64,000 bases of DNA from Mesohalobacter halotolerans. GTDB lineage: Bacteria > Bacteroidota > Bacteroidia > Flavobacteriales > Flavobacteriaceae. This document shows, one piece after another, positions 1 through 64,000 of the stretch; the first letter of the stretch is position 1, and every line of letters starts with the position of its first letter. The notes under the pieces were generated by a model. The model was not told the DNA's origin, did not search any database, and saw only the letters and a list, made by a program, of their open reading frames with translations. The stretch is taken from assembly GCF_006120725.1 (NCBI RefSeq), contig NZ_SWMU01000003.1:1-64000 (forward strand), in the 5' to 3' direction. A program made the translations under genes and the position numbers.

Positions 1-34
1 TCCTGCCATCCGCTGAAAAAGCGGAATGGCAGGA
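1..34. repeat. Inverted repeat (hairpin) at window edge
   Basis: The first 34 bases form a near-perfect hairpin. The arms TCCTGCCAT and ATGGCAGGA enclose an inner CCGC/GCGG stem with a 7-base loop and one bulged A. It looks like a dispersed intergenic palindrome or a terminator. Bases 40-130 continue as low-complexity repeats of the type CTTCG..CTCCGCT with no coding signal. Confidence 0.6.
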
Positions 35-137
35 TAAAGTGTCACACTTCGGCTATCGCTCAGTGTAAAAATCAATCAAATCGCTCCGCTAATCACTCTT
101 CGACTCCGCTAAAGCTTCGCTCAGGGTAAAAAGTGTC

Positions 138-191
138 AACCCTGTGGAATAGCTGTTGCACAGCTACCGCCCTGCGGTATTCCACAGGGTT
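138..191 (-). terminator. Inverted repeat just past a broken FISUMP gene
   Basis: The 14-base arms AACCCTGTGGAATA (138-151) and TATTCCACAGGGTT (178-191) are perfectly complementary around a 26-base loop. The hairpin starts right at the minus-strand stop codon of the FISUMP remnant (190-192), so it was probably that gene's terminator. A clear U-run is missing. Confidence 0.45.
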
Positions 192-270
192 AATCCTTGA
201 GGCAACGCACAGAGAAGCCCTCCGCTCGGTAGAAGTTATCCATGCCGGCAACGCTGCTGAAGTAGAGCTC
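190..270 (-). pseudogene. C-terminal remnant of a FISUMP-domain protein
   Basis: On the minus strand this encodes ELYFSSVAGMDNFYRAEGFS then VRCLKD and a stop. This is the typical end of the Fibrobacter succinogenes major paralogous domain (FISUMP), which ends in a (G/F)SVRC(L/I/V)K motif. A complete FISUMP lipoprotein lies at 8117-9028 and ends its domain the same way (GLSVRCIKS). Only about 26 codons are left here. Upstream on the minus strand the homology stops at about 265-270, where a plus-strand acyltransferase remnant begins. The fragment is therefore one side of a recombination joint and should not be functional. Confidence 0.7.
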
Positions 271-674
271 GGGCGATTTGGTGTGGAAATGATCGATAAA
301 AATGATTTGCCCAAGGTGATGTTTAAAAATAAGATACACCACCAAAAAGCCATATATGGTATGATAGCTGACCAGTCGCCAAAAGCTCAAAATATAAAGC
401 ACTGGACAACTTTTTTGGGCGTTGAAACACCTGTTTTTGTCGGGGCTGAAGTTTTGGCCAAGCGTTTAGACCACAATATGTGTTATATGTAAATTGACAA
501 GGTAAAACGCGGTTTTTATGAGGTGGAGCTCATTACATTAACCACAAAAGCCAAAACCCATCAAGATTTTGAAATTACAGATTTATACTTTAATCAACTC
601 GAAGCTCAAATTATAAACGACCTGAATATTATTTCTGGTCTCATAGGCGTTGGAAACACCAAAAAAAGGCTTAA
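271..674 (+). pseudogene. LpxL/HtrB-like lysophospholipid acyltransferase, broken
   Basis: From 271 the plus strand reads GRFGVEMIDKNDL, then YGMIADQSPKAQNIKHWTTF and TPVFVGAEVLAKRL. The ADQSP...HW..F motif is the hallmark of the C-terminal half of the Bacteroidota LpxL/HtrB lipid A acyltransferase family. The gene is dead. The N-terminal half, with the HxxxxD active site, is missing. TAA at 490-492 interrupts the frame, after which homology resumes (KRGFYEVELIT). A frameshift near 620 then moves the tail PEYYFWSHRRWKHQKKA into another frame, ending at TAA 672-674. The family normally has about 300 residues; about 130 remain. Family assignment rests on recalled motifs. Confidence 0.75.
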
Positions 675-682
675 ATCCATGC

Positions 683-1018
683 TTATAAGTCTTTCAGTAT
701 CTCGAAAGTTAGTTTGTCAATATTTGATTGTCTAGGATGAAAAGCAGAAACATTGGATAAAATGATCACCGCTTTCTGATTTTTTAAATCAATAGCAATT
801 GATGAAGTGTAATCACCTGTACCACCATTATGCCATAAAAGCTGATCTCTATTTGGTTGTTTGACAATATGCCAACCTAAGGCTATTACTAAATTTTTAT
901 TAACCTCAAAAGTTTTATTCTGAGTCATCGTAAGTAGTTTTTCTCTGTCGTCAAATTGAGCCATGACAAATTTTGACAAGTCACCTGTGTTTGAATAAAT
1001 TCCACCAGTGAAATATGC
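683..1018 (-). pseudogene. Serine hydrolase (beta-lactamase class C family), 3' fragment
   Basis: The minus strand encodes the end of a serine hydrolase of the beta-lactamase/penicillin-binding superfamily: GGIYSNTGDLSKFVMAQF, then LGWHIV, LLWHNGGTGDYTSSIAID and a hydrophobic VIILSN segment. HNGGTGDYTS matches the KTG-like third motif region (HxGxTGG) of this family. The reading frame continues upstream of the TTG at 977-979 through TGGIYSNTG, so 979 is not a real start. Recognisable homology stops near 1018 and the catalytic SxxK portion is absent. A pseudogene or deletion remnant is the simplest reading. Confidence 0.7.
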
Positions 1019-1100
1019 GATAATTAATTTTTAATTAAAAATAATAAATTTGTAACAGTATTGGAATAATAAACAGTTCTAATTAAGGGAAGCTTACATT

Positions 1101-1134
1101 TAAAAGGCATTTCTGTTTACGTCCCATTTTTTTA
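1101..1134 (-). promoter_or_regulatory. Degenerate fourth copy of the repeated leader element
   Basis: AAGGCATTTCTGTTTACGTC followed by CCATTTTTTTAG resembles the core of the leaders at 2344-2425, 7883-7964 and 9450-9530 (AAGGCTTTTCAGATTACGCC then CCGTTTTTTT). It overlaps the stop codon of the 403-residue gene and faces the serine-hydrolase debris, so it is probably the orphaned leader of a lost gene. Confidence 0.4.
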
Positions 1135-2343
1135 GTCTAAAGATTTGTCTTGAGGTATCATATTTTCAACTATAATTTTATCGCTTGATACTTTAAAGTT
1201 TTTCATTCTATCTACAAACTCCTTTACAGATTGTTTTAATTCCCCAGCTTTACCTAATGGTTTAAAGATAAATAATGAATATGTAAAAAGGCCTATAGGA
1301 AATAAAAAAATTGCGCCAGCTTCAATACCAATTACCATCAAAATGAACATCAAAGCAATAATACTTAATGCTATAAAATGCATTTTATTTACAGCTGATT
1401 TAATTTCATTTTCATCTATTTTTTTTAATTTAAGCATATTGGCTTCAAGTTCTTTGAATTGTGGAATTGAATTTTCAATTCCCAGAATTTTTGATAAGTA
1501 GACAAATTGAGTAGCTTCTGGTGCATTTACCAAATTGATTGATGCTTTTCGGTAAGCTTTTGTAAATGGATTTTGTTTTTTCAGTTCTTCAGCATAAACA
1601 AGTAGATTTTCTATCACTTGTTGGTAGAGGAAAGCTAGAGTATTAACCCAGTTTTTAAGTACCATAGTTGCCTCCTCACGTAAAGCAAAATCGAGGTCAT
1701 TTAAATTTCTTTTGAGTGTCATTGCACTACCAACAGTCATTGAAATATTCGCCACTGCAACACCAAAAACACCTTTTGAAGCATTATTTAAAAGCTCAGC
1801 GTTAGAATTAAAGTGAGTGCTGGCAGCAGTACCTGCAATAGCACCGCCATAACCGAGTATTTTTCCAACGTCTGATTTTGATTGACTTCCAGCATAAGCA
1901 CTCATGGCTGCACCAATTGCAGCAGCACTAGCTTTAGCTTTTTCAGCCATTGCTTTGCGTCTTAATTCAATAACCTCTTTAACTCTTTCAGTAACCAGGT
2001 CTATTGTTCTGTCAAGAACGGTTGTAATAAAAATTGATTCAACTGTCATTATTTCCTTTGAGGATAATGAAGTTTTAGCTCTAAATTCTTCCAAAGATGT
2101 ATGAGAAGATTTAAGGAAAAATAGATTATTATTATAATCAAATAAATGAGCTTGAGATAATGCTTTTGTTGCCCAACCAACAGAATCGTTGATGTCTTTC
2201 TTGATTAATTCCTCACTTAAATCTATAGCCTTTGGAAAGTTACCAGACGAAAGTTCCGTTATACATAGCTCTACTGTTGACCTATTATTTTGGTTTGAAG
2301 CGTTTATAAAATTGTCTTTTAAATTTTCAAATTTGTCTTTCAT
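1132..2343 (-). CDS. Hypothetical TPR-like protein with glycine zipper and two C-terminal membrane spans
   Basis: This 403-residue protein is not recognised as a named family. Residues 1-110 look helical and TPR-like (FPKAIDLSEELIKKDINDSVGWATKALSQA). Residues 140-200 are rich in small residues (AAAIGAAMSAYAGS, GYGGAIAGTAAS, GVFGVAVANISMTVGSAMTL), resembling a glycine zipper or amphipathic membrane-active segment. Residues about 322-362 form two closely spaced hydrophobic spans, and the last 40 residues are charged. No signal peptide is seen. ATG at 2341-2343 follows the repeated leader element directly, which supports this start. The protein sits among lipoprotein genes and broken genes, so an accessory envelope or membrane-stress role is possible but unproven. 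Confidence 0.65.
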   Translation of the reverse strand: MKDKFENLKDNFINASNQNNRSTVELCITELSSGNFPKAIDLSEELIKKDINDSVGWATKALSQAHLFDYNNNLFFLKSSHTSLEEFRAKTSLSSKEIMTVESIFITTVLDRTIDLVTERVKEVIELRRKAMAEKAKASAAAIGAAMSAYAGSQSKSDVGKILGYGGAIAGTAASTHFNSNAELLNNASKGVFGVAVANISMTVGSAMTLKRNLNDLDFALREEATMVLKNWVNTLAFLYQQVIENLLVYAEELKKQNPFTKAYRKASINLVNAPEATQFVYLSKILGIENSIPQFKELEANMLKLKKIDENEIKSAVNKMHFIALSIIALMFILMVIGIEAGAIFLFPIGLFTYSLFIFKPLGKAGELKQSVKEFVDRMKNFKVSSDKIIVENMIPQDKSLD

Positions 2344-2425
2344 AATTTTATAATTTTAATTTCCCTACCCATAAGGCTTTTCAGATTACGCCCCGTTTTT
2401 TTGAGTGGGTTCTGGACCCCACTTT
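2344..2425 (-). promoter_or_regulatory. Repeated leader element, copy 1 (candidate cis-regulatory RNA)
   Basis: Read on the minus strand this has four parts. First is a hairpin AGTGGGGTCCAGAACCCACT (2404-2423) with a 6-bp stem. Then comes an A-rich spacer, a GGGGCG...GCCTTA segment that can form a 5-bp stem using GU pairs, and GGGTAGGGAAATT running into ATG. Near-identical blocks precede two other unrelated genes (7883-7964, 9450-9530). The loop CAGA can pair with UCUG downstream, so a pseudoknot is possible. Confidence 0.6.
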
Positions 2426-2447
2426 TATTTAAACTTATTTTAGTTAC

Positions 2448-2840
2448 CTACTTTTCTTTTAAAACTTTTAAATAATTATTCTTAAGGATATAATACTCTG
2501 AATTTTCACTACTGTAATATGTTCCATTAACTTTACTCATCCAGGGACAATTAGAATTAGTTACACCAGATACTGTGATTTCATTATTAGAAATGGAATA
2601 ATTCCCTTGTGACGCACATGAATTAACACCAGAGCCGCTAGTATCTCTCTCGTATGCTTTTAAGCTTCCGTTTGGGTTTAATTCAATAAATATTGAATGT
2701 GAATAATTATTGTGTAGGTTTCCCTCTCCATATAAAGAAGACCAAGTTCCAGTATATATATTACCGTCATTACAACTTGTCAACATAGACGTGATAATTG
2801 TGATTATTCCTAAAATTGTTATTGATTTTATTACTTTCAT
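2448..2840 (-). CDS. Small lipoprotein, lipocalin-like length, unknown function
   Basis: A 130-residue predicted lipoprotein. A hydrophobic signal (ITILGIITIITSML) leads to the lipobox LTSC with the lipidated Cys at residue 23. The mature part contains TGTWSSLYGEGN, FIELNPNGSLKAYERDTSG, CASQGNYSISNNEITVSG and MSKVNGTYYSSENSEYYIL. The GTW...G.Y.I..N.I pattern is what small lipocalin-like or META-like beta-barrel lipoproteins show, but I cannot name the family. Two Cys residues (74 and 98) could form a disulphide. It lies between the upstream 470-bp repeat and leader copy 1, and has no leader copy of its own. Confidence 0.7.
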   Translation of the reverse strand: MKVIKSITILGIITIITSMLTSCNDGNIYTGTWSSLYGEGNLHNNYSHSIFIELNPNGSLKAYERDTSGSGVNSCASQGNYSISNNEITVSGVTNSNCPWMSKVNGTYYSSENSEYYILKNNYLKVLKEK

Positions 2841-3026
2841 TGGTTTTTTAAATTTTAGTTTTATTTTTTAAGTTTATCTAAGTTCAAGTTATAAGTGCAA
2901 CATGTAAGTTTTAAAATAAAATGATCAGCGGTATATAAAATACATCGACAAAATCGAACCACTATTTCATTTCAAATTTTGTTAATCAATGATTAAACAT
3001 ATATTAAAATCAAGTCATATTCAAAA

Positions 3027-3058
3027 AAAATACGGGTAACCGTAGGCACCCGTATTTT
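3027..3058. terminator. Bidirectional terminator hairpin in repeat A
   Basis: AAAATACGGGT and ACCCGTATTTT form an 11-bp perfect stem around a 10-base loop, with A/T runs on both sides. The same hairpin is at 9694-9724 in repeat B. Confidence 0.7.
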
Positions 3059-3309
3059 TAAACATCTATATTTAGTTGTATTTAATTGTTTATCAGTAAT
3101 TTATATATCTAATAAATTTTTATTGTTTTAGGGCTTAATTCATGGCTTTTTTATGGTTTTTTCTGTGATATACTCTATTTTTAAACCACAAAACTTTATG
3201 TTTTTTGCTGTTTTAGATAAAAAGAAGTGCTAAAATTTATATAAATATATCTTGAAAAACTTATCATAAGTTTAAAAGCCTGATATGGTTTGGTTTTAAA
3301 TATAAAGAA

Positions 3310-3338
3310 AAAACGCCTTGCAAAAGACAAGACGTTTT
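3310..3338. terminator. Second terminator hairpin in repeat A
   Basis: AAAACGCCTTG and CAAGACGTTTT pair with one C/A mismatch. The repeat B counterpart is at 9979-10007. On the minus strand it lies downstream of the orphan T9SS tail and the NlpC/P60 operon and could terminate it. Confidence 0.6.
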
Positions 3339-3381
3339 GATTGGCTAGACAAAAAAACAAACTTAGGGTTATAGAATTAGT

Positions 3382-3525
3382 TTAGCGCTTAATAAAACGT
3401 TTAACGATACTTGACTGCTCTTGGGTAGTTAGCCTTATAAAGTAATTACCAGCGGCTAAATCTATAACATTAATCTTTAGAGGTGCTGCACTTGCTGATA
3501 ATTCAAGCTGGTTTAACTTTTGAAC
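3382..3525 (-). pseudogene. Orphan T9SS type A sorting-domain tail
   Basis: The minus strand reads FVQKLNQLELSASAAPLKIN, then VIDLAAGNYFIRLTTQEQSS and IVKRFIKR before TAA at 3382-3384. The pattern (V/I)DLAAGNYFIRL...(V/I)KRFIK is the end of the Por secretion (T9SS) type A C-terminal sorting domain. No protein body is attached: upstream on the minus strand the sequence runs at once into the end of the NlpC/P60 gene (stop 3531-3533). It is the 3' remnant of a deleted secreted protein. Confidence 0.75.
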
Positions 3526-3530
3526 AAACA

Positions 3531-4487
3531 TCAAGGGCTAACCGCATATCCAGCCACAAATCTATTCGTCCAATATCCTTCTAACTCGTCAATACGTATT
3601 TTACTATCTGAATTAGGGGCATGTATAAACGATTTATCATTTATAGCAATACCAACATGGGATACAGGAGAACTTATGGTTTTAAAAAACAAAATATCTC
3701 CAGACTTTATAGACTTAAGGTTTTTAGCAATTTTGGATTTAAAAAAGTTATACTGTTGTTTTGATGTTCTGGGTATATAAAGTCCTAAAGATTCATTCAA
3801 CACCCATTGCACATAACCTGAGCAATCAAAGCCAGTCTCTGGGTTTTCTCCACCCCATACATAAGGTACTCCAATATATTTTTTAGACTCCGTAATAATT
3901 TTGTCTGCTAGATCTGATTCATTTAAAGTGCTTTTAGAAATTTCATCTTCTCTAGGATTTTTTTTCTCCTTTACACTAAGCTGAAAGTCCTTATCTATGG
4001 CTGATTTATAAAAATCCTTCTTTAAATTTAAATTAGCTTTTTTATTGATAATCTTAGTTACTTCATCTAAATCGACAGAAAATACAGCCCAGTATTCATA
4101 TTTGCCATTATCCTTAATAAAAGATTTTGAATCTATAAGGGCAATTTTATTTGCGAACACATTTGATTTAGATACTGAATTTAGCCTTGTTTTACTGTTT
4201 GAAAGCTCATTAGCATTAGACAACTCTGAAGTTAAGTGAGATTCAATAACACTAATAGCTCGTTGGGCTAAATTAAATTGCGCATCTGCCAAAGCTTGAG
4301 ACTTAACGGCGTTTAAGTTAGTGCCTATAGCATTAGAAATAACGTAAAACGACTCGTTTGTATCAGGGTAATCCTTTTTACTAAAGGGCAATTGAACTTC
4401 TTTAGATGTTTGATTAATCTGCTTTTGCTGGACTGAGCAAGACCCTAAAACAATAAATAGAAATAATGCGCTAATCTTTAATTTCAT
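3531..4487 (-). CDS. LPP20-like + NlpC/P60 lipoprotein endopeptidase
   Basis: A 318-residue predicted lipoprotein (lipobox LGSC, Cys17). Residues about 35-150 match the two upstream gene products (YPDTNESFYVISNAIGTNLN, AVKSQALADAQFNLAQRAIS, KYEYWAVFSVDLDEV), an LPP20-like fold. Residues about 195-318 are an NlpC/P60 cysteine peptidase: GVPYVWGGENPETGFDCSGY with catalytic Cys222, SHVGI with His277, and the third polar residue at FIHAPN, His289. This family cleaves peptidoglycan stem peptides, usually D-Glu-mDAP bonds. The start overlaps the end of the upstream gene by 17 bp, so translation is probably coupled. Likely a periplasm-facing, envelope-anchored wall hydrolase. Confidence 0.85.
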   Translation of the reverse strand: MKLKISALFLFIVLGSCSVQQKQINQTSKEVQLPFSKKDYPDTNESFYVISNAIGTNLNAVKSQALADAQFNLAQRAISVIESHLTSELSNANELSNSKTRLNSVSKSNVFANKIALIDSKSFIKDNGKYEYWAVFSVDLDEVTKIINKKANLNLKKDFYKSAIDKDFQLSVKEKKNPREDEISKSTLNESDLADKIITESKKYIGVPYVWGGENPETGFDCSGYVQWVLNESLGLYIPRTSKQQYNFFKSKIAKNLKSIKSGDILFFKTISSPVSHVGIAINDKSFIHAPNSDSKIRIDELEGYWTNRFVAGYAVSP

Positions 4488-5829
4488 ACTTGCCCTTTAA
4501 ATTTTTCTTCTCGTTTTTGTTGATTTTTTTAAATTCTATATTATAGTTTAGCCCTAGTTTTGCTGTGACGTATTTATAATTAGAGTTGTCATCTGCAGCC
4601 AAATAATCAATACCAAACATAAAAGACAACTTTTTGGAAGTTCCTAAAATTAGACCTGGTGATATGTTAATAAAGTTAAAGGGTTCACTACCGGTAATGG
4701 CTAATGGATTTATTTCATTAAGAGATCGCCCTACACTTATCTCAAATTGGAGGAAGTTTTTAATAAATTCGTAACGAAGTGTAAGTCCAGCATCAGAAAA
4801 GCTATCTGAAAAATCTACACTTTTGTCCTCATCACTTAAAATAGCTCCTCCTAGATAAAAGTACCTTAGGTACGGCCCCAATCTTAAACCGGAGTTTGAT
4901 ATCCCAATAAAATAGTTTAAACGACCAGCTAAAAATGGAGAATCCAGTGTGAATTCATTAGAATCAGGCAATTCACTTGAGGTATTAATTGGGTAAGATT
5001 GTAAATAAACTGCAAATTCAAGATTGTTAAATAAACTAGACTCTTCTTTAGCTAACTTTAAATCTTTTTTATAGGCTAACCTACAAGACACTTCTATGTT
5101 TTTCCTTAGATTTTTAAGTCTTCTGCGTTGTTTTTTAGTCAGTTCAACCGAAGATATAGAACTTACCTGTTGAAGAGCCTCTTTACAGTCCATTACCAGG
5201 TAGTCACTTTCTATTTTTAAAATGCGGTCTTCAATTGAAAGTGAGAAAATTTCAAGCTCTGTTAAGGACTCATATATAGAATCAATTTCACTATCATAAG
5301 TTACATCTGAAATAGAATTTGCAAAGGGTAAGAAAAACTTCAATCTTTCAAACTCCTTCTTAATATTGATGATATCTTCTTTTAAAAATGAGGACTCTCT
5401 TCTTAAATCAGATAATAACAAGCTATTGATTCTCCGTTTTAACAATACTACCTTTGATGAGTATTCAGCTATAAATGATGAATTAAACACAGACTTACTA
5501 ATATAAATAACTACTGTTCCATCATCTTTTTGACATTGACTAGGATTAATCAAAAAAGCCTCTGCTTTTACAATTGAGAGTTGTGAAAAATCACTTGTGC
5601 TTTCTCCATCTACATTTGTAAGTTCAAGTTTAGACTCCGTTCTAATAAGGCTAAATATGGAACTGACTAATTTTTTGCGGAGTTCACTAGTTGATAAATT
5701 TTCACTTGGAGGGCTCGAATAGAAATAATGATCTTCTTCAAAACGTTCATTAAACTGACAGTCATTTATACCCTGAGCAAAGGTATAACCACTCAAGAGT
5801 ATAAAAAACAAAGCGATTTTTTTCTCCAT
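4471..5829 (-). CDS. LPP20-like N-terminus, coiled coil and probable outer-membrane beta-barrel
   Basis: ATG at 5827-5829 gives 452 residues with a signal peptide (MEKKIALFFILLSGYTFAQG). A longer frame to 5856 would overlap the upstream gene and lose the signal. Residues about 35-110 resemble the neighbouring LPP20-like domains (LTNVDGESTSDFSQL compares with LTNKDEASTSDFNLKL in the upstream gene). A charged helical stretch follows (about 130-260, LLKRRINSLLLSDLRRESSF). The last 180 residues alternate like beta-strands (LRLGPYLRYFYLGGA, LTLRYEFIKNFLQFEISVGR, LSFMFGIDYLAA), as in porin-like barrels. It starts one base after the upstream stop and overlaps the NlpC/P60 start. Probably an outer-membrane partner of its operon neighbours; the precise role is unknown. 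Confidence 0.7.
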   Translation of the reverse strand: MEKKIALFFILLSGYTFAQGINDCQFNERFEEDHYFYSSPPSENLSTSELRKKLVSSIFSLIRTESKLELTNVDGESTSDFSQLSIVKAEAFLINPSQCQKDDGTVVIYISKSVFNSSFIAEYSSKVVLLKRRINSLLLSDLRRESSFLKEDIINIKKEFERLKFFLPFANSISDVTYDSEIDSIYESLTELEIFSLSIEDRILKIESDYLVMDCKEALQQVSSISSVELTKKQRRRLKNLRKNIEVSCRLAYKKDLKLAKEESSLFNNLEFAVYLQSYPINTSSELPDSNEFTLDSPFLAGRLNYFIGISNSGLRLGPYLRYFYLGGAILSDEDKSVDFSDSFSDAGLTLRYEFIKNFLQFEISVGRSLNEINPLAITGSEPFNFINISPGLILGTSKKLSFMFGIDYLAADDNSNYKYVTAKLGLNYNIEFKKINKNEKKNLKGKYEIKD

Positions 5830-5830
5830 A

Positions 5831-6337
5831 TTAAAAATCCTCGGCAGTAACCTCAAAGCCTAAATTAGAGCTATTTGCCAGTTTAACCACTTCGGCAAGT
5901 TCTACTTTATACACCGCCCAATAATCATATTTAGTACTTGTACTCCCTTTATTTGCTCCTCTGGTATAGATTTTAGAATCTACAATTTTTATCTTTTTGA
6001 TAGAGTTATTACCAATTCCATTTAACTTCAAGTTGAAATCACTAGTAGATGCTTCATCTTTATTGGTGAGTTTAAGCTCAGCTATAGACTTTAACGCTAC
6101 TACAATACGTTGAGAAAAATCTGCTTGTGCAGCAGCTAAGGATTCTGCTTTTATAGCGTTAAGGTTTGTGCCTACTGAATTTCTGATAGAGTAAAATTCA
6201 GTGTCTGTGTCTTGAAAATTTTTAGCTTTAAAGGGTTCTTTTAGTTCTGTAGCGCCAGTTTCTTTGACATACTTTACTTTTGATCCGCAAGAAAAAAGAA
6301 ATACCGAGGCTGTTAAAATTAAAATTATTCGTTTCAT
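5831..6337 (-). CDS. LPP20-like lipoprotein
   Basis: A 168-residue lipoprotein (lipobox LFSC, Cys17). The mature region carries DTDTEFYSIRNSVGTNLNAI, AESLAAAQADFSQRIVVALK and KYDYWAVYKVELAEVVKLA, closely matching the N-terminal domain of the NlpC/P60 protein. The pattern of an Ala-rich helix, A..A..dL.qRI..., followed by strands resembles the LPP20 lipoprotein family (PF02169); this is recalled and not searched. It is probably the simplest version of a domain used three times in this operon. Its stop is one base upstream of the next start. The gene before it ends 36 bp away, so four genes may be co-transcribed. Confidence 0.7.
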   Translation of the reverse strand: MKRIILILTASVFLFSCGSKVKYVKETGATELKEPFKAKNFQDTDTEFYSIRNSVGTNLNAIKAESLAAAQADFSQRIVVALKSIAELKLTNKDEASTSDFNLKLNGIGNNSIKKIKIVDSKIYTRGANKGSTSTKYDYWAVYKVELAEVVKLANSSNLGFEVTAEDF

Positions 6338-6373
6338 AAGTTGTTATTTAATAGTTTAAGTTTTAAAGATTAA

Positions 6374-7186
6374 TTATTGTAAAATCATAAAAGAATTTGA
6401 TACCGCAGTGTCGTCTTCGTTACTCCAAGCTGCAGGTATTATTCTCATCGTGTAGCAACTTGATGGTGTTAAGTTTTCTGGAATTCCGTAATTGTAGGTG
6501 TAAGTAAGTATCCCTTCATTGTTATAAAAGCTCTCAAAGTCGAGACCATTACAGATATATTCGATTTCATCTTCATTAACATAGAGATAAATTTCATATT
6601 GATTTGAGAAATTAAAATTAGCAGGTGATAACACGGTGATTTGATAAATATCTGAGGCGTTATAAACATTCTGCTCAGGTTCAATTAAATAATACCACTC
6701 GTTAATATGATTGTCCTCGGGTATGATTGTACAATCGGTCTCAGGAACAGTGGCTGCTACTTCATCAGAAGAATAAAACACACCTTGATTTGTAATCATG
6801 TAAGCTCTAAAATAATAGGTTTGTCCTTCTATAAGTTGTTCAACATCAATTGTGTTAGATTCTTGTATGCTTGTTGCACTCACCTTAGTATCCGATAGAT
6901 TAGGGTTTTGTTCTTCGCTATACACCAAACCAAGATCAATAATTGCCTCAAGGTCTATATTAGGAGAAAGATTGACCAAAAGTCTAAGGGTATTGTTATC
7001 TAAACCATTATCTATAGATGTTACATAAGAAACGGTGATATCTTGAGTAATCAAAGGCTCATCCTCATCATTATTAAGTGCATTATTGACGATAACAGAC
7101 TCGTCATATACATCTATCTCACTACAGCTAGATAAGCCCAATAGAAGGACAATTAAGACGATTAGGTTTTTTAAATTGATTTTCAA
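6374..7186 (-). CDS. Lipoprotein with FN3-like domain, unknown function
   Basis: A 270-residue predicted lipoprotein with signal NLIVLIVLLLGLSSC (Cys21). An acidic linker leads to a fibronectin type III-like domain at about 48-148: VSYVTSIDNGLDNNTLRLLV, LGLVYSEEQNPNLSD and LIEGQTYYFRAYMITNQGVF, the last being the usual FN3 F/G strand signature Y.FRAY. in Bacteroidota surface lipoproteins. A second beta-rich part follows (YEIYLYVNEDEIEYICNGLD, then a Cys near SSCYTMRIIPAA). It is likely the first gene of the LPP20/NlpC operon, or an independent gene just before it. Surface-exposed binding is a guess. Confidence 0.7.
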   Translation of the reverse strand: MKINLKNLIVLIVLLLGLSSCSEIDVYDESVIVNNALNNDEDEPLITQDITVSYVTSIDNGLDNNTLRLLVNLSPNIDLEAIIDLGLVYSEEQNPNLSDTKVSATSIQESNTIDVEQLIEGQTYYFRAYMITNQGVFYSSDEVAATVPETDCTIIPEDNHINEWYYLIEPEQNVYNASDIYQITVLSPANFNFSNQYEIYLYVNEDEIEYICNGLDFESFYNNEGILTYTYNYGIPENLTPSSCYTMRIIPAAWSNEDDTAVSNSFMILQ

Positions 7187-7692
7187 ATTTTTATCATTTT
7201 AATTTTCATTATAAACTACGAAGGATTACTGCTTTTTATTATAAACTTTTGTACTTTCAAAATTACCATATTATCCAATAGATTTTATTTAATTTGCCCT
7301 GATGAGACATAAAACATCCTATTATGAGTGATTATCTCAAAAGACTAAACTACATTAGCCGTTGACTTAAGGCTGAGCCTATGTGATTTAAACTAATACA
7401 TAAGATGTTTCTTTTTCTTTTTATTCCATCCTGCTTGGTTAGCATATTCAACAAAATAAATTTTTCAAAATTCTTGATCCTCATATTTTCTTATTTAATT
7501 AGTTTTATTTTAGAGTAAATTACTAACAGAGAAAAGAAATAATATTTAATAACTCATTAACAAAAAAGAGGTCAACACAGAAAGATGTAACACAATGAAA
7601 TGCAACCAACTTCTGTCCATTTTAAATAAAATTAAGAATGTTAATTACCCAAACAATTTAATATTATTATTGTTTTTTAACATTATAAAAAA
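7187..7692. other. 506-bp AT-rich gap, no gene seen
   Basis: I find no convincing frame, RNA gene or repeat here. It contains long A/T tracts and probably holds the promoter of the minus-strand lipoprotein gene starting at 7186. Confidence 0.5.
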
Positions 7693-7720
7693 CTAAAAGA
7701 CATCAATTGATGTCTTTTAG
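7693..7720. terminator. Perfect palindromic terminator
   Basis: CTAAAAGACATCAA and TTGATGTCTTTTAG form a perfect 28-base palindrome flanked by A-rich sequence. It lies 9 bases past the stop of the 50-residue gene (7730-7882), whose terminator it probably is. Confidence 0.75.
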
Positions 7721-7729
7721 AAATTAAAA

Positions 7730-7882
7730 TTAGTGAATCATTTTGCAACCAGTAATATTTTCACAATTTGGTCCCATCATAGACTTTACAGTTTCTCTAG
7801 CTGCTTGGTATCCGGAAGCATTAACGATAACTTTTTGTCTTGATTGACCTTTCATCTTATACTCTACTTCATATTGTGCCAT
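7730..7882 (-). CDS. 50-residue conserved-looking small protein
   Basis: ATG at 7880-7882 gives MAQYEVEYKMKGQSRQKVIV, then NASGYQAARETVKSMMGPNC, ENITGCKMIH and a stop (50 residues). The first half reads as two beta-strands and the second as an amphipathic helix (SGYQAARETVKSMMG) ending with two Cys. No signal peptide or membrane span is seen, so it is probably cytoplasmic. The pattern of strand, V.V.A.......A...V...., C...I resembles small double-psi or ribbon-like domains, but I cannot name it. Reality is supported by a leader copy directly before the ATG and a perfect terminator directly after the stop, making a complete transcription unit of about 250 nt. Confidence 0.65.
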   Translation of the reverse strand: MAQYEVEYKMKGQSRQKVIVNASGYQAARETVKSMMGPNCENITGCKMIH

Positions 7883-7964
7883 AATTTTATAATTTAAATT
7901 TTCCTACTCATAAGGCTTTTCAGATTACGCCCCGTTTTTTCAAGTGGTTTCTGGTCTCCACTTT
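7883..7964 (-). promoter_or_regulatory. Repeated leader element, copy 2 (candidate cis-regulatory RNA)
   Basis: Same block as at 2344-2425. The minus strand shows hairpin AGTGGAGACCAGAAACCACT (7943-7962), an A-run, CGGGGCGTAATCTG, AAAAGCCTTATGAGTAGG, an AT tract and the ATG of the 50-residue gene. The stem is kept while loop-closing bases differ from copies 1 and 3. Confidence 0.6.
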
Positions 7965-7974
7965 TTTTAAATGT

Positions 7975-8106
7975 TTAGCAAGATGTTAAGCTTAAAGCAT
8001 AAATAACAACAAAACCAAAAAAATTACAAATACGCCAAGCAATGGTCGTTTTGGTTTTTTTTTGATTATATCTTTTATAGTTTTTCTTTACATTGTCGTT
8101 GACCAT
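7975..8106 (-). CDS. Possible 43-residue single-span membrane peptide
   Basis: ATG at 8104-8106 gives MVNDNVKKNYKRYNQKKTKT, then TIAWRICNFFGFVVIYALSL, TSC and a stop. A basic N-terminus followed by a hydrophobic segment would insert with the N-terminus inside. It begins 10 bp after the FISUMP gene stop and may be translated from the same transcript. The ending LSLTSC looks like a lipobox with nothing after it, so it could be a remnant of a truncated lipoprotein rather than a functional peptide. Confidence 0.35.
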   Translation of the reverse strand: MVNDNVKKNYKRYNQKKTKTTIAWRICNFFGFVVIYALSLTSC

Positions 8107-8116
8107 CTAGTTTTAA

Positions 8117-9028
8117 TTATAAGGCGTTCCATTGTTGAATTTTAATTTCTGATGGACCACAATCAGCAGCAATCACTTCAAGCTTATTTTCAGAAATAGA
8201 ACTAATACAAACATTACCATCTCTAGCAACCGATAAAAACATGTACATTTTTGTACCATTAAAATTGGTAACATGTTTTCTCATTAAAGTTTGGTTTATA
8301 TCATTACACCTTTTTTGCATAAAAATTTCTGCTTCATTAAAAGTTACTGTTGTTGAAAATGAAGATGAACTAATTTTCTTTTCTAATGATTTTATGCAAC
8401 GGACAGACAACCCTTCTTCCTTAAAGTTGCTGCCGTTCCTGAAGAAATCGCCACTGCCATAATACAGGTAGCGGTTCCAGGCATTGTTTGTATCGTTCTC
8501 TGTAGAACTCCACCAGAAACCGTCATTACTAATGTAGTTGAACCTCCCACTCCTGCTACGGAAACCGCCAGGAAGACCTGAAAAACCGCTTTCGTTGGTT
8601 CCGTTGCCTGATTCTCCGTCATAATCAGCCCAAAATTCAGTAGATTTCATCTTCTTTCCTGCCATTCCTCCTAAAAATTCAGTTAAACGATTCCAATCTT
8701 CATTTGAAGGGATCTTCCATCCTTCTGGAGCCAAACCTCTAGGGTCATTCACTGCGTACCAATTGTATAACTTTCCGTATTTTTCACTATTTGCTGGATC
8801 ATTGTCGTAATAACACCAGGCTGGTTCTTTATTAGAACCCGCTACTTTCCATTCATCAATAGTTTTTGCGTGTGGAATAGGGTCACCATTTCGGAATTTG
8901 TCCACGTTCAGGTTTTCTGTCATCCATACTTGTTTCCCGATGTGTGATTCTTTAACAGACTCTCCACAACCTGATAACATCATCAAAGCTATTACAAATA
9001 GGCTAAAAATTAAACTTGCTTTTTTCAT
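8117..9028 (-). CDS. FISUMP-domain lipoprotein with C-terminal extension
   Basis: A 303-residue lipoprotein (lipobox LSGC, Cys21). Residues about 29-212 are a complete FISUMP domain: IGKQVWMTENLNVDKFRNGD, WCYYDNDPANSEKYGKLYNW, GWKIPSNEDWNRL, GLPGGFRS, FWWSSTEND and GLSVRCIKS. In Bacteroidota this domain is common on exported proteins and is thought to mediate extracellular binding or structure; its function is not settled. Residues 213-303 form an unrecognised extension with Cys pairs (QKRCNDIN, NVCISSI, ADCGPSEI). It ends 22 bp after the upstream lipoprotein gene's territory begins, so the two are probably co-transcribed from leader copy 3. A second, broken FISUMP end is at 190-270. Confidence 0.8.
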   Translation of the reverse strand: MKKASLIFSLFVIALMMLSGCGESVKESHIGKQVWMTENLNVDKFRNGDPIPHAKTIDEWKVAGSNKEPAWCYYDNDPANSEKYGKLYNWYAVNDPRGLAPEGWKIPSNEDWNRLTEFLGGMAGKKMKSTEFWADYDGESGNGTNESGFSGLPGGFRSRSGRFNYISNDGFWWSSTENDTNNAWNRYLYYGSGDFFRNGSNFKEEGLSVRCIKSLEKKISSSSFSTTVTFNEAEIFMQKRCNDINQTLMRKHVTNFNGTKMYMFLSVARDGNVCISSISENKLEVIAADCGPSEIKIQQWNAL

Positions 9029-9050
9029 AAATTCTTATTTTAGATTTTGA

Positions 9051-9449
9051 TTAATCTAGAAATCTTTCTAGTCCATCTAATTTATCATCTAACAAAATAA
9101 AATCTTTATAGCCTTCACATTCCTTCATATCATCTTCATCAAAATCATTTATTTTGAATGCTCTACCCATATTTTGAACACTTCTATATAATAGAAAAAG
9201 ACGTTCGCGCTCAACCTGGCTTAAACCTCTAAAAATAGTTCTTTTTTTTTTGTATTCTAAATTGCTAAAATTTGGATTACCAAGTATTTTAAGCATTTCA
9301 TTGCCGTGACTCATAATAGCAGTCAAGTAGTCACAGGGTGTGTTCAATTCAGAAACTTTTATCTCTTCTGGCTTTTGTGCTTCCTGAGAACATCCTGCCA
9401 TTAACACAGAGGAAACAATTATTATTCCTCTTAAAATTATTTTTTTCAT
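9051..9449 (-). CDS. Small lipoprotein, unknown function
   Basis: A 132-residue lipoprotein with signal IILRGIIIVSSVLMAGC (Cys19). The mature part is helical and charged (LNTPCDYLTAIMSHGNEMLK, FRGLSQVERERLFLLYRSVQ, FDEDDMKECEGYKDFILLDD), with Cys at 39 and about 110. No family is recognised. The ATG at 9447-9449 follows leader copy 3 directly, and the FISUMP gene starts 22 bp after its stop, suggesting a two-gene lipoprotein operon. Confidence 0.65.
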   Translation of the reverse strand: MKKIILRGIIIVSSVLMAGCSQEAQKPEEIKVSELNTPCDYLTAIMSHGNEMLKILGNPNFSNLEYKKKRTIFRGLSQVERERLFLLYRSVQNMGRAFKINDFDEDDMKECEGYKDFILLDDKLDGLERFLD

Positions 9450-9530
9450 TGTTTATAATTTAAATTTCCCTACTCGTAAGGCTTTTCAGAATCCGCCCCG
9501 TTTTTTATAGTGGGTTCTGGACTCCACTTT
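9450..9530 (-). promoter_or_regulatory. Repeated leader element, copy 3 (candidate cis-regulatory RNA)
   Basis: The minus strand shows hairpin AGTGGAGTCCAGAACCCACT (9509-9528), an A-run, CGGGGCGGATTCTG, AAAAGCCTTACGAGTAGGG, an AT tract and ATG. The change TAATCTG to GATTCTG extends complementarity to the loop CAGAA from four to five bases, as expected if loop and downstream segment pair. Confidence 0.6.
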
Positions 9531-9541
9531 TTGTATAAACT

Positions 9542-10016
9542 TCTAAGTTAAAGTTATAAGTGCAACATGTAAGCTTTAAAATAAAATGATCAGCGGCATA
9601 TAAAGTACATCGACAAAATCGAACCACTATTTCATTTTATATTTTTGTTAACTAATGATTCAAACCTACATTAAAGTCAAATTATATTCAAAAAAAATAC
9701 GGGTAACCGTAGGCACCCGTATTTTTAAACATCTATATTTAGTTGTATTTAATTGTTTATCAGTAATTTATATATCTAATAAATTTTTATTGTTTTAGGG
9801 CTTAATTCATGATTTTTTTTATGGTTTTTCCGCATTTGTCCTCTATTTTTAAAACAAAATCTTTATGGTTTTTGCGGTTTTAGATAAAAAATAAGTGCTA
9901 AAATTCATATAAATATATCTTGAAAAACTTATCATAAGTTTAAAAGCCTGATATGGTTTGATTTTAAAAAATAAAGAAAAAACGCCTTGCAAGAAGCAAG
10001 ACGTTTTGATTGGCTA
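9542..10016 (-). repeat. 470-bp intergenic repeat, copy B
   Basis: Nearly identical to 2877-3347, including both terminator hairpins (9694-9724 and 9979-10007). It sits upstream of leader copy 3 on the minus strand. The central part from the first hairpin through ATTGTTTTAGGGCTTAATTC is essentially unchanged between copies, which suggests a recent duplication or gene conversion. Confidence 0.8.
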
Positions 10017-10053
10017 AGTAGAAAAACCAAATAGATGAATTATTAGACGAGCT

Positions 10054-10135
10054 TTAATTTAAGCTAGGTTTCAATTTTGTTAACTAACAATTCAAATTTA
10101 TATAAAGGTCAAATTATATTTAAAAAAAATATTAT
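10054..10135 (-). repeat. Partial third copy of the intergenic repeat
   Basis: TTTTGTTAACTAACAATTCA and GTCAAATTATATTTAAAAAA follow the same order as in repeat B (TTTTGTTAACTAATGATTCA, GTCAAATTATATTCAAAAAA), but the GC hairpin that should follow is absent. The rest of 10136-10326 is AT-rich and must hold the promoter of the plus-strand gene at 10327; I could not pick it with confidence. Confidence 0.6.
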
Positions 10136-10326
10136 ATGTATTTGTTGTTCATATAGTTATAAGTTATTACTGATTTTTATTTAATACTTTAATTATTGAC
10201 CTAATTTGTGTAATATTGCGATAATATAATAATCATTTTTTTTCGTAGTGTGATTTTCTCCAGTTACAACAAGGCATTTGTATCATTTTTATGTGAATTA
10301 ATGTTAAAGCAATAATTAAATTTACT

Positions 10327-11694
10327 ATGAGAATTTATTTAACGATGGGGCTGTTTTTAATGGGTTTATATTTATCTGCTCAAGATTTAAAATATTCACC
10401 TAAGCGAACCACTTTTTGGGATCATGAAACCCAACAGCCTATTACTATATTAAACGATTCTACTTATGTTTATGGTTTAGATCTTCAACTTAAACAGATT
10501 CCCAAGCTTGATTTAGATGATTCTAGCTTAGCCGTTATGGGTGTAGCACATATACATGGTAAAACTTATCTTTACGATTTCGCTGGAGGTGTGGTGGTTG
10601 AGTATAGCAACCAAAGTTTTACCCGACACGATAAGTCTTTTACCCATAAAAACCAATATTACTCAGTACATTTTGTGCATGATAACCAAATTTACTTATT
10701 AGGTGGCTACGGCCTATTTACTAGAAAAAATATCTTGACGCGCTATGATTTTAAAGCGAGAGAATGGTTTTTAGTCGAAACATCAGGTGATATTCCAGAA
10801 TTTATTACGACTAATGTTTTTCAAGTGATTGGTGACCAACTCTACTTTATAAATTTAAATTTTAAGAGTCCAAATCTAACTGAACACATAGACGAGGCTG
10901 TTTATGTGTTAGATTTAAATCAGTTTAGCCTAGAAAAACTTGGTCTTCTCGAAGATTTTAATTCTGTATATTCTACAAAATCAGACTTGACAAGTTATAA
11001 TCTTAACTCCCTCAACAACCATACATTGCTTTTAACTAAAATTGATGAACCAGCAAAACTGATTAACTTTAAGGCCAACACACTCAGCGAAGTCGAATTA
11101 TCACCTCAATTCCACACTAAGAGTAAAATACTTTATTACAATCCTGAAGAACAATCTTATACAATAGCAACTACAAATTCAGGTAATGAGAGATTATATT
11201 ATTTAACAATTAATAGCCAAGACCTTGTCCAGAAAACACTAACTACTCATGCTCTATACAAAACTGATTTTAAAAGCTATACTGAATTGGCGATTTATAT
11301 TGGGGCATTATTAGCTTTTATCGTATTTGGTTTTATAGGTGTTAAAGGCTATAAAAATTTAAATAAATTAAAAATAAATCTTCGCAACAAGTCTATAAAA
11401 CTTAAAGGTAAACATCTTGATCAACTAAAAAAAGAACAAGTAGACCTTTTACTGTACTTAGCGCAACATCCTAATTATATTGAATTTTCTGATTTAATGA
11501 TTCAACTTGGTTATAAAGGAAATTATGATGCGTTAAAGAGAACACGCAAAGTTCTATTTAATGATTTACATGATCAATTGATACCATATTTAGGTGACCG
11601 TACTAAAGCCTTGTTTATCATTAAAAAAAGTAAAGAGGATAAACGCTATAAAGTCATTAAGCTAAACCCTGATTTAGTAGTAATTAAACATTAA
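10327..11694 (+). CDS. Single-span membrane protein with kelch-like sensor and cytoplasmic wHTH-like tail
   Basis: A 455-residue protein. Residues 1-18 are a signal peptide (LTMGLFLMGLYLSAQ). Residues about 40-310 have a propeller-like alternation of strands (GKTYLYDFAGGVVVEYSN, NQIYLLGGYGLFTRKNILTR, GDQLYFINLN), reminiscent of kelch repeats. A membrane span is at about 319-341 (AIYIGALLAFIVFGFIG). The cytoplasmic tail of about 110 residues reads QVDLLLYLAQHPNYIEFSDL, MIQLGYKGNYDALKRTRKVL and FNDLHDQLI, like a small winged-helix unit. I infer a one-component sensor or regulator; no target is visible. It is the only plus-strand gene in the first 17 kb. Confidence 0.65.
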   Translation: MRIYLTMGLFLMGLYLSAQDLKYSPKRTTFWDHETQQPITILNDSTYVYGLDLQLKQIPKLDLDDSSLAVMGVAHIHGKTYLYDFAGGVVVEYSNQSFTRHDKSFTHKNQYYSVHFVHDNQIYLLGGYGLFTRKNILTRYDFKAREWFLVETSGDIPEFITTNVFQVIGDQLYFINLNFKSPNLTEHIDEAVYVLDLNQFSLEKLGLLEDFNSVYSTKSDLTSYNLNSLNNHTLLLTKIDEPAKLINFKANTLSEVELSPQFHTKSKILYYNPEEQSYTIATTNSGNERLYYLTINSQDLVQKTLTTHALYKTDFKSYTELAIYIGALLAFIVFGFIGVKGYKNLNKLKINLRNKSIKLKGKHLDQLKKEQVDLLLYLAQHPNYIEFSDLMIQLGYKGNYDALKRTRKVLFNDLHDQLIPYLGDRTKALFIIKKSKEDKRYKVIKLNPDLVVIKH

Positions 11695-11713
11695 TATATC
11701 ATCATTAAAAAAA

Positions 11714-11736
11714 CTTTTTAATTTTTATTTAAAAAG
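11714..11736. terminator. Weak AT-rich terminator after the sensor gene
   Basis: CTTTTTAA and TTAAAAAG form an 8-bp stem around ATTTTTA... about 20 bases after the stop at 11694. It is purely AT-rich apart from the ends, so weak. Confidence 0.35.
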
Positions 11737-11796
11737 ATGTTGTTTAGAAGTCTAAAGCTATTTATTTATAAAGAAGATTGCCATCAATAGAGCTGA

Positions 11797-11862
11797 TATA
11801 ATACCCCTACAAATTCGGACCACTTGTTAAGTTGAAAATTTATTAACTTTAAACGATATATA
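11797..11862 (+). mobile_element. Solo end of an IS3-type element, interrupted by IS982
   Basis: TATAATACCCCTACAAATTC then GGACCACTTGTTAAGTTGAA down to AAACGATATATA matches, in opposite orientation, 37698-37768, which borders an IS3-type orfA remnant. The AATTCGGACA core is like IS3-family inverted repeats. The element is cut off where the IS982 repeat starts. Confidence 0.55.
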
Positions 11863-12838
11863 ACCCGTGGTGCATAATCTAAATGAGATTGATTTTTAAA
11901 TTATTGTTATTTCTGTTAAATACAAATTTATTCAAATATTGTATCGTTGTCAATGTAGTTATTTTAGCTAAGACCCTTGCTCTAAATCCATCAAAAGACT
12001 TAGCATAGTTTCGTCTGATCTTAAACTGGTCGCATAATTGTGAAAATAAAGTCTCAATTCGTTTTCTGTATTTTTTAAATTGATAAAACTGAGGCTGATA
12101 ATCTTTTTGATTTTTTCGTTTTGGTGTTTCCAGCTCAATATTAGCTTGATCAAATAGATCAATTTGAACGTTTTGAGACAAATACCCTTTGTCTCCAAGA
12201 ATCACACGATCAGTCATTTGATCTTTTATGTCTTTCAAATAATGAATATCATGAACCGAAGCAGGGCTTAGGTCGAAACTTTGAAAAACACCGTCTATGG
12301 AACAGACAGCATGAAGCTTGTAACCATAAAAATGTAAGTTTTGTGAAGCACAATAGCCTTTATTTGGGCGTGCATGATCTTGTTCTTTACATATCTTACT
12401 TCGTGATGAACGAGATAATTTACAAACTTCAAGTGGCATACTATCGACAACAAAATAGTTCTTAAACTCGTTAAATTTTTCAGTCATTTTCAATCTAATT
12501 TCTTCTAAATATGGAAAGCGTTTTCTTTTCCTTCTATTGTAAACACTTCTCTCAATTTTATTTTCAAGTGCAGTATCTTTCAACTCTCTAAAAAGTTGAT
12601 GTTCAGGATCAATTGACTTGAATTCAGCTAAAATTACTAAGCTAATCAGTTCAATATCAGATAACTTGGTTTTGACAGGTTTAAAATAAAATTCATCTTT
12701 ATTTGTGATTTTCATTAATTAATTAAAATTAATTTGTAACTTACTTCAAAGTTGTGCATGATTGTAGTGATTTGGTTTTCAATACAATATACTACTTTTC
12801 AGTAGCTTGCACAACTTTTTTTATAATGCACTACGGGT
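11863..12838 (-). mobile_element. Complete IS982-family insertion sequence (about 976 bp)
   Basis: Terminal inverted repeats ACCCGTGGTGCATAAT (11863-11878) and, on the opposite strand, ACCCGTAGTGCATTAT (12823-12838) match at 14 of 16 positions. They enclose one intact transposase. The length, the ACCC start and the single-frame transposase fit IS982. I do not see a clear target-site duplication; the left flank is GATATATA and the right flank TTCTTTTATA. One flank may have been deleted after insertion. Confidence 0.85.
11879..12715 (-). CDS. IS982 family transposase
   Basis: A 278-residue DDE transposase. Catalytic residues by position and context are Asp91 (YFVVDSMPLEVCKLSR), Asp175 (RVILGDKGYLSQ) and Glu221 (YRKRIETLFSQL). 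YGYKLHAVCSIDGVFQSFDL and the SVHDIHYL motif are typical of IS982. Length and frame are intact, so it is probably active. It moves its own element by a cut-and-paste type reaction. A short leader of about 120 bp separates the ATG from the right inverted repeat and should contain the promoter. Confidence 0.9.
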   Translation of the reverse strand: MKITNKDEFYFKPVKTKLSDIELISLVILAEFKSIDPEHQLFRELKDTALENKIERSVYNRRKRKRFPYLEEIRLKMTEKFNEFKNYFVVDSMPLEVCKLSRSSRSKICKEQDHARPNKGYCASQNLHFYGYKLHAVCSIDGVFQSFDLSPASVHDIHYLKDIKDQMTDRVILGDKGYLSQNVQIDLFDQANIELETPKRKNQKDYQPQFYQFKKYRKRIETLFSQLCDQFKIRRNYAKSFDGFRARVLAKITTLTTIQYLNKFVFNRNNNNLKINLI

Positions 12839-12942
12839 TCTTTTATAATTTTTATACCATCATAAGATTATTAGGAATTTTAAATATCTAATTTAGGTTG
12901 AAAAGACAAAAATAGGTTTATTTAATCACTCATATAAACAAA

Positions 12943-12976
12943 AAAAGCCAATATCTACAAAAGATATTGACTTTTA
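12943..12976 (-). terminator. Terminator of htpG
   Basis: AAAAGCCAATATCT and AGATATTGACTTTT pair around ACAAA with one C/A mismatch, then run into T/A tracts. The hairpin lies 18 bases after the htpG stop codon (12994). Confidence 0.7.
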
Positions 12977-12993
12977 ATTAAAGCGTATTTCAA

Positions 12994-14892
12994 TTATTTA
13001 ACCATGTCAAAACTGCGCTTAATGAATTTTGTCATTGCTTCACCCTTGAGTAAATTTTGAGACAATAAAGCTAAGTCTAATGACTGGTTGATCAAGCGCT
13101 GCTTTTTCTTTTTGGTTTTGGTATTCAATATATTTTCAATCAATGGATGATTGGTATTGACTACCAAATTATACATTTCCGGCATATTACCCATACCAAA
13201 CATGCCACCGCCACCGCCGGTTTGTTGCATTTCTTTCATACGTCGCATAAATTCTGGCTGTGTAATCATAATTGGCATGGCATCAGAGTCGGCATCTTCC
13301 AATTGAATGGTATATTTATCTTTAGAAACCACTTCTTCAAATTCCTTCTTCAGAGTTTCTTTTTGCTCATCATCTAGTTTAGACACCTTATCTTCATCTT
13401 TTTTGATAAGATTATCGATATGATCACTGTCTACTCGAACAAAAGATACTTTATTGTCTTTTTCTGTTTCTAGTTTTTGAATGAGGTGTGCAACGATAGG
13501 TGAATCTAAAAGCAATACTTCATAACCTTTGTCTTTTGCAGATTGTATATAAGTATGCTGGGCTTCTTTGTCTGACGCGTAAAGTACGACTAACTTATCG
13601 TCTTTGTCTGTTTGATTTTTTTCTATTTTTTCTTTGAGTTCGTCAAAGGTATGGTAGTTGCCGTCTACTGTTGGGTAAAGTGCAAATTTTTGCGCTTTTT
13701 CAAAGAACTTATCTTCTGTGAGCATACCGTATTCTATCACAACTTTGATGTCGTTCCATTTTTGCTCAAAATCTTCTCGGCTATTGTTAAAAAGTGATTT
13801 GAGTTTATCGGCGACTTTTCTAGAAATATAGCTTGATATTTTCTTTACAGCACCATCGGCTTGTAAATAAGATCGTGAAACGTTTAAAGGAATATCAGGC
13901 GAATCAATCACACCGCGAAGCATGGTTAAAAATTCAGGCACAATTCCTTCGACATTGTCGGTAACAAAAACTTGATTTTGGTAGAGTTGAATTTTATCTT
14001 TTTGAGCGGCTATTTCCTGTGTCATTTTGGGGAAATAGAGAATACCTGTCAAATTAAAAGGGTAATCTACATTAAGGTGAATATGAAACAGAGGTTCCTC
14101 AAACTGCATGGGGTAAAGCTCTCTGTAGAAATTTTTATAGTCTTTTTCGTCAAGGTCAGCGGGTTGTTTTGTCCATGCAGGGTCAGTGTTGTTGATAATA
14201 TTATCAACAGCCACTTTTTTAGGCTCTTCATCGTCTTTGGCATCTTCTGACTTAGGGAGTTCTTTTTCTTTGGTTCCAAATTTAATTGGAACGGGCATAA
14301 ATTTGTTGTATTTATTCAACAATTCTGAAATTCTATTGTCTTCTAAAAACTCTTTGTCATCATCATTGATATGTAAAATTATTTCGGTCCCGCGATCAGT
14401 CTTTTTGTCGGTTTCTTCAAGTGTAAACGCTGTTGTCCCTTCGCATGTCCAATGAACAGCAGGGGCGTCTTTCCATGATTTTGTCAAGATTTCAACCTTA
14501 TTGGCTACCATAAAGGCTGAATAAAACCCAAGACCAAAGTGACCTATAATACCTGCGTCTTTAGAATCTTTGTCTTTATATTTTTCTAAAAATTCTTCTG
14601 CACCAGAGAATGCCACTTCGTTGATATACTTTTTGACTTCTTCTTCTGACATACCGACACCCTGATCAATAATGTGAAGTGTCTTATTATCTTTATCAAT
14701 CTTGACTTCAATTTGTGGGTTACCGATATCAATCTTGGCTTCACCAATTCGAGTTAAGTGTTTAAGCTTTTGAGTTGCATCAGTTGCATTAGAGATAAGT
14801 TCTCTAAGGAAAATTTCGTGATCGCTGTAAAGAAATTTTTTAATCAGTGGAAAAATATTTTCTACTGATACATTAATATTACCATTTGCCAT
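12994..14892 (-). CDS. htpG: Molecular chaperone HtpG (bacterial Hsp90)
   Basis: ATG at 14890-14892 gives MANGNINVSVENIFPLIKKF, the normal HtpG start, and 632 residues. A longer frame to 14937 adds 15 residues with no homology. The GHKL ATPase signature is complete: FLRELISNATDATQKL (catalytic Glu, Asn), HIIDQGVGMS (the DxGxG loop) and IGHFGLGFYSAFMVANKVEI. The middle domain has YFPK and NVSRSYLQAD, and the C-terminal dimerisation region is present. It is an ATP-dependent cytosolic chaperone that helps fold client proteins under stress. It stands alone with its own terminator. Confidence 0.97.
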   Translation of the reverse strand: MANGNINVSVENIFPLIKKFLYSDHEIFLRELISNATDATQKLKHLTRIGEAKIDIGNPQIEVKIDKDNKTLHIIDQGVGMSEEEVKKYINEVAFSGAEEFLEKYKDKDSKDAGIIGHFGLGFYSAFMVANKVEILTKSWKDAPAVHWTCEGTTAFTLEETDKKTDRGTEIILHINDDDKEFLEDNRISELLNKYNKFMPVPIKFGTKEKELPKSEDAKDDEEPKKVAVDNIINNTDPAWTKQPADLDEKDYKNFYRELYPMQFEEPLFHIHLNVDYPFNLTGILYFPKMTQEIAAQKDKIQLYQNQVFVTDNVEGIVPEFLTMLRGVIDSPDIPLNVSRSYLQADGAVKKISSYISRKVADKLKSLFNNSREDFEQKWNDIKVVIEYGMLTEDKFFEKAQKFALYPTVDGNYHTFDELKEKIEKNQTDKDDKLVVLYASDKEAQHTYIQSAKDKGYEVLLLDSPIVAHLIQKLETEKDNKVSFVRVDSDHIDNLIKKDEDKVSKLDDEQKETLKKEFEEVVSKDKYTIQLEDADSDAMPIMITQPEFMRRMKEMQQTGGGGGMFGMGNMPEMYNLVVNTNHPLIENILNTKTKKKKQRLINQSLDLALLSQNLLKGEAMTKFIKRSFDMVK

Positions 14893-14999
14893 TCTAAATT
14901 TTTTTTGAATTGAATTTAATCTAATCGACCAAAACAAATACCAATTTAATAATTATGACAAAGTGGCATTTTTATTAAAATTAATTTTAAACGTTTGTC

Positions 15000-15098
15000 G
15001 TTCGGCTTAGGGATTGAGGCATTGTTGGAGCCCCCGCAACAAGCGGGACGACTGCCGAAAGCCCGGCTCCCGCACGCGCGGGAGAAAGCCCCAAAAAG
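15000..15098. repeat. GC-rich intergenic palindromic repeat
   Basis: An abrupt GC-rich island in AT-rich surroundings. CCCCCGCAACAAGCGGG and CTCCCGCACGCGCGGGAG are inverted repeats, and GAAAGCCCGGCTCCCG and GGAGAAAGCCCC are related units. The composition is unlike both flanking genes. It looks like a dispersed REP-type element common between flavobacterial genes, and it may also end transcription of the antiporter gene. Confidence 0.55.
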
Positions 15099-15101
15099 AA
15101 A

Positions 15102-16055
15102 TTATGATTTGAAAAACGCCATAAATATAAAAACCATATAGCCTATCAATAAAATAAAACCCTTGAGTCTATTGATGTAAAAACGTTGCGGTATGAGTAA
15201 AGCTAAGGGCATTAAAATAAATGCAAAAGCGAGCATCCAGATCAGGTCTGAACTTAACATTTTAGGAGACTCTAGAGCTAAGGGATGAAGCAAGGCGGTT
15301 ATCCCCAAGACGCTTCCTATATTGAATATATTTGACCCAATTAGGTTTCCTAAAGACAAATCTTTTTCTTTTTTTATGGCTGCCATAACAGACGCGGCTA
15401 GTTCTGGAATACTGGTCCCGAGCGCCACCATCGTTAAAGATATAATCCTGTCACTGACACCAAAATCTAGTGCGATACCCGTAGCACCACTAACTAACCA
15501 TTCGGAACCGTAATATAAACCAAGGATACCTAATGCAAGCCAAATGAGCACTTTAAAATAACTCGTTGATTTAAGACTCACATCTACATCTTCTACAATA
15601 ATATCTTTCTTGGTCCGGGTTCTGATCACTAAAAATAACAAATACAATACTAAGCCAACAAGTAACATCAAGCCTTCAAAGGCGGATAAAATTTGCTCAG
15701 TAGATAAAAAATAGTAGAGAAAAATAGAAAATAACATCATAATCGGCCAATAAAACCGATTAAAATCCCTGTCTGTTGAGAGTTTGTGAATAATAGCTGT
15801 TACACCCAGAACTAAACCAATATTAGCAATATTAGACCCCACAACATTGCCTATGGCAAAATCGGGTTTACCTTCGATCGCGGCAACAATACTGACAAAC
15901 AATTCAGGCACTGATGTGGCAAAAGATACTACAGTTAAGCCCACAATCATTTTGGAAATATTAAGCTTTAATGAAATTGAAACTGAAGACCTTACGAGAA
16001 ATTCACCTCCGATAACTAATAAGCTAATGCCCAGAAACAGTAACAAATAATCCAT
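15102..16055 (-). CDS. Calcium/sodium antiporter (CaCA family, YrbG-like)
   Basis: A 317-residue protein with about ten membrane spans. Both alpha repeats are clear: TVVSFATSVPELFVSIVAAI with GNVVGSNIANIGLVLG at about 41-85, and TMVALGTSIPELAASVMAAI with GNLIGSNIFNIGSVLG at about 207-250. The (G/A)TS(V/I)PEL and GN..GSN motifs bind the exchanged cations. Probable role: export of Ca2+ across the inner membrane in exchange for Na+. The length fits the family, with a cytoplasmic loop around residue 150. It is monocistronic, followed by the GC-rich repeat. Confidence 0.93.
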   Translation of the reverse strand: MDYLLLFLGISLLVIGGEFLVRSSVSISLKLNISKMIVGLTVVSFATSVPELFVSIVAAIEGKPDFAIGNVVGSNIANIGLVLGVTAIIHKLSTDRDFNRFYWPIMMLFSIFLYYFLSTEQILSAFEGLMLLVGLVLYLLFLVIRTRTKKDIIVEDVDVSLKSTSYFKVLIWLALGILGLYYGSEWLVSGATGIALDFGVSDRIISLTMVALGTSIPELAASVMAAIKKEKDLSLGNLIGSNIFNIGSVLGITALLHPLALESPKMLSSDLIWMLAFAFILMPLALLIPQRFYINRLKGFILLIGYMVFIFMAFFKS

Positions 16056-16103
16056 TAACGCCTAATTTTTAGCAAATATAAAATTAAAAGCGTCAACGTC
16101 GAT

Positions 16104-17093
16104 TTATGGATTATTTTTTTGAAATTCAATATGCCAAATACCTCTGACTTGGTTAACCTCGTAACCGATTGCTCGGTCTTCTGGATATTTAAGCTTTATC
16201 GTTTTGTAGGTTTCAGCGTTTATGGTTTTACCAACCTCGCCATGGCATTTAAGACACATAGTATTGGTTACAATAGGGTAGTAAAAATTAAAACTCTCCT
16301 TGTTTTTTTCTACAATGGGTTCAGGACTTTCCCCTTGAGCTATCATTTCTTTAAAAGTATTAATATGAGTTTCTTCGTGAGCAGTTGCCAAGTTATTGGG
16401 GTTTCTCGGTTTGTCAGATGCACGTTTGATTTTAGCATTAAATTGTTCTTCCTTTTGGGAAGTGATAGGTATAGCTTTAAGGTTGCAAAATTCAACAGCG
16501 TCTGCCGGACCTTTTTCATTTATGGCTTTCATGAGGTTTTTACCCAATTCTTTTTTGGTGGCCATAGCGATGTCCAATCCTTTTTGTTTTGGTCCTTTTC
16601 TTTTTTGTTGATGAAGTTTTTTGCCTTTCTGTTGAAATGCGTTCATTCCTTCATCTTTGATATGCTCATCAAACCAATCGGGTTTTTCCAGTTTATAGTT
16701 ATACATATACGAAGCAATGGCTTTGATCTCTGCTTCATTATATTTTTGATAAGGCATTACTCCAAAACGTTTAACAGCGCCTTTCATTTTAGACTTCTCC
16801 TCGGTAGGTTTGTTGACAAAGTTTAAAATGGATTGGACAAACTCCTCTTCTGTTGTGTCTTCATCTAAATAATGCATTTTTACGGCTATCATAGGTGGGG
16901 CAATCCTATTGTCGTGCTCTGTTTCAGGATTATGACAGGTATAGCATTGGGTTTTCATTGTTTCGAAAGCTTGAGATGCTTCCTTTTCGCTTAATGGGTT
17001 TTTTGAATTAAGCGTGTTGTAATCTGACTTTGATGTTTTATCAGATTTACAAGACAAGAGACTTATAGCTAGCAAAAGCATGAGATATTTCAT
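16104..17093 (-). CDS. Di-haem cytochrome c lipoprotein with Tll0287-like (DUF3365) domain
   Basis: ATG at 17091-17093 gives 329 residues beginning MKYLMLLLAISLLSC, a lipoprotein signal. A longer frame to 17129 adds 12 residues and hides the signal. Residues about 35-140 are a small class I cytochrome c with CYTCH (haem attachment) and PYQKYNEAEIKAIASYMYNY, containing a likely Met ligand (GVMPYQKY). Residues about 170-325 match the Tll0287-like/DUF3365 domain with a second site CLKCHGEVG and GYEVNQVRGIWHIEF. Probably an envelope electron carrier or haem-based sensor. It is transcribed divergently from yqeY. Confidence 0.85.
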   Translation of the reverse strand: MKYLMLLLAISLLSCKSDKTSKSDYNTLNSKNPLSEKEASQAFETMKTQCYTCHNPETEHDNRIAPPMIAVKMHYLDEDTTEEEFVQSILNFVNKPTEEKSKMKGAVKRFGVMPYQKYNEAEIKAIASYMYNYKLEKPDWFDEHIKDEGMNAFQQKGKKLHQQKRKGPKQKGLDIAMATKKELGKNLMKAINEKGPADAVEFCNLKAIPITSQKEEQFNAKIKRASDKPRNPNNLATAHEETHINTFKEMIAQGESPEPIVEKNKESFNFYYPIVTNTMCLKCHGEVGKTINAETYKTIKLKYPEDRAIGYEVNQVRGIWHIEFQKNNP

Positions 17094-17157
17094 TGGACTT
17101 AAATTTTTATAAAAATAAAACATATTCAAGCTGTTTTATGTAACTCAAGTTACACGC

Positions 17158-17190
17158 TTGTATAACCTGAGTAATATTTTAGTATTTTTG
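17158..17190 (+). promoter_or_regulatory. Putative yqeY promoter
   Basis: TTG (17158-17160), a 22-base spacer and TATTTTTG (17183-17190) resemble the Bacteroidota -33/-7 consensus TTTG / TAnnTTTG. The -7 box is 16 bases before the ATG at 17207. Confidence 0.45.
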
Positions 17191-17206
17191 TCAAAAATTT
17201 GAAATT

Positions 17207-17656
17207 ATGAGTTTAGAAAAACAAGTGATGGACAAGATGAAAGTGGCTATGAAAGCAAAAGACAGCGTTGCATTATCCTCATTGCGTTCTATTAAAAGTG
17301 AAATTTTAAAAGCCAAAACCAGTGGGGATTTTAGTGGTGAAATGACTGAAGCTGAAGAGTTAAAACTCATTCAAAAACTGGTTAAGCAACGCAAGGACTC
17401 TGCTCAACTCTACAAAGAGCAAAACCGAGAAGATTTGGCTGAAGAAGAGCTCAATGAAGTTAAAATACTTGAAGATTTTTTACCAGAGCAAATGAGTGAA
17501 GAGGCCATTGCTAAAGAAGTCAAAAAAATTATAGAGCAAACTGGTGCTAGCAGTATGAAAGATATGGGAAAAGTGATGGGTATTGCCACTAAACAAATGG
17601 CTGGAAAAGCTGAAGGTGCCGTGATATCTAAAATTGTGAAACAGGAGTTGACTTAG
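17207..17656 (+). CDS. yqeY: GatB/YqeY domain protein
   Basis: A 149-residue protein matching the YqeY family along its whole length: KQVMDKMKVAMKAKDSVALS, LRSIKSEILKAKTSG, ELKLIQKLVKQRKDSAQLYK, ILEDFLPEQMSEEAI, SMKDMGKVMGIATKQMAGKA and EGAVISKIVKQEL. The C-terminal part is the tRNA-binding-like domain shared with GatB and amidotransferase subunits. The exact role of free-standing YqeY is unclear; it is often found by tRNA and translation genes, and here it precedes a tRNA locus. Confidence 0.93.
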   Translation: MSLEKQVMDKMKVAMKAKDSVALSSLRSIKSEILKAKTSGDFSGEMTEAEELKLIQKLVKQRKDSAQLYKEQNREDLAEEELNEVKILEDFLPEQMSEEAIAKEVKKIIEQTGASSMKDMGKVMGIATKQMAGKAEGAVISKIVKQELT

Positions 17657-17737
17657 ATTTAAGACCTTGTACTTAAAAAATAAAATCAGCTTATCTTCTT
17701 AAAAGGAATAATTCTTTTTAATTTTGCAAAACTTATC

Positions 17738-17784
17738 GGCCATGTAGCTCAACTGAATACCTGCCTGCCGGCAGGCAGGGAGCA
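17738..17784 (+). pseudogene. 5' fragment of tRNA-Arg(UCG), split by a palindrome (unit 1)
   Basis: GGCCATGTAGCTCAACTGAA TA (17738-17759) is the acceptor and D-arm start of the intact tRNA at 18328, with one change (C5 to A). The 20-bp palindrome 17760-17779 interrupts the D-loop/D-stem junction. GAGCA (17780-17784) then completes the D-stem, and sequence unrelated to the tRNA follows. The same fragment, without the C5 change, is at 18033-18079. Neither can form a tRNA. Confidence 0.85.
17760..17779. repeat. Palindrome CCTGCCTGCC/GGCAGGCAGG (unit 1)
   Basis: A perfect 20-base GC-rich palindrome inserted in the tRNA D-arm sequence. When translated, as at the end of the first GIY-YIG gene, it yields LPAGRQG, a peptide scar that I recall as recurrent in Bacteroidota and other genomes carrying this type of palindrome. 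Confidence 0.85.
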
Positions 17785-17794
17785 ACAATTTGAT

Positions 17795-18088
17795 ATGAAA
17801 TATTATGTTTATGTTTTGAGAAGTGAAGTAGACGGTAGATTATATAAAGGATATACCAAAGATTTAAATAATAGAATTGAACAACATAACGCTGGAAAAA
17901 CTAAATCTACAAAAGGATTCAAAACTTGGAAGTTAGTGTATTTTGAAGTGTTTTCAGAAGAAAAAGAAGCAATAGATAGAGAAAAATATTTTAAATCTGG
18001 TATAGGTAGGGAATATTTAAAAAACAAAATTAGGCCCTGTAGCTCAACTGAATACCTGCCTGCCGGCAGGCAGGGAGCAACAATTTGA
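17795..18088 (+). CDS. GIY-YIG nuclease family protein, copy 1 (readthrough into tRNA fragment)
   Basis: A 97-residue single-domain GIY-YIG protein of the UvrC N-terminal/YhbQ-like type. YYVYVLRS...RLYKGYTKDLNNRI holds the GIY-YIG strand signature (YVYVL...YKGYT) with the catalytic Tyr and Arg. A helix with ...KGFKTWKLVYFEVFSEEKEA and catalytic-type Glu follows, then KYFKSGIGREYLKNKI. Family members act as metal-dependent endonucleases. The last residues (RPCSSTEYLPAGRQGATI) are translated from the next unit's tRNA 5' fragment and palindrome, so the natural end is uncertain. It is embedded in the 295-bp tandem unit. Confidence 0.85.
   Translation: MKYYVYVLRSEVDGRLYKGYTKDLNNRIEQHNAGKTKSTKGFKTWKLVYFEVFSEEKEAIDREKYFKSGIGREYLKNKIRPCSSTEYLPAGRQGATI
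18055..18074. repeat. Palindrome CCTGCCTGCC/GGCAGGCAGG (unit 2)
   Basis: Identical to 17760-17779, exactly 295 bp downstream, again placed between the D-loop (CTGAATA) and the D-stem (GAGC) of a tRNA-Arg fragment. It also encodes the LPAGRQG part at the end of the first GIY-YIG protein. Confidence 0.85.
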
Positions 18089-18089
18089 T

Positions 18090-18350
18090 ATGAAATATTA
18101 TGTTTATGTTTTGAGAAGTGAAGTAGACGGTAGATTATATAAAGGATATACCAAAGATTTAAATAATAGAATTGAACAACATAACGCTGGAAAAACTAAA
18201 TCTACAAAAGGATTCAAAACTTGGAAGTTAGTGTATTTTGAAGTGTTTTCAGAAGAAAAAGAAGCAATAGATAGAGAAAAATATTTTAAATCTGGTATAG
18301 GTAGGGAATATTTAAAAAACAAAATTAGGCCCTGTAGCTCAACTGAATAG
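18090..18350 (+). CDS. GIY-YIG nuclease family protein, copy 2 (3' end inside tRNA-Arg)
   Basis: An 86-residue protein identical to copy 1 over its first 86 residues. It stops at TAG 18348-18350, inside the D-loop of the intact tRNA-Arg (RPCSSTE is encoded by the tRNA 5' end). Gene and tRNA thus overlap by 23 bases on the same strand. The small size, the identical copies and the position inside a tRNA locus resemble a minimal homing-type endonuclease cassette. No intron core or intein residue is visible, so its mobility is inferred and not shown. Confidence 0.85.
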   Translation: MKYYVYVLRSEVDGRLYKGYTKDLNNRIEQHNAGKTKSTKGFKTWKLVYFEVFSEEKEAIDREKYFKSGIGREYLKNKIRPCSSTE

Positions 18351-18404
18351 AGCACTGGATTTCGGCTCCAACGGTTGGGGGTTTGAATCCCTCCAGGGTC
18401 ACCA
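18328..18404 (+). tRNA. tRNA-Arg (anticodon UCG)
   Basis: A full cloverleaf with encoded CCA. Acceptor GGCCCTG/CAGGGTC (one GU), D-stem GCTC/GAGC, anticodon stem CTGGA/TCCAA with loop TTTCGGC (anticodon TCG at 34-36), variable CGGTT, T-stem GGGGG/CCCTC, discriminator A. Oddities: the D-loop has G18-A19 instead of GG, and the T-loop is TTTGAAT, that is U56 instead of C56, so the tertiary pair 19-56 changed from G-C to A-U. Pair 27-43 is C/A. It reads CGA/CGG codons. Confidence 0.93.
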
Positions 18405-18409
18405 AAGCG

Positions 18410-18444
18410 GAGAACTTGTCAAAATCGACAAGTTCTCCCTTTTT
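18410..18444 (+). terminator. Rho-independent terminator of the tRNA
   Basis: GAGAACTTGTC (18410-18420) and GACAAGTTCTC (18427-18437) form a perfect 11-bp stem with loop AAAATC, followed by CCTTTTT. It begins 5 bases after the CCA end. Confidence 0.9.
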
Positions 18445-18613
18445 ACAATCCTTCATAACCCCAGTTATCATTGAGGTTACAGAAAATAACAAATTTAATT
18501 TTGGGGTTAGAACATTGTCATTTGACTTGTCATAACCCATTCCCTCTGGAAACAACAAATATTGCAATTTTACTTTATTAACCAATTTAGTCGAATCCCA
18601 AATATCACAAAAA

Positions 18614-18752
18614 TTAGAGCTGAATTTTGTTACTTTTTTTTATCGCTTTTTCAGGGTTAGAACTCGAAAAACCAGAAGCATCAATTTTTTGCTGAATTTC
18701 ATCATATTCTTCCTCATATTTATACTTGAATTTAGCAAAAATTATTGGTTAA
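18614..18752 (-). pseudogene. Possible C-terminal remnant of an unknown gene
   Basis: The minus strand reads FAKFKYKYEEEYDEIQQKID, ASGFSSSNPEKAIKKSNKIQ, L and a stop (TAA on the minus strand at 18614-18616). The biased, charged helical composition looks coding, but an in-frame stop lies just upstream and no start is present. The family is unknown. The remainder of 18445-19074 shows no gene. Confidence 0.3.
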
Positions 18753-18878
18753 ACTCAGTTAAGCCATACTTTGATTACATATACAACCTAATTGGTTTTA
18801 ACGTATCTTACCAACTCTAATTAACAACATACAAATATTTGGTCGATTTAAACTTCATTTAATACCAAGGGGGCATGA

Positions 18879-18942
18879 CCCCTTGAAGTTGAAGAACGAT
18901 CCCTTGAAGTTGAGGAATAATTCCTTGAAGTTAAGGCTTGAC
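18879..18942. repeat. Three imperfect 21-bp tandem repeats
   Basis: CCCTTGAAGTTGA(A/G)GAA occurs as CCCCTTGAAGTTGAAGAACG, CCCTTGAAGTTGAGGAATAA and TCCTTGAAGTTAAGGCTTGA at a 21-22 bp spacing. It lies in noncoding DNA between the tRNA locus and the adhesin island. A replication-slippage product or a protein-binding array are both possible. Confidence 0.7.
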
Positions 18943-19074
18943 TGTTATTTTTTTTGATATGTTCTATCCTTAAAAATACCTATCTTTATTAGGATTCTTC
19001 TACAATTCTTATTTATCTTGTCTCATTTTTGTTTTTTAAAGCGGTACTCGTGAATCATCATTTAAATTTTGTAA

Positions 19075-19389
19075 TTAAGTTGCTCCTTCTACGATGGCGA
19101 TTTCTTCATCTGTTAAGCCATACAACTCGTAAACCATTTGGTCGATTGCTTTGTTGGTTTGGTCTATTTTTTCTACACAGGCTGGAACTGTCCATATTCC
19201 ACTACCTGACTTCAGGGCTACAAGCACATAGTTTTCTTCGTTTGTCTGAGTTGTTGTTTGCCCAAAACCAAAAAAAGGTAGAAAAGCGAAAAGTATCAAG
19301 CTCATTAAACGGGTAGAGCATTGATTGTTTTTTGGTAATTTAAAAACAAAATTAAAAGTGCTAAATAATTCGAGGTAGAGTGAAATCAT
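19075..19389 (-). pseudogene. Truncated adhesin N-terminus fused to a methylase-like C-terminus
   Basis: The 104-residue frame starts MISLYLELFSTFNFVFKL and continues FLPFFGFGQTTTQTNEENYV, then LVALKSGSGIWTVPACVEKI. This is nearly the same as the start of the giant adhesin at 28353-35246 (FLPFFGFGQATTQTNEDNYV). At EKID the homology breaks and the tail reads DQTNKAIDQMVYELYGLTDE EIAIVEGAT. That tail matches the common end of class I/Eco57I-type restriction-modification methylases (IDxxVYxLYGLTxEEIxxVE). A deletion has joined two gene ends in frame. Its upstream region still carries the adhesin-type -7 box (TAGTTTTG on the minus strand). A functional protein is unlikely. Confidence 0.7.
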
Positions 19390-19513
19390 AACAATAATGC
19401 TTGTGCTTAAATTTTTAACAAAACTATTGTTTAAAAATATTTTTCAGAATAAAAACAACTCATATTAATCTTATACTCATCTCATATTTTCCTTATGTTT
19501 TAGGAACAAACAC

Positions 19514-19589
19514 TTAATTATCAAAAGAATTTAGATAAAAACTTAAATTTTGAGTTGTATCGAGCTTCAATTTTTTTCTAATACTACCT
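19514..19589 (-). pseudogene. C-terminal remnant of the TPR/HTH regulator
   Basis: The minus strand reads VKVVLEKKLKLDTTQNLSFY, LNSFDN and a stop, matching the end of the regulator at 35372-37138 (IRKKMQLEPDQNLSVYLNSFDN). The sequence after the stop (TAGGAACAAACACTTAATTA on the plus strand) is also shared with 35360-35378. So 19075-19589 is a decayed copy of the regulator-adhesin junction, directly abutting the stop of the small gene at 19590. Confidence 0.75.
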
Positions 19590-19793
19590 TCACTTAAGCT
19601 TTTTAATACCCAGATAACTTCCTGCTATTAAACCTATATAAACCAGCATGTTAATCGGAGCTTCTGGTGCATCATCTACGTTTTCTTCAAAACCAAACGC
19701 ATCATCTATACCTTGGGCGTTTACCTCGGGCATAAAAACTATTGCTAAAAGCAATACAAATACTATTTTTTTCATCAATCCTGTTTTTTTCAT
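19590..19793 (-). CDS. Small secreted protein with PID-CTERM-like tail (copy 1)
   Basis: A 67-residue protein. A signal peptide (KIVFVLLLAIVFMPEVNAQ) precedes an acidic mature part (GIDDAFGFEENVDDAPEAP) and a C-terminal hydrophobic span ending in a basic cluster (INMLVYIGLIAGSYLGIKKL). The layout of PIN/PID, hydrophobic stretch, then KKLK resembles the PID-CTERM sorting signals of Bacteroidota small proteins. The paralogue at 28083-28280 shares almost the whole signal and acidic part. Both follow a giant T9SS adhesin gene, separated by the same hairpin, so a helper or sorting partner for the adhesin is plausible. Confidence 0.75.
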   Translation of the reverse strand: MKKTGLMKKIVFVLLLAIVFMPEVNAQGIDDAFGFEENVDDAPEAPINMLVYIGLIAGSYLGIKKLK

Positions 19794-19814
19794 CGGTTTT
19801 GATCTTATACTATA

Positions 19815-19849
19815 GCCTGTTCATTTTAAGTTCTATAAAATGAACAGGC
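19815..19849 (-). terminator. Hairpin between adhesin 2 and its small partner
   Basis: GCCTGTTCATTTTA and TAAAATGAACAGGC form a perfect stem around AGTTCTA. It lies 16 bases past the adhesin stop (19866) and 21 bases before the small gene start (19793). The identical hairpin is at 28302-28336. It could be a terminator, an attenuator or a processing site that sets the ratio of adhesin to small protein. Confidence 0.7.
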
Positions 19850-19865
19850 GTATAAATTTCTATTA

Positions 19866-22800
19866 TTATTCCTTTATCAATTCTTGGGTTTGGCTATAGC
19901 CGTCTTGGTCTGTGAGTTTTACTAAATACACGCCGGCCTCTAAAGCATTTACGCCTATATGTAAACTTGTATAACTTATGGCCTGGGTTTGGCTAATGAC
20001 CAATTGCCCTAACATATTATATACCTCTACGGTGGCTTGGCTGCCCAGCGGTAAACTTGTTTGTATATTCACGATATCTTTAGCTGGGTTTGGATAGAGA
20101 CTAAAGAAGCTGTTTTCTTGTTCATCGATACCCATGGTTTCGTTATCAAACTTCAACGCAAAGCGCAAATTGTTTACCGATTCACTTATGTTGGCATCTA
20201 CACTAAAGCTGTAAGCTGTGCCATTACTAATTAAAGTTTCTGTCCCTAAGTAGTGATCTACTAAGTACACATCGGTAGCTTCTAAGTTATTTAAATTGGC
20301 GCTAAAGCTATAATTCTCATTACGCCAGTTGTTGGTAAACAAAGAAATCTCTTCATCAGTCTCTGGCAAGCTTCTTTTTTGAATAGTAAATAAACTGTTG
20401 CCATTAACTGAAGCCAGATTTTCATCCATATTTCCTAGTTTAGATATGTCTAATTGATCTATGTCATTATTACCATCAGGAGAAAAACGTAAACGAATGG
20501 CATCGATGACTTCTTGGTCTTCATCATGAAGATTGAATAACAACTGTGGTTGTTGACTTAAGCTTTCAGGTGATTGGCTTAAACTACTTACAGCTTTTTC
20601 ACTTTCAGTAAATGTTAGTTCTGAATCTGAACCATTCAACTCTATAAAGAAAGCTTGCCCGGGTTCAATAAACTTTGTAGCTGTACTTGATGGTGTTGTT
20701 GTGCCATTGCCTGATAATTCATCGATTAAAACAAAGGCGCCTCGATTGTTTACCATTGGATCCCAAACCCAAAGTTTAGTGTTATCTGTGTTGGTATTTG
20801 CAGCAAGAACCTCACTTACATCTATCTTACTTTGGTAAGGATTAGCTATAAAAGCATAAGTTGTACTTCCAGCAGTTGCGCTAGGGAAGGTGATGTTTGT
20901 ATTTCCTACTTCTAAATCGCCAGTTGAGATTAAGGTCGTAGTAGTGGGAGTAGCATCATTATCAGTTAAATCAACAGTTCGGTCACCACGGACCATTAAT
21001 CGGTAAGGCTTTCCTACTTCTAAATCGGTATTTTTGGTGTTGGTAATCGCTTCCCAACCATTGGTTGCACTAAAACTAAATAAAGAATGAGCTCCAGATT
21101 GGGTATAATCAATTCCAGTAGTAGCATTATAATTACCTACTGTTCCTTGCTCTCCCGTAATATGCGTCCCTATTCCTGTGTCATTTACACCGCCATTCTG
21201 CCAGTTAGCAAAGATGCTTTCACCATCTACCGGGCTTGCTACCATTCTAAAGGCACGTTTGGCGGGGTAGTATTTTTCAGAAATTACGGTACCTGATGTT
21301 TTGGTATAAGTGCCTCCTATTTCCCCAAGATATGAATCGCCATTGGAAGCATCAGATTTGAATACTAAGTCTCCATCGTGCGTAAAATTACCGTCGGAGG
21401 CTATGTATTTTCCTGCTTTAATGGTCGCAACACCCTCTAAAGTAAGATTCCCCGTGTTGGTTACGTCAATATTGTCATTAATATTCAATTCATTTCCATA
21501 TAATTCGACCCCTGCATCACCTGAAATTTCAGTATTGATGGTGATGTCTTTATCGTTTCCAGATTTTCCAATAGTTAATCCTGTGCTTGTGGCGGTTAAG
21601 TTGGTAATCGGGTAGCTTACATCTGCTGTAAAAGCAGTTCCTCCAGGAATGTATTTAAACGCTCCAGCTGCGGTTAGTGTTCTAGAGGTACTTAAACCAC
21701 CTAAAGCGTTATCTGTGTAAAGCGAAATATCGCCATTGTTTGTTGTGGTTAAATTGGCTTCTAAATTTATCGTGCCACCATAAGTGGTAATTGGACCGTT
21801 TATGCTTACATCATTATTAAATGTAACTTGACTTGTGTTGGAGGGTTTACCGATATTAAGCCCTTCTATCGTATTGGCTACATTTAAATTGGGAATAGGA
21901 AAGCTAAAAGCCTCGCCAAAACTATTACTTGATGGTTCTATTGTTAAAGTTCCTGAAGTGTTAATTGAACTTGCAGAACCATTAGTATCAACAACTAAAT
22001 GATCACTCCGTAAAAGTACATCAGCACTTCCTGCATCAATTTCAACATTATTATTAAATGTAATTTTACTTATGCTTGTTAAGTAGTTCCCTGCTTCGAA
22101 AACAACATCTCCATTTGTAGTTTCAAGTTTATGGTCTGATTCTAGTTCAATAGATTCTTTGGCTCTAAATAATAATGAATTTCCTGTTGAGTTCGTTATA
22201 TCTGAATTTACTATAATTGTTTTGGCATTAATACTTAACTCTCCATTTATTAAATGATTCTCAAGTACTGAAGCATTTACATTTACTGGGTCAGATGAAT
22301 CAGAGATTGTACTTATGGCTCGACTACTGATATCAAATCTCCAAGTGCTATTTTCAGTATCTCCGCCTGATGGTACAATTGTTAAATCCCTCAAAGCTAA
22401 ACGATAAATAGCATAAGATTGATTAGTTACTAAGCCCTCGTTTGAAAGGTCTGAAGTCTCATCGAAACCAAATATGGTATTGTTAGATCCGCCAACTAAG
22501 GTGCTTAGTCCTGTACTATCTAGTTCTGTGCCACTAAAAAATTTTGCCTGACCACCTGAACCAAAACTAATAACGGGCGATCCACTTACAATAATATCAC
22601 CACCACCCATCGAACCAACTGAGGCCGAGCGACCTGCATTTAAGATGATAGCATCAGTAGAAGCAGATGTGGTAGTAATATTTTCCGACACTACAAGGTC
22701 TCCATTTTCAGTTTCTATTAAAATTATTCCGTTGGAATATAGGCCATCTGTAGTGTTGTAGCCGATCCCAGTTGAAGTAGCGTTTCGTATAATTATATCA

Positions 22801-25800
22801 CCAAGCGGATTACTTTCATCACCGCCTGAAATAGTTCCAAAATCATTAGCATTATTTTGTAAGTTAAAATCTCCTGAGCCGTTCATGACGAAGTGATTAG
22901 TAGTGATAGCAGCACTCTGCCCTACTGTGCCACTAGAAGTTATAGTAAGCTTTCCAGAGGTATTTGCTAAATTGTCGTTAATATTAATGTCTTTACCAAA
23001 AATTGAAATAGGCCCATTAATAGTGGTTGGTTCTACAACTTCTATATCTTCTACATTTGAAAGTTTACCTATCGTTAAAGCTGTTACACTAGAAGACAAA
23101 GAAACATTTGATATAGGATAGGTAAATTGGTTATCAAAACTATTACTATGAGGCTCTATGTTCACTTCACCTGTAGTTACGATGGCTGATGTGCCATTAG
23201 TATTAAATCGATCTGACCTAAGCATTACATTAACATCTGAAGCTGTAATTAAAGTATTATCCAATTGACCAAAATTCAAGTCATATAAATAAATACCTGT
23301 AGAATAGCCATCTACAGTAATTTTACCATCGACAGCCAAGATATCAAAATCTCTCAAATAAACACCATAACCAGCACTTGGTGTTTGGCCATCAATCAGC
23401 ACATCACCGCCGCCTGTAGCCTCAATGATTTTCGAGCCAGTGGAATTGGATATCACACCATAGGAGTGCGCTTCACCAATGATTTCAATCGCTGTTCCAG
23501 AGGCTTTGTCTGACACCAAAGAAAAGCCATCAGTGGTACCATTATTGGCTAGCAAAACCGCATCTCCATCGTGCGTAGTTCGGGTTTTTCCATGCAAGGT
23601 GATTTTGCCTTGCCCCGAGTTAATGAGCAGGTCGTTGTTTTGCTGTATGCCATAAGTATTGCTTGTGGAATAGGTTCGCCCTCTAATCGTCACATCCCCA
23701 CCACCTGAATACATTTGTGCGCCATCACCCAGATTAACTCCACGCCAGGTTCGGTCATAGGCAAAGCCATCAGGAATACCGTCATTGGCAGTACCTCCAT
23801 TTGCTCCATCATCCAAACCTCCTGCCAGTATAATATTTCCACCACCGGCAGCTTGATCAATTGAGCCTCCTGCACTGTTGAACAGGATGGAGTTTTGAGT
23901 ATAAATCCGACCATCTCCATTGGCATCCCTATCCGCCCAAAATACCAAATCAGCATCGTTGGTTTGAAAGGTGTAGCCATCGCGTGTTTGAATTCCCCTG
24001 GCGGTGGTAACCACAATATTTCCACCACTAGTCGCTTCAAAAAGTCCGCTGGTGGTAGCTCCAAAATAGATTCCAACATTATGTGGGGTGTTATTACCAT
24101 TGATGGTGATGGCATCGCCATCAGCTTTGTCGGAGATGACTGAGACTGAGTTTGATGTACCATCTGCGAACTCAATACCGTAGCCAGAAGCACCATTAGT
24201 ACGAAGGATTTTGCCATCAAACTCGATAATACCCTCACCAGAATAGATAGTGAGATCACCAATGAATTCAATCCCTCGGATTGAGCTTCTATTGTATTCG
24301 TTTGTACTGCCTTTGAAGGTGATATCCCCACCACCAGAATAAACCTCCAAGCCACTCCTAACATAAATACCCTGATCACGGGTGTCATTGCGGGCGTAGC
24401 CCGATGGACGGTTATTTCCATCATCTGTCCCCCCTGCAAAAATGATATTCCCACCACCTGTGGCTTGGTCTGTTTGTCCTCCAATCGAATTAAAAATGTT
24501 GTTGTCATCTATGTATAAGCGACCACGGTTGGCGCCTGTATTGTTGGGCCACATCACAATATCTCCACCGTTGGTCTGGAAGGTGTAGTCATCTGTGGTC
24601 TGAATGCCCTTGGCGGTGGTGACCATTATATTTCCACCGCTTGTAGCTTCAAAGAGTCCGCTGGTGGTAGCTCCAAAATAGATTCCAACATTATGTGGGG
24701 TGTTATTACCATTGATGGTGATGGCATCGCCATCAGCTTTGTCGGAGGTGACTGAGACTGAGTTTGATGTACCATCTGCGAACTCAATACCATAGCCTGA
24801 AGCACCATTAGTACGAAGGACTTTGCCATCAAACTCGATAATACCCTCACCAGAATAGATAGTGAGATCACCAATGAATTCAATCCCTCGGATTGAGCTT
24901 CTATTGTATTCGTTTGTACTTCCTTTGAAGGTGATATCCCCACCACCAGAATAAACTTCCAAACCACTCCTAATGTAAATGCCTTGATCTTTATTATCAT
25001 TTCTAGCGTAACCTGATGGACGGTTATTTCCATCATCTGTCCCCCCTGCAAAAATGATATCCCCACCACCTGTGGTCTGATCGGTCTGTCCGCCAATGGA
25101 ATTAAAAATGTTGTTGTCACCTATGTATAAGCGACCACGGTTGGCGCCTGTATTGTTAGGCCACATCACAATATCTCCACCGTTGGTCTGGAAGGTGTAG
25201 TCATCAGTAGTCTTAACGTCTCGCTTTGCGGTAACGACAATGTCACCACCACCTGTAGCAAGCAGTTGCATGGTTGCTCCTGCAGTGCCTCTCAGATAAG
25301 TACCCAAACTAGCACGACCATCTGAACTTTTTAAAGTGATGGCATTGCCCGTCGATTTGGCAGATACCAAAGATAAATTACTGACCGTGCCACTACCTAA
25401 TTGGAGTGGCCAATTCCCGTAGCTTTCTCGGTTCTTGGCCTCCATTAAAATAGAGCCAGTACCCGAATTAACAGTTAAATCTCCAGTTTGGAAAATCCCA
25501 TGACGATTGGTATTTGTGTCGTAAGTTTCTCCTCTTAATATCACATCGCCACCGCCGGAGTGGAGTTTAACGCCAGTATCAAGCTGTATACCATAGGTGC
25601 TGGTCGTTTTGGCAAATCCATCAGGAAAGTCATCATTGTTAGTATCTGCACCACCAGCTAAAATGATGTTGCCACCACCAGAAAGATCGGAAGCAATGCT
25701 TCCATTTGCAGTGTTAAGCGTGACATCACTACTTAATTTAATGTAACCCGTGGCATTGTTTGATGCAGTCGGATTAGTCCACAAGACGATATCAGCATTA

Positions 25801-27893
25801 TCAGTTTGTAGCTGATTATTCTGACCGAGTGAGATTTCATCTACACTCTTAAAAGTAATTTGACCATTTCCTTTGGTTTCAAATTGATAATCATCGGTCG
25901 TTTGTATTTCATGATCTGCCGTCAAAAGAATATCCCCACCACCAGTGGCTAATAATTGCATAGTCGATCCCGAGGTACTACCCAGGTCGATACCGTAGCG
26001 ACCACCTGTACTTTTTATGGTAATAGCATTGTCTGATGGTTTAGCAGATACCAATGATAAATTACTGACTGTGCCACTACCTAATTGTAGTGGCCAACTC
26101 CCGTAGCTTTCTCGGTTCTTGGCCTCCATTAAAATAGAGCCAGTACCCGAATTAACAGTTAAATCTCCAGTTTGGAAAATCCCATGACGATTGTTACTTG
26201 TGTCGTAAGTTTCTCCTCTTAATATCACATCGCCACCGCCGGAGTGGAGTTTAACGCCAGTATCAAGCTGTATCCCATAGGTGCTGGTCGTTTTGGCAAA
26301 TCCGTCAGGTAAACCATCATTGTCAGTGTCTTGACCTCCTGCTAGAATGATATCCCCACCACCAGAAAGATCGGAAGTGGTGCTGCCATTGGCAGTGTTG
26401 AGTGTAACACCACTACTTAGCTTAATGTGTCCAGAAATGTTGGATGCGGCTGGATTGGTCCAAAACACTATGTTACCATTATTGGTCTGGAAGGTATAAT
26501 CATCACTAATTTGAATTTGATATTTCGTAGTGACCAAAATATCCCCACCACCAGTGGCTAATAATTGCATAGTCGATCCCGAGGTACTACCCAGGTCGAT
26601 ACCGTAGCGACCACCTGTACTTTTTATGGTAATAGCATTGTCTGATGGTTTAGCAGATACCAATGATAAATTACTGACTGTGCCACTACCTAATTGTAGT
26701 GGCCAACTCCCGTAGCTTTCTCGGTTCTTGGCCTCCATTAAAATAGAGCCAGTACCCGAATTAACAGTTAAATCTCCAGTTTGGAAAATCCCATGACGAT
26801 TGTTACTTGTGTCGTAAGTTTCTCCTCTTAATATCACATCGCCACCGCCGGAGTGGAGTTTAACGCCAGTATCAAGCTGTATCCCATAGGTGCTGGTCGT
26901 TTTGGCAAATCCGTCAGGTAAACCATCATTGTCAGTGTCTTGACCTCCTGCTAGAATGATATCCCCACCACCAGAAAGATCGGAAGTGGTGCTGCCATTG
27001 GCAGTGTTGAGTGTAACACCACTACTTAGCTTAATGTGTCCAGAAATGTTGGATGCGGCTGGATTGGTCCAAAATATGATATTACCATTATTGGTAACTA
27101 GACTTCTATCTGCTTCAATGTCTATATTATTGTTGACTTTAATTAAAATATCTCCATTATCTGCAGTAGATGTTAAACCACCACCTGCTTGTACATTCAT
27201 ATTATCTCCAATAAAAGATATAGGACCATTTATGATCCAATCATTTGAGATCGTAAAGCCAGTAGTATTTCCTTCTTTACCAAAATTTAATCCCGTCAGC
27301 TGACTTATATTATTAATACGAAGACCACTTGCATCAGCCGATCCTGAGAATGTATCATTGGTTATAGTTCCATCAATATCCATCTGATTTCCATAATCAG
27401 AAAAAGCCGTTCCATAGGGTTGCAACGTAAAGGCACCAGTACTTTCTATGATCATATATTGATCTGTACTGCTAAGATTATTTGTAGTTAAGGTTATATT
27501 GCCTGAGCCACTGTTCAGCATTCGGTTTGCACCCAGTGCTCTTATACTACTTTGCCCTTCTAATATGATATGACCATTGCCACCACTCGTGTTGATATTG
27601 GCAGACAAGTTAATTGATTCGTTAGCCTTAATTAATATTTGATTACTCGAAGTACTAACAATAGCCTCATCCAAATTAATTGTACTCGCTTCAACTATAA
27701 AATCTCCATCTACTAAGGCAGACTCTATAACCGACGCTTGAATACTCGCAGTCCCTGTAGTGGATAATGTATTATTGGTGATACTCCAATTGGTTCCTGA
27801 TGTTCCTGTTTCGCCCTCATCACTAATTGTTAAAGTTTGTCCAATAACAAACGAAGAGCATAATAAAAATACGTAGATAAAATTAATTTTCAA
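19866..27893 (-). CDS. Giant T9SS-secreted beta-helix adhesin (2675 aa)
   Basis: Signal peptide 1-18 (INFIYVFLLCSSFVIGQ). Residues about 20-2200 are filamentous-haemagglutinin-like beta-helix repeats with recurrent GGGDI(I/V/L) steps, for example SGGGDVILRGETYDT and QTGDLTVNSGTGSILMEAKN. Several units of about 203-204 residues repeat nearly exactly in protein and DNA. A region shared with the neighbouring giant protein follows (EKYYPAKRAFRMVASPVDGE to about 2600). The last 80 residues are a T9SS type A sorting domain: FFSLYPNPAKDIVNIQTSLP, VEVYNMLGQLV, ALEAGVYLVKLTDQDGYSQT. Expected to be exported by T9SS and anchored at the surface; adhesion or gliding is inferred from the architecture. Confidence 0.88.
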   Translation of the reverse strand: MKINFIYVFLLCSSFVIGQTLTISDEGETGTSGTNWSITNNTLSTTGTASIQASVIESALVDGDFIVEASTINLDEAIVSTSSNQILIKANESINLSANINTSGGNGHIILEGQSSIRALGANRMLNSGSGNITLTTNNLSSTDQYMIIESTGAFTLQPYGTAFSDYGNQMDIDGTITNDTFSGSADASGLRINNISQLTGLNFGKEGNTTGFTISNDWIINGPISFIGDNMNVQAGGGLTSTADNGDILIKVNNNIDIEADRSLVTNNGNIIFWTNPAASNISGHIKLSSGVTLNTANGSTTSDLSGGGDIILAGGQDTDNDGLPDGFAKTTSTYGIQLDTGVKLHSGGGDVILRGETYDTSNNRHGIFQTGDLTVNSGTGSILMEAKNRESYGSWPLQLGSGTVSNLSLVSAKPSDNAITIKSTGGRYGIDLGSTSGSTMQLLATGGGDILVTTKYQIQISDDYTFQTNNGNIVFWTNPAASNISGHIKLSSGVTLNTANGSTTSDLSGGGDIILAGGQDTDNDGLPDGFAKTTSTYGIQLDTGVKLHSGGGDVILRGETYDTSNNRHGIFQTGDLTVNSGTGSILMEAKNRESYGSWPLQLGSGTVSNLSLVSAKPSDNAITIKSTGGRYGIDLGSTSGSTMQLLATGGGDILLTADHEIQTTDDYQFETKGNGQITFKSVDEISLGQNNQLQTDNADIVLWTNPTASNNATGYIKLSSDVTLNTANGSIASDLSGGGNIILAGGADTNNDDFPDGFAKTTSTYGIQLDTGVKLHSGGGDVILRGETYDTNTNRHGIFQTGDLTVNSGTGSILMEAKNRESYGNWPLQLGSGTVSNLSLVSAKSTGNAITLKSSDGRASLGTYLRGTAGATMQLLATGGGDIVVTAKRDVKTTDDYTFQTNGGDIVMWPNNTGANRGRLYIGDNNIFNSIGGQTDQTTGGGDIIFAGGTDDGNNRPSGYARNDNKDQGIYIRSGLEVYSGGGDITFKGSTNEYNRSSIRGIEFIGDLTIYSGEGIIEFDGKVLRTNGASGYGIEFADGTSNSVSVTSDKADGDAITINGNNTPHNVGIYFGATTSGLFEATSGGNIMVTTAKGIQTTDDYTFQTNGGDIVMWPNNTGANRGRLYIDDNNIFNSIGGQTDQATGGGNIIFAGGTDDGNNRPSGYARNDTRDQGIYVRSGLEVYSGGGDITFKGSTNEYNRSSIRGIEFIGDLTIYSGEGIIEFDGKILRTNGASGYGIEFADGTSNSVSVISDKADGDAITINGNNTPHNVGIYFGATTSGLFEATSGGNIVVTTARGIQTRDGYTFQTNDADLVFWADRDANGDGRIYTQNSILFNSAGGSIDQAAGGGNIILAGGLDDGANGGTANDGIPDGFAYDRTWRGVNLGDGAQMYSGGGDVTIRGRTYSTSNTYGIQQNNDLLINSGQGKITLHGKTRTTHDGDAVLLANNGTTDGFSLVSDKASGTAIEIIGEAHSYGVISNSTGSKIIEATGGGDVLIDGQTPSAGYGVYLRDFDILAVDGKITVDGYSTGIYLYDLNFGQLDNTLITASDVNVMLRSDRFNTNGTSAIVTTGEVNIEPHSNSFDNQFTYPISNVSLSSSVTALTIGKLSNVEDIEVVEPTTINGPISIFGKDININDNLANTSGKLTITSSGTVGQSAAITTNHFVMNGSGDFNLQNNANDFGTISGGDESNPLGDIIIRNATSTGIGYNTTDGLYSNGIILIETENGDLVVSENITTTSASTDAIILNAGRSASVGSMGGGDIIVSGSPVISFGSGGQAKFFSGTELDSTGLSTLVGGSNNTIFGFDETSDLSNEGLVTNQSYAIYRLALRDLTIVPSGGDTENSTWRFDISSRAISTISDSSDPVNVNASVLENHLINGELSINAKTIIVNSDITNSTGNSLLFRAKESIELESDHKLETTNGDVVFEAGNYLTSISKITFNNNVEIDAGSADVLLRSDHLVVDTNGSASSINTSGTLTIEPSSNSFGEAFSFPIPNLNVANTIEGLNIGKPSNTSQVTFNNDVSINGPITTYGGTINLEANLTTTNNGDISLYTDNALGGLSTSRTLTAAGAFKYIPGGTAFTADVSYPITNLTATSTGLTIGKSGNDKDITINTEISGDAGVELYGNELNINDNIDVTNTGNLTLEGVATIKAGKYIASDGNFTHDGDLVFKSDASNGDSYLGEIGGTYTKTSGTVISEKYYPAKRAFRMVASPVDGESIFANWQNGGVNDTGIGTHITGEQGTVGNYNATTGIDYTQSGAHSLFSFSATNGWEAITNTKNTDLEVGKPYRLMVRGDRTVDLTDNDATPTTTTLISTGDLEVGNTNITFPSATAGSTTYAFIANPYQSKIDVSEVLAANTNTDNTKLWVWDPMVNNRGAFVLIDELSGNGTTTPSSTATKFIEPGQAFFIELNGSDSELTFTESEKAVSSLSQSPESLSQQPQLLFNLHDEDQEVIDAIRLRFSPDGNNDIDQLDISKLGNMDENLASVNGNSLFTIQKRSLPETDEEISLFTNNWRNENYSFSANLNNLEATDVYLVDHYLGTETLISNGTAYSFSVDANISESVNNLRFALKFDNETMGIDEQENSFFSLYPNPAKDIVNIQTSLPLGSQATVEVYNMLGQLVISQTQAISYTSLHIGVNALEAGVYLVKLTDQDGYSQTQELIKE
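24004..25227 (-). repeat. 612-bp in-frame repeat inside the adhesin gene
   Basis: The plus-strand word GTCCGCTGGTGGTAGCTCC recurs with a 612-bp offset (about 24044 and 24656), and the surrounding sequence runs parallel with about 95% identity by eye through the GGACGGTTATTTCCATCATC and GACCACGGTTGGCGCCTGT landmarks. 612 is 204 codons, so the copies stay in frame. Confidence 0.8.
25931..27072 (-). repeat. 609-bp in-frame near-identical repeat inside the adhesin gene
   Basis: TATCCCCACCACCAGTGGCT begins at 25931 and 26540, and TGGATTGGTCC ends the parallel at 26451 and 27060, an offset of 609 bp (203 codons). Over more than 500 bp I see no differences. A third, more diverged version of the same unit spans about 25250-25800. 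Confidence 0.85.
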
Positions 27894-28082
27894 AATTGTA
27901 GATTTAATTTAACGATTCGCAAACTAAAAAAAATGTGTGAATTCGCATAATTATTTCTTGCAACAACAAAACCTTAACAAATTATAAACAAAAGGATGAA
28001 TCTTATTTTATTTCACAATCAAAAAGTTATAAAATAAAATAGGTCTAGAATGTTTTAAACTTAATAACCGCTTAAGGACAAT

Positions 28083-28280
28083 TTACTTTTTCACTTTCTT
28101 AATTCCTAAATAAGCGCCAATAATTAAAGCTACAGGAATAAGAAAGTTGATAGGCACATCGTTTACATTTTCTTCAAAACCAAATGCATCATCTATACTT
28201 TGGCCGTTTACTTCGGGCATAAAAACTATTACTAAAAGCAATACAAATACTATTTTTTTCATCAATCCTGTTTTTTTCAT
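28083..28280 (-). CDS. Small secreted protein with PID-CTERM-like tail (copy 2)
   Basis: A 65-residue paralogue of the 19590-19793 product. It has the same signal (IVFVLLLVIVFMPEVNGQ) and acidic stretch (SIDDAFGFEENVNDV), then PINFLIPVALIIGAYLGIKK VKK. The first 45 codons and the upstream 80 bases are nearly identical in DNA, while the membrane span has diverged. It lies between the two giant adhesin genes, after adhesin 1 and the shared hairpin. The tail pattern suggests membrane retention followed by C-terminal processing, but no sorting protease is in the window. Confidence 0.75.
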   Translation of the reverse strand: MKKTGLMKKIVFVLLLVIVFMPEVNGQSIDDAFGFEENVNDVPINFLIPVALIIGAYLGIKKVKK

Positions 28281-28301
28281 CGGTTTTAATCTTATACTAT
28301 A

Positions 28302-28336
28302 GCCTGTTCATTTTAAGTTCTATAAAATGAACAGGC
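28302..28336 (-). terminator. Hairpin between adhesin 1 and its small partner
   Basis: The same 35-base hairpin as at 19815-19849 (GCCTGTTCATTTTA / TAAAATGAACAGGC), 16 bases past the adhesin stop at 28353. Confidence 0.7.
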
Positions 28337-28352
28337 GTATAAATTTCTATTA

Positions 28353-31300
28353 TTATTCCTTTATCAATTCTTGGGTTTGGCTATAGCCGTCTTGACCAGT
28401 AAGTTTTACTAAATACACGCCGGCCTCTAAAGCATCTACGCCTATACCTATACTTGTATGACTTATGGTCTGGGTTTGGCTTATCACCAATTGCCCTAAC
28501 ATATTATATACCTCTACGGTGGCTTGGCTACCCAGCGGTAAACTTGTTTGTATGTTCACGATATCTTTGGCTGGGTTTGGATAGAGACTAAACAATTGCT
28601 TTTCTTGTTCTTCTACACCCATTGTCTCATTATCAAACCTTAATGCAAAACGTAAACTGCTTACCGATTCACTTATATTGGCATCTACACTAAAGCTGTA
28701 AGCTGTGCCATTACTAATTAAAGTTTCTGTCCCTAAGTAGTGATCTACTAAGTACACATCGGTAGCCTCTAAGTTATTTAAATTGGCGCTAAAGCTATAA
28801 TTCTCATTACGCCAGTTGTTGGTAAACAAAGAAATCTCTTCATCAGTCTCTGGCAAGCTTCTTTTTTGAATAGTAAATAAACTGTTGCCATTAACTGAAG
28901 CCAGATTTTCATCCATATTTCCTAGTTTAGATATGTCTAATTGATCTATGTCATTATTACCATCAGGAGAAAAACGTAAACGAATGGCATCGATGACTTC
29001 TTGGTCTTCATTATGAAGATTGAATAACAACTGTGGTTGTTGACTTAAGCTTTCAGGTGATTGGCTTAGGTTACTTACATCTTTCACACTCTCAGTAAAA
29101 GAAATATTAGAATCTGAACCTGATAACTGAATAAAGAACGCTTGTCCAGGTTCAATGAATTTAGTGGCTGAAGAATTTTCTCCAGCAACAAAAGGTGTTG
29201 CCGTTCCATTTCCTGAAGAAAATTGATCAATAGTTACAAAACCACCACGCGTGTTAATCATCGGGTCCCACACCCAAAGTTTAGTATCATCAGCTTTACT
29301 GCTATTGGCAGCAAGAACCTCACTCACATCAATCCTCGATTGATAAGGATTCGCAATAAAAGCAAAGGTATTGCTGCCTGCCGTTGCGCTAGGGAAGGTG
29401 ATGTTTTCAGTTCCTACTTCTAAATCTCCAATAGATTTAAGAATAGTTTCACTAGGTGTTGCTTCGTTATCATTCAAATCAACATTTCGGTCGCCACGAA
29501 CCATTAATCGGTAAGGTACGCCTACTTCTAAATCGGTAGTTTTGGTATTTGTAACTGCATTCCAACCAGCACTAAAACTGAATAAAGAAGGAGCTCCAGA
29601 TTGGGTATAATCAATTCCAGTAGTAGCATTATAATTACCTACTGTTCCTTGCTCTCCCGTAATATGCGTGCCAATTCCTGCATCATTTACACCTGCATTT
29701 TGCCAGTTATCAAAGATACTTCCACCAGTTACCGAGCTTGATACCATTCTAAAGGCACGTTTAGCAGGGTAGTATTTTTCTGAAATTACGGTGCCTGCTA
29801 CTTTTGTGTAATTTCCACCTATTTCCCCAAGATACGAATCGCCATTAGCAGCATCAGATTTGAATACTAAGTCTCCATCGTGTGTAAAATTACCTCCTGA
29901 TGCTATATGTTTTCCTGCTTTAATGGTCGCAACACCATCAAAAATAAGGTTACCCGTGTTGGTTACATTAATATTGTCATTAATGTTCAATTCATTTCCA
30001 TATAATTCGACTCCTGCATCACCTGAAATTTCAGTATTGATGGTGATGTCTTTGTTATTACCAGGTTTTCCAATGGTTAAACCTGAACTTGTTACGGTTA
30101 AGTTGGTAATAGGGTAAGTGACGTCTGAAGCAAAAGCGCTTCCATTAGGAATGTATTTAAATGCTCCAGCTGCAGTTAATGTTCTAGGGGTACTTAAACC
30201 TCCCAAGGCGTTATCTGTGTAAAGCGAAATATCGCCGTTGTTTGTTGTGGTTAAATTGGCTTCTAAATTAATTTCATTTTCAGCCATGAGAGCCAATGAA
30301 TTACCCGAAGAACTACTCACAGCGGCATCGACCGTGATATTGCCCGCTTCAATCGTTAAATCTCCCGTAGCTAAATAATCCTCCACGTCTGAGGCGTTTA
30401 CATTTACCGGACTATCAATAGTTGTTAAAATACCATTATCAAATGCCCATGTGGAATTAATGGCATCGCCACCCGAAGCGACAATGGTAAAGTCTCCAGT
30501 GCCTTCGGCCACCCTCAACAATGCATACTTACCAGTATTGCCTAAAGCAGGGTTGATGCTGTTTAAGTCTGAAGTTGCATCTATTGACGTACGGGAATTT
30601 GCTATACCACCTATTTCATCAATAAGCCCTGTACTGTTTACTTTATTTCCTGAATAGAATAGGGCACGCGCGTCAGATTCTATATTTACTTCACCAGTGT
30701 TGGTGATTTTAATGTGGCCATCGCCAGTTTCTCCAGCTACTTCGTCTCGATCAGCGTACAGTCGAACCGCAGTCGAACCGGAAAGAGTAGATGATAGTGG
30801 TGCATTAAGCGTTAAATCACCTGATTCGGTATAGACACGTGTGAATCCTGAAGTGCTCACACCATTTACACCAGCTATAGTCTCAATAGACAATGCCTTA
30901 GTGTTATTAACAAATAACCAATCAGCACCATCACTCGCCAGTTTATTGACAGAAACATCACCTACAAAATTTACAGATGAATTAAAACCTACATAAGCAC
31001 GATGAAAATTACGAATAAGCAATTCATCTGCTATCAAATTAGCATTCGCTAACAGTTCAAGCGTACCCTCTGTATTATAAGCCCCTGCGGATGAAAGTAA
31101 AATTTGGTCATTAACAGCTTCTAACTTCGCATCAATATCTATATCATAACTGTAAATATGTATTGGTCCGTTTATGGAATGGTCTCTACCGATGGTCGTT
31201 TTGGTATCATCACTTCCTGGTTTACCAATGGTTAAGCCCGTAGCCGTACTTTCCACATTTACATTGGCCGTGTTTATATTCGCCTCAAAACTAGCACCAA

Positions 31301-34300
31301 CAGGTCGGATGCTTAGCGTTCCACTTGTGTTAAATCGTGTAGGTTGCTCATCAAAAGTGATACGGTCGGCTTCGATGATAATATCTGAGCTACTACTAGC
31401 TACTTCTGAGCCATCAGCACCAAAAAGGATAGTGTTGGCTGCATTAGGTCGAAGGTAGAGGCCGTTATAATTCCCAGTCAAGTCGGCAGCTTGTATATCA
31501 CGAACGGTTATGGTTCCTGAAGAAGATAATAGCTGCATATTCTGCCCGTCTAAAGCCAATCCTCTAGAATTGCTACTGACTGCACCACCAGTCATGGTCA
31601 TGGTAATATTGCCTGCATCGGTAATAATTCTTGCATCATCTGCTTGCATTCCCCAAGCAGTTTGAGTGGTGTTACCGCTATTGGTTGCATCACCAGTTAA
31701 GCTAATTTCTCCTGCTCCAGAGGTCATAAGATCAGCTGACATTAATCTTATAGAGCGTTCCGAATTTCCGGCTGTACCACCAGTTGCATAATTGGCCGTC
31801 AAAATTATGTTTCCGCCGTTGGCATTAACAAGAGCACGATTAGCACCACTTCCATCTAGCGATATTAGATCTTCTTCTGCTGCAGTGGAAACAAAATTTA
31901 CCGCTGTATAGCTGATATCTGCACCAGATGTTGTGACATCAATACCATTTACTTGAAAAATGCGCTGGCCGGTTATACTAATTCCAGAGCCAGATGTGGC
32001 TGTTGATGTTAGATTTTCTTTCACCGTGATAACGCTTCCAAAGACTGAGATCGGTCCAGATATAAGTATAGGCGAATCTATAGCAATACCGCTCGTACTT
32101 CCAGCACGGCCGAGGGTTAACCCGCCCAATGACGCGATCGAGTTAATCTGTAACCAAGCAGACTCTGGCACTCCGCTTGCACCAACAAAATTCCCTGAAC
32201 TGACAGCACCATCAAAATTAAAGAAAGTGCCCACTACAAAACTTGAGGGCCAAGCGGTGGAAGACGGTTCTAAAGTAAAGGTACCTGTTGTCTCAATTAT
32301 CAAACGATTAGGCGTGTTAACTCCACTTTCAACCTCATCAGTTGTTAACGTAATGTTCCCCGAGCCAGCGTTTAAAATGCGGTGAGCACCTAAGGCATCA
32401 ATCAGCGTGGGCGCTTGCAGCAAGATATTTCCGTTTGCCATACTTGTATTCAAGTCGGCGCCAAGGTCGATTTGTTTACCAAAGATTTCGATATCACCAC
32501 CAGCAGAAATATCGTTACCACTACCCGCGGCAATCCTGACCTGCTCCGTTGAACCAGCGCTGTTGACCGTCAGTGAACTGCTGAAGGTTTGCGCCCCAGT
32601 GGTCACCAAGCCATTACCTATTACGGTCGTGGCGCTTGAGGTCACATTCAGAGAAGCCAGCTCTTTAGCCGTACCCACACCACCACCAAAGTAAACATCA
32701 CCCGAACCAGCATTAATAACAACCGGCGATGGGGCAAGATTGCTTTCACTTACATATCCCTTAATTGTGAATTCTCCACTACCACCAGTATCCTTAAGGT
32801 CATTCCAAAAGCCCTCTGCACCAAAAAACTGCCCAAAAGACTCGCCACTAGTGCCTGTACCGTTAGGCTCACCACTCATAAAATTAGAGTAATAACCTGC
32901 AACGGTGCTACCGTTGCTCTGCGTGTAGAAATGTTGATTTGCTTCTGGTCCGTCAGCCCAGTACCAAAAGGTATCGTTACTTCCTATATTTGTATTTCGG
33001 TCGCGATAGGCTCCAATCCAGGCAGATTGATAGTTTGCAGTGAGACCTGCGATTGAGTTTTCGAGTCGCGATGTAATGGTGACCAAGTAGCTATCATTTA
33101 AAGTACTACCACCACCAGTACCGTTTTTTGCATCAACGCGTGCACTAGTCCATCTGTAATTATCAACAGTGGATGTAAATGAATATTGGTTGCCCGAATT
33201 CAGCAAGCCGTGCAGGGTAACATTGCCATTACCACTATCTATTGTTAAGCCATTTGTATTGGCAACAATTGTTTCGCCATAGATATTCACTGCGCCACCA
33301 CTCGTAGTTAAGGTTTGTACTGACGTGGATCTCTGAAAGAAAACGTCTCCACCAACTAATATAGTCTCACCACCAACACTAGCTGTTTGACCATTTTCAC
33401 CAAACGTCAGATGGCCACCATTGGTATCGATGCTTTCACTTTCAATGTAAACAATGCCGTCTGCATCTTGATCTGTATCAGCCCAAAATTGAGCGTTTAG
33501 AGCGGCAGTGGTAGACGTTACATCTGCCTCAGTACCTAAGCGAATATGACGCCCAGATTTAATGGTGAGCGTGCCTGCTGCCGCAGTGAAAGTGAGGGAC
33601 TCGTTTAGCAACACATCGTTTGTGGCTTCAAGCGTGAAGTTATTTGAACTTGAGGTACTCACAGTGGCATCAACTGTGATATTGACTGCTTCAATCGTTA
33701 AATCACCACTGGTTAAGTAGCTCTCTACATCGGATGCGTTGATAGAGACATCTTGTGTGGCAGCGATGATGCCATTTACTGCGGACCAGCCTGAATCTTC
33801 ATCCGCACCACCTGAGGCCACAATGGTGATGTCATTGCAACCCTTCCCCGTAACACTAGCTGCAGCTGATTTATTTGAACCATAAACTGCACGTACTAGA
33901 AAAGTATAGGTACTACATACATCACCCGGAGCTACTGTAGTGGTATTAGATGTAGAGCCTGTTGCAGTCCAACTGCTTCCATTGTCTGTTGAGTACTCGT
34001 AACCGGTAAGGCCTGTTGCATTATTAGGAGCCGTCCAACTTAAATCAAAATCTGATGTACGAGGAGCAATTTTTAGATTTGAAGGCGGGGCCAGATAACG
34101 AATTAAAACCACACCATCTTTTCCTGGTGCAGAGGTACCGCCACCACCAGTGTTAGCACCGACAGAGCCGAGACCAGGCGATCCAACCAAATCTCTTTTA
34201 GTCAATTGGTTGAGGTTTAATCCTGATGAATTATAATTAGCTCTGGCACCTCCACCACCAGCGAAATATACTTCTGTTCCATCAACTTGACCAATTCCAA

Positions 34301-35246
34301 GTTCGTTGGCGCTCGTCGCAGATAATAGCGTAGATGCTTTACCTTTACCTCCTGCACCTGGCACGAATCCTGCTGTTCCGTTAGCACTGGTTAAGGTGAT
34401 TACTGAACCATCACTTGATATAACACCATTTTGAAATTCTCCATTACCAACCCAGGCAACATCTCGCCCGGGCTCTCCGGCTCCTCCGCCACCAGCGCCA
34501 ATCCAAAAACTTCTACCTGTATTATCACCAAATACAAAAAAGATACTTTGTGAGTCTCCACCCTTATTTCTAAATAAGTTGGATCCTGCTGTTCCTGCAT
34601 CTCCGCCAAGACCACCCCGATCATCGGAGCCTAAGTTGGTAATCTCTGATCCCGAGCCACCATCTGATCTACCATTCCAATTATGTTTTGGAGAAGCCAT
34701 GCCGCCTCCGCCAGAACCACCTTCACCGTTTGTGAAAGAAGATTTATAGACCGGTCGGTTAGACATGTCTGAACTACCTAAATTATATTGCTCTGTAGCC
34801 GTTCCACCACCACCGCCGTAGGCTGTGATGCCATTAAATGTGGTATGTCCACCATTACTGCCAGCTGAAGTAGAATTACCAGAAGCACCTCCAGCACCAA
34901 TAGTGTAGTTAATGGATGCTCCTGGGGTGACAGACACATCAGTTGCTTCATAAAAAGCACCTGCGCCACCACCGCCTCGATTTCCGTAACCACCTCCACC
35001 ACCAACGATAAGGTAGTCTATTTTTTCTACACCGGCCGGGACTGTCCAGGTACTGTTAGTGCCTGACTTCAGGGCAACAAGTACGTAATTATCTTCGTTC
35101 GTTTGGGTTGTTGCTTGTCCAAAGCCAAAAAAAGGTAGAAAAGCAAAAAGTATCAGGTTCATAAAAAGATTGGAACGCTGATTGTTTTTTGTTAATTTAA
35201 AAGCACAATTTAGAGTGCTAATTAATTTTAAGTAAAGTGAAATCAT
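28353..35246 (-). CDS. Giant T9SS-secreted adhesin with Gly-rich, FN3, C-type-lectin and beta-helix regions (2297 aa)
   Basis: ATG at 35244-35246 (MISLYLKLIST) is preferred because a TAnnTTTG box lies just upstream and overlaps the longer TTG frame. The decayed copy at 19389 begins at the same residue. A shorter start at 35162 (MNLILFAFLPFFGFGQ) is the alternative. Order: signal, glycine-rich domain (GGGGGYGNRGGGGAGAF, about 60-350), FN3 domain (PPSNLKIAPRTSDFDLSWTA), beta-helix, C-type-lectin-like insert at about 700-830 (SAWIGAYRDR, GEPNGTG, GFWNDL), more beta-helix, a region shared with adhesin 2 and a T9SS type A domain (LFSLYPNPAKDIVNIQTSLP). Carbohydrate binding is inferred from the lectin-like part. 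Confidence 0.87.
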   Translation of the reverse strand: MISLYLKLISTLNCAFKLTKNNQRSNLFMNLILFAFLPFFGFGQATTQTNEDNYVLVALKSGTNSTWTVPAGVEKIDYLIVGGGGGYGNRGGGGAGAFYEATDVSVTPGASINYTIGAGGASGNSTSAGSNGGHTTFNGITAYGGGGGTATEQYNLGSSDMSNRPVYKSSFTNGEGGSGGGGMASPKHNWNGRSDGGSGSEITNLGSDDRGGLGGDAGTAGSNLFRNKGGDSQSIFFVFGDNTGRSFWIGAGGGGAGEPGRDVAWVGNGEFQNGVISSDGSVITLTSANGTAGFVPGAGGKGKASTLLSATSANELGIGQVDGTEVYFAGGGGARANYNSSGLNLNQLTKRDLVGSPGLGSVGANTGGGGTSAPGKDGVVLIRYLAPPSNLKIAPRTSDFDLSWTAPNNATGLTGYEYSTDNGSSWTATGSTSNTTTVAPGDVCSTYTFLVRAVYGSNKSAAASVTGKGCNDITIVASGGADEDSGWSAVNGIIAATQDVSINASDVESYLTSGDLTIEAVNITVDATVSTSSSNNFTLEATNDVLLNESLTFTAAAGTLTIKSGRHIRLGTEADVTSTTAALNAQFWADTDQDADGIVYIESESIDTNGGHLTFGENGQTASVGGETILVGGDVFFQRSTSVQTLTTSGGAVNIYGETIVANTNGLTIDSGNGNVTLHGLLNSGNQYSFTSTVDNYRWTSARVDAKNGTGGGSTLNDSYLVTITSRLENSIAGLTANYQSAWIGAYRDRNTNIGSNDTFWYWADGPEANQHFYTQSNGSTVAGYYSNFMSGEPNGTGTSGESFGQFFGAEGFWNDLKDTGGSGEFTIKGYVSESNLAPSPVVINAGSGDVYFGGGVGTAKELASLNVTSSATTVIGNGLVTTGAQTFSSSLTVNSAGSTEQVRIAAGSGNDISAGGDIEIFGKQIDLGADLNTSMANGNILLQAPTLIDALGAHRILNAGSGNITLTTDEVESGVNTPNRLIIETTGTFTLEPSSTAWPSSFVVGTFFNFDGAVSSGNFVGASGVPESAWLQINSIASLGGLTLGRAGSTSGIAIDSPILISGPISVFGSVITVKENLTSTATSGSGISITGQRIFQVNGIDVTTSGADISYTAVNFVSTAAEEDLISLDGSGANRALVNANGGNIILTANYATGGTAGNSERSIRLMSADLMTSGAGEISLTGDATNSGNTTQTAWGMQADDARIITDAGNITMTMTGGAVSSNSRGLALDGQNMQLLSSSGTITVRDIQAADLTGNYNGLYLRPNAANTILFGADGSEVASSSSDIIIEADRITFDEQPTRFNTSGTLSIRPVGASFEANINTANVNVESTATGLTIGKPGSDDTKTTIGRDHSINGPIHIYSYDIDIDAKLEAVNDQILLSSAGAYNTEGTLELLANANLIADELLIRNFHRAYVGFNSSVNFVGDVSVNKLASDGADWLFVNNTKALSIETIAGVNGVSTSGFTRVYTESGDLTLNAPLSSTLSGSTAVRLYADRDEVAGETGDGHIKITNTGEVNIESDARALFYSGNKVNSTGLIDEIGGIANSRTSIDATSDLNSINPALGNTGKYALLRVAEGTGDFTIVASGGDAINSTWAFDNGILTTIDSPVNVNASDVEDYLATGDLTIEAGNITVDAAVSSSSGNSLALMAENEINLEANLTTTNNGDISLYTDNALGGLSTPRTLTAAGAFKYIPNGSAFASDVTYPITNLTVTSSGLTIGKPGNNKDITINTEISGDAGVELYGNELNINDNINVTNTGNLIFDGVATIKAGKHIASGGNFTHDGDLVFKSDAANGDSYLGEIGGNYTKVAGTVISEKYYPAKRAFRMVSSSVTGGSIFDNWQNAGVNDAGIGTHITGEQGTVGNYNATTGIDYTQSGAPSLFSFSAGWNAVTNTKTTDLEVGVPYRLMVRGDRNVDLNDNEATPSETILKSIGDLEVGTENITFPSATAGSNTFAFIANPYQSRIDVSEVLAANSSKADDTKLWVWDPMINTRGGFVTIDQFSSGNGTATPFVAGENSSATKFIEPGQAFFIQLSGSDSNISFTESVKDVSNLSQSPESLSQQPQLLFNLHNEDQEVIDAIRLRFSPDGNNDIDQLDISKLGNMDENLASVNGNSLFTIQKRSLPETDEEISLFTNNWRNENYSFSANLNNLEATDVYLVDHYLGTETLISNGTAYSFSVDANISESVSSLRFALRFDNETMGVEEQEKQLFSLYPNPAKDIVNIQTSLPLGSQATVEVYNMLGQLVISQTQTISHTSIGIGVDALEAGVYLVKLTGQDGYSQTQELIKE

Positions 35247-35276
35247 AACGATAAACTTGAAGTTTAAATTTTTAAA

Positions 35277-35284
35277 CAAAAGTA
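35277..35284 (-). promoter_or_regulatory. Putative -7 box of the adhesin 1 promoter
   Basis: The minus strand reads TACTTTTG, fitting TAnnTTTG, about 30 bases before the ATG at 35246. The decayed copy has TAGTTTTG in the equivalent place before 19389. No clean TTG -33 box is visible. Confidence 0.4.
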
Positions 35285-35371
35285 TTACCTAAGGTTATTT
35301 TTCAGAATAAAAATAGCTCATATTAATCTCATACTCATCTCATAATTTTCTCATGTTTTAGGAACAAACAC

Positions 35372-37138
35372 TTAATTATCAAAACTATTTAGATAAACAC
35401 TCAAATTTTGATCTGGTTCCAACTGCATTTTTTTTCTTATACTACTTCTTATATTGTCTATAGAACCTCTAGATCGGCTAGTAAGGTTTGAAATTTCTTT
35501 AGAATTCATATTTAATTTTAATAAAGCACAGATTCGTAATTCGTTAGTAGTAAGCTCTGGGTACTTTTCTATTAGATTATCAAAAAAAGATTTGTGTGTT
35601 TCTTTAAAGTAGATATCAAATTCATTCCAGTTGAAGTGGTTGTTTTCATAGTCTATTGATTTTAAATATTTTTTTATTTTTTCTCTGTTTGAGTTATTAT
35701 TAATTAACTGATTTATTTCTTGAACATATTTTTTTCTTGCTTCTTTATATTGGTTATGTTTTAGTACCATGGCTAAAACTTCTTTGTTCTTTAGTTCAAC
35801 TTGTTGAGATAAGACTTTATTTTTAAGTGTTTTTTTTCTTATATTTAATTTGAATACAAAGTAGGAGAGTGTTAAAATTAGCATCAAGAAAAAGATTAAT
35901 ATCAACAAGTAAACCTGCCTTGTCTGTTTGTCTTTAATGGAATTTTCTAAAATTTCAATTTCTTTTAGCTTTTGCTTTTCGAAGCTTTCTAGCTCGATGT
36001 TTTTAATTTTATAAAGACTTTCTCTACTATAAGCACTGTCGATTAATTTTATATAATATTTATAATCTACCAATGCTGATTCAGTATCATTAAACTGTTC
36101 ATAAATAAGACTTCGATTTTTATAAAATTCAGTTTTTAAATCTGGTGCGCTTTTATTCACAAAATCCACATCTATTTTGTTGATTATTTTATAGGCTTCT
36201 TTGTAGTCTCCTTTTTGGATGTAAAGATTACTCAGGTTAACTTTGTTAATAATGATGCCTATCTTTAATTCATGTTTTTTACAAATTTGGAGAGACATAT
36301 CGATATAATCTTCAGCCTTTACAAAATTCTTTTTTCGAACTTCGAGGTTACCAAGGTTGCTAAAAACCTGAGCGCTTAAAAAATCATTATCATTTGCCTT
36401 AGCAATGGCAAGACTTTTTAAATAATGAAACCCTGCTTTATCTAAAGAATCTTGCTCTTTGTAACATACAGCAAGGTTGATATGATCTTCTGCTCTATAT
36501 ATAGTATTTGTATCTTTTTCATGATTAAGCAATTTTTTAAAATAGAATTTTGCTTTTTCAAAATTCTGAATTTTAAGGTAGGCTACACCCAGGCTTTTTG
36601 ATATACTGAGTAATTTTGTTTCACTCATTTTCCGTTGGTCATCTAGAAGCTCTAGATAGATTTTTATAGACTCCACATGATTGCCTCGATTAGTTAGAAG
36701 GTCAGCTTTAAGGTTTTTATAAGATAACTCCTGCTGGAACGTTGAAAACGTTTTTACTTTATCTAAATAGAAACTTACACTATCGTAGAGACCAAGAGCA
36801 TTGAAGTTGGACGCTTTTAATAGATGCAAAGTATTTATTTTAGAAGATGGGTAGGGGTAATGCTTTAAAGCAAAATTTAAAACTTCAATAGATTTTTTGT
36901 AATTTTTTTTGAATTTTAGCTGCTTAGAAATCTCAAGCAGTCTTTCAAATTGTTCAGAAGGGCTCATTTTTTTATACGCCATATAATAAGCCTCTTCTTG
37001 GTTTGGATTTAAATTGGAGCTGTTAATTTGTTTCTGAGTAAGTATATAATTGGCTATGCTATCTATATTAAGTTTCTTGATTTGCGAGAAGCAAATTTGA
37101 AAGTAAAAGAACAGTATAATAACCAGTATGTTTTTCAT
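35372..37138 (-). CDS. TPR sensor-regulator with membrane span and LuxR-type HTH
   Basis: A 588-residue protein. It has a signal (NILVIILFFYFQICFSQ), TPR repeats at about 50-370 (for example KIYLELLDDQRKMSETKLLS, FEKAKFYFKKLLNHEKDTNT, GNLEVRKKNFVKAEDYIDMS) and a membrane span at about 400-422 (VYLLILIFFLMLILTLSYFV). A coiled coil follows, then a C-terminal helix-turn-helix at about 520-585 (YPELTTNELRICALLKLNMN, SKEISNLTSRSRGSIDNIRS). This architecture is common for Bacteroidota envelope-linked transcription regulators. It lies 125 bp upstream of adhesin 1 in the same direction, so control of the adhesin island is likely. Confidence 0.85.
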   Translation of the reverse strand: MKNILVIILFFYFQICFSQIKKLNIDSIANYILTQKQINSSNLNPNQEEAYYMAYKKMSPSEQFERLLEISKQLKFKKNYKKSIEVLNFALKHYPYPSSKINTLHLLKASNFNALGLYDSVSFYLDKVKTFSTFQQELSYKNLKADLLTNRGNHVESIKIYLELLDDQRKMSETKLLSISKSLGVAYLKIQNFEKAKFYFKKLLNHEKDTNTIYRAEDHINLAVCYKEQDSLDKAGFHYLKSLAIAKANDNDFLSAQVFSNLGNLEVRKKNFVKAEDYIDMSLQICKKHELKIGIIINKVNLSNLYIQKGDYKEAYKIINKIDVDFVNKSAPDLKTEFYKNRSLIYEQFNDTESALVDYKYYIKLIDSAYSRESLYKIKNIELESFEKQKLKEIEILENSIKDKQTRQVYLLILIFFLMLILTLSYFVFKLNIRKKTLKNKVLSQQVELKNKEVLAMVLKHNQYKEARKKYVQEINQLINNNSNREKIKKYLKSIDYENNHFNWNEFDIYFKETHKSFFDNLIEKYPELTTNELRICALLKLNMNSKEISNLTSRSRGSIDNIRSSIRKKMQLEPDQNLSVYLNSFDN

Positions 37139-37537
37139 TAAATGATTGATTAATTTTACTTAATAGTGTAAAAGTAATTACAAATGTTATAACTATTAAA
37201 ACAATCTACTAAAAACATAACAAATTATATGTAGCCTTGTATTACTTTTTTATTAAGAGTTTTAGACGTTGAATCAAATGATTGTAGATATAAATTTAAA
37301 GGTGCAAAAATTAACTATGAGGCAAAACCTATTAAAACCTTATTAATAATCAAGCTCACCTGGTTTACGTTCAAAATAAATATCTAATAAGTTATTAGCC
37401 TCTTCAAAACTTTCTATTTTACCTTCTAAACTTTTAATTGATGCCTCATCATTTCGGTAATATCTATTACCTCACTACGGTTTGGACATATTACAGTTAC
37501 ATCCTTTGATTTTTCTAAAACTCTTGCTTCTGCAAGC
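37139..37537. other. Noncoding and coding-debris stretch upstream of the regulator
   Basis: It contains the regulator's promoter region (37139-37300, AT-rich). On the minus strand at 37343-37470 there is a 38-codon frame YYRNDEASIKSLEGKIESFE, EANNLLDIYFERKPGELDY and a stop. An adjoining out-of-frame piece, MKCKLAEARVLEKSKDVTVI CPNRSEV, lies upstream of it. The two look like parts of one frameshifted gene remnant of unknown family. Confidence 0.35.
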
Positions 37538-37690
37538 TTACACTTCATTGACTATTTTTTTTGGGTGCAATTCAAAACGCTCTGCTAGTTCCAATAAACT
37601 ATAACGCTCTTTTAAAGCCTTTAAGACTACTTTTGACTTAAATTCTGATGTGAACCTGCCCGCCGGGATAGGCGGGTTTTCTTCTTTATT
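37538..37690 (-). pseudogene. IS3-family orfA remnant interrupted by a palindrome
   Basis: The minus strand reads RFTSEFKSKVVLKALKERYS, LLELAERFELHPKKIVNEV and a stop. This is the HTH of IS3/IS911-type OrfA (FK.KV.LEALK....L.ELA.RFE.HP..I). At its N-terminal end the frame passes through the GC-rich palindrome at 37655-37676 (PPIPAG), which has disrupted the start. OrfB is missing. The element end at 37698-37768 belongs to it. Confidence 0.65.
37655..37676. repeat. GC-rich palindrome (related to the 17760 type)
   Basis: CCTGCCCGCCGGGATAGGCG GG contains CCCGCC/GGCGGG arms around GGGATA. The start ACCTGCC(C/T)GCCGG is shared with the palindromes in the tRNA-Arg array, suggesting one dispersed family that has entered both a tRNA fragment and a transposase gene. 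Confidence 0.6.
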
Positions 37691-37697
37691 TTTTCAT

Positions 37698-37768
37698 ATA
37701 ATATATCGTTTAAAGTTATTAAAATTTTCAATTTAAACAATTGTCCGAATTTGTCGAGGTATTATATA
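37698..37768 (-). mobile_element. IS3-type element end
   Basis: On the minus strand TATAATACCTCGACAAATTC, GGACAATTGTTTAAATTGAA ... AAACGATATATT matches 11797-11862 with a handful of differences and opposite orientation. It lies directly upstream of the orfA remnant. The stretch 37769-38013 shows no gene and should contain the oligopeptidase promoter. Confidence 0.55.
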
Positions 37769-38013
37769 CTTCGGAATATATTTTATCTTGCATTTATTAA
37801 AATCACGTATCAAACAGTATAACTTACTCAATGTCAAGCTCTAAGTTAGTATTATTGCTGTTTTGGTTTACAACAAGCTTAAAACCATTGTTTTTTAGTT
37901 TAGACAAACGTCAAAAGCCATAAGCTTTTGTAAGTTTTACAACCAAAGATTCCGCTAATGCTTTTAAGAATTAAATGGATATGATTATCTTGTGATCTAA
38001 TACACTTAATCTT

Positions 38014-40143
38014 ATGAAAAATCAAATACTACTTTATCTCTGTTGTATTATTTTTGCAAGCTCTTGTAAAAACACAAATGAATTGCAAACCTCAACTCAA
38101 GTTCCAAAAGCACCCAAAAAAGACACTACACTCATCAAACACGGGGATAAACGCATTGATCCCTATTATTGGTTAAACGAACGCGAAAACCCAGAAGTGA
38201 TTCAATACCTTGAAGCAGAAAATGCATATTACAAAACTAAAGCTTCTGAACTCAAACCATTACAGGATAGTTTGTTTAGCGAAATAAAATCTAAAATTAA
38301 AGAAGACGATGAAAGTGTGCCTTATAAATTTAATGGCTATTGGTACATTACAAAATATGAGACGGGTCAAGATTATCCCATTTATACAAGAAAAAAAGAG
38401 ACTTTAAATGCTGAGGAGGAAGTGCTTTTTAATGTCAATCAATTGGCTAAAGGACATTCTTACTACAACCTAGGTGGCTTAAATGTGAGTCCAAATAATC
38501 AAATTGCAGCTTATGCTATAGATACCGTCGGACGAAGACAATATACCATAAAATTTAAAAATTTAAAAACCCGTGAAATTTTATCAGATGAAATTAAAAA
38601 TGTCACGGGTAGTAGTGCATGGGCTAATGATAACAAGACCGTATTTTATACTAGAAAACATCCTCAAACTTTAAGGTCTTATCAAATATACAAGCACCAG
38701 CTTGGGACTTCGCCCGAGAATGATGTTCTCATTTATGAAGAAACAGACGAAACGTTTAATACTTATGTCTATAAAAGTAAGTCTCAACAATACATCATTA
38801 TAGGCTCAAGTAGTACTACAACCGATGATTACCGCATATTGAATGCAGATAAACCTGATGGCAAGTTTATAAACTTTACACCCAGACAAAGCGGATTAGA
38901 GTATAATATAGCACATTTTGATGATGCCTTTTACATTTTAACCAATCATGATAAAGCCACTAACTTTAAGTTGATGAAAACCCCTGTTGATGATACATCA
39001 TTAGATCACTGGACAACCGAAATTCCACATCGTGACAATGTATTGTTAGAAAATATCGATATTTTTAAAAAATACTTGGTGACTACTGAACGTCATAACG
39101 GGTTAAGCAAACTCCATGTGATGTCTTGGAATGAACAAACCGACTATTTTATTCCATTTGAGAGTGAAACTTATACGGTTGGCACTAGTGCTAATTTAGA
39201 GTTTGACACAGATAAATTAAGGTTTACCTTTACGTCATTGAACGTTCCGCCTTCAGTGATGCGTTATGATATGACAAACAAGCAGTTAACCATTTTAAAA
39301 CAAAAAACTGTACAAGACCCCAATTTTAATCAAAACGATTATGAAACTAAGCGACTTTGGGCAACCGCAGATGATGGCACAAAAATTCCAATCTCTATTA
39401 TTTATAAAAAAGGCTTGCAACGCGATGGTCAAAATCCATTACTTCAATATGGCTATGGCAGTTATGGTGCAACCATAGATCCTTATTTTTCTTATAGCCG
39501 ATTGTCTTTACTAGATCGTGGATTTGTGTTTGCTTTGGCACATATTCGCGGTGGTGAATATTTAGGCAGAGAATGGTATGAAGATGGTAAGCTATTTAAT
39601 AAAAAGAACACGTTTACAGATTTTATTGCTGTTTCAAAACACTTAATTAAAGAAAATTATACCTCACCCGAACATTTATATGCTATGGGTGGCTCAGCCG
39701 GTGGATTACTAATGGGTGCGGTAGCTAATATGGCTCCAGAATTATACAACGGTATTGTAGCCCAAGTCCCTTTTGTGGATGTCGTCACAACAATGCTGGA
39801 CGAAAGTATCCCATTGACAACTGGCGAATACGATGAATGGGGTAATCCTAATACAAAAGAGTATTATGAGTATATCAAATCCTACTCACCATATGATAAT
39901 GTGCAAAAACAAGATTATCCCAACATGTTTATTACAACGGGCTTACACGACTCGCAAGTGCAATATTGGGAGCCTGCAAAATGGGTCGCCAAACTTCGAG
40001 ATCTAAAAACCGATAACAATGTATTGTGGTTTCATACCAATATGGAAGCCGGACATAGTGGTGCTTCAGGGCGTTTTGAAAGTTTAAAAGAAACGGCTAG
40101 AGATTATGCTTTTCTTTTGTATTTAGAACGTATAACAGATTAG
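38014..40143 (+). CDS. ptrB: Oligopeptidase B (S9A prolyl oligopeptidase family), lipoprotein
   Basis: A 709-residue protein. A lipoprotein signal (LLYLCCIIFASSC) anchors it. Residues about 35-430 form the beta-propeller (DPYYWLNERENPEVIQYLEA, YNLGGLNVSPNN) and about 430-705 the alpha/beta hydrolase domain: GYGSYG, FALAHIRGGEYLGREWYEDG, MGGSAGGLLMGA with nucleophile Ser561, GLHDSQVQYWEPAKW with Asp646 and EAGHSGASGRF with His681. GGEYLGREWYEDGK and the Glu-rich S1-site surroundings fit oligopeptidase B, which cuts short peptides after Arg/Lys. It is convergent with the thioesterase gene, with no gap to spare. Confidence 0.92.
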   Translation: MKNQILLYLCCIIFASSCKNTNELQTSTQVPKAPKKDTTLIKHGDKRIDPYYWLNERENPEVIQYLEAENAYYKTKASELKPLQDSLFSEIKSKIKEDDESVPYKFNGYWYITKYETGQDYPIYTRKKETLNAEEEVLFNVNQLAKGHSYYNLGGLNVSPNNQIAAYAIDTVGRRQYTIKFKNLKTREILSDEIKNVTGSSAWANDNKTVFYTRKHPQTLRSYQIYKHQLGTSPENDVLIYEETDETFNTYVYKSKSQQYIIIGSSSTTTDDYRILNADKPDGKFINFTPRQSGLEYNIAHFDDAFYILTNHDKATNFKLMKTPVDDTSLDHWTTEIPHRDNVLLENIDIFKKYLVTTERHNGLSKLHVMSWNEQTDYFIPFESETYTVGTSANLEFDTDKLRFTFTSLNVPPSVMRYDMTNKQLTILKQKTVQDPNFNQNDYETKRLWATADDGTKIPISIIYKKGLQRDGQNPLLQYGYGSYGATIDPYFSYSRLSLLDRGFVFALAHIRGGEYLGREWYEDGKLFNKKNTFTDFIAVSKHLIKENYTSPEHLYAMGGSAGGLLMGAVANMAPELYNGIVAQVPFVDVVTTMLDESIPLTTGEYDEWGNPNTKEYYEYIKSYSPYDNVQKQDYPNMFITTGLHDSQVQYWEPAKWVAKLRDLKTDNNVLWFHTNMEAGHSGASGRFESLKETARDYAFLLYLERITD

Positions 40144-40144
40144 A

Positions 40145-40552
40145 TTATTCAGCCTGCCATGCTTTAGAAGTGCGGTAAACCACACCTTTAAAAATAGCAA
40201 CGATTTTATCTTGACAAGTGATGTTGACGTAATTAAAACCCAGTTTATTTTTATTGATATCCAATTGAGTTTCGGCAATGATATAGTCTCCCTCGTGCAA
40301 AGCTTCAATGTGATTAATAGAAGTTTCAATAGAAACTGAAAATCGTCCGTGGGTGTTAGAAGCAAAACCAAAGGCCGTATCGGCCAAAGCGTAAGTTATG
40401 CCTCCGTGAGCTTTTTGCATAGAATTGAGCATTTCTTGTCGAATACGCAATCCTAATTTGCAATAGCCTAATTTGACGTCTAAAATTTCAACACCTAGCC
40501 ATTGTGAAAAAGGATCTAAAGACAACATTTTTTTCGGAATTTCCGTGGACAT
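40145..40552 (-). CDS. PaaI-type hotdog-fold thioesterase
   Basis: A 135-residue single hotdog domain: FSQWLGVEILDVKLGYCKLG, then the signature MQKAHGGITYALADTAFGFA, in which HGG(I/V)..ALAD holds the active-site helix and Asp. SIETSINHIEALHEGD follows as the second conserved block. This PaaI/YigI-type family hydrolyses acyl-CoA thioesters, often in phenylacetate or CoA salvage contexts. An enoyl-CoA hydratase of the PaaG type lies 3 kb away, but no paa cluster is seen, so the substrate is unknown. Confidence 0.88.
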   Translation of the reverse strand: MSTEIPKKMLSLDPFSQWLGVEILDVKLGYCKLGLRIRQEMLNSMQKAHGGITYALADTAFGFASNTHGRFSVSIETSINHIEALHEGDYIIAETQLDINKNKLGFNYVNITCQDKIVAIFKGVVYRTSKAWQAE

Positions 40553-40608
40553 AGTTTTAAAACATTAAATTTGAGTCAAAGATAGTTTGAATTCTATAAA
40601 TAGAAGTA

Positions 40609-41205
40609 TTGAAAGCAAAGCCAAACTTAACCCGCTGTCAGTGGGCTACAAAACATTCTCTAGAAGAACATTACCACGACACAGAATGGGGTGTTCCGGT
40701 GTATGACGATCAAAAATTATTTGAAATGCTATGCTTAGAAAGTGCGCAAGCCGGTTTAAGCTGGTTGACCGTTTTACAAAAAAGAAAAAATTACAAAAAA
40801 GCTTTTCAAAATTTTGACATTGTGAAAGTCGCAAGTTTCTCAGATAAAAAAGTCGAAGAACTGCTTCAAGATAAAGGTATCATAAGAAATCGACTAAAAA
40901 TCAAAGCCTTTATCAATAATGCCAATTGTGTTTTAGACATTCAGAATAAATACGGAAGTCTTACTGAATTTTTATGGAGTTTTGTAAACCATCAACCTAT
41001 CCAGAATGCTTTCAAATCTTCATCTGATGTCCCTGCTAAGACTGAAGTTTCTAATATAATGAGCAAAGATTTAAAGAAAAATGGGTTTAAATTTTTAGGC
41101 TCAACCACTTGTTATGCGTTTATGCAAGCAGTTGGTATGGTTAATGACCACACGACAAATTGTTTTAGATACAAAGTGATTAAATCCCTAAATCTACACC
41201 CATGA
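40609..41205 (+). CDS. tag: DNA-3-methyladenine glycosylase I
   Basis: A 198-residue protein matching Tag throughout: RCQWATKHSLEEHYHDTEWG VPVYDDQKLFEMLCLESAQA GLSWLTVLQKRKNYKKAFQN. The Cys near residue 10 and the later histidines (NDHTTNCF) form the zinc site of the family. The catalytic Glu is in LCLESAQAGLSW. It removes 3-methyladenine from alkylated DNA. No ATG exists in the needed place; TTG at 40609 is the best start (MKAKPNLTRC). Its end overlaps the convergent uppP gene by 26 bp. Confidence 0.93.
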   Translation: MKAKPNLTRCQWATKHSLEEHYHDTEWGVPVYDDQKLFEMLCLESAQAGLSWLTVLQKRKNYKKAFQNFDIVKVASFSDKKVEELLQDKGIIRNRLKIKAFINNANCVLDIQNKYGSLTEFLWSFVNHQPIQNAFKSSSDVPAKTEVSNIMSKDLKKNGFKFLGSTTCYAFMQAVGMVNDHTTNCFRYKVIKSLNLHP

Positions 41206-41974
41206 CCCAACTTACTAGTAAAAAAATAATACCAATTCCAATTCTATAAAACCCATAATGCTTAAACCCATAAGCCGCGACTAACTTGATAAATATTTTA
41301 ACTGCTATAAAAGCACTGATAAAGGCTACTATCACACCAATGCATAAGACTAAAATTTCATAACTCGTAAAAGAAACTGGCGTTTTATACAAATCGTAAC
41401 CTGTTGCCGCAATCATAGTTGGGACAGCCAACAAAAATGAAAACTCTGTGGCTTGGGTTTTATTAAATTTATTAAACACACCACCAACAATAGTCGCTGC
41501 GGCTCGTGATGTTCCCGGAACCATTGACAAACACTGAAACAAGCCTATAAAAACCGCATTTTTTATAGGAATCCGACTTAAATCAACAACTTGTGTTTCT
41601 TTGGTAACTACTTTTTTGTCTATAAGTATCAGTATAACACCACCAATGATTAAAGCCAAGGCAACTACTGTTGGATTAAAAAGGTAACTTTTAATAACAT
41701 CATAAGCCAATAACCCTATAATAGCTGTTGGAATAAAAGCTGCCATCAATTTTATATAAATGGTGATACCTTGTAAAAAACGCTTGTAATACAATCCAAC
41801 AATAGCCAAAATCGCACCGATTTGAATCGATACTATAAATGTGTCTACAAAACCACCGTCTTCGGTAATACCTAATGCGGCCTTAGTTAAAATCATATGG
41901 CCTGTAGAAGAAACAGGTAAAAATTCTGTTAAGCCTTCTATAATAGCAATGACAATGCTTTCAATAATAGACAT
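41180..41974 (-). CDS. uppP: Undecaprenyl-diphosphatase
   Basis: A 264-residue protein with about eight membrane spans, BacA/UppP family. IEGLTEFLPVSSTGHMILTK (residues about 13-32) holds the (E/Q)xxxE plus PSS-type motif (here PVSS), and VPGTSRAAATIVGG at about 157-170 is the conserved PGxSR motif. The enzyme dephosphorylates undecaprenyl diphosphate, recycling the lipid carrier for peptidoglycan and other wall polymers; it also gives bacitracin resistance. Length is normal. It ends tail to tail with tag. Confidence 0.95.
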   Translation of the reverse strand: MSIIESIVIAIIEGLTEFLPVSSTGHMILTKAALGITEDGGFVDTFIVSIQIGAILAIVGLYYKRFLQGITIYIKLMAAFIPTAIIGLLAYDVIKSYLFNPTVVALALIIGGVILILIDKKVVTKETQVVDLSRIPIKNAVFIGLFQCLSMVPGTSRAAATIVGGVFNKFNKTQATEFSFLLAVPTMIAATGYDLYKTPVSFTSYEILVLCIGVIVAFISAFIAVKIFIKLVAAYGFKHYGFYRIGIGIIFLLVSWVMGVDLGI

Positions 41975-42078
41975 AAAGGTGATTTTGAGCGCAAAGATAT
42001 TATTTTAGAAAATAGTGTTGTATGAAGCAATAAGAAAAATATCTTATATTTAAATATTAATTTTTGAAACCAACCAAC

Positions 42079-42561
42079 ATGTTTAAAATTAAAACCGAAT
42101 TTAAGTGGACTATCATCTTTATTTTAATGAGTCTGTTGTGGATTTATCTCGAGAAAATAACCGGCTTGCATCATGAATATATTGAACATCATCCTATTTA
42201 TACTAATCTCTACGCCATTCCAGCTATTATAATTTATGTTTTAGCTTTAAAGGAAAAAAAGAAAAAGTTTTATAACGGAAAGATGAGTTATAAAAATGCC
42301 TTTATAAGTGGGCTCATTTTAACTTTAATGATAAGCTTACTATCGCCCTTAAGTACTTATGTTTCTGTAGAATATATTTCTCCGGATTTTTTTAGTAATG
42401 CTATAGAAAAAAGTGTCGAAATCGAAATGATGACAAAGACCGAGGCACTCGAATACTTTAATACACAAAACTATATGCTTCAATCTTTAATGTTTGGACC
42501 TGTCTTTGGTATAATAACCACAGCTATTGTTTCCATTTTTGTGAGAAGCAAATCAAATTAA
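42079..42561 (+). CDS. DUF4199 family membrane protein
   Basis: ATG at 42079 gives 160 residues (MFKIKTEFKWTIIFILMSLL); a TTG five codons upstream is less likely. Four hydrophobic segments are seen: 9-27, 43-60, 78-100 and 138-155. YNGKMSYKNAFISGLILTLM and the C-terminal FGPVFGIITTAIVSIFVRSK are the characteristic blocks of DUF4199, a family almost confined to Bacteroidota with no known function. The next gene begins 2 bp after its stop, so the two form an operon. Confidence 0.85.
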   Translation: MFKIKTEFKWTIIFILMSLLWIYLEKITGLHHEYIEHHPIYTNLYAIPAIIIYVLALKEKKKKFYNGKMSYKNAFISGLILTLMISLLSPLSTYVSVEYISPDFFSNAIEKSVEIEMMTKTEALEYFNTQNYMLQSLMFGPVFGIITTAIVSIFVRSKSN

Positions 42562-42563
42562 AA

Positions 42564-43067
42564 ATGGCAAAAACAATTTTCTATGAAAAGCAAAATACCA
42601 TTGTAGTTTGGGTGGTATGTATAATTGTATTAGCTATCATTTTAACTTTTGGTTTTTTTGGAGATAACATCACAAACGACAAGAGTGACAAAATGCCAGT
42701 ATTTTTTATTTATTTAAATGCAATTTTAATTTTAACCGCTTTCCTCCTATTCTACGACATGAAAATAAATTTAACTGATCAAATTTTATCGATTAAATTT
42801 GGGATTGGTGTTTTTAAAAAGCAATTCGAACTTGAAGATATAGACCAATCTAGTATAGACCTACACAAACCTTCTATGATAAATGGTATAGGATGGCGTT
42901 ATAACCTCAAAGGTGATATGTTGTTTAATACAAAATTTGGTACTGCTGTGCGATTTAAGTTGAAAAATAAAAGTAAATCTTATTCTGTAGTCACCTCAAA
43001 TTATGAAGAATTAAAAGAAAAATTGATGAAAGCTAAGGAAAGTAATTCTTTAGAAAAGAGTTCATAA
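42564..43067 (+). CDS. Two-span membrane protein, unknown function
   Basis: A 167-residue protein. Hydrophobic spans at about 13-33 (IVVWVVCIIVLAIILTFGFF) and 46-65 (FFIYLNAILILTAFLLFYDM) are followed by a roughly 100-residue soluble part with strands: LTDQILSIKFGIGVFKKQFE, LEDI, GIGWRYNLKGDMLFNTKFGT and AVRFKLKNKSKSYSVVTSN. The layout resembles small bacterial PH-like (YdbS-type) membrane proteins. It is co-transcribed with the DUF4199 gene. Confidence 0.75.
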   Translation: MAKTIFYEKQNTIVVWVVCIIVLAIILTFGFFGDNITNDKSDKMPVFFIYLNAILILTAFLLFYDMKINLTDQILSIKFGIGVFKKQFELEDIDQSSIDLHKPSMINGIGWRYNLKGDMLFNTKFGTAVRFKLKNKSKSYSVVTSNYEELKEKLMKAKESNSLEKSS

Positions 43068-43117
43068 AGTTTCATGTTTGAGGTTGTATTTGTATTTTTA
43101 AAACTAAAACTTACTTC

Positions 43118-43897
43118 ATGTCAAGCATCATAAAATCACAAAATCAAAATATAACTTATCTTTACCTCAACCGTCCTGAAAAGTTTAACAGCTTTAATCG
43201 TGAGATGGCCTTATCACTTCAAAAACATCTTGATGATTGTATCAGGGACAAAAATACAAGAGCTATTGTTTTGATTGGTAAAGGTAAAGCCTTTTGCGCG
43301 GGTCAAGATTTACAAGAAGTGACCAATCCTGATGAAAATCCAGGGTTTAAAAAAATTCTAGAAGAACATTACAACCCTATTGTGACCCGTATCAGAAACA
43401 TCGAAATACCCGTGATTGCTGCAGTTAACGGTGTTGCTGCTGGTGCTGGTGCCAATTTAGCTTTGTGTTGTGATATTGTCGTAGCTTGCGAAAAAGCCAG
43501 TTTTATTCAAGCCTTTAGTAAAATTGGTCTGATTCCGGATAGCGGTGGCACTTATTTTCTCCCAAGACTCGTCGGTTTTCAGCGTGCTTCAGCTCTAGCC
43601 ATGCTCGGTGATAAAATAGATGCTTTTGAAGCTGAACGCATGGGCATGATTTATACCTATTATTCTTCTGAAACCTTTGAAAAAGAAGTTGAAAAACTAG
43701 CCCAGCGTCTGGCCAATATGCCCACAAAAGCTTTGAGCTATATCAAAAAGGCCTTGAATCAAAGTCTTGAAAATGGCTTAGAAAACCAACTCGCTTTAGA
43801 GTCTAAATATCAAATTGCTTCTGCTCAAACCGACGATTATCAGGAAGGTGTCAATGCTTTTGTTGATAAACGACAACCTAAATTTAAGGGAAAATAA
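43118..43897 (+). CDS. paaG: Enoyl-CoA hydratase/isomerase, PaaG-like
   Basis: A 259-residue crotonase-fold protein: YLNRPEKFNSFNREM, GKGKAFCAGQDLQEV (oxyanion-hole block), IPVIAAVNGVAAGAGANLAL and GLIPDSGGTYFLPRLVG. The IPDSGGTYFLPR block with its Asp matches PaaG, the epoxyphenylacetyl-CoA isomerase, rather than ordinary hydratases, which have Glu pairs. Other paa genes are not in the window apart from a PaaI-like thioesterase, so a related beta-oxidation isomerase role is also possible. It stands alone and ends in a strong bidirectional hairpin. Confidence 0.85.
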   Translation: MSSIIKSQNQNITYLYLNRPEKFNSFNREMALSLQKHLDDCIRDKNTRAIVLIGKGKAFCAGQDLQEVTNPDENPGFKKILEEHYNPIVTRIRNIEIPVIAAVNGVAAGAGANLALCCDIVVACEKASFIQAFSKIGLIPDSGGTYFLPRLVGFQRASALAMLGDKIDAFEAERMGMIYTYYSSETFEKEVEKLAQRLANMPTKALSYIKKALNQSLENGLENQLALESKYQIASAQTDDYQEGVNAFVDKRQPKFKGK

Positions 43898-43898
43898 A

Positions 43899-43963
43899 AA
43901 TAGCGGTCTTAAAACATTTTGTCATTCTGAATTTAGTTCAGAATCTGTTTTGAGACCGCTATT
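43899..43963. terminator. Bidirectional terminator with nested hairpin
   Basis: AATAGCGGTCT (43899-43909) pairs with AGACCGCTATT (43953-43963), and AAAACA with TGTTTT. ATTCTGAA...TTCAGAAT forms a second hairpin inside. It serves paaG (+) and proA (-), which converge here. Confidence 0.8.
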
Positions 43964-43984
43964 AGACTTATAATTTAACAGAGT

Positions 43985-45184
43985 CTAAGCTCTCACGTGG
44001 CCATCACCATAAACATAATATTTGTTGGTGACCAATTGTTTTAGACCTAATGGTCCTCTGTGGTGTAATTTATCTGTTGAAATAGCCAACTCAGCACCAA
44101 CACCCATTTGACCGCCATCTGTAAAACGAGACGAGGCGTTGTGATAAACTGCTGCTGAATCAATTTGTTCCATAAATTGAGCCGCTTCTTCTGCATCTTC
44201 AGTAATAATTACGCTGGAATGCTTACCTGAATAGGTATTAATTTTTTCTACAGCTTCATCAAAACTTTTGACTGATGATATTAGTATTTTTAAAGCTAAA
44301 AACTCTTCAGACCATACCTCTTCATTATCGATTTTAGATTTGTCTTTAAGGATATCAGAAATCTTACCATCTGTAACAACTTCTACTTTATGAGTTTTCA
44401 TCACATTTGCTAGGTCTGCAATTTTAGCCTCAAAATCAGGTAAATTTTCATTAATTAATACCTTATCTAAAGCATTGCATCCGGAAATTTTATCTGTTTT
44501 TGCATTTACGACTACTTTTACTGCTTTTTCCCAATTGGCGTGTTCAGATATGTATAGGAAGTTATTACCACGACCACTAATTAAAACAGCGCAAGCCGCA
44601 TGTGTTTTTACAAATTCTATTAAACGCTCTCCGCCTCTTGGGACAATTAAGTCTAATTTTTCAGTTGGATTTCTTAAAAATTCTTGTGTTTCTTGCCTAT
44701 TGATGTGCATCAATTTTATCCAATCTTTAGACAAGCCGTTTTCTTCGAGTGCTTTGTGCCAACATTCTTCTAAGATGATGTTGGAGTTTACCGCCTCTTT
44801 ACCACCTTTAAGCAATATTTTGTTATTGGCTTTAAAGGCTAATACAGCCGCTTCAATGGTTACATCTGGTCGAGATTCGTAAATGATTAAAATTGTACCG
44901 AAAGGATCGGTTTTATTGACAATTTTTAAACCACTTTCCAGTGTGGTATCTGAAATCACATTTCCTACAGGGTCGTCTTGTTCTTTCACTTCTTTGATGG
45001 CTTGTATCATGCCATCAACTTTTTTGTCGTCAACGACAAGTCGATCATATAGAGCTTGATCATCTCTATTGAATGCCTCCAAATCTTTTTTGTTGGCTTT
45101 TATAATATCTTGGCGTTTATCTTCTATGATATTCATCATAGACTGTAAAACATTGTTTTTAGTTTTGGTATCTAATAATTTCAT
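43985..45184 (-). CDS. proA: Glutamate-5-semialdehyde dehydrogenase (gamma-glutamyl phosphate reductase)
   Basis: A 399-residue ALDH-fold enzyme: IIYESRPDVTIEAAVLAFKA NNKILLKGGKEA, IVPRGGERLIEFV, and the Cys region KTDKISGCNALDKVLI, in which Cys is the acyl-binding nucleophile. YHNASSRFTDGGQMGVGAEL AISTDKLHHRGPLGL follows near the end. It reduces gamma-glutamyl phosphate to glutamate semialdehyde with NADPH, the second step of proline synthesis. It is last in the minus-strand operon proC-proB-proA, 18 bp after proB. Confidence 0.95.
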   Translation of the reverse strand: MKLLDTKTKNNVLQSMMNIIEDKRQDIIKANKKDLEAFNRDDQALYDRLVVDDKKVDGMIQAIKEVKEQDDPVGNVISDTTLESGLKIVNKTDPFGTILIIYESRPDVTIEAAVLAFKANNKILLKGGKEAVNSNIILEECWHKALEENGLSKDWIKLMHINRQETQEFLRNPTEKLDLIVPRGGERLIEFVKTHAACAVLISGRGNNFLYISEHANWEKAVKVVVNAKTDKISGCNALDKVLINENLPDFEAKIADLANVMKTHKVEVVTDGKISDILKDKSKIDNEEVWSEEFLALKILISSVKSFDEAVEKINTYSGKHSSVIITEDAEEAAQFMEQIDSAAVYHNASSRFTDGGQMGVGAELAISTDKLHHRGPLGLKQLVTNKYYVYGDGHVRA

Positions 45185-45202
45185 AATTTGTATTGTATTT
45201 AA

Positions 45203-45973
45203 TTAAACAGAAAATTTAGTGCCAACTTTTTTGCCATTTAAAATATCTAAAATGATGTCTTCATCTTTACCATTAGCAATATAAGTTGGTATATTTTTAC
45301 AGGCAGTTTCCTTAGCAATCCTTAATTTGGACTCCATACCACCACGACCTTCGCCTTCACCTTTTTCAGACTCCTGAACGTATTTTTCAACATTTTCGTG
45401 GACTTTTACTTCGTTTAAAAGTTTTGAACTATCGTGTTTTGGATGTCCGGTATATAAGCCATCAATATCTGTGAGCATAATCATGGTATCTGCGTTTACC
45501 AAATCTGCAACTAGACTTGCTAGTTCATCATTATCTGTAAACATAGACATAGATAGAGATACAGCATCATCTTCATTTGCAATTGGAATAATGCCTTCTT
45601 TTAAAAGCCCTTCATAACAATTAATCATGTTTTGACGGTATTTACCAGGAGCAAAATCTCTTTTGGTCGCCAAAACTTGAGCACATCGCATACCATAATC
45701 GTGAAACATCGTGTAATAATGACGCATCATTCTGGGTTGACCTACTGATGAATAAATTTGTCGTCTAACAGAAGGATTTTCTTCATCACTTCTACCCAAA
45801 ACTTCTTTACCGGCAATAGCTGAACCCGAAGATACTAATATTGTAATGATATCCCGCTCATAAAGATAAGCAATTTGTCTGACTAAGTTTTTAAGTATTG
45901 GACCAACGATACGATTATTTCTATTTGTCATCACATTGGTACCAACTTTTACAACAATTCTCTTTTTAAACAT
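45203..45973 (-). CDS. proB: Glutamate 5-kinase, short form without PUA domain
   Basis: A 256-residue amino-acid kinase: RIVVKVGTNVMTNRNNRIVG at the start, VSSGSAIAGKEVLGR, IANEDDAVSL...FTDNDELASLVADLVNADT, LTDIDGLYTGHP, and GRGGMESKLRIAKETA. The E. coli enzyme has about 367 residues with a C-terminal PUA domain; here the protein ends after the kinase domain, as in other Bacteroidota. It makes gamma-glutamyl phosphate, the first and usually proline-inhibited step. Loss of the PUA domain may change allosteric control. The gene lies 11 bp after proC. Confidence 0.94.
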   Translation of the reverse strand: MFKKRIVVKVGTNVMTNRNNRIVGPILKNLVRQIAYLYERDIITILVSSGSAIAGKEVLGRSDEENPSVRRQIYSSVGQPRMMRHYYTMFHDYGMRCAQVLATKRDFAPGKYRQNMINCYEGLLKEGIIPIANEDDAVSLSMSMFTDNDELASLVADLVNADTMIMLTDIDGLYTGHPKHDSSKLLNEVKVHENVEKYVQESEKGEGEGRGGMESKLRIAKETACKNIPTYIANGKDEDIILDILNGKKVGTKFSV

Positions 45974-45984
45974 AATTGTGATTT

Positions 45985-46785
45985 TTATTCGCCTAATTCT
46001 ACAGCTCTGTTAAAAGCGGCATAAGCGGCATCTTTAATAAGTTCTTTTACATTGTTGTCATCCATTGAGTCAAGTGCAGCTCGAGTTGTACCTCCTTTTG
46101 AGGCTACTCTATCCATCCATGTTTCGGGTGTAAGGTCGGAATCATTAAAAAGAGTGACTGCGCCTTCAAAAGTACTGCTTACCAGGACTTTTGAATCGTT
46201 ATCAGAAAAGCCCATTTTTTTTGCTGCTTCAAGCATAGATTGCATAAAATAGAAAATGTAGGCTGGACCACTTCCGGAAATTCCAGTAGACTTATTGATA
46301 AAGTCTTCATCTTTAACATGAATAGACTCTCCAGTAGTATCTAATAGGTTTCGAACCATTAAAAGTTCTACGCGAGAGACTGTATCTGATTCTGTAAATG
46401 ATGTGACACCTTTACCAACTTTAGCAGGTAAATTGGGCATTGTCCTCACCACTTTACTGACACCTAGCAAGTCTTGAATTTTATTGATTGTTACGCCAGC
46501 CATGAGGGATACAAAAATTTGCTGGTCGTTTAGATGAGGTTTGATTTTCTCAAATAAATCTTCACAGTGATAGGGTTTTACCGCAATAAAAACGATGTCA
46601 GCATTAGGCAGACAATCTTCAATTTTTTCATAAACGTCAAATTGTTCTTCTTTTCTGAGCAATTCAATGGTTTCTTTAGACACATCGTGAATCATCAGCT
46701 TACGCCTATTGAGTAAAGAAGATTGTGCCATACCTTCAGAATAGGTTAAACCCATGTTTCCGGCACCAATAACAAGTACTTTCAT
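45985..46785 (-). CDS. proC: Pyrroline-5-carboxylate reductase
   Basis: A 266-residue enzyme. The N-terminal Rossmann motif VIGAGNMGLTYSEGM binds NAD(P)H. The P5CR signature is KSTGISGSGPAYIFYFMQSM LEAAKKMGFS, with the later MDRVASKGGTTRAALDSM block. It reduces P5C to proline, the last step of the pathway. It is first in the operon, so all three proline genes are transcribed together, in the order of decreasing pathway position. Confidence 0.95.
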   Translation of the reverse strand: MKVLVIGAGNMGLTYSEGMAQSSLLNRRKLMIHDVSKETIELLRKEEQFDVYEKIEDCLPNADIVFIAVKPYHCEDLFEKIKPHLNDQQIFVSLMAGVTINKIQDLLGVSKVVRTMPNLPAKVGKGVTSFTESDTVSRVELLMVRNLLDTTGESIHVKDEDFINKSTGISGSGPAYIFYFMQSMLEAAKKMGFSDNDSKVLVSSTFEGAVTLFNDSDLTPETWMDRVASKGGTTRAALDSMDDNNVKELIKDAAYAAFNRAVELGE

Positions 46786-46960
46786 ATTTTTATTTTAAAT
46801 ATTTAAACAATTAACCACAATGATTGTGCATTGTGGGGTAATTCAATAATAAATTTGATTAACACAGGAGTTAGATACCTCTTAAGCCACGCTATTGTTA
46901 AGCTAAGATTATTTCAAAGAAACATAAATTTATATATCAACACCTGACATAACGGCATAA

Positions 46961-46985
46961 AAAAACCTCAGTGAACTGAGGTTTT
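46961..46985 (-). terminator. Terminator of the OmpA-family gene
   Basis: AAAACCTCAGT and ACTGAGGTTTT form a perfect 11-bp stem with loop GA, followed on the minus strand by A/T-rich sequence. It lies 17 bases past the stop at 47002 and upstream of proC on the same strand. Confidence 0.8.
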
Positions 46986-47001
46986 GGTATATAGGAATTT
47001 T

Positions 47002-47841
47002 TTAAAGTTTTTTCATGCCTTGTTCTATCATATTATAAAACTGATCAAGTTTTGGTAATACGATTATCTTTGTACGTCTGTTTCTAGCTCTTCCTAATTT
47101 GTCATCATTAGATTCTAATGGGATATATTCTCCTCTTCCGGCTGCTACCATTCGGCTTGGATCTACCTCATATTCATTTTGAAGTACTCGTACGACAGAT
47201 GTTGCTCTTTTTGTACTTAAATCCCAATTATCTTCAAAACATTCTCTAGAAATAGGCACATTATCAGTATGTCCTTCAACCATAAATTCAAAATCTGGTT
47301 TAGCTTTGATGACTTTAGCAACTTTACCTAAGACTTCTTTTGCGCGCTCTGTAAGTTGATATTGACCACTACCAAATAATAGTTTGTCAGAAATAGATAC
47401 AAATACAACGCCTTTTTCGACATTGATTTGGATGTCTTCATCGTCCATATTACCTACTGCACTTTTGAGACTTGTAACTAATGCTAGAGTAACGCTGTCT
47501 TTTCGATTTATAGCATCGCGCATAGTTTTGATTTGAAGGTCTTTTTCCTTCATACTTTCAAGTGTCTTCTCTAAGTTTTCTGCACCCTTTTGTGTCAATG
47601 TAGTTAAATCGCCTTGTGTATTAATTAAAGCAGCATTAGTTTGTTTAAGTGTTTTAATCTGATCTTCATAAGAGGCTTTCATGGACTTTTTCTCGTCTTG
47701 ACAGACATTTAATTTCATCGCCGTGTTATCAAGCATGGCTTTAGTATCTTTATACTTATTCTCAACTTCAGCAAATTTTTTCTTGGAAACACAAGATGTT
47801 AAAACAATGGATAACATAATTAAGCTAACAAAAATTCTCAT
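47002..47841 (-). CDS. OmpA-family peptidoglycan-binding lipoprotein
   Basis: ATG at 47839-47841 gives 279 residues with lipoprotein signal MRIFVSLIMLSIVLTSC; a longer frame to 47874 adds 11 residues and no feature. Residues about 20-120 are coiled coil (KFAEVENKYKDTKAMLDNTA, KSMKASYEDQIKTLKQTNAA). Residues about 145-265 are an OmpA-like domain: FMVEGHTDNVPIS, NWDLSTKRATSVVRVL, MVAAGRGEYIPLESND and GRARNRRTKIIVLP. The Asp and Arg residues bind mDAP in peptidoglycan, so it tethers the outer membrane to the wall. It has its own terminator. Confidence 0.92.
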   Translation of the reverse strand: MRIFVSLIMLSIVLTSCVSKKKFAEVENKYKDTKAMLDNTAMKLNVCQDEKKSMKASYEDQIKTLKQTNAALINTQGDLTTLTQKGAENLEKTLESMKEKDLQIKTMRDAINRKDSVTLALVTSLKSAVGNMDDEDIQINVEKGVVFVSISDKLLFGSGQYQLTERAKEVLGKVAKVIKAKPDFEFMVEGHTDNVPISRECFEDNWDLSTKRATSVVRVLQNEYEVDPSRMVAAGRGEYIPLESNDDKLGRARNRRTKIIVLPKLDQFYNMIEQGMKKL

Positions 47842-47928
47842 AAATTCTAATATTTTAGGATGAATAATCAACAAAAATAATTAAATAAGGCTAATGCGTA
47901 CGGAGGATTAACATTAATTTAGTGTGAA

Positions 47929-48924
47929 CTATATCAATTTGTCATATTGTTTTTTTCCTAAAATGAAATATTCAAAAACAATTGAAAAAATAGAGTAATA
48001 TTTTAGGTTTTTAAAATGTTTTTTTCGCTTCTTAATTATTTTAGGGCTGTGTTTGTAAAAAGATAAGTGTGCTCTTAAGACTGCACCAATATGCCTAAAT
48101 TGACCTTTAAACAGAAATCTCACACAAGCCAAGGCATCCAGGATTAAGCGACCCAGTACAATTAAAACAAACCAGGGAGATGTCATGTTTTTTGCAATAT
48201 TAAAAATTGAATTTCTAAAATTTAGAAATGTTTTTTGAGGTTGAAAAGCATTTAAAGTGCCTCCTCCTAGATGATAAACACAGGAAAGGTGAGTATACCA
48301 TGCTTTAAATCCATGATTATAAGCCCGCCAACATAAGTCGATTTCTTCTTGGTGTGCAAAATACTTTTCGTCAAAAGCACCAATAGCCCAAAATACTTTA
48401 CGTTTAATTGCCAAACAGGCACCGCTCGCCCAAAAAATATGTACATCCTCATCATACTGACCGTTATCTCTCTCTAAGGTATCAAATATTCTACCTCTGC
48501 AATATGGATAAGCCCAAAGGTCTAAAAATCCACCAGCTGCACCAGCATACTCGAAATATTCCGGTTTATTGTAATCCAGTATTTTAGGCTGTACAATAGC
48601 TACATCCTTTTGGTTTTTAAAAGTTTTAATAATCGGATTTAACCAATTTTTGCTCACTAAAACATCATTGTTAAGCAAAATATAGATGTCTTCTTTGATA
48701 TGTTTTAAGCCTTGATTATATCCACCGGCATATCCTGCATTATAAGTATTAGATATGGTTTTAATGTTGGGATATTTGGTGTTTAAAAAAGACAATGAGT
48801 CGTCTGTCGAAGCGTTATCTACAACATAAATTTGAGCTTCTTTTGAATATTTAACTACACTGGGTAAAAAAGTTTCAAGTAGTTTTTTACCATTCCAATT
48901 TAATATAACGACAGCAATACTCAA
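47929..48924 (-). CDS. Glycosyltransferase family 2 (rhamnosyltransferase-like)
   Basis: A 331-residue GT2 enzyme: VVILNWNGKKLLETFLPSVV, YVVDNASTDDSLSFL, NAGYAGGYNQGLKHI and LLNNDVLVSKNWLNPII, where the DxD-like motif is NND. FWASGACLAIKRKVFWAIGA FDEKYFAHQEEIDLCWRAYN carries the acceptor-binding ED region. A C-terminal membrane-associated helix (WFVLIVLGRLILDALACVRF) follows. It probably adds a sugar to a surface polysaccharide or lipid-linked glycan at the inner membrane. No glycan cluster surrounds it. It is 3 bp after the next gene's stop. Confidence 0.9.
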   Translation of the reverse strand: MSIAVVILNWNGKKLLETFLPSVVKYSKEAQIYVVDNASTDDSLSFLNTKYPNIKTISNTYNAGYAGGYNQGLKHIKEDIYILLNNDVLVSKNWLNPIIKTFKNQKDVAIVQPKILDYNKPEYFEYAGAAGGFLDLWAYPYCRGRIFDTLERDNGQYDEDVHIFWASGACLAIKRKVFWAIGAFDEKYFAHQEEIDLCWRAYNHGFKAWYTHLSCVYHLGGGTLNAFQPQKTFLNFRNSIFNIAKNMTSPWFVLIVLGRLILDALACVRFLFKGQFRHIGAVLRAHLSFYKHSPKIIKKRKKHFKNLKYYSIFSIVFEYFILGKKQYDKLI

Positions 48925-48927
48925 AAT

Positions 48928-49395
48928 TTAGTTGATGTTTGGAAACTCCTTGAGAAAAATATAGGTTTGGTTTTCATAATCGAGTTGGCAAAAGTAGTGA
49001 TTTAATCCATTGGTTAGCATTAAATACTTTGCATTTAAACTTAAATTGTATCGCGCTATCTGGTCAAAAGTCTCTTGATTGATATTAACTTCAGGAGATT
49101 TGCACTCTACTATCAAATTAATATCGCCCTGAGGTTCATATACCACGATATCATAGCGCTTAGACATACCGTTAATTTCTACTTTTTTTTCTTCATTCAT
49201 TAAGGATATAGAGCAACCTTTGTCTTCGATAAGAAAGTTAACACAATGTTGTCTCACCCACTCTTCAGGTGTTAGAACGATAAATTTTTTTCTTAAACGT
49301 GAATAAATCTTAATTTTACCACTGTGTTTTTGATACCTAAATTCATATTTTGGAAAATTAAGATTTTGCATTCTTTTATAATGTTTAAATTGCAT
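48928..49395 (-). CDS. Type I restriction R-subunit N-terminal-domain protein (HSDR_N_2)
   Basis: A 155-residue stand-alone nuclease-like domain. RYDIVVYEPQGDINLIVECK SPEVNINQETFDQIARYNLS contains the PD-(D/E)xK core (Asp...Glu-x-Lys in VECK) and LMLTNGLNHYFCQLD the next conserved strand. The same short protein is found beside holA in many Bacteroidota. There are no methylase or specificity genes near it, so a restriction role is doubtful; a nuclease role in replication or repair is possible. It is divergent from holA with 17 bp between starts, so the promoters must overlap. Confidence 0.85.
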   Translation of the reverse strand: MQFKHYKRMQNLNFPKYEFRYQKHSGKIKIYSRLRKKFIVLTPEEWVRQHCVNFLIEDKGCSISLMNEEKKVEINGMSKRYDIVVYEPQGDINLIVECKSPEVNINQETFDQIARYNLSLNAKYLMLTNGLNHYFCQLDYENQTYIFLKEFPNIN

Positions 49396-49412
49396 GGTTT
49401 AATCTGAATAAT

Positions 49413-50420
49413 ATGGAAAACGCTGAGGCTTTACTAAAACGTCTTCAACAAAAGGATTACAAACCAATATATGTACTAATTGGCGTGGATGAAACCTATT
49501 TTGTAGATTTAATATCCAATTACATTGAGCAAAATGTACTGACTCCAGAACAAAAAGCGTTTAATCAAACCATCTTATATGGCAAAGATACAGATGTTGA
49601 AGAATTAATCAATACTGCCAAACGATATCCTATGATGGCTGAATATCAAGTGATTATTGTCAGAGAAGCTCAACAACTTAAAAACCTTGAAAAGCTTGAA
49701 ACTTATGTAGAAAATCCGCAATCCACAACTATATTGGTATTGTGTTTTAAACACAAAAAAGTAGATGGACGAAAAAAGGTGTTTAAAACTATAAAAAAGA
49801 AATATGAATTTTATCAAACTGGTCGGATTTACGAAAAGCATGTCATTAGATGGATGAATAACAGCTTAAGGAAGTCTGATTATAGTATAGAGCCAAAAGC
49901 CTCTAAAATGTTATTAGAATTTCTTGGTAATAATATTTCTAATATTCATAAAGAATTAGAAAAACTCAAACAAATTTTACCGGTTTCTTCAATTATAAAA
50001 CCTGAACATATCGAAGAACATGTCGGTATCAGCAAAGACTACAATAATTTTGAACTAATAAATGCCATTGGTTTAAAAGATGAATTTAAAGCTCAAAAGA
50101 TAGCTAAGTATTTTACCCAAAATTCTAAAAATCATCCGCTCGTTTTAAGCTTAGGTCTTATGTTTAGCTTCTTTAATAAAGTATTGACTTATCATGCGCT
50201 GAATAATAAAAGTGAGTCTCATGCCGCAAAAGTTTTGGGTGTTCCACCTTATTTTGTAAAAGACTATATCTATGCTTCACAGAATTATAGTATGAAAGAT
50301 ACTACACGAGCCATAGATTTAATACGAAACGCCGATGCACAGAGCAAAGGGATAAACACTACACAAGTTAAAGACGGTGATATATTGAGAACTTTACTTG
50401 TAGAGATAATGCGGGTTTAA
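49413..50420 (+). CDS. holA: DNA polymerase III subunit delta
   Basis: A 335-residue protein with HolA architecture: YVLIGVDETYFVDLISNYIE, then FNQTILYGKDTDVEELINTA KRYPMMAEYQVIIVREAQQL, IRWMNNSLRKSDYSIEPKAS KMLLEFLGNNISNIHKELEK L, and the helical C-terminal clamp-loader domain. It opens the beta clamp as part of the clamp-loader complex. Its 3' end overlaps the convergent small gene by 4 bp. Confidence 0.93.
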   Translation: MENAEALLKRLQQKDYKPIYVLIGVDETYFVDLISNYIEQNVLTPEQKAFNQTILYGKDTDVEELINTAKRYPMMAEYQVIIVREAQQLKNLEKLETYVENPQSTTILVLCFKHKKVDGRKKVFKTIKKKYEFYQTGRIYEKHVIRWMNNSLRKSDYSIEPKASKMLLEFLGNNISNIHKELEKLKQILPVSSIIKPEHIEEHVGISKDYNNFELINAIGLKDEFKAQKIAKYFTQNSKNHPLVLSLGLMFSFFNKVLTYHALNNKSESHAAKVLGVPPYFVKDYIYASQNYSMKDTTRAIDLIRNADAQSKGINTTQVKDGDILRTLLVEIMRV

Positions 50421-50593
50421 TCCTCTTCTTGCTTTAATTTTTCTATTTCTTTAGCAACTTCTTCAGCTTTTGCGGTTTTTTGATCTGCAAGTTGCCTATT
50501 GGTTTTAGACAAATCAAAAGCTTCCTTTTGAAGTTTTGCATATTGGTCTCTGAGCTGATCTAATTTTGATTTTTTCTTAAATAGTCCAAACAT
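50417..50593 (-). CDS. Lacal_2735-type small coiled-coil protein
   Basis: ATG at 50591-50593 gives 58 residues: MFGLFKKKSKLDQLRDQYAK, LQKEAFDLSKTNRQLADQKT and AKAEEVAKEIEKLKQEED. The MFGLFKK start, a heptad pattern over the whole length and the SNRQLADQKTAKAEEV-like block match the small Bacteroidota family called Lacal_2735 (recalled). Function is unknown. The amphipathic start suggests membrane-surface contact. A longer frame begins 5 codons upstream (MDKKV). Confidence 0.8.
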   Translation of the reverse strand: MFGLFKKKSKLDQLRDQYAKLQKEAFDLSKTNRQLADQKTAKAEEVAKEIEKLKQEED

Positions 50594-50661
50594 AACTTTT
50601 TTATCCAAAGATATATTTTAATAATTCTTTTCTTACATTCAGCTTTAGCATTAACCTTTAT

Positions 50662-51255
50662 TTAATTGATATCTAAAGCTTTTAGCATTTTTGATTGTTC
50701 TTTTATTATATCATCAAAAAAGTCAAAGAATTCAGTTTCAAAGCTATCGTAATGCTCTATCAGTAAAACTACAGAATCATCAAGACGTGTGGGAAACTTG
50801 GTTTTTTTGTTCATTTGACGGAGTATATGTTTTAGATCATTAATGTATTGATATCTAACTAACCAATTGTATTTAACCATTACAGGATATATTTGGTGGA
50901 CTTTTTCAGGTAAATCATCCATTTTTTGATATAAAATTTCATAAAATGACTCTGCAAATTGATTTAAGTCTTGATCAGAATAAGTGTTGAAATTTTTAGC
51001 TAAAAAATGATCATAAAACATATCTACAATAACACTACTATAATGTCTAAAGCTAGGAAATAAACGCTTTTTACTTAGTCTAAAAATATAATGTGAATCG
51101 GTGTAAGTATCAATAGCACGGTGTAGAATAATCCCTTTTTTAATATCGGTTGGGAATTTTTGATACTGATTCCCGTATATAAAATCTGCTATAAAATTAC
51201 CAATTTTAATATCATCGTTGAATCCTGAAAGATATATGTGAGCTAAATAATTCAT
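50662..51255 (-). CDS. acpH: Acyl carrier protein phosphodiesterase (DUF479)
   Basis: A 197-residue protein of the AcpH/DUF479 family: MNYLAHIYLSGFNDDIKIGN, FIADFIYG, KKGIILHRAIDTYTDSHYIF, YSSVIVDMFYDHFLAKNF. The spaced His and Asp residues (NYLAH, HRAID, DMFYDH) form the HD-like metal site. Family members remove 4'-phosphopantetheine from holo-ACP. The activity in Bacteroidota is inferred from homology. It is divergent from glmM. Confidence 0.88.
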   Translation of the reverse strand: MNYLAHIYLSGFNDDIKIGNFIADFIYGNQYQKFPTDIKKGIILHRAIDTYTDSHYIFRLSKKRLFPSFRHYSSVIVDMFYDHFLAKNFNTYSDQDLNQFAESFYEILYQKMDDLPEKVHQIYPVMVKYNWLVRYQYINDLKHILRQMNKKTKFPTRLDDSVVLLIEHYDSFETEFFDFFDDIIKEQSKMLKALDIN

Positions 51256-51347
51256 AACTTAAAAGTAGAACAAAAAATAGGTTTCATCCTTATAAATTAT
51301 GTATTTTTGGTTAAGTTTTGACATATATCATTTTTTAAATTTAATGT

Positions 51348-52730
51348 ATGACGCTCATCAAATCTATTTCAGGAATTAGAGGAACCATTGGCGGTAACGT
51401 GGGTGACAACTTAACCCCAATCGATACTGTAAAATTTGCTTCAGCCTACGGTACTTGGCTAAAATCTTACCGTAAAAAAGAAACTTACAAAGTTGTAATT
51501 GGTCGTGATGCCAGACCCTCAGGTAAAATGATTCAAGAACTTGTCATTAACAGTTTAATAGGTCTAGGAATAGATGTCGTAAGCCTTGAATTGTCAACTA
51601 CGCCTACTGTAGAGATGGCCGTAAAACTCGAACATGCAGATGGTGGCATCATTGTTACAGCTAGTCACAATCCCGTACAGTGGAATGCTTTAAAATTACT
51701 TAATGAAAAAGGCGAATTTTTAAACGATAAGGACGGCAAAGACATCCTCAATTTAGTAGAAACAGGAGGTTATAACTTTTCTGAAGTACAAAATCTTGGC
51801 AATAGATCAAATCATAATTCTTATATTGATTTACACATCCAGGAAATCCTGAAATTAGAAGATGTTTTAGTTGAAAAAATAAAACAACAAAAGTTTAAAG
51901 TTGTTTTAGATGCAGTTAATTCGACAGGTGGAATTTCAATTGTACCACTTTTAGAAAAACTAAATGTTGAAGTCATTAAATTATTCTGCGATCCAACGGG
52001 CGAATTTCCGCATAATCCAGAACCACTAAAAAAACATTTAACAGATTTATCCAAATCTGTGATTAAAAATAATGCTGACTTTGGCATAGCCGTAGATCCA
52101 GATGTAGACAGGTTAGCATTTATGGATGAAAAAGGAGAAATGTATGGTGAAGAATACACACTTGTTACAGTAGCAGACTATATACTGTCAAGACGTCAAG
52201 GCAATACTGTAAGTAACTTATCATCCTCTAGAGCTCTTAGGGATGTTACTGAAAAACATGGTAGCCAATATACAGCAAGTGCTGTTGGAGAAGTTAATGT
52301 GGTAAAAACAATGAAAGACACCAATGCAGTTATTGGTGGCGAAGGTAACGGCGGAATAATTTATCCTGACTTACATTATGGCAGAGATAGTTTAGTAGGT
52401 TTAGCTTTATTTTTATCCCACTTAAGCCAAAAGCAAATGAAAGTTTCAGATTTAAGAAAAACTTACCCAAGTTATTTTATGGCAAAAGAAAAAATCCAAT
52501 TAACCCCACAAATAGATGTTGACCGCGTATTAAAAAAGGTGGAGAAAATGTATGAAAAAGAAAATCTCAATACTATAGATGGGGTTAAAATAGATTTTGA
52601 GAATTCTTGGGTTCATTTAAGAAAATCAAACACCGAGCCCATCATTAGGATATACACAGAAGCCCTATCTCAAGAAGAAGCAAAAAACCTGGCAAAAAAA
52701 ATGATTTCAGAAATTAAAACTTTGACCTGA
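51348..52730 (+). CDS. glmM: Phosphoglucosamine mutase
   Basis: A 460-residue alpha-D-phosphohexomutase. SISGIRGTIGGNVGDNLTP is the start typical of GlmM. TASHNPVQWNALKLL holds the phospho-serine Ser106. The metal-binding loop is DPDVDRLAFMDEKGE, the sugar-binding loop GEGNGGIIYP and the phosphate loop RKSNTEPIIRIYTE. It interconverts glucosamine-6-P and glucosamine-1-P for UDP-GlcNAc and the cell wall. Other mutases of the family are close relatives, so phosphomannomutase is a weaker alternative. A TATTTTTG -7-like box lies at 51301-51308. Confidence 0.9.
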   Translation: MTLIKSISGIRGTIGGNVGDNLTPIDTVKFASAYGTWLKSYRKKETYKVVIGRDARPSGKMIQELVINSLIGLGIDVVSLELSTTPTVEMAVKLEHADGGIIVTASHNPVQWNALKLLNEKGEFLNDKDGKDILNLVETGGYNFSEVQNLGNRSNHNSYIDLHIQEILKLEDVLVEKIKQQKFKVVLDAVNSTGGISIVPLLEKLNVEVIKLFCDPTGEFPHNPEPLKKHLTDLSKSVIKNNADFGIAVDPDVDRLAFMDEKGEMYGEEYTLVTVADYILSRRQGNTVSNLSSSRALRDVTEKHGSQYTASAVGEVNVVKTMKDTNAVIGGEGNGGIIYPDLHYGRDSLVGLALFLSHLSQKQMKVSDLRKTYPSYFMAKEKIQLTPQIDVDRVLKKVEKMYEKENLNTIDGVKIDFENSWVHLRKSNTEPIIRIYTEALSQEEAKNLAKKMISEIKTLT

Positions 52731-52748
52731 AGCTCGCTAGACAACAGC

Positions 52749-53366
52749 CTAAATTTCAATAGAACCTTTTCCTTCTCTTACTAATAATGGCTCATCAGCA
52801 GTGAGATCTATAACTGTAGAGGGTACATTATCTCCATAGCCACAATCCACCACTATATCAACCAACTTGTCCCACTTTTCTAAAATCAAACTTGGGTCGG
52901 TAGTATATTCAATCACATCATCGTCATCTTTTATAGATGTTGATACTATTGGATTGCCAAGGGCTTTTACAATCTCTAAGCTAATGCTGTGATCCGGTAC
53001 ACGAATGCCAACGGTTTTTTTCTTTTTAAAAACTTTAGGTAGATTGTTATTTCCTGGGAGTATAAAAGTATATGGTCCAGGCAAGTTTCTTTTTAAAATC
53101 TTAAACGTGTTTGAGTTGATTTGCGAGACATATTCTGATAAATTACTTAGACTATCACATACAAAAGACAAATTAGCTTTTTCGAGTTTAATTTGTTTGA
53201 TTCGAGCAATTTTTTCAAGAGCTTTTTTGCTATTGATATCACAACCTAAGCCATAAACGGTATCCGTAGGATATATTATGAGTCCGTCATCCTTCAGCAC
53301 TTTCACAATCTCTTGGATGTGTTTCTGAGATGGATTGTCTTGATAAAGTTTAATTAATTTTGCCAT
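52749..53366 (-). CDS. Threonylcarbamoyl-AMP synthase (Sua5/YciO/YrdC family)
   Basis: A 205-residue YrdC-domain protein: DDGLIIYPTDTVYGLGCDIN, KKALEKIARIKQIKLEKANL, the YTFILPGNN strand and KKKKTVGIRVPDHSISLEIV, plus VDIVVDCGYGDNVPSTVIDL. The ladder of Lys/Arg and Ser/Thr residues binds ATP and threonine. It should make threonylcarbamoyl-AMP for t6A37 of tRNAs. The KxR...SxN motif of true Sua5/TsaC is only partly recognisable, and YciO-type homologues are less active, so the exact subfamily is left open. It is 11 bp after pgpH in one operon. Confidence 0.87.
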   Translation of the reverse strand: MAKLIKLYQDNPSQKHIQEIVKVLKDDGLIIYPTDTVYGLGCDINSKKALEKIARIKQIKLEKANLSFVCDSLSNLSEYVSQINSNTFKILKRNLPGPYTFILPGNNNLPKVFKKKKTVGIRVPDHSISLEIVKALGNPIVSTSIKDDDDVIEYTTDPSLILEKWDKLVDIVVDCGYGDNVPSTVIDLTADEPLLVREGKGSIEI

Positions 53367-53377
53367 AATCGTTGGTT

Positions 53378-55426
53378 TTATTCAGGATATTCTACTCTTA
53401 AATGGTAAATATTTTTCAATTTCCCTTTTAGTATTTTCTTGATTTGTTCAATTTCTCTAAAAGTAATATCCGCATTTAAAAATTGACGATCTTCTACTTG
53501 TTTATCTATAATTTTTTCGACAAAGCTATTTATGATTTTGGTGTTAGGTTCTTTTAAACTTTTACTGGCCGCCTCGACACTATCACACATCATCAATATC
53601 GCCGTTTCTTTATTGAAAGGTTTTGGCCCCGGATATCTAAAATTGTTTTCATCTGCAGATTCCCCGTCAATTTCTTGTTGGTTTTTATAAAAATAATACA
53701 CCAAGGAAGTGCCGTGATGGGTCCTGATAAAGTCAATAATTCTGTCCGGTAGTTTTTGTTTTTTTGCCATTTCAATACCATAAGCTCTATGGTTTATTAT
53801 AATTCTGGCACTCTCTAAGGGTTCTAGCTCATCATGTGCTGAAACCGAAGTTTTCTGGTTTTCACTAAAATAGGTAGGTTGTTTCATCTTACCAATATCA
53901 TGATATAATGCGCCAACCCTAACCAAAAGCGCATTGGCTCCAATCTCATTTGCAGAGGCCTCTGCTAGGTTAGCTACATTTAAAGAATGGTGAAATGTGC
54001 CTGGCGCAGTTTCAGCTAATTGTTTTAAAATTTTAGAATTGGTATCAGACAACTCTAAAAGAGAAAGATCAGATATTAAACCAAATACTTTTTCATAGCT
54101 GTAAATTAAGGGTTGGACAAACAATAATCCAACACCGGAAAGCAAGAATAATATAAATTTTTGACCCTCTATTTCATATATACTTCCTTCTTGAATCAAA
54201 TTAAAAGCTAAGTAAGACACTAGGTAAACCAGGGTAATTTGAAATACTGATATAAAAAGATTTGCCCTTTTGTAAAGTTCAGACACCGTCAAAATAGTTA
54301 CAATACCAGCAATAATTTGTAAGAACATATATTCAAAACTATTTGGCACAATAAATCCTAAGATCAATACAGTGATAACGTGAGTAAACAAACCTAAACG
54401 CGGATCAAAAAATGCCTTTAGTGTCAAGGGCAAAATACATATAGGAACCACATAGACATAGTCAGGATTAAAATGTAACACAACTAAAGATAATCCAACT
54501 ATAAAAAGAATATTAAAAAAGATAAATGTAATTTTATTATTGTCTTCATATATATCTTCTCTATATTTTTTGATAAATAATAATAACATTAAAAAAGCTA
54601 ATGATACGAGTAATACGTAGCCTACAATGACAGTATTTAACGAACTATCATCCCAGTCTTGGCTTTCGTATTCAGCTTTTAATGAAACTAATTTTTGGTA
54701 TTTATCAGAATCTACAATTTCACCTTTACTAATGATTTTGCTTCCTTTTTTGACCGTGCCACGTGTTTGAGATATATTGTCTAATTTCTGATTTAAGCTT
54801 TTCTCTGTTAATTCTGCATTATAAAACACGTTGACTTCTGTGTTTTTAAAAAACAGCTCCATAATATTTTCTTTTAGGTCTTTGTATGGACTGTTTTCGA
54901 CAGCAGCATTAATATAATTTTTAAGATCGTCTTGTTTATAAATGGCCGAAAGTAAAACCTCTTCTACTTTAGGTCCCTTTTTTAAAATAACGACTTTGTC
55001 TTCGGGAAAACGATCTTCATCTATTCGAAGACCAAATTGATATAAATCATCAAAAGTCTTCTTGACAAATTGTTTGACTCTCTTAGGATTATATTGCTCT
55101 AAAGAATCTGGTAATATATTCTTGATATCAGAGGAAAAACTTTTTTTTGCATTTCTGTAAATATTCTGATCAAATTCGTAGTATGGAGAATGGTTTTTTA
55201 CAATATCATCACGTTCTTCTTTTAACTCTTCATTAGATTTCAATATGGAATAATCAAATTGGGCATAGAGATTCTCGTAAGGCCAAGGTGTGTTTTTATC
55301 TATATCGTATTTAAATTTATAGCCTTTAGGAAAAAAATAGACTATCAAGAATACGGTTAAGACCACCAAAGATATTTTATAAATATTGGCTTGATTCTTA
55401 TATAGGAATTGTAGTACCTTTTTCAA
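53378..55426 (-). CDS. pgpH: HDIG membrane phosphohydrolase PgpH-like
   Basis: A 682-residue protein with 7TMR-HD architecture. One N-terminal span, an extracytoplasmic domain (about 40-265), seven spans (about 266-450) and a cytoplasmic HD domain: GTFHHSLNVANLAEASANEI, RVGALYHDIGKMKQPTYF, IINHRAYGIEMAKKQKLPDR IIDFIRTHHGTSLVYYFY. The His and HD residues bind two metals. The Listeria enzyme degrades c-di-AMP; activity here is inferred. It is first of two genes on the minus strand, the second being the YrdC protein. Confidence 0.92.
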   Translation of the reverse strand: MKKVLQFLYKNQANIYKISLVVLTVFLIVYFFPKGYKFKYDIDKNTPWPYENLYAQFDYSILKSNEELKEERDDIVKNHSPYYEFDQNIYRNAKKSFSSDIKNILPDSLEQYNPKRVKQFVKKTFDDLYQFGLRIDEDRFPEDKVVILKKGPKVEEVLLSAIYKQDDLKNYINAAVENSPYKDLKENIMELFFKNTEVNVFYNAELTEKSLNQKLDNISQTRGTVKKGSKIISKGEIVDSDKYQKLVSLKAEYESQDWDDSSLNTVIVGYVLLVSLAFLMLLLFIKKYREDIYEDNNKITFIFFNILFIVGLSLVVLHFNPDYVYVVPICILPLTLKAFFDPRLGLFTHVITVLILGFIVPNSFEYMFLQIIAGIVTILTVSELYKRANLFISVFQITLVYLVSYLAFNLIQEGSIYEIEGQKFILFLLSGVGLLFVQPLIYSYEKVFGLISDLSLLELSDTNSKILKQLAETAPGTFHHSLNVANLAEASANEIGANALLVRVGALYHDIGKMKQPTYFSENQKTSVSAHDELEPLESARIIINHRAYGIEMAKKQKLPDRIIDFIRTHHGTSLVYYFYKNQQEIDGESADENNFRYPGPKPFNKETAILMMCDSVEAASKSLKEPNTKIINSFVEKIIDKQVEDRQFLNADITFREIEQIKKILKGKLKNIYHLRVEYPE

Positions 55427-55563
55427 AGTTGTAGAATTTAAAGCTAAAATAAGAGTTTTTTGAAAAACAATCGTCTAATGCGCTTTGATTTGAAAAAATT
55501 GTTAAATCCGATGTTTATATTTTAATCCTCTTCGATTTTATATAAATTGTATCAAAAATAATT

Positions 55564-56397
55564 ATGGGATTTATCAAAACAAACTCAAAAGAAAATAGCA
55601 ACAGTATTGAATTGTATTACGAAGATTACGGTTCTGGTCAACCTGTAATTTTAATTCACGGATGGCCATTAAGCCACAGGATGTGGGATACACAAATCAA
55701 TGCTTTAGTCAATGCCGGTTTTCGGGTTATAGCTTATGATCGAAGAGGTTTTGGTCAAAGTTCAAAACCCTTTACAGGCTATGACTACAACACAATGGCT
55801 AGCGATCTCAAAGATATAATCGACCAACTCGAATTAAAAAATATTATTCTGGCAGGATTTTCTATGGGTGGTGGCGAAGTTGCAAGATATATCGGAAAAT
55901 ATGGAGCAGATAATGTAAGCAAGGCTATTTTAATTAGTGCTGTTACCCCGTTTCTATTAGAGACAGATAACAACAAAAACGCTGTAGATGCATCTGTATT
56001 TGATGGCATGAAAGGAGGCATAAGCAAAGACAGGGCAGACTTCTTTAAAAGTTTTGGAAAAAACTTTGTCAACTTTGAAAAATTAAATGACAAAGTAGGC
56101 TTAGCTCAGGTTGAGCTAAACTGGAGTATCGCTATGCAGGCTTCTCTAAAAGGTACTTTGGATTGTGTAGATGCTTTTGGAAAAACAGACTTTCGGGAAG
56201 ATCTAAAATCATTTGACATCCCAAGCTTAGTAATACACGGTGATGATGATGCCATAGTACCTTTCGAGGTATCAGGAAAGAAAGCTTGCGATATAATAGA
56301 AAATTGTCAATTAGAGCTCATTGAAGGTGGTCCACACGGATTGTCTTTTACCCATTCCGATGAACTCAATAAAGCTATACTGAATTTCATAAAATAA
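55564..56397 (+). CDS. Alpha/beta hydrolase (non-haem haloperoxidase-like)
   Basis: A 277-residue alpha/beta hydrolase: VILIHGWPLSHRMWDTQINA (oxyanion HGW), IAYDRRGFGQSSKPFTGYDY, ILAGFSMGGGEVARYIGKYG with nucleophile Ser in GFSMGG, LVIHGDDDAIVPFE with the acid Asp, and GGPHGLSFTH with the catalytic His. This set is typical of the cofactor-free chloroperoxidase/arylesterase subgroup. The natural reaction is probably ester hydrolysis; peroxidase activity is a side reaction in this family. No signal peptide. A terminator follows directly. Confidence 0.9.
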   Translation: MGFIKTNSKENSNSIELYYEDYGSGQPVILIHGWPLSHRMWDTQINALVNAGFRVIAYDRRGFGQSSKPFTGYDYNTMASDLKDIIDQLELKNIILAGFSMGGGEVARYIGKYGADNVSKAILISAVTPFLLETDNNKNAVDASVFDGMKGGISKDRADFFKSFGKNFVNFEKLNDKVGLAQVELNWSIAMQASLKGTLDCVDAFGKTDFREDLKSFDIPSLVIHGDDDAIVPFEVSGKKACDIIENCQLELIEGGPHGLSFTHSDELNKAILNFIK

Positions 56398-56418
56398 ATT
56401 CAAAAAAACTTTAATATA

Positions 56419-56454
56419 AAAAAGCGTGTAGGGATAAACTCCTACAGGCTTTTA
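56419..56454. terminator. Bidirectional terminator between hydrolase and metalloprotease genes
   Basis: AAAAGCGTGTAGG and CCTACAGGCTTTT pair around GATAAACT with one mismatch. It is flanked by A-rich and T-rich runs and serves the two convergent genes. Confidence 0.75.
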
Positions 56455-56475
56455 TAAAATATATAATCCTCACTA

Positions 56476-59151
56476 TTATTTCACAATCACTTTCTTAACG
56501 AGTTCTGAACCATTCTGAATAACTTTTACAAAGTAAATACCAGTATTCAGATCGCTTACACCTAGGCTAAAAGTATTGTTGTTATTATTTTTACTGGTTT
56601 GCCTGATCAAACGTCCATTCAAATCTATCAATTGAATATTTGCGTTAGAACTATCAACAAAATCTATATTTAAGACATCTGTAGCCGGATTAGGATAGAC
56701 GCTAAAGAAATCCTGTTCAAAGATTTGATTGTCTAAGGTTGTTGCAGAGCAAATATCAAGGGCCCAGTACTCTATAGTTCCCGTATTACCTATGAAGAAG
56801 TCTGTAACTCTTAAGGTCCAGGTACCATCTGTCTCTGTGCCTTCAAAGGCAGAGAGTGATTCTACAGGCTCAAAGAAACCTGTAAGGGTATCGTCACAAT
56901 TTGATACATATAGTGGAATACCTCCGTCATCAAAAGTCAAATTTATTTCTTCCGTATTACAAAGGTCTCTGCTCCAAAGCTTTACTACCTGACCTCCGGG
57001 TCCTTCAAGTTCAATGTCAATATCCTGAAAATTTGTATGCGATAGTTGAACCTGAACCGATAAACTGGAAACTATATCATCCTGTGACATTGAAATAGTA
57101 GATTCTCCCGGCGTACCAGGACTAGGCCCCACAAAACCAGAACCATCGGGTATACTCGTATTTGATGTTTCTTCTGCAAATTGACAGGTAGCATTAATAT
57201 TAAAAAACTTTTCATTTAGAGCAAAGAAAATATTGTCTGAGGCTCTGACCATCAATCTGCAATTGGAACCAACTATCCCGGCAGGTACTGTGATATCCTC
57301 TGAACCATCATTGGGCGTGTTGGCCAATAACACTTGATCGAATGAGATACCGCCATTAGTAGATACCAGAATATCAACTTCAGCGGCATCAACACCATTG
57401 GCATCAGTACCTGCAACATCCCAGGTTATTGTTTCTGTATCGCCCAGGTTCCATACAATTCCGTCCTGATCCTGAGATGTCACCTTAAATGGCCCTGTAC
57501 CTGCGACAACGGATAAGCTCACAAGATCCTGTTCACTCTGACCACCCAGAGGATTATTATCTCTCACGGTTACAACAAAATCCATATCTCTCGCAACATT
57601 TGGAAGAACTTCCCAGGTTGTTTGAAGCTGATTATTTAATAGGGTTTCCATTCTTGGAAAATATCTTGAAGGACTTGTTGTCGGTGCAAAACCTCTGAAC
57701 ATTGGGCCCACGGATGTTGAAGAAGACGGTGGTTGTGTTGCAATTTGATTATCAAATTGCTCCCAGGTGTAGGTTAAAAAATCTCCATCAGGGTCTGAAG
57801 CCTGTGCCTCTAAAACAAAAGCCGTTCTCCTTGGAATTAAATAATCTGCCCCAGGTGTAACAGAAGGTGGTGTATTTGCAATATTAGCAGTCTGTGCACA
57901 GTTTGTTGTCGTCATTCGGTTAAACATCTGAATCAAACTGGAAGAATGGTAATGATCCAGATTATCTCCTATAACATTAGGATTACAAATACCGGCGTAA
58001 GACATAATTGTAACACCGCTGCCAATTTCATAAACCGAATTGTCAGACCTGTTACCATTACAAGGATTGTTAAAGGTATGAGGCGCGCCAAATTGGTGTC
58101 CGATTTCATGGGCAAAAGTCAAGTCTATGCCGTCTCCAACGGGCACTGAGGAGCCCGAGACACCACCGGCTTTTATGCTGTCGTTACACAAACTATTTAA
58201 AAAAGCAACTCCACCACCAATTGTTGTTAGAACATGACCGATATCGTAATTATTGTCTCCTATGAATGGGGGTAAAAATGCATTGTGTTCACCTAAGATA
58301 ACACCTGTACTGTTTGTATCAGAATAAGGATCTGTTGCAGGATCTAAAAATATAATATTATCTATATTTGGTATGAATTGTAGGTTGACAGCTATTTCAT
58401 TCTCAAGTATCCCATTAACTCTGTCTAAAGAAACAGTCATTGCTGAAAGAACGGCAGCCTTTTGCTGAGTTGTTGTTCCAGAAGAAACACCAGCCTGGTT
58501 AATGTGGTACAAAGAATATTCAGCAGTCGTTGCACAAGCAAATCTGTATGTTCTGAATGTAGAATCTTCTATAGTAAGTTCATCTGTTTCCGGTGAGTAA
58601 CCCATTGCCTCCATAGCCTGGTTTTCTGCCTGATTTTCAAAATCACATGTGAATTGAGGGAATGTTGCATCCTTCATATTGAAAACTTTATAGAAGCCAC
58701 CGTTTCTGGTGTAAGGATTGATATACACTGAACCTTTAGAACTAAATATTTTAGCGTATACGCCATGTGGCGTAACTGTTACTCTTACCCTATCTGAATT
58801 ATCACCTCTGTGTTTACCCAGATAAGATTTGATCATAGGATAATTTGTAGCCAAATCCGGATGTAAAGTCTGTACTTCAAACATTTCAAATACACCAAAT
58901 TTATTCTGGGCATAAGGAATCTCGATCAATACATTGGAATTATCTTTTTCAAAGCGCATAGGTGCCTGTAGTAAAGTATTCTTCAAAGATTGCTCATTCA
59001 ATTGAAATACACTAAAATCAGAAACCTGTGTTTCATAATATACAAGATCTTCATTATCGATTGCATTAATGTTTTTTAGACTCCAGTGATTAGACTGGGA
59101 ATAAGCTATTGTTGATAAAATAATCGTGATAGCTAAAATTACATTTCTCAT
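56476..59151 (-). CDS. Secreted reprolysin-like metalloprotease with P domain and T9SS sorting tail
   Basis: An 891-residue protein. Signal MRNVILAITIILSTIAYSQ; a propeptide-like region (about 20-200) is followed by a metzincin domain with zinc motif HEIGHQFGAPHTF (His348, Glu349, His352, His358) and Met-turn region VTIMSYAGIC. Then come Ig/cadherin-like parts (ADYLIPRRTAFVLEAQASDP) and a proprotein-convertase-type P domain (about 670-805, ISMSQDDIVSSLSVQVQLSH). The tail is T9SS type A (FFSVYPNPATDVLNIDFVD ... GIYFVKVIQNGSELVKKVIV). A secreted protease for protein breakdown. Its paralogue lies directly upstream. Confidence 0.92.
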   Translation of the reverse strand: MRNVILAITIILSTIAYSQSNHWSLKNINAIDNEDLVYYETQVSDFSVFQLNEQSLKNTLLQAPMRFEKDNSNVLIEIPYAQNKFGVFEMFEVQTLHPDLATNYPMIKSYLGKHRGDNSDRVRVTVTPHGVYAKIFSSKGSVYINPYTRNGGFYKVFNMKDATFPQFTCDFENQAENQAMEAMGYSPETDELTIEDSTFRTYRFACATTAEYSLYHINQAGVSSGTTTQQKAAVLSAMTVSLDRVNGILENEIAVNLQFIPNIDNIIFLDPATDPYSDTNSTGVILGEHNAFLPPFIGDNNYDIGHVLTTIGGGVAFLNSLCNDSIKAGGVSGSSVPVGDGIDLTFAHEIGHQFGAPHTFNNPCNGNRSDNSVYEIGSGVTIMSYAGICNPNVIGDNLDHYHSSSLIQMFNRMTTTNCAQTANIANTPPSVTPGADYLIPRRTAFVLEAQASDPDGDFLTYTWEQFDNQIATQPPSSSTSVGPMFRGFAPTTSPSRYFPRMETLLNNQLQTTWEVLPNVARDMDFVVTVRDNNPLGGQSEQDLVSLSVVAGTGPFKVTSQDQDGIVWNLGDTETITWDVAGTDANGVDAAEVDILVSTNGGISFDQVLLANTPNDGSEDITVPAGIVGSNCRLMVRASDNIFFALNEKFFNINATCQFAEETSNTSIPDGSGFVGPSPGTPGESTISMSQDDIVSSLSVQVQLSHTNFQDIDIELEGPGGQVVKLWSRDLCNTEEINLTFDDGGIPLYVSNCDDTLTGFFEPVESLSAFEGTETDGTWTLRVTDFFIGNTGTIEYWALDICSATTLDNQIFEQDFFSVYPNPATDVLNIDFVDSSNANIQLIDLNGRLIRQTSKNNNNNTFSLGVSDLNTGIYFVKVIQNGSELVKKVIVK

Positions 59152-59185
59152 ATTAAACTTTTTTGTAAATATACAAATAGACCAA

Positions 59186-59213
59186 AAAAAAGCTGCAAAA
59201 CATGCAGCTTTTT
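59186..59213 (-). terminator. Hairpin between the two metalloprotease genes
   Basis: AAAAAGCTGC and GCAGCTTTTT pair perfectly around AAAACAT. The stem lies 25 bases past the stop at 59238 and just upstream of the next minus-strand gene (start 59151). Confidence 0.85.
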
Positions 59214-59237
59214 GTTATTAAATTAAGTATTTGGAAC

Positions 59238-61991
59238 TTATCTTATGATCAATTTACTCACGAATTTACCATTATCATTATTAACTTCGACAAGGTAAAC
59301 GCCTCTTTGGTATTCATTTTGAAGCTCGACCCTTAAAGAGGTATTGTTTGAATTTGGTATGATAGATTCTATAAGTCTTCCGCGGATATCAAAAATTGAA
59401 ATAGTTGAATCATTACCTAATGGCTGATTAAAATTCAAATTGAAGATTCCATCGTTAGGGTTCGGTGAAATTGAAAATTCATTGAATTGATTATCCTCAA
59501 CCGAGAAGGTTGTTGAGCAAATTTCGATATCCCAGGAGTTAAGTGTACCCACATCACCATTAAAAAAGTCAGCAAACTGCAATGTCCAATCACCACTTGT
59601 TCCATTTGAAAATACCGTCAATAAGTCATCATCCGGATCTACCGGGGCAAATACGCCTGTTGGACCGGGACCCGGTGACGGACCGCAGTCAGTGCCTGGC
59701 GCAGGTAAAGCTGCACCATTATCATTAAAAGTAATAACAAAACTGTCCTCGTTATCACAATTTCTCGCCCAAAGAGAGACTATTTCACTACTCGGACTAG
59801 CCAATTGAAAAACCATATCCTGAATATAAGTGTGTGATACGTCGAGTGTCACGTTAACGTCATCTATATTAGTTATGTCAGATGGAATATTGATAACGCT
59901 GGTTACCAAAGGGCCTTGCTGATTCGGGCCAGCGCCATCAGGGATGGCTACAGCATTATTATTAGCAAAATTATCACAATTCACGGATACATTGGAGTCT
60001 ATTGCAAATGTCGTTTGATTAACTGCGTAATACACGTTATCTACTGGTTCTACAAGAATTCTGCAAAATGGAGCCTGTAACGTTGGGACTACAATGTCCT
60101 CTGTTCCATCATTTGGTGTATTTGCAGCTAAAGTGGTATTAAAAGTGATTCCACCGTCAGTAGACAATAAGATATTGACGTTGCTTGTATTTATTCCATT
60201 GGCGTCGGTACCTGCAACATCCCATGTAATTGTTCTTGTTTCTCCGGGCAACCAGTTAATATTGGTTGTGTTTTGAGAGGTAACCTGAAATGGTCCAACG
60301 TTTGCAAAATTGACAATTACGACGTCTCTTGAAGATTGACCTACATTAATATTGTTGTCTCTCACCGTTACAGCAAAATTCATAGTTCTTGCTACCGTAG
60401 GTATAACTTCCCAGGTTGGTGCCAGATTTCCACTTAAAACAGAGTTAAACTCAGGGAAATAGCGTCTGGAATCACTGGAAGAAGGTAAAGATCTAAAACT
60501 AGGTCCTGTAGTAGATGTCGGGGATGGCGTTTGCTCTTGACCGTTAGGAAATGCTATCCCGTTGTTTATTTGCTCCCAGTTATATGTCAATGCATCATTC
60601 TCAGCATCAGTTGCCGTTACATCAAGATAGAAAGCTGTTCCATTTGGAATCGTATAATCCGGTACCGGAGTGATAGTTGGTGCACTATTAGGCTGTCCTG
60701 TAAGAGCTGCGCAGCCGGAACCATTTCCAATTGAAATGTTTTGGTAAATCTGATTGATGCTTATCTGATGAAAATGCGCATCACTATTGCTCTGTACATT
60801 TGGCGGACATATACCTGCATAGGCCATAATTGTGCTGCCGCTTCCCGGCTCAACAGCTACTGCATCACTTCTTGCACCGCCACAAAAGTTATTAAATGTA
60901 TGCTGCGCACCAAACTGATGCCCTATTTCATGACTCACATAATCAACATCATAAGGATCGCCCACAGGAGCAACTCCACCTGTCGCACCACGGGCTTTTG
61001 CTCCTGGCACACATAAGCTTCCTAAAGCAGCTACGCCACCACCTGGTGCCGTACTTACAATATGTCCTATATCATAATTAGCTGATTGAATGACATTATC
61101 AATTGTGGTTTGGTTTTCACCAAGCATTGCAAAAACGTCAAGATTAGTGTAGGGATCCGTATTCCCGTTCAAGAATATAATCTGGTCATTGTTTGCGACC
61201 AATTGCATTGTAGAGCCAAGATCTCTCTCATAGATTGAATTAACTCTGTCGACGGTCACAGTTATAGCAGCGAGAACAGCAGCTATTTGTTGTGTGGTTG
61301 TTCCTCCGCCGACACCAGCTTGATTTATATGATATTGAGAATACTCACCAGTTGCCGCAACCGCGAGCCTGTAAGTTCTTAAATTACTGTCATCTACTGT
61401 ATAAGTTTGGTTTTCTGTTGCTGATGTTTGATTTGCTATTAAGTCTGATTGATTATGAAAAAGACAACCGGCCTGAGTAAGATCAGAAGTACTCGATTTT
61501 AAAAACATAGCATAATAATCACTGGATTTATCAAGCGGATTTATGAATACCTGTCCTACATCAGGTTTTAATACCATTCCATAAAATCCGTAGGGCGTAA
61601 TGGTTATTCTTAACACGCTACCGTCGCTCTTATCAGATCTTCTACCTATAAAAGAGTGTATGTCAGGATAGTTTGAAGAAAGAACAGGCGAAAGTGTCTT
61701 TACTCTGAATATTTCATAAGTTTCAAAATCACCATTGAAATTTGGAATTTTAAGCTCAACATTACTATTTGAAAAATCTTCCCTGTAAGGTGCAGAAATA
61801 ATTGAAGACAAAACTTCTGATTTGCTCATTTGAAAGTATGAAGCATTTTTGATGGTTATATCATATTCAATAATTTCACTTTCATCTATTTTTATATCCT
61901 TATAATCGATCCCCTTCCAAGGGTTTTTTTGAGCATAAGTAGTTGAAAATAAAAAACATAGTAAAAATAATTTTAGTAAATTTTTAATCAT
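59238..61991 (-). CDS. Secreted reprolysin-like metalloprotease paralogue with P domain and T9SS tail
   Basis: A 917-residue paralogue of the downstream protein with the same order: signal (IKNLLKLFLLCFLFSTTYA), propeptide, metzincin domain with HEIGHQFGAQHTFNNFCGG (His354, Glu355, His358, His364) and STIMAYAGICPP, Ig-like parts (PDYTIPNGTAFYLDVTATDA), P domain (about 700-830, INIPSDITNIDDVNVTLDVS) and T9SS type A tail (FSISPNPNDGIFNLNFNQP ... RGVYLVEVNNDNGKFVSKLI). The two proteins differ at many positions, so the duplication is old. Likely an extracellular protease for nutrient supply. Confidence 0.92.
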   Translation of the reverse strand: MIKNLLKLFLLCFLFSTTYAQKNPWKGIDYKDIKIDESEIIEYDITIKNASYFQMSKSEVLSSIISAPYREDFSNSNVELKIPNFNGDFETYEIFRVKTLSPVLSSNYPDIHSFIGRRSDKSDGSVLRITITPYGFYGMVLKPDVGQVFINPLDKSSDYYAMFLKSSTSDLTQAGCLFHNQSDLIANQTSATENQTYTVDDSNLRTYRLAVAATGEYSQYHINQAGVGGGTTTQQIAAVLAAITVTVDRVNSIYERDLGSTMQLVANNDQIIFLNGNTDPYTNLDVFAMLGENQTTIDNVIQSANYDIGHIVSTAPGGGVAALGSLCVPGAKARGATGGVAPVGDPYDVDYVSHEIGHQFGAQHTFNNFCGGARSDAVAVEPGSGSTIMAYAGICPPNVQSNSDAHFHQISINQIYQNISIGNGSGCAALTGQPNSAPTITPVPDYTIPNGTAFYLDVTATDAENDALTYNWEQINNGIAFPNGQEQTPSPTSTTGPSFRSLPSSSDSRRYFPEFNSVLSGNLAPTWEVIPTVARTMNFAVTVRDNNINVGQSSRDVVIVNFANVGPFQVTSQNTTNINWLPGETRTITWDVAGTDANGINTSNVNILLSTDGGITFNTTLAANTPNDGTEDIVVPTLQAPFCRILVEPVDNVYYAVNQTTFAIDSNVSVNCDNFANNNAVAIPDGAGPNQQGPLVTSVINIPSDITNIDDVNVTLDVSHTYIQDMVFQLASPSSEIVSLWARNCDNEDSFVITFNDNGAALPAPGTDCGPSPGPGPTGVFAPVDPDDDLLTVFSNGTSGDWTLQFADFFNGDVGTLNSWDIEICSTTFSVEDNQFNEFSISPNPNDGIFNLNFNQPLGNDSTISIFDIRGRLIESIIPNSNNTSLRVELQNEYQRGVYLVEVNNDNGKFVSKLIIR

Positions 61992-62096
61992 GGTCCTGCT
62001 GATATTGTTAAGTTTAAATTAATTTTTATTCACAAATTAAGGTTTTTTTTTGCTAAAATCATAATATTGAGACATCAAATTTAAAAATTTAAAATT

Positions 62097-62939
62097 ATGA
62101 GAAAATTATTACTGATATGTTTTATCACTGTATTTGCCGGTGTAAGTGCTCAGGTACAAACACCACAACCCAGTCCTTCTGTACAACTGAAACAGGTTGT
62201 GGGACTAACCAACTTTGAAATTAATTACTCAAGTCCATCAATGAGAGGAAGAGAAATTTTTGGTGATCTGGTTCCATTTGAAAAACTCTGGAGAACGGGA
62301 GCCAATAAGAATACCACCATTAGTTTTGATGACAATATCGTTTTTGGTGGTGTTGAAGTTGAAGCCGGAGAATATGCGATCTTTTCAGAGCCGGGAGAGC
62401 GAGAGTGGAAAATTTACCTTTATAAAAATACAGAAAACTGGGGAACACCTAGGGAGTGGAATGAAGAGTTGATCGCCGCAAGCGCTATGGTAGAAGCCAT
62501 AAACGTAGAACCTGCATTTGAATCATTCACTATAAGTTTTGGCCATTTCACAAAAGATTCTGCACACCTGATCATGACCTGGGCAAATACTTCAACTCAT
62601 ATACTTATTGAAGTGCCTTCCGATAAAAAAGTTATGAAAAGTATAGAGATGAGCATGAAGGATCCTACGCCTGCAGACCTTTACAGTGCTGCAGTTTATT
62701 TTTTAGAAACAGACAGAGACATCAACAAAGCTAAAAAGTGGATTGATCAGGCTATGGATGCTCGTGATGACAAACCATACTGGATGTTAAGACAGCAATC
62801 TCTTATATATGCTAAAGCGGGAGAAAAAAATATGGCTATAAAATTAGCTCAGCAATCACTAGAAGCAGCACAGAAAGCCAGAAATGCAGATTATGTCAAA
62901 ATGAATAAAGAATCTTTGAAAGAATGGGGAGCCTATTAA
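62097..62939 (+). CDS. DUF2911 domain protein
   Basis: A 280-residue exported protein with signal KLLLICFITVFAGVSAQV. Residues about 20-180 are DUF2911: PSPSVQLKQVVGLTNFEINY SSPSMRGREIFGDLVPFEKL WRTGANKNTTISFDDNIVFG, then EAGEYAIFSEPGEREWKIYL and NWGTP. The last 80 residues form TPR-like helices (DLYSAAVYFLETDRDINKAK KWIDQAMD). Function is unknown; it is a periplasmic or outer protein frequent in Bacteroidota. It ends in a strong terminator. Confidence 0.88.
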   Translation: MRKLLLICFITVFAGVSAQVQTPQPSPSVQLKQVVGLTNFEINYSSPSMRGREIFGDLVPFEKLWRTGANKNTTISFDDNIVFGGVEVEAGEYAIFSEPGEREWKIYLYKNTENWGTPREWNEELIAASAMVEAINVEPAFESFTISFGHFTKDSAHLIMTWANTSTHILIEVPSDKKVMKSIEMSMKDPTPADLYSAAVYFLETDRDINKAKKWIDQAMDARDDKPYWMLRQQSLIYAKAGEKNMAIKLAQQSLEAAQKARNADYVKMNKESLKEWGAY

Positions 62940-62967
62940 TTAAAATTAAATAAGATATTGATTATCA

Positions 62968-62999
62968 GCCCTATCAATCATATGATAGGGCGTTTTTTA
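62968..62999 (+). terminator. Rho-independent terminator after the DUF2911 gene
   Basis: GCCCTATCA and TGATAGGGC pair around ATCATA, followed by GTTTTTTAA. It lies 29 bases after the stop at 62939. Confidence 0.85.
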
Positions 63000-63038
63000 A
63001 TTATAAATTGCCACTTTTAAATATTTGCTTTAAAATTA

Positions 63039-63068
63039 TTGTGATTTGTTTATGAAAGCCTATATTTG
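63039..63068 (+). promoter_or_regulatory. Putative secDF promoter
   Basis: TTG (63039-63041), a 19-base spacer and TATATTTG (63061-63068) fit the Bacteroidota -33/-7 consensus well. The -7 box is 33 bases before the ATG at 63102. Confidence 0.55.
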
Positions 63069-63101
63069 TGCGATTTTTTAGACACACCTAATTTTATACA
63101 A

Positions 63102-64000
63102 ATGCACAATAAAGGACTTATAAGATTATTTGCCATTTTATTTGGTTTAGTATGTATTTATCAGCTATCCTACACATACATCGCTAGTCAAATAGAAAAT
63201 AATGCTGAAAAATTTGCGCAAGCTGAAATCTCTGAAAATCAAAAGAATTATGCCGATCTCAGAGAAGAAAAAGTTAAGGTTTACTTAGATTCTGTCAAAA
63301 ACGAGCCTTATTTCATAGGTATCACATACGAAGATGCTAAAAATAAAGAACTTAATAAAGGACTTGATTTAAAGGGTGGTATCAACGTGATACTTCAAAT
63401 ATCGGTTAAAGATATTTTGAGAAATTTAGCCAATGGTTCAGATGATCCCAGTTTCGTTAAAGCCTTAAATGAAGCTTCTCAGCAACAAAAAAATAGTCAA
63501 GATCCTTATGTTGATTTATTCTTTGAGGCCTTTGATAATATTCAGGGTGCCAAGTTAGCTTCACCTAATATATTTGCAAACAAAGATCTATCTGATGATA
63601 TCAATCTTAATATGACCAATGAACAGGTCAAACCCATTATCCGCAGAAAGATAGATGAAAGTATTGTTTCGGCCTTCGAAGTCATTCGCGAACGAATTGA
63701 TAAATTTGGGGTTACACAACCTAACATTCAAAGACTTGGAGATTCTGGTAGAATCCTTGTAGAACTTCCTGGAGCCAAAGATATCAGTAGAATTCAAAAA
63801 CTTTTACAAAGTACAGCGCAACTTGAGTTTTGGGAAGTATATCAGGTCGGCGATCTCATTGAATTTTTTGTCGAAGCCGATAAAATTGCTGCTCAAAATA
63901 TCGCTATTCAAGATTCTATTAACAATCCAGAAAAAGAAAAAGTAGAAACGCAATCAGATTCCACACAAACCGATCAAGACTTAGATGAATTATTGGATAG
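63102..64000 (+). CDS. secDF: Protein translocase subunit SecDF, N-terminal part (runs off window)
   Basis: 299 codons are present from ATG 63102 with no stop. The start is MHNKGLIRLFAILFGLVCIY QLSYTYIA (first membrane span), then the SecD motif NKGLDLKGGINVILQISVKD, and RKIDESIVSAFEVIRERIDK FGVTQPNIQRLGDSGRILVE LPGAKDISRIQKLLQSTAQL, the P1-head region of SecD. Bacteroidota usually have SecD and SecF fused in one protein of about 1000 residues, so about 70% should lie beyond the window. It uses the proton gradient to pull exported proteins through SecYEG. Confidence 0.93.
   Translation, partial: MHNKGLIRLFAILFGLVCIYQLSYTYIASQIENNAEKFAQAEISENQKNYADLREEKVKVYLDSVKNEPYFIGITYEDAKNKELNKGLDLKGGINVILQISVKDILRNLANGSDDPSFVKALNEASQQQKNSQDPYVDLFFEAFDNIQGAKLASPNIFANKDLSDDINLNMTNEQVKPIIRRKIDESIVSAFEVIRERIDKFGVTQPNIQRLGDSGRILVELPGAKDISRIQKLLQSTAQLEFWEVYQVGDLIEFFVEADKIAAQNIAIQDSINNPEKEKVETQSDSTQTDQDLDELLD

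Follow-up and report, generated by a model that had tools for sequence, protein, structure and literature searches.

The window analysed here is the stretch of 64,000 nucleotides at positions 1-64,000 of the forward strand of NZ_SWMU01000003.1 (contig C5), from the 2.65 Mb genome of Mesohalobacter halotolerans (Flavobacteriaceae; GCF_006120725.1). The only tRNA gene called in it by ARAGORN is an intact tRNA-Arg(TCG) at 18328-18404 (+), followed by a terminator-like inverted repeat at 18404-18443 (+; inverted-repeat pair I2). The upstream neighbour, which served as synteny anchor, is yqeY (17207-17656, +), encoding a YqeY-like protein (PF09424, 8.6e-44). A putative promoter-like motif, TAATTTTGC, lies at 17719-17727 (+). 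It is taken to be the promoter motif of the original tRNA gene, and stretches resembling it occur upstream of the tRNA in several relatives.

The intact tRNA gene is preceded by two tandem units of 295 nt each, 17738-18032 and 18033-18327, which are 100% identical. Each unit consists, in this order, of tRNA nt 1-22, the 20-bp perfect palindrome CCTGCCTGCCGGCAGGCAGG, tRNA nt 23-27, ten bases and a GIY-YIG gene. In the first unit, the displaced tRNA-Arg fragment nt 1-22 (17738-17759, +; repeat family D2) carries a C-to-A change at nt 5 (GGCCA for GGCCC), palindrome 1 (17760-17779, +) lies exactly between tRNA nt 22 and 23, and displaced nt 23-27 (GAGCA; 17780-17784, +) were identified by comparison with 18350-18354. 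GIY-YIG gene copy 1 (17795-18088, +; 97 aa) has no stop codon in its own tRNA fragment; it reads through the next tRNA fragment and palindrome (tail ...SSTEYLPAGRQGATI) to a stop at 18086-18088, just 5' of the ATG of the second gene. The second unit holds tRNA-Arg nt 1-22 at 18033-18054 (+), the identical palindrome 2 at 18055-18074 (+), a second copy of nt 23-27 (GAGCA) at 18075-18079 (+) and GIY-YIG gene copy 2 (18090-18350, +; 86 aa), whose product ends in IRPCSSTE and whose stop codon, 18348-18350, is tRNA nt 21-23. A search for CCTGCCTGCCGGCAGGCAGG with up to 3 mismatches returned only the two palindromes in the window and nothing in 100 shuffles. The duplicated tRNA piece may come with the cassette or be a copy of the target; in the window and at locus L059, both tRNA copies fit the local tRNA type.

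A preliminary description of this DNA had reported exact 295-bp tandem units, a palindrome splitting the tRNA 5' fragment, a second gene that stops within the tRNA and an intact tRNA that begins with the third repeat of its own 5' end. All four were borne out, the third copy of the first 22 nt beginning at 18328. The layout given for the unit was also correct, except that 10 bases and not 9 separate tRNA nt 27 from the ATG. The description had further placed a minimal GIY-YIG cassette after the D-arm of the tRNA. The cassette does occupy the tRNA gene and has the intact tRNA on its 3' side, but what sits at the edge of the D-arm (nt 22/23) is the palindrome and not the gene. The junction of the gene lies near the anticodon, since the broken copy reaches approximately nt 35 in several better preserved relatives. 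The base change in the outermost fragment had been read as a sign of relaxed constraint; the change is present, and the displaced tRNA fragment of genome G007 also has one change, but the sign is a weak one.

Both window genes match the Pfam GIY-YIG family (second gene, 6.7e-18), and with 65 bits against PF01541, for which the cut-off is 22.6, the window protein belongs to the GIY-YIG superfamily. Residues Y17, G19, R27 and E63, which we take to be catalytic core residues, are among the columns invariant in 12 relatives. The nearest solved structures by sequence are those of UPF0213 (1zg2, 3.3e-10; 1ywl, 7.1e-9), likewise small GIY-YIG proteins, followed by the structure-specific nuclease SLX1. 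We know of no tRNA linkage or mobility for UPF0213. Outside its GIY-YIG core the protein lacks a DNA-binding domain, which counts against a homing endonuclease; I-TevI reportedly has such a domain. On its strand the 295-bp unit has no sizeable frame other than the GIY-YIG gene, which leaves no integrase, and in Pfam this gene matches only GIY-YIG and no HUH tyrosine transposase. Splicing of the group I intron or intein kind is unneeded, because an intact tRNA gene adjoins the insert.

Among 14 gene pairs tried, 11 gave a dN/dS ratio, ten of them between 0.09 and 0.21 and one of 0.49; saturation is close for several dS values, and changes are few in some of the pairs. The ratios indicate that the nuclease genes are under purifying selection in most pairs tested. 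The TCG and ACG cassettes compared have dS values of 1.4 and 2.1, near saturation. These cassettes are thus old, and the comparison caught no cassette that had lately moved from one tRNA type to another, which likewise counts against homing. Nor is there support (dS 1.4) for a recent transfer of the window cassette from the one at tRNA-Arg(ACG) in the same genome.

The yqeY anchor yielded the locus from 25 of the 27 genus genomes, and tRNA-Arg(TCG) lies beside yqeY at 19 of these 25. The preliminary description had proposed a comparison of relatives for empty sites, and filled and empty sites were both found: 16 of the 19 loci are empty, without a GIY-YIG hit in the fetched stretch, one is a relic (G019, a close relative, without the gene) and two are filled (the window and G007). 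G007 carries a different cassette of like plan, with tRNA nt 1-22, a hairpin, tRNA nt 23 onward, the gene and the intact tRNA. Together with G006 it forms a filled and empty pair with similar flanks, part of the upstream flank being compared by eye, and an identical intact tRNA. Occupied and empty alleles of one site are thus present, as is characteristic of a homing endonuclease. The empty tRNA-Arg(TCG) genes of the genus show two types of D-arm, GCGC/GCGC (as in tRNA-Arg ACG) and GTTC/GAAT, in a comparison of L020, L024, L035 and L039 with L021, L025 and L040. The two types are possibly scars of gene conversion by earlier cassettes.

The genome that bears the window has 13 GIY-YIG matches, two of them within long frames (454 and 600 aa). 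Eight of the 13 adjoin tRNA genes, two each at Arg(tcg) and Arg(acg) and one each at Arg(tct), Ala, Asn and Cys. Reading of these loci revealed broken copies of the tRNA, with interrupting hairpins, in a form that varied with the locus. The Arg(acg) locus has two tandem cassettes, the Arg(tct) locus has inserts on both sides, three 83-nt palindrome-bearing tRNA copies precede tRNA-Asn, and the tRNA-Cys copy has its T-loop replaced by CCCCGAAGCGTCGGGG. No tRNA fragment was seen on reading the Ala locus.

The genus was surveyed by a PF01541 scan of 26 of the 27 genomes, and 70 regions were picked by hand among the matches listed; regions with UvrC- or DnaQ-like long frames were left out, as were two frames, one of 238 and one of 249 aa (G025). 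Overlapping loci L002, L005 and L043 were excluded from the reading of genus loci with tRNA calls. The family and phylum samples consist of the loci that best match the window protein or its alignment, and the GTDB sample of the best 80 such loci, so that linkage rates in these three samples are not rates for all GIY-YIG genes. For the linkage count, L010 and L011 were skipped and 11 duplicate loci were dropped (2 genus, 1 family, 0 phylum, 8 GTDB plus viral). Among the matches listed, the four sets together contain 138 unique GIY-YIG loci that are no more than 600 bp away from a tRNA gene. The genus set, which is the least preselected, gave 38 linked loci out of 106 among the matches listed; the best-match samples gave 25/28 (family), 17/26 (phylum) and 58/76 (GTDB plus viral). 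The gene is on the strand of the tRNA in 137 of the 138 linked loci and on the other in one. The gap is at most 60 bp in 116 of them, with a median of 32 bp. Linkage by chance would be expected at about 2%, assuming 45 tRNAs in 2.9 Mb, and is rejected on this expectation and because two clades of the same domain, which serve as internal control, are unlinked. The linked tRNAs of Bacteroidota comprise more than a dozen types, and the linked GTDB loci include members of Patescibacteria groups, Ignavibacteriota and Neomarinimicrobiota. The viral scan gave four loci, one of them beside tRNA-Arg. A phage or plasmid vehicle was rejected, since tblastn against 50,697 phage records yielded two hits, both weak and partial, and against 72,556 plasmids yielded none. 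At a threshold of 1e-8, 228 of the 397 family genomes are without a hit, which also speaks against homing.

Common strand, short distance and purifying selection would equally be expected if the nuclease had a function for the host, either regulating or processing the neighbouring tRNA or its transcript, with a place near tRNAs for co-transcription, or acting in defence. The patchy presence of the gene, with 16 empty sites in one genus, the separate clades for different tRNAs, the frequent arrays and the broken copies make such a function very unlikely.

Clades were compared with tRNA type on a quick tree of 135 genus proteins (94 columns, many open forks), in which tandem copies form separate rows and the labels of L064 and L105 were assigned by hand. 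The tRNA-type labels require 13 changes for 12 types over 60 rows, and 100 shuffles all required at least 38. Labels for linked and not linked require 9 changes over the 135 rows, against at least 37 in the shuffles. One clade of 59 rows and one of nine have no same-strand tRNA. Two clades contain both Arg(acg) and Arg(tcg), and one contains both Phe and Cys. The clades of the linked genes thus largely follow tRNA type, and each lineage is dedicated to one target in the manner of a homing endonuclease, with Arg(acg) and Arg(tcg) sharing clades.

The broken tRNA copies show two geometries. In one, the gene lies upstream of the intact tRNA and is accompanied by a broken 5' copy; in the other it lies downstream with a broken 3' copy. 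Restoration of the tRNA 5' end, proposed for the window in the preliminary description, therefore holds for the first geometry, but many cassettes are of the second, with a broken 3' copy left behind. The broken copy of the upstream type at tRNA-Arg most often consists of nt 1-22, a palindrome and nt 23 to approximately 35. In the downstream type the palindrome is at nt 32/33 at L151 and L153 and elsewhere in others. A lenient cut-off still left 24 of the 146 linked rows without a broken tRNA copy, which is a point against homing. The search for GIY-YIG 3' ends overlapping tRNA 5' ends, suggested in the same description, gave 54 of 85 upstream-type loci in which the frame ends inside the called tRNA, including L064, where the tRNA call is false. 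Bases of the tRNA thus serve as the stop codon of the nuclease, often TAG at one of two places, nt 8-10 (26 loci) or nt 21-23 (21 loci). At L064 (1738-1808), ARAGORN called a tRNA-Phe(aaa) around a palindrome-interrupted copy of tRNA-Arg, the locus adjoining Arg(tct). Broken tRNA copies can therefore mislead tRNA annotation.

Inserts were surveyed where they lie between two BLAST-detectable tRNA pieces, each distinct insert being counted once. A perfect stem of at least 6 is present in 42 of 66 distinct inserts, and 38 of the 66 were matched by at most 5% of their own letter shuffles; the 24 inserts without a stem of 6 are another point against homing. At Arg junctions, 16 of 34 inserts lie at nt 21/22, 22/23 or 21/23. 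In Ser copies the palindrome is inserted at nt 36/37 without loss. In copies of Phe, Cys, Met, Asn, Asp and Arg(tct) it replaces 5 to approximately 15 nt in the region of the anticodon or T-loop. Covariation was examined in two sets of six chosen inserts, each set of one length (16 nt, T-loop; 20 nt, D-loop), other lengths being left out. The T-loop palindromes keep all pairs and include two compensatory pairs; their covariation score was reached by 1 of 500 shuffles and their count of compensatory pairs by 90 of 500. A compensatory change was looked for in the six D-loop palindromes and none was found.

The 16-nt core of CCTGCCTGCCGGCAGGCAGG is a dispersed repeat in 80 of the 397 family genomes, with up to 23 copies per genome; the reversed pattern, used as control, has no copies in the family genomes. 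The core is present in 60 of 169 genomes with a GIY-YIG hit and in 20 of 228 without one, and four or more copies occur in 18/169 and 4/228, respectively, both comparisons being uncorrected for kinship. Fourteen dispersed copies (13 in L171-L180, one in L014) have no GIY-YIG gene in the fetched stretch. One of the fourteen, at L173 (1490-1674), lies in a tRNA-Asn fragment (nt 1-9, palindrome, nt 10 onward) that precedes an intact tRNA-Asn and is perhaps a decayed cassette.

These data bear on the proposal that the GIY-YIG protein processes or moves palindromes, favouring tRNA loops and carrying its gene along. REP palindromes are likewise short, dispersed and tied to a nuclease gene, that of the RAYTs, which are HUH tyrosine enzymes; here the nuclease is GIY-YIG and palindromes stand in tRNA copies. 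Such a palindrome-repeat system would account for the many palindromes inserted in the D-, anticodon- or T-loop of several tRNAs with no tRNA base lost or repeated, for core copies dispersed apart from the gene, for the joint occurrence of core and gene and for the paired changes in the T-loop set. We nevertheless regard it as unlikely. The association is inflated because cassettes themselves carry palindromes, some genomes are rich in palindromes without a GIY-YIG hit, the palindrome replaces bases in other tRNAs, and the D-loop set lacks compensatory change.

The genus, family and phylum listings contain many same-strand GIY-YIG genes approximately 300-450 bp apart. Ten further arrays of 2-6 units, picked by tandem spacing, all lie beside tRNAs, and nine of them are from single-contig genomes. 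At L105 (1380-4400; G003), eight diverged GIY-YIG units lie 3' of the 3' half of a tRNA-Met, and ARAGORN called no tRNA in the fetched stretch. Tandem arrays, which the preliminary description had put down to amplification in the window, thus recur in other genomes. The eight diverged units of L105 and the arrays in single-contig genomes rule out an assembly artefact as a general explanation. Passive duplication by slippage between tRNA repeats, with the nuclease inactive in the process, would fit the exact identity of the window units, which recent duplication predicts, and the 22-nt repeats available there. It leaves unexplained why particular nuclease clades occupy units beside so many tRNAs, and is considered most improbable. 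Non-coding tandem arrays of about 2 to 7 units of approximately 83-127 bp occur upstream of the intact tRNA at L104, L012, L064 and L132. Their units are palindrome-interrupted tRNA copies with an upstream spacer and resemble tRNA-derived satellites.

The tandem units of the window are probably two copies of a mobile endonuclease cassette of the homing type that has specialised on genes for tRNA-Arg. This reading rests on the filled and empty sites, the clades by tRNA type, the common strand and short distance, the palindromes, the arrays and the purifying selection. Cleavage of the tRNA gene, movement of the cassette and the role of the palindrome are what we infer from sequence. The nuclease would cut either the tRNA gene itself or a structure that the gene forms, and recombination or gap repair would copy the cassette into the break. 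Insertion would split off a broken 5' tRNA copy on the promoter side, the intact tRNA staying on the 3' side. Further breaks, or unequal exchange between tRNA repeats, may then multiply the unit, and in the displaced copy the palindrome may act as a plug where the cut was made. Because the cut site must persist in the intact tRNA, the resident tRNA is presumably cut rarely or repaired after cutting. Since the intact tRNA seems to keep the target, self-protection is a puzzle, and the missing donor immunity of the classical kind argues against homing.

There is an open chance that the link with palindromes could make the system more than a homing-type mobile endonuclease. A new class of two-part mobile system in bacterial chromosomes, in which minimal tRNA-matched GIY-YIG nucleases act on hairpins and spread together with palindromes, is rather unlikely. 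Each nuclease clade would be matched to one or a few tRNAs, tRNA loops would be cut and palindromes inserted there without target duplication, and gene and palindrome would spread from tRNA to tRNA, the palindromes also scattering over the genome.

tRNA genes are essential and are common landing sites, mostly for large integrase elements; integrative elements insert in a tRNA gene and restore it. The cassettes differ from these in having no integrase, a unit of approximately 300-450 bp and breaks in the D-, anticodon- or T-arm; the end restored is often the 5' one. No tRNA-linked GIY-YIG cassette of bacterial chromosomes was found described by title in the open-licence PMC literature. The nearest precedents found appear to be the mobile ORFs of fungal mitochondria and SegB. 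In Allomyces atp6 and Glomus atp6, atp9, cox2 and nad3, mobile ORFs are accompanied by duplicated host-gene ends; the Glomus atp9 ORF is GIY-YIG and the others are LAGLIDADG (PMC3630166, accessible part). The endonuclease gene brings a replacement terminal part that displaces the native one, and in Allomyces the replacement is reported as foreign (PMC3630166). This layout corresponds to that of the downstream-type tRNA cassettes, but the fungal hosts are organelle protein genes, and the accessible part of the paper describes neither tRNA specificity nor a palindrome in the displaced piece. SegB is a free-standing GIY-YIG homing endonuclease of T-even phages that amplifies a tRNA together with its own gene in tandem, by recombination that the authors locate between the tRNA 5' and segB 3' regions (PMC13096335, accessible part). 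Like the cassettes, it is a GIY-YIG gene often near tRNA genes; unlike them, it belongs to phages and tRNA isotypes are not favoured, broken tRNA copies and palindromes being undescribed in the part of the paper available (PMC13096335).

A gene of approximately 85 codons thus appears to be specialised on tRNA genes. The cassettes may cause the ends of tRNA genes to be duplicated, to decay and to be exchanged, and part of the tRNA fragments and short palindromes of these genomes may stem from them. As a compact system on the chromosome, they lend themselves to the questions of how a nuclease with a single domain locates one tRNA gene and spares its host, and of why palindromes lie in loops.

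At L063 (900-1450; G001), a GIY-YIG gene of a different clade (C-terminus RLKSYFTG; a branch of nine rows) lies inside a gene that appears to be of the four-helix-bundle type, between the inverted repeats ACCTGTGAAATA and TATTTCACAGGT. Downstream of the tRNA-Arg(TCG) locus, the window contains a strongly repetitive frame of 2675 aa (19866-27893, -) with a C-terminal tail that resembles a sorting domain.
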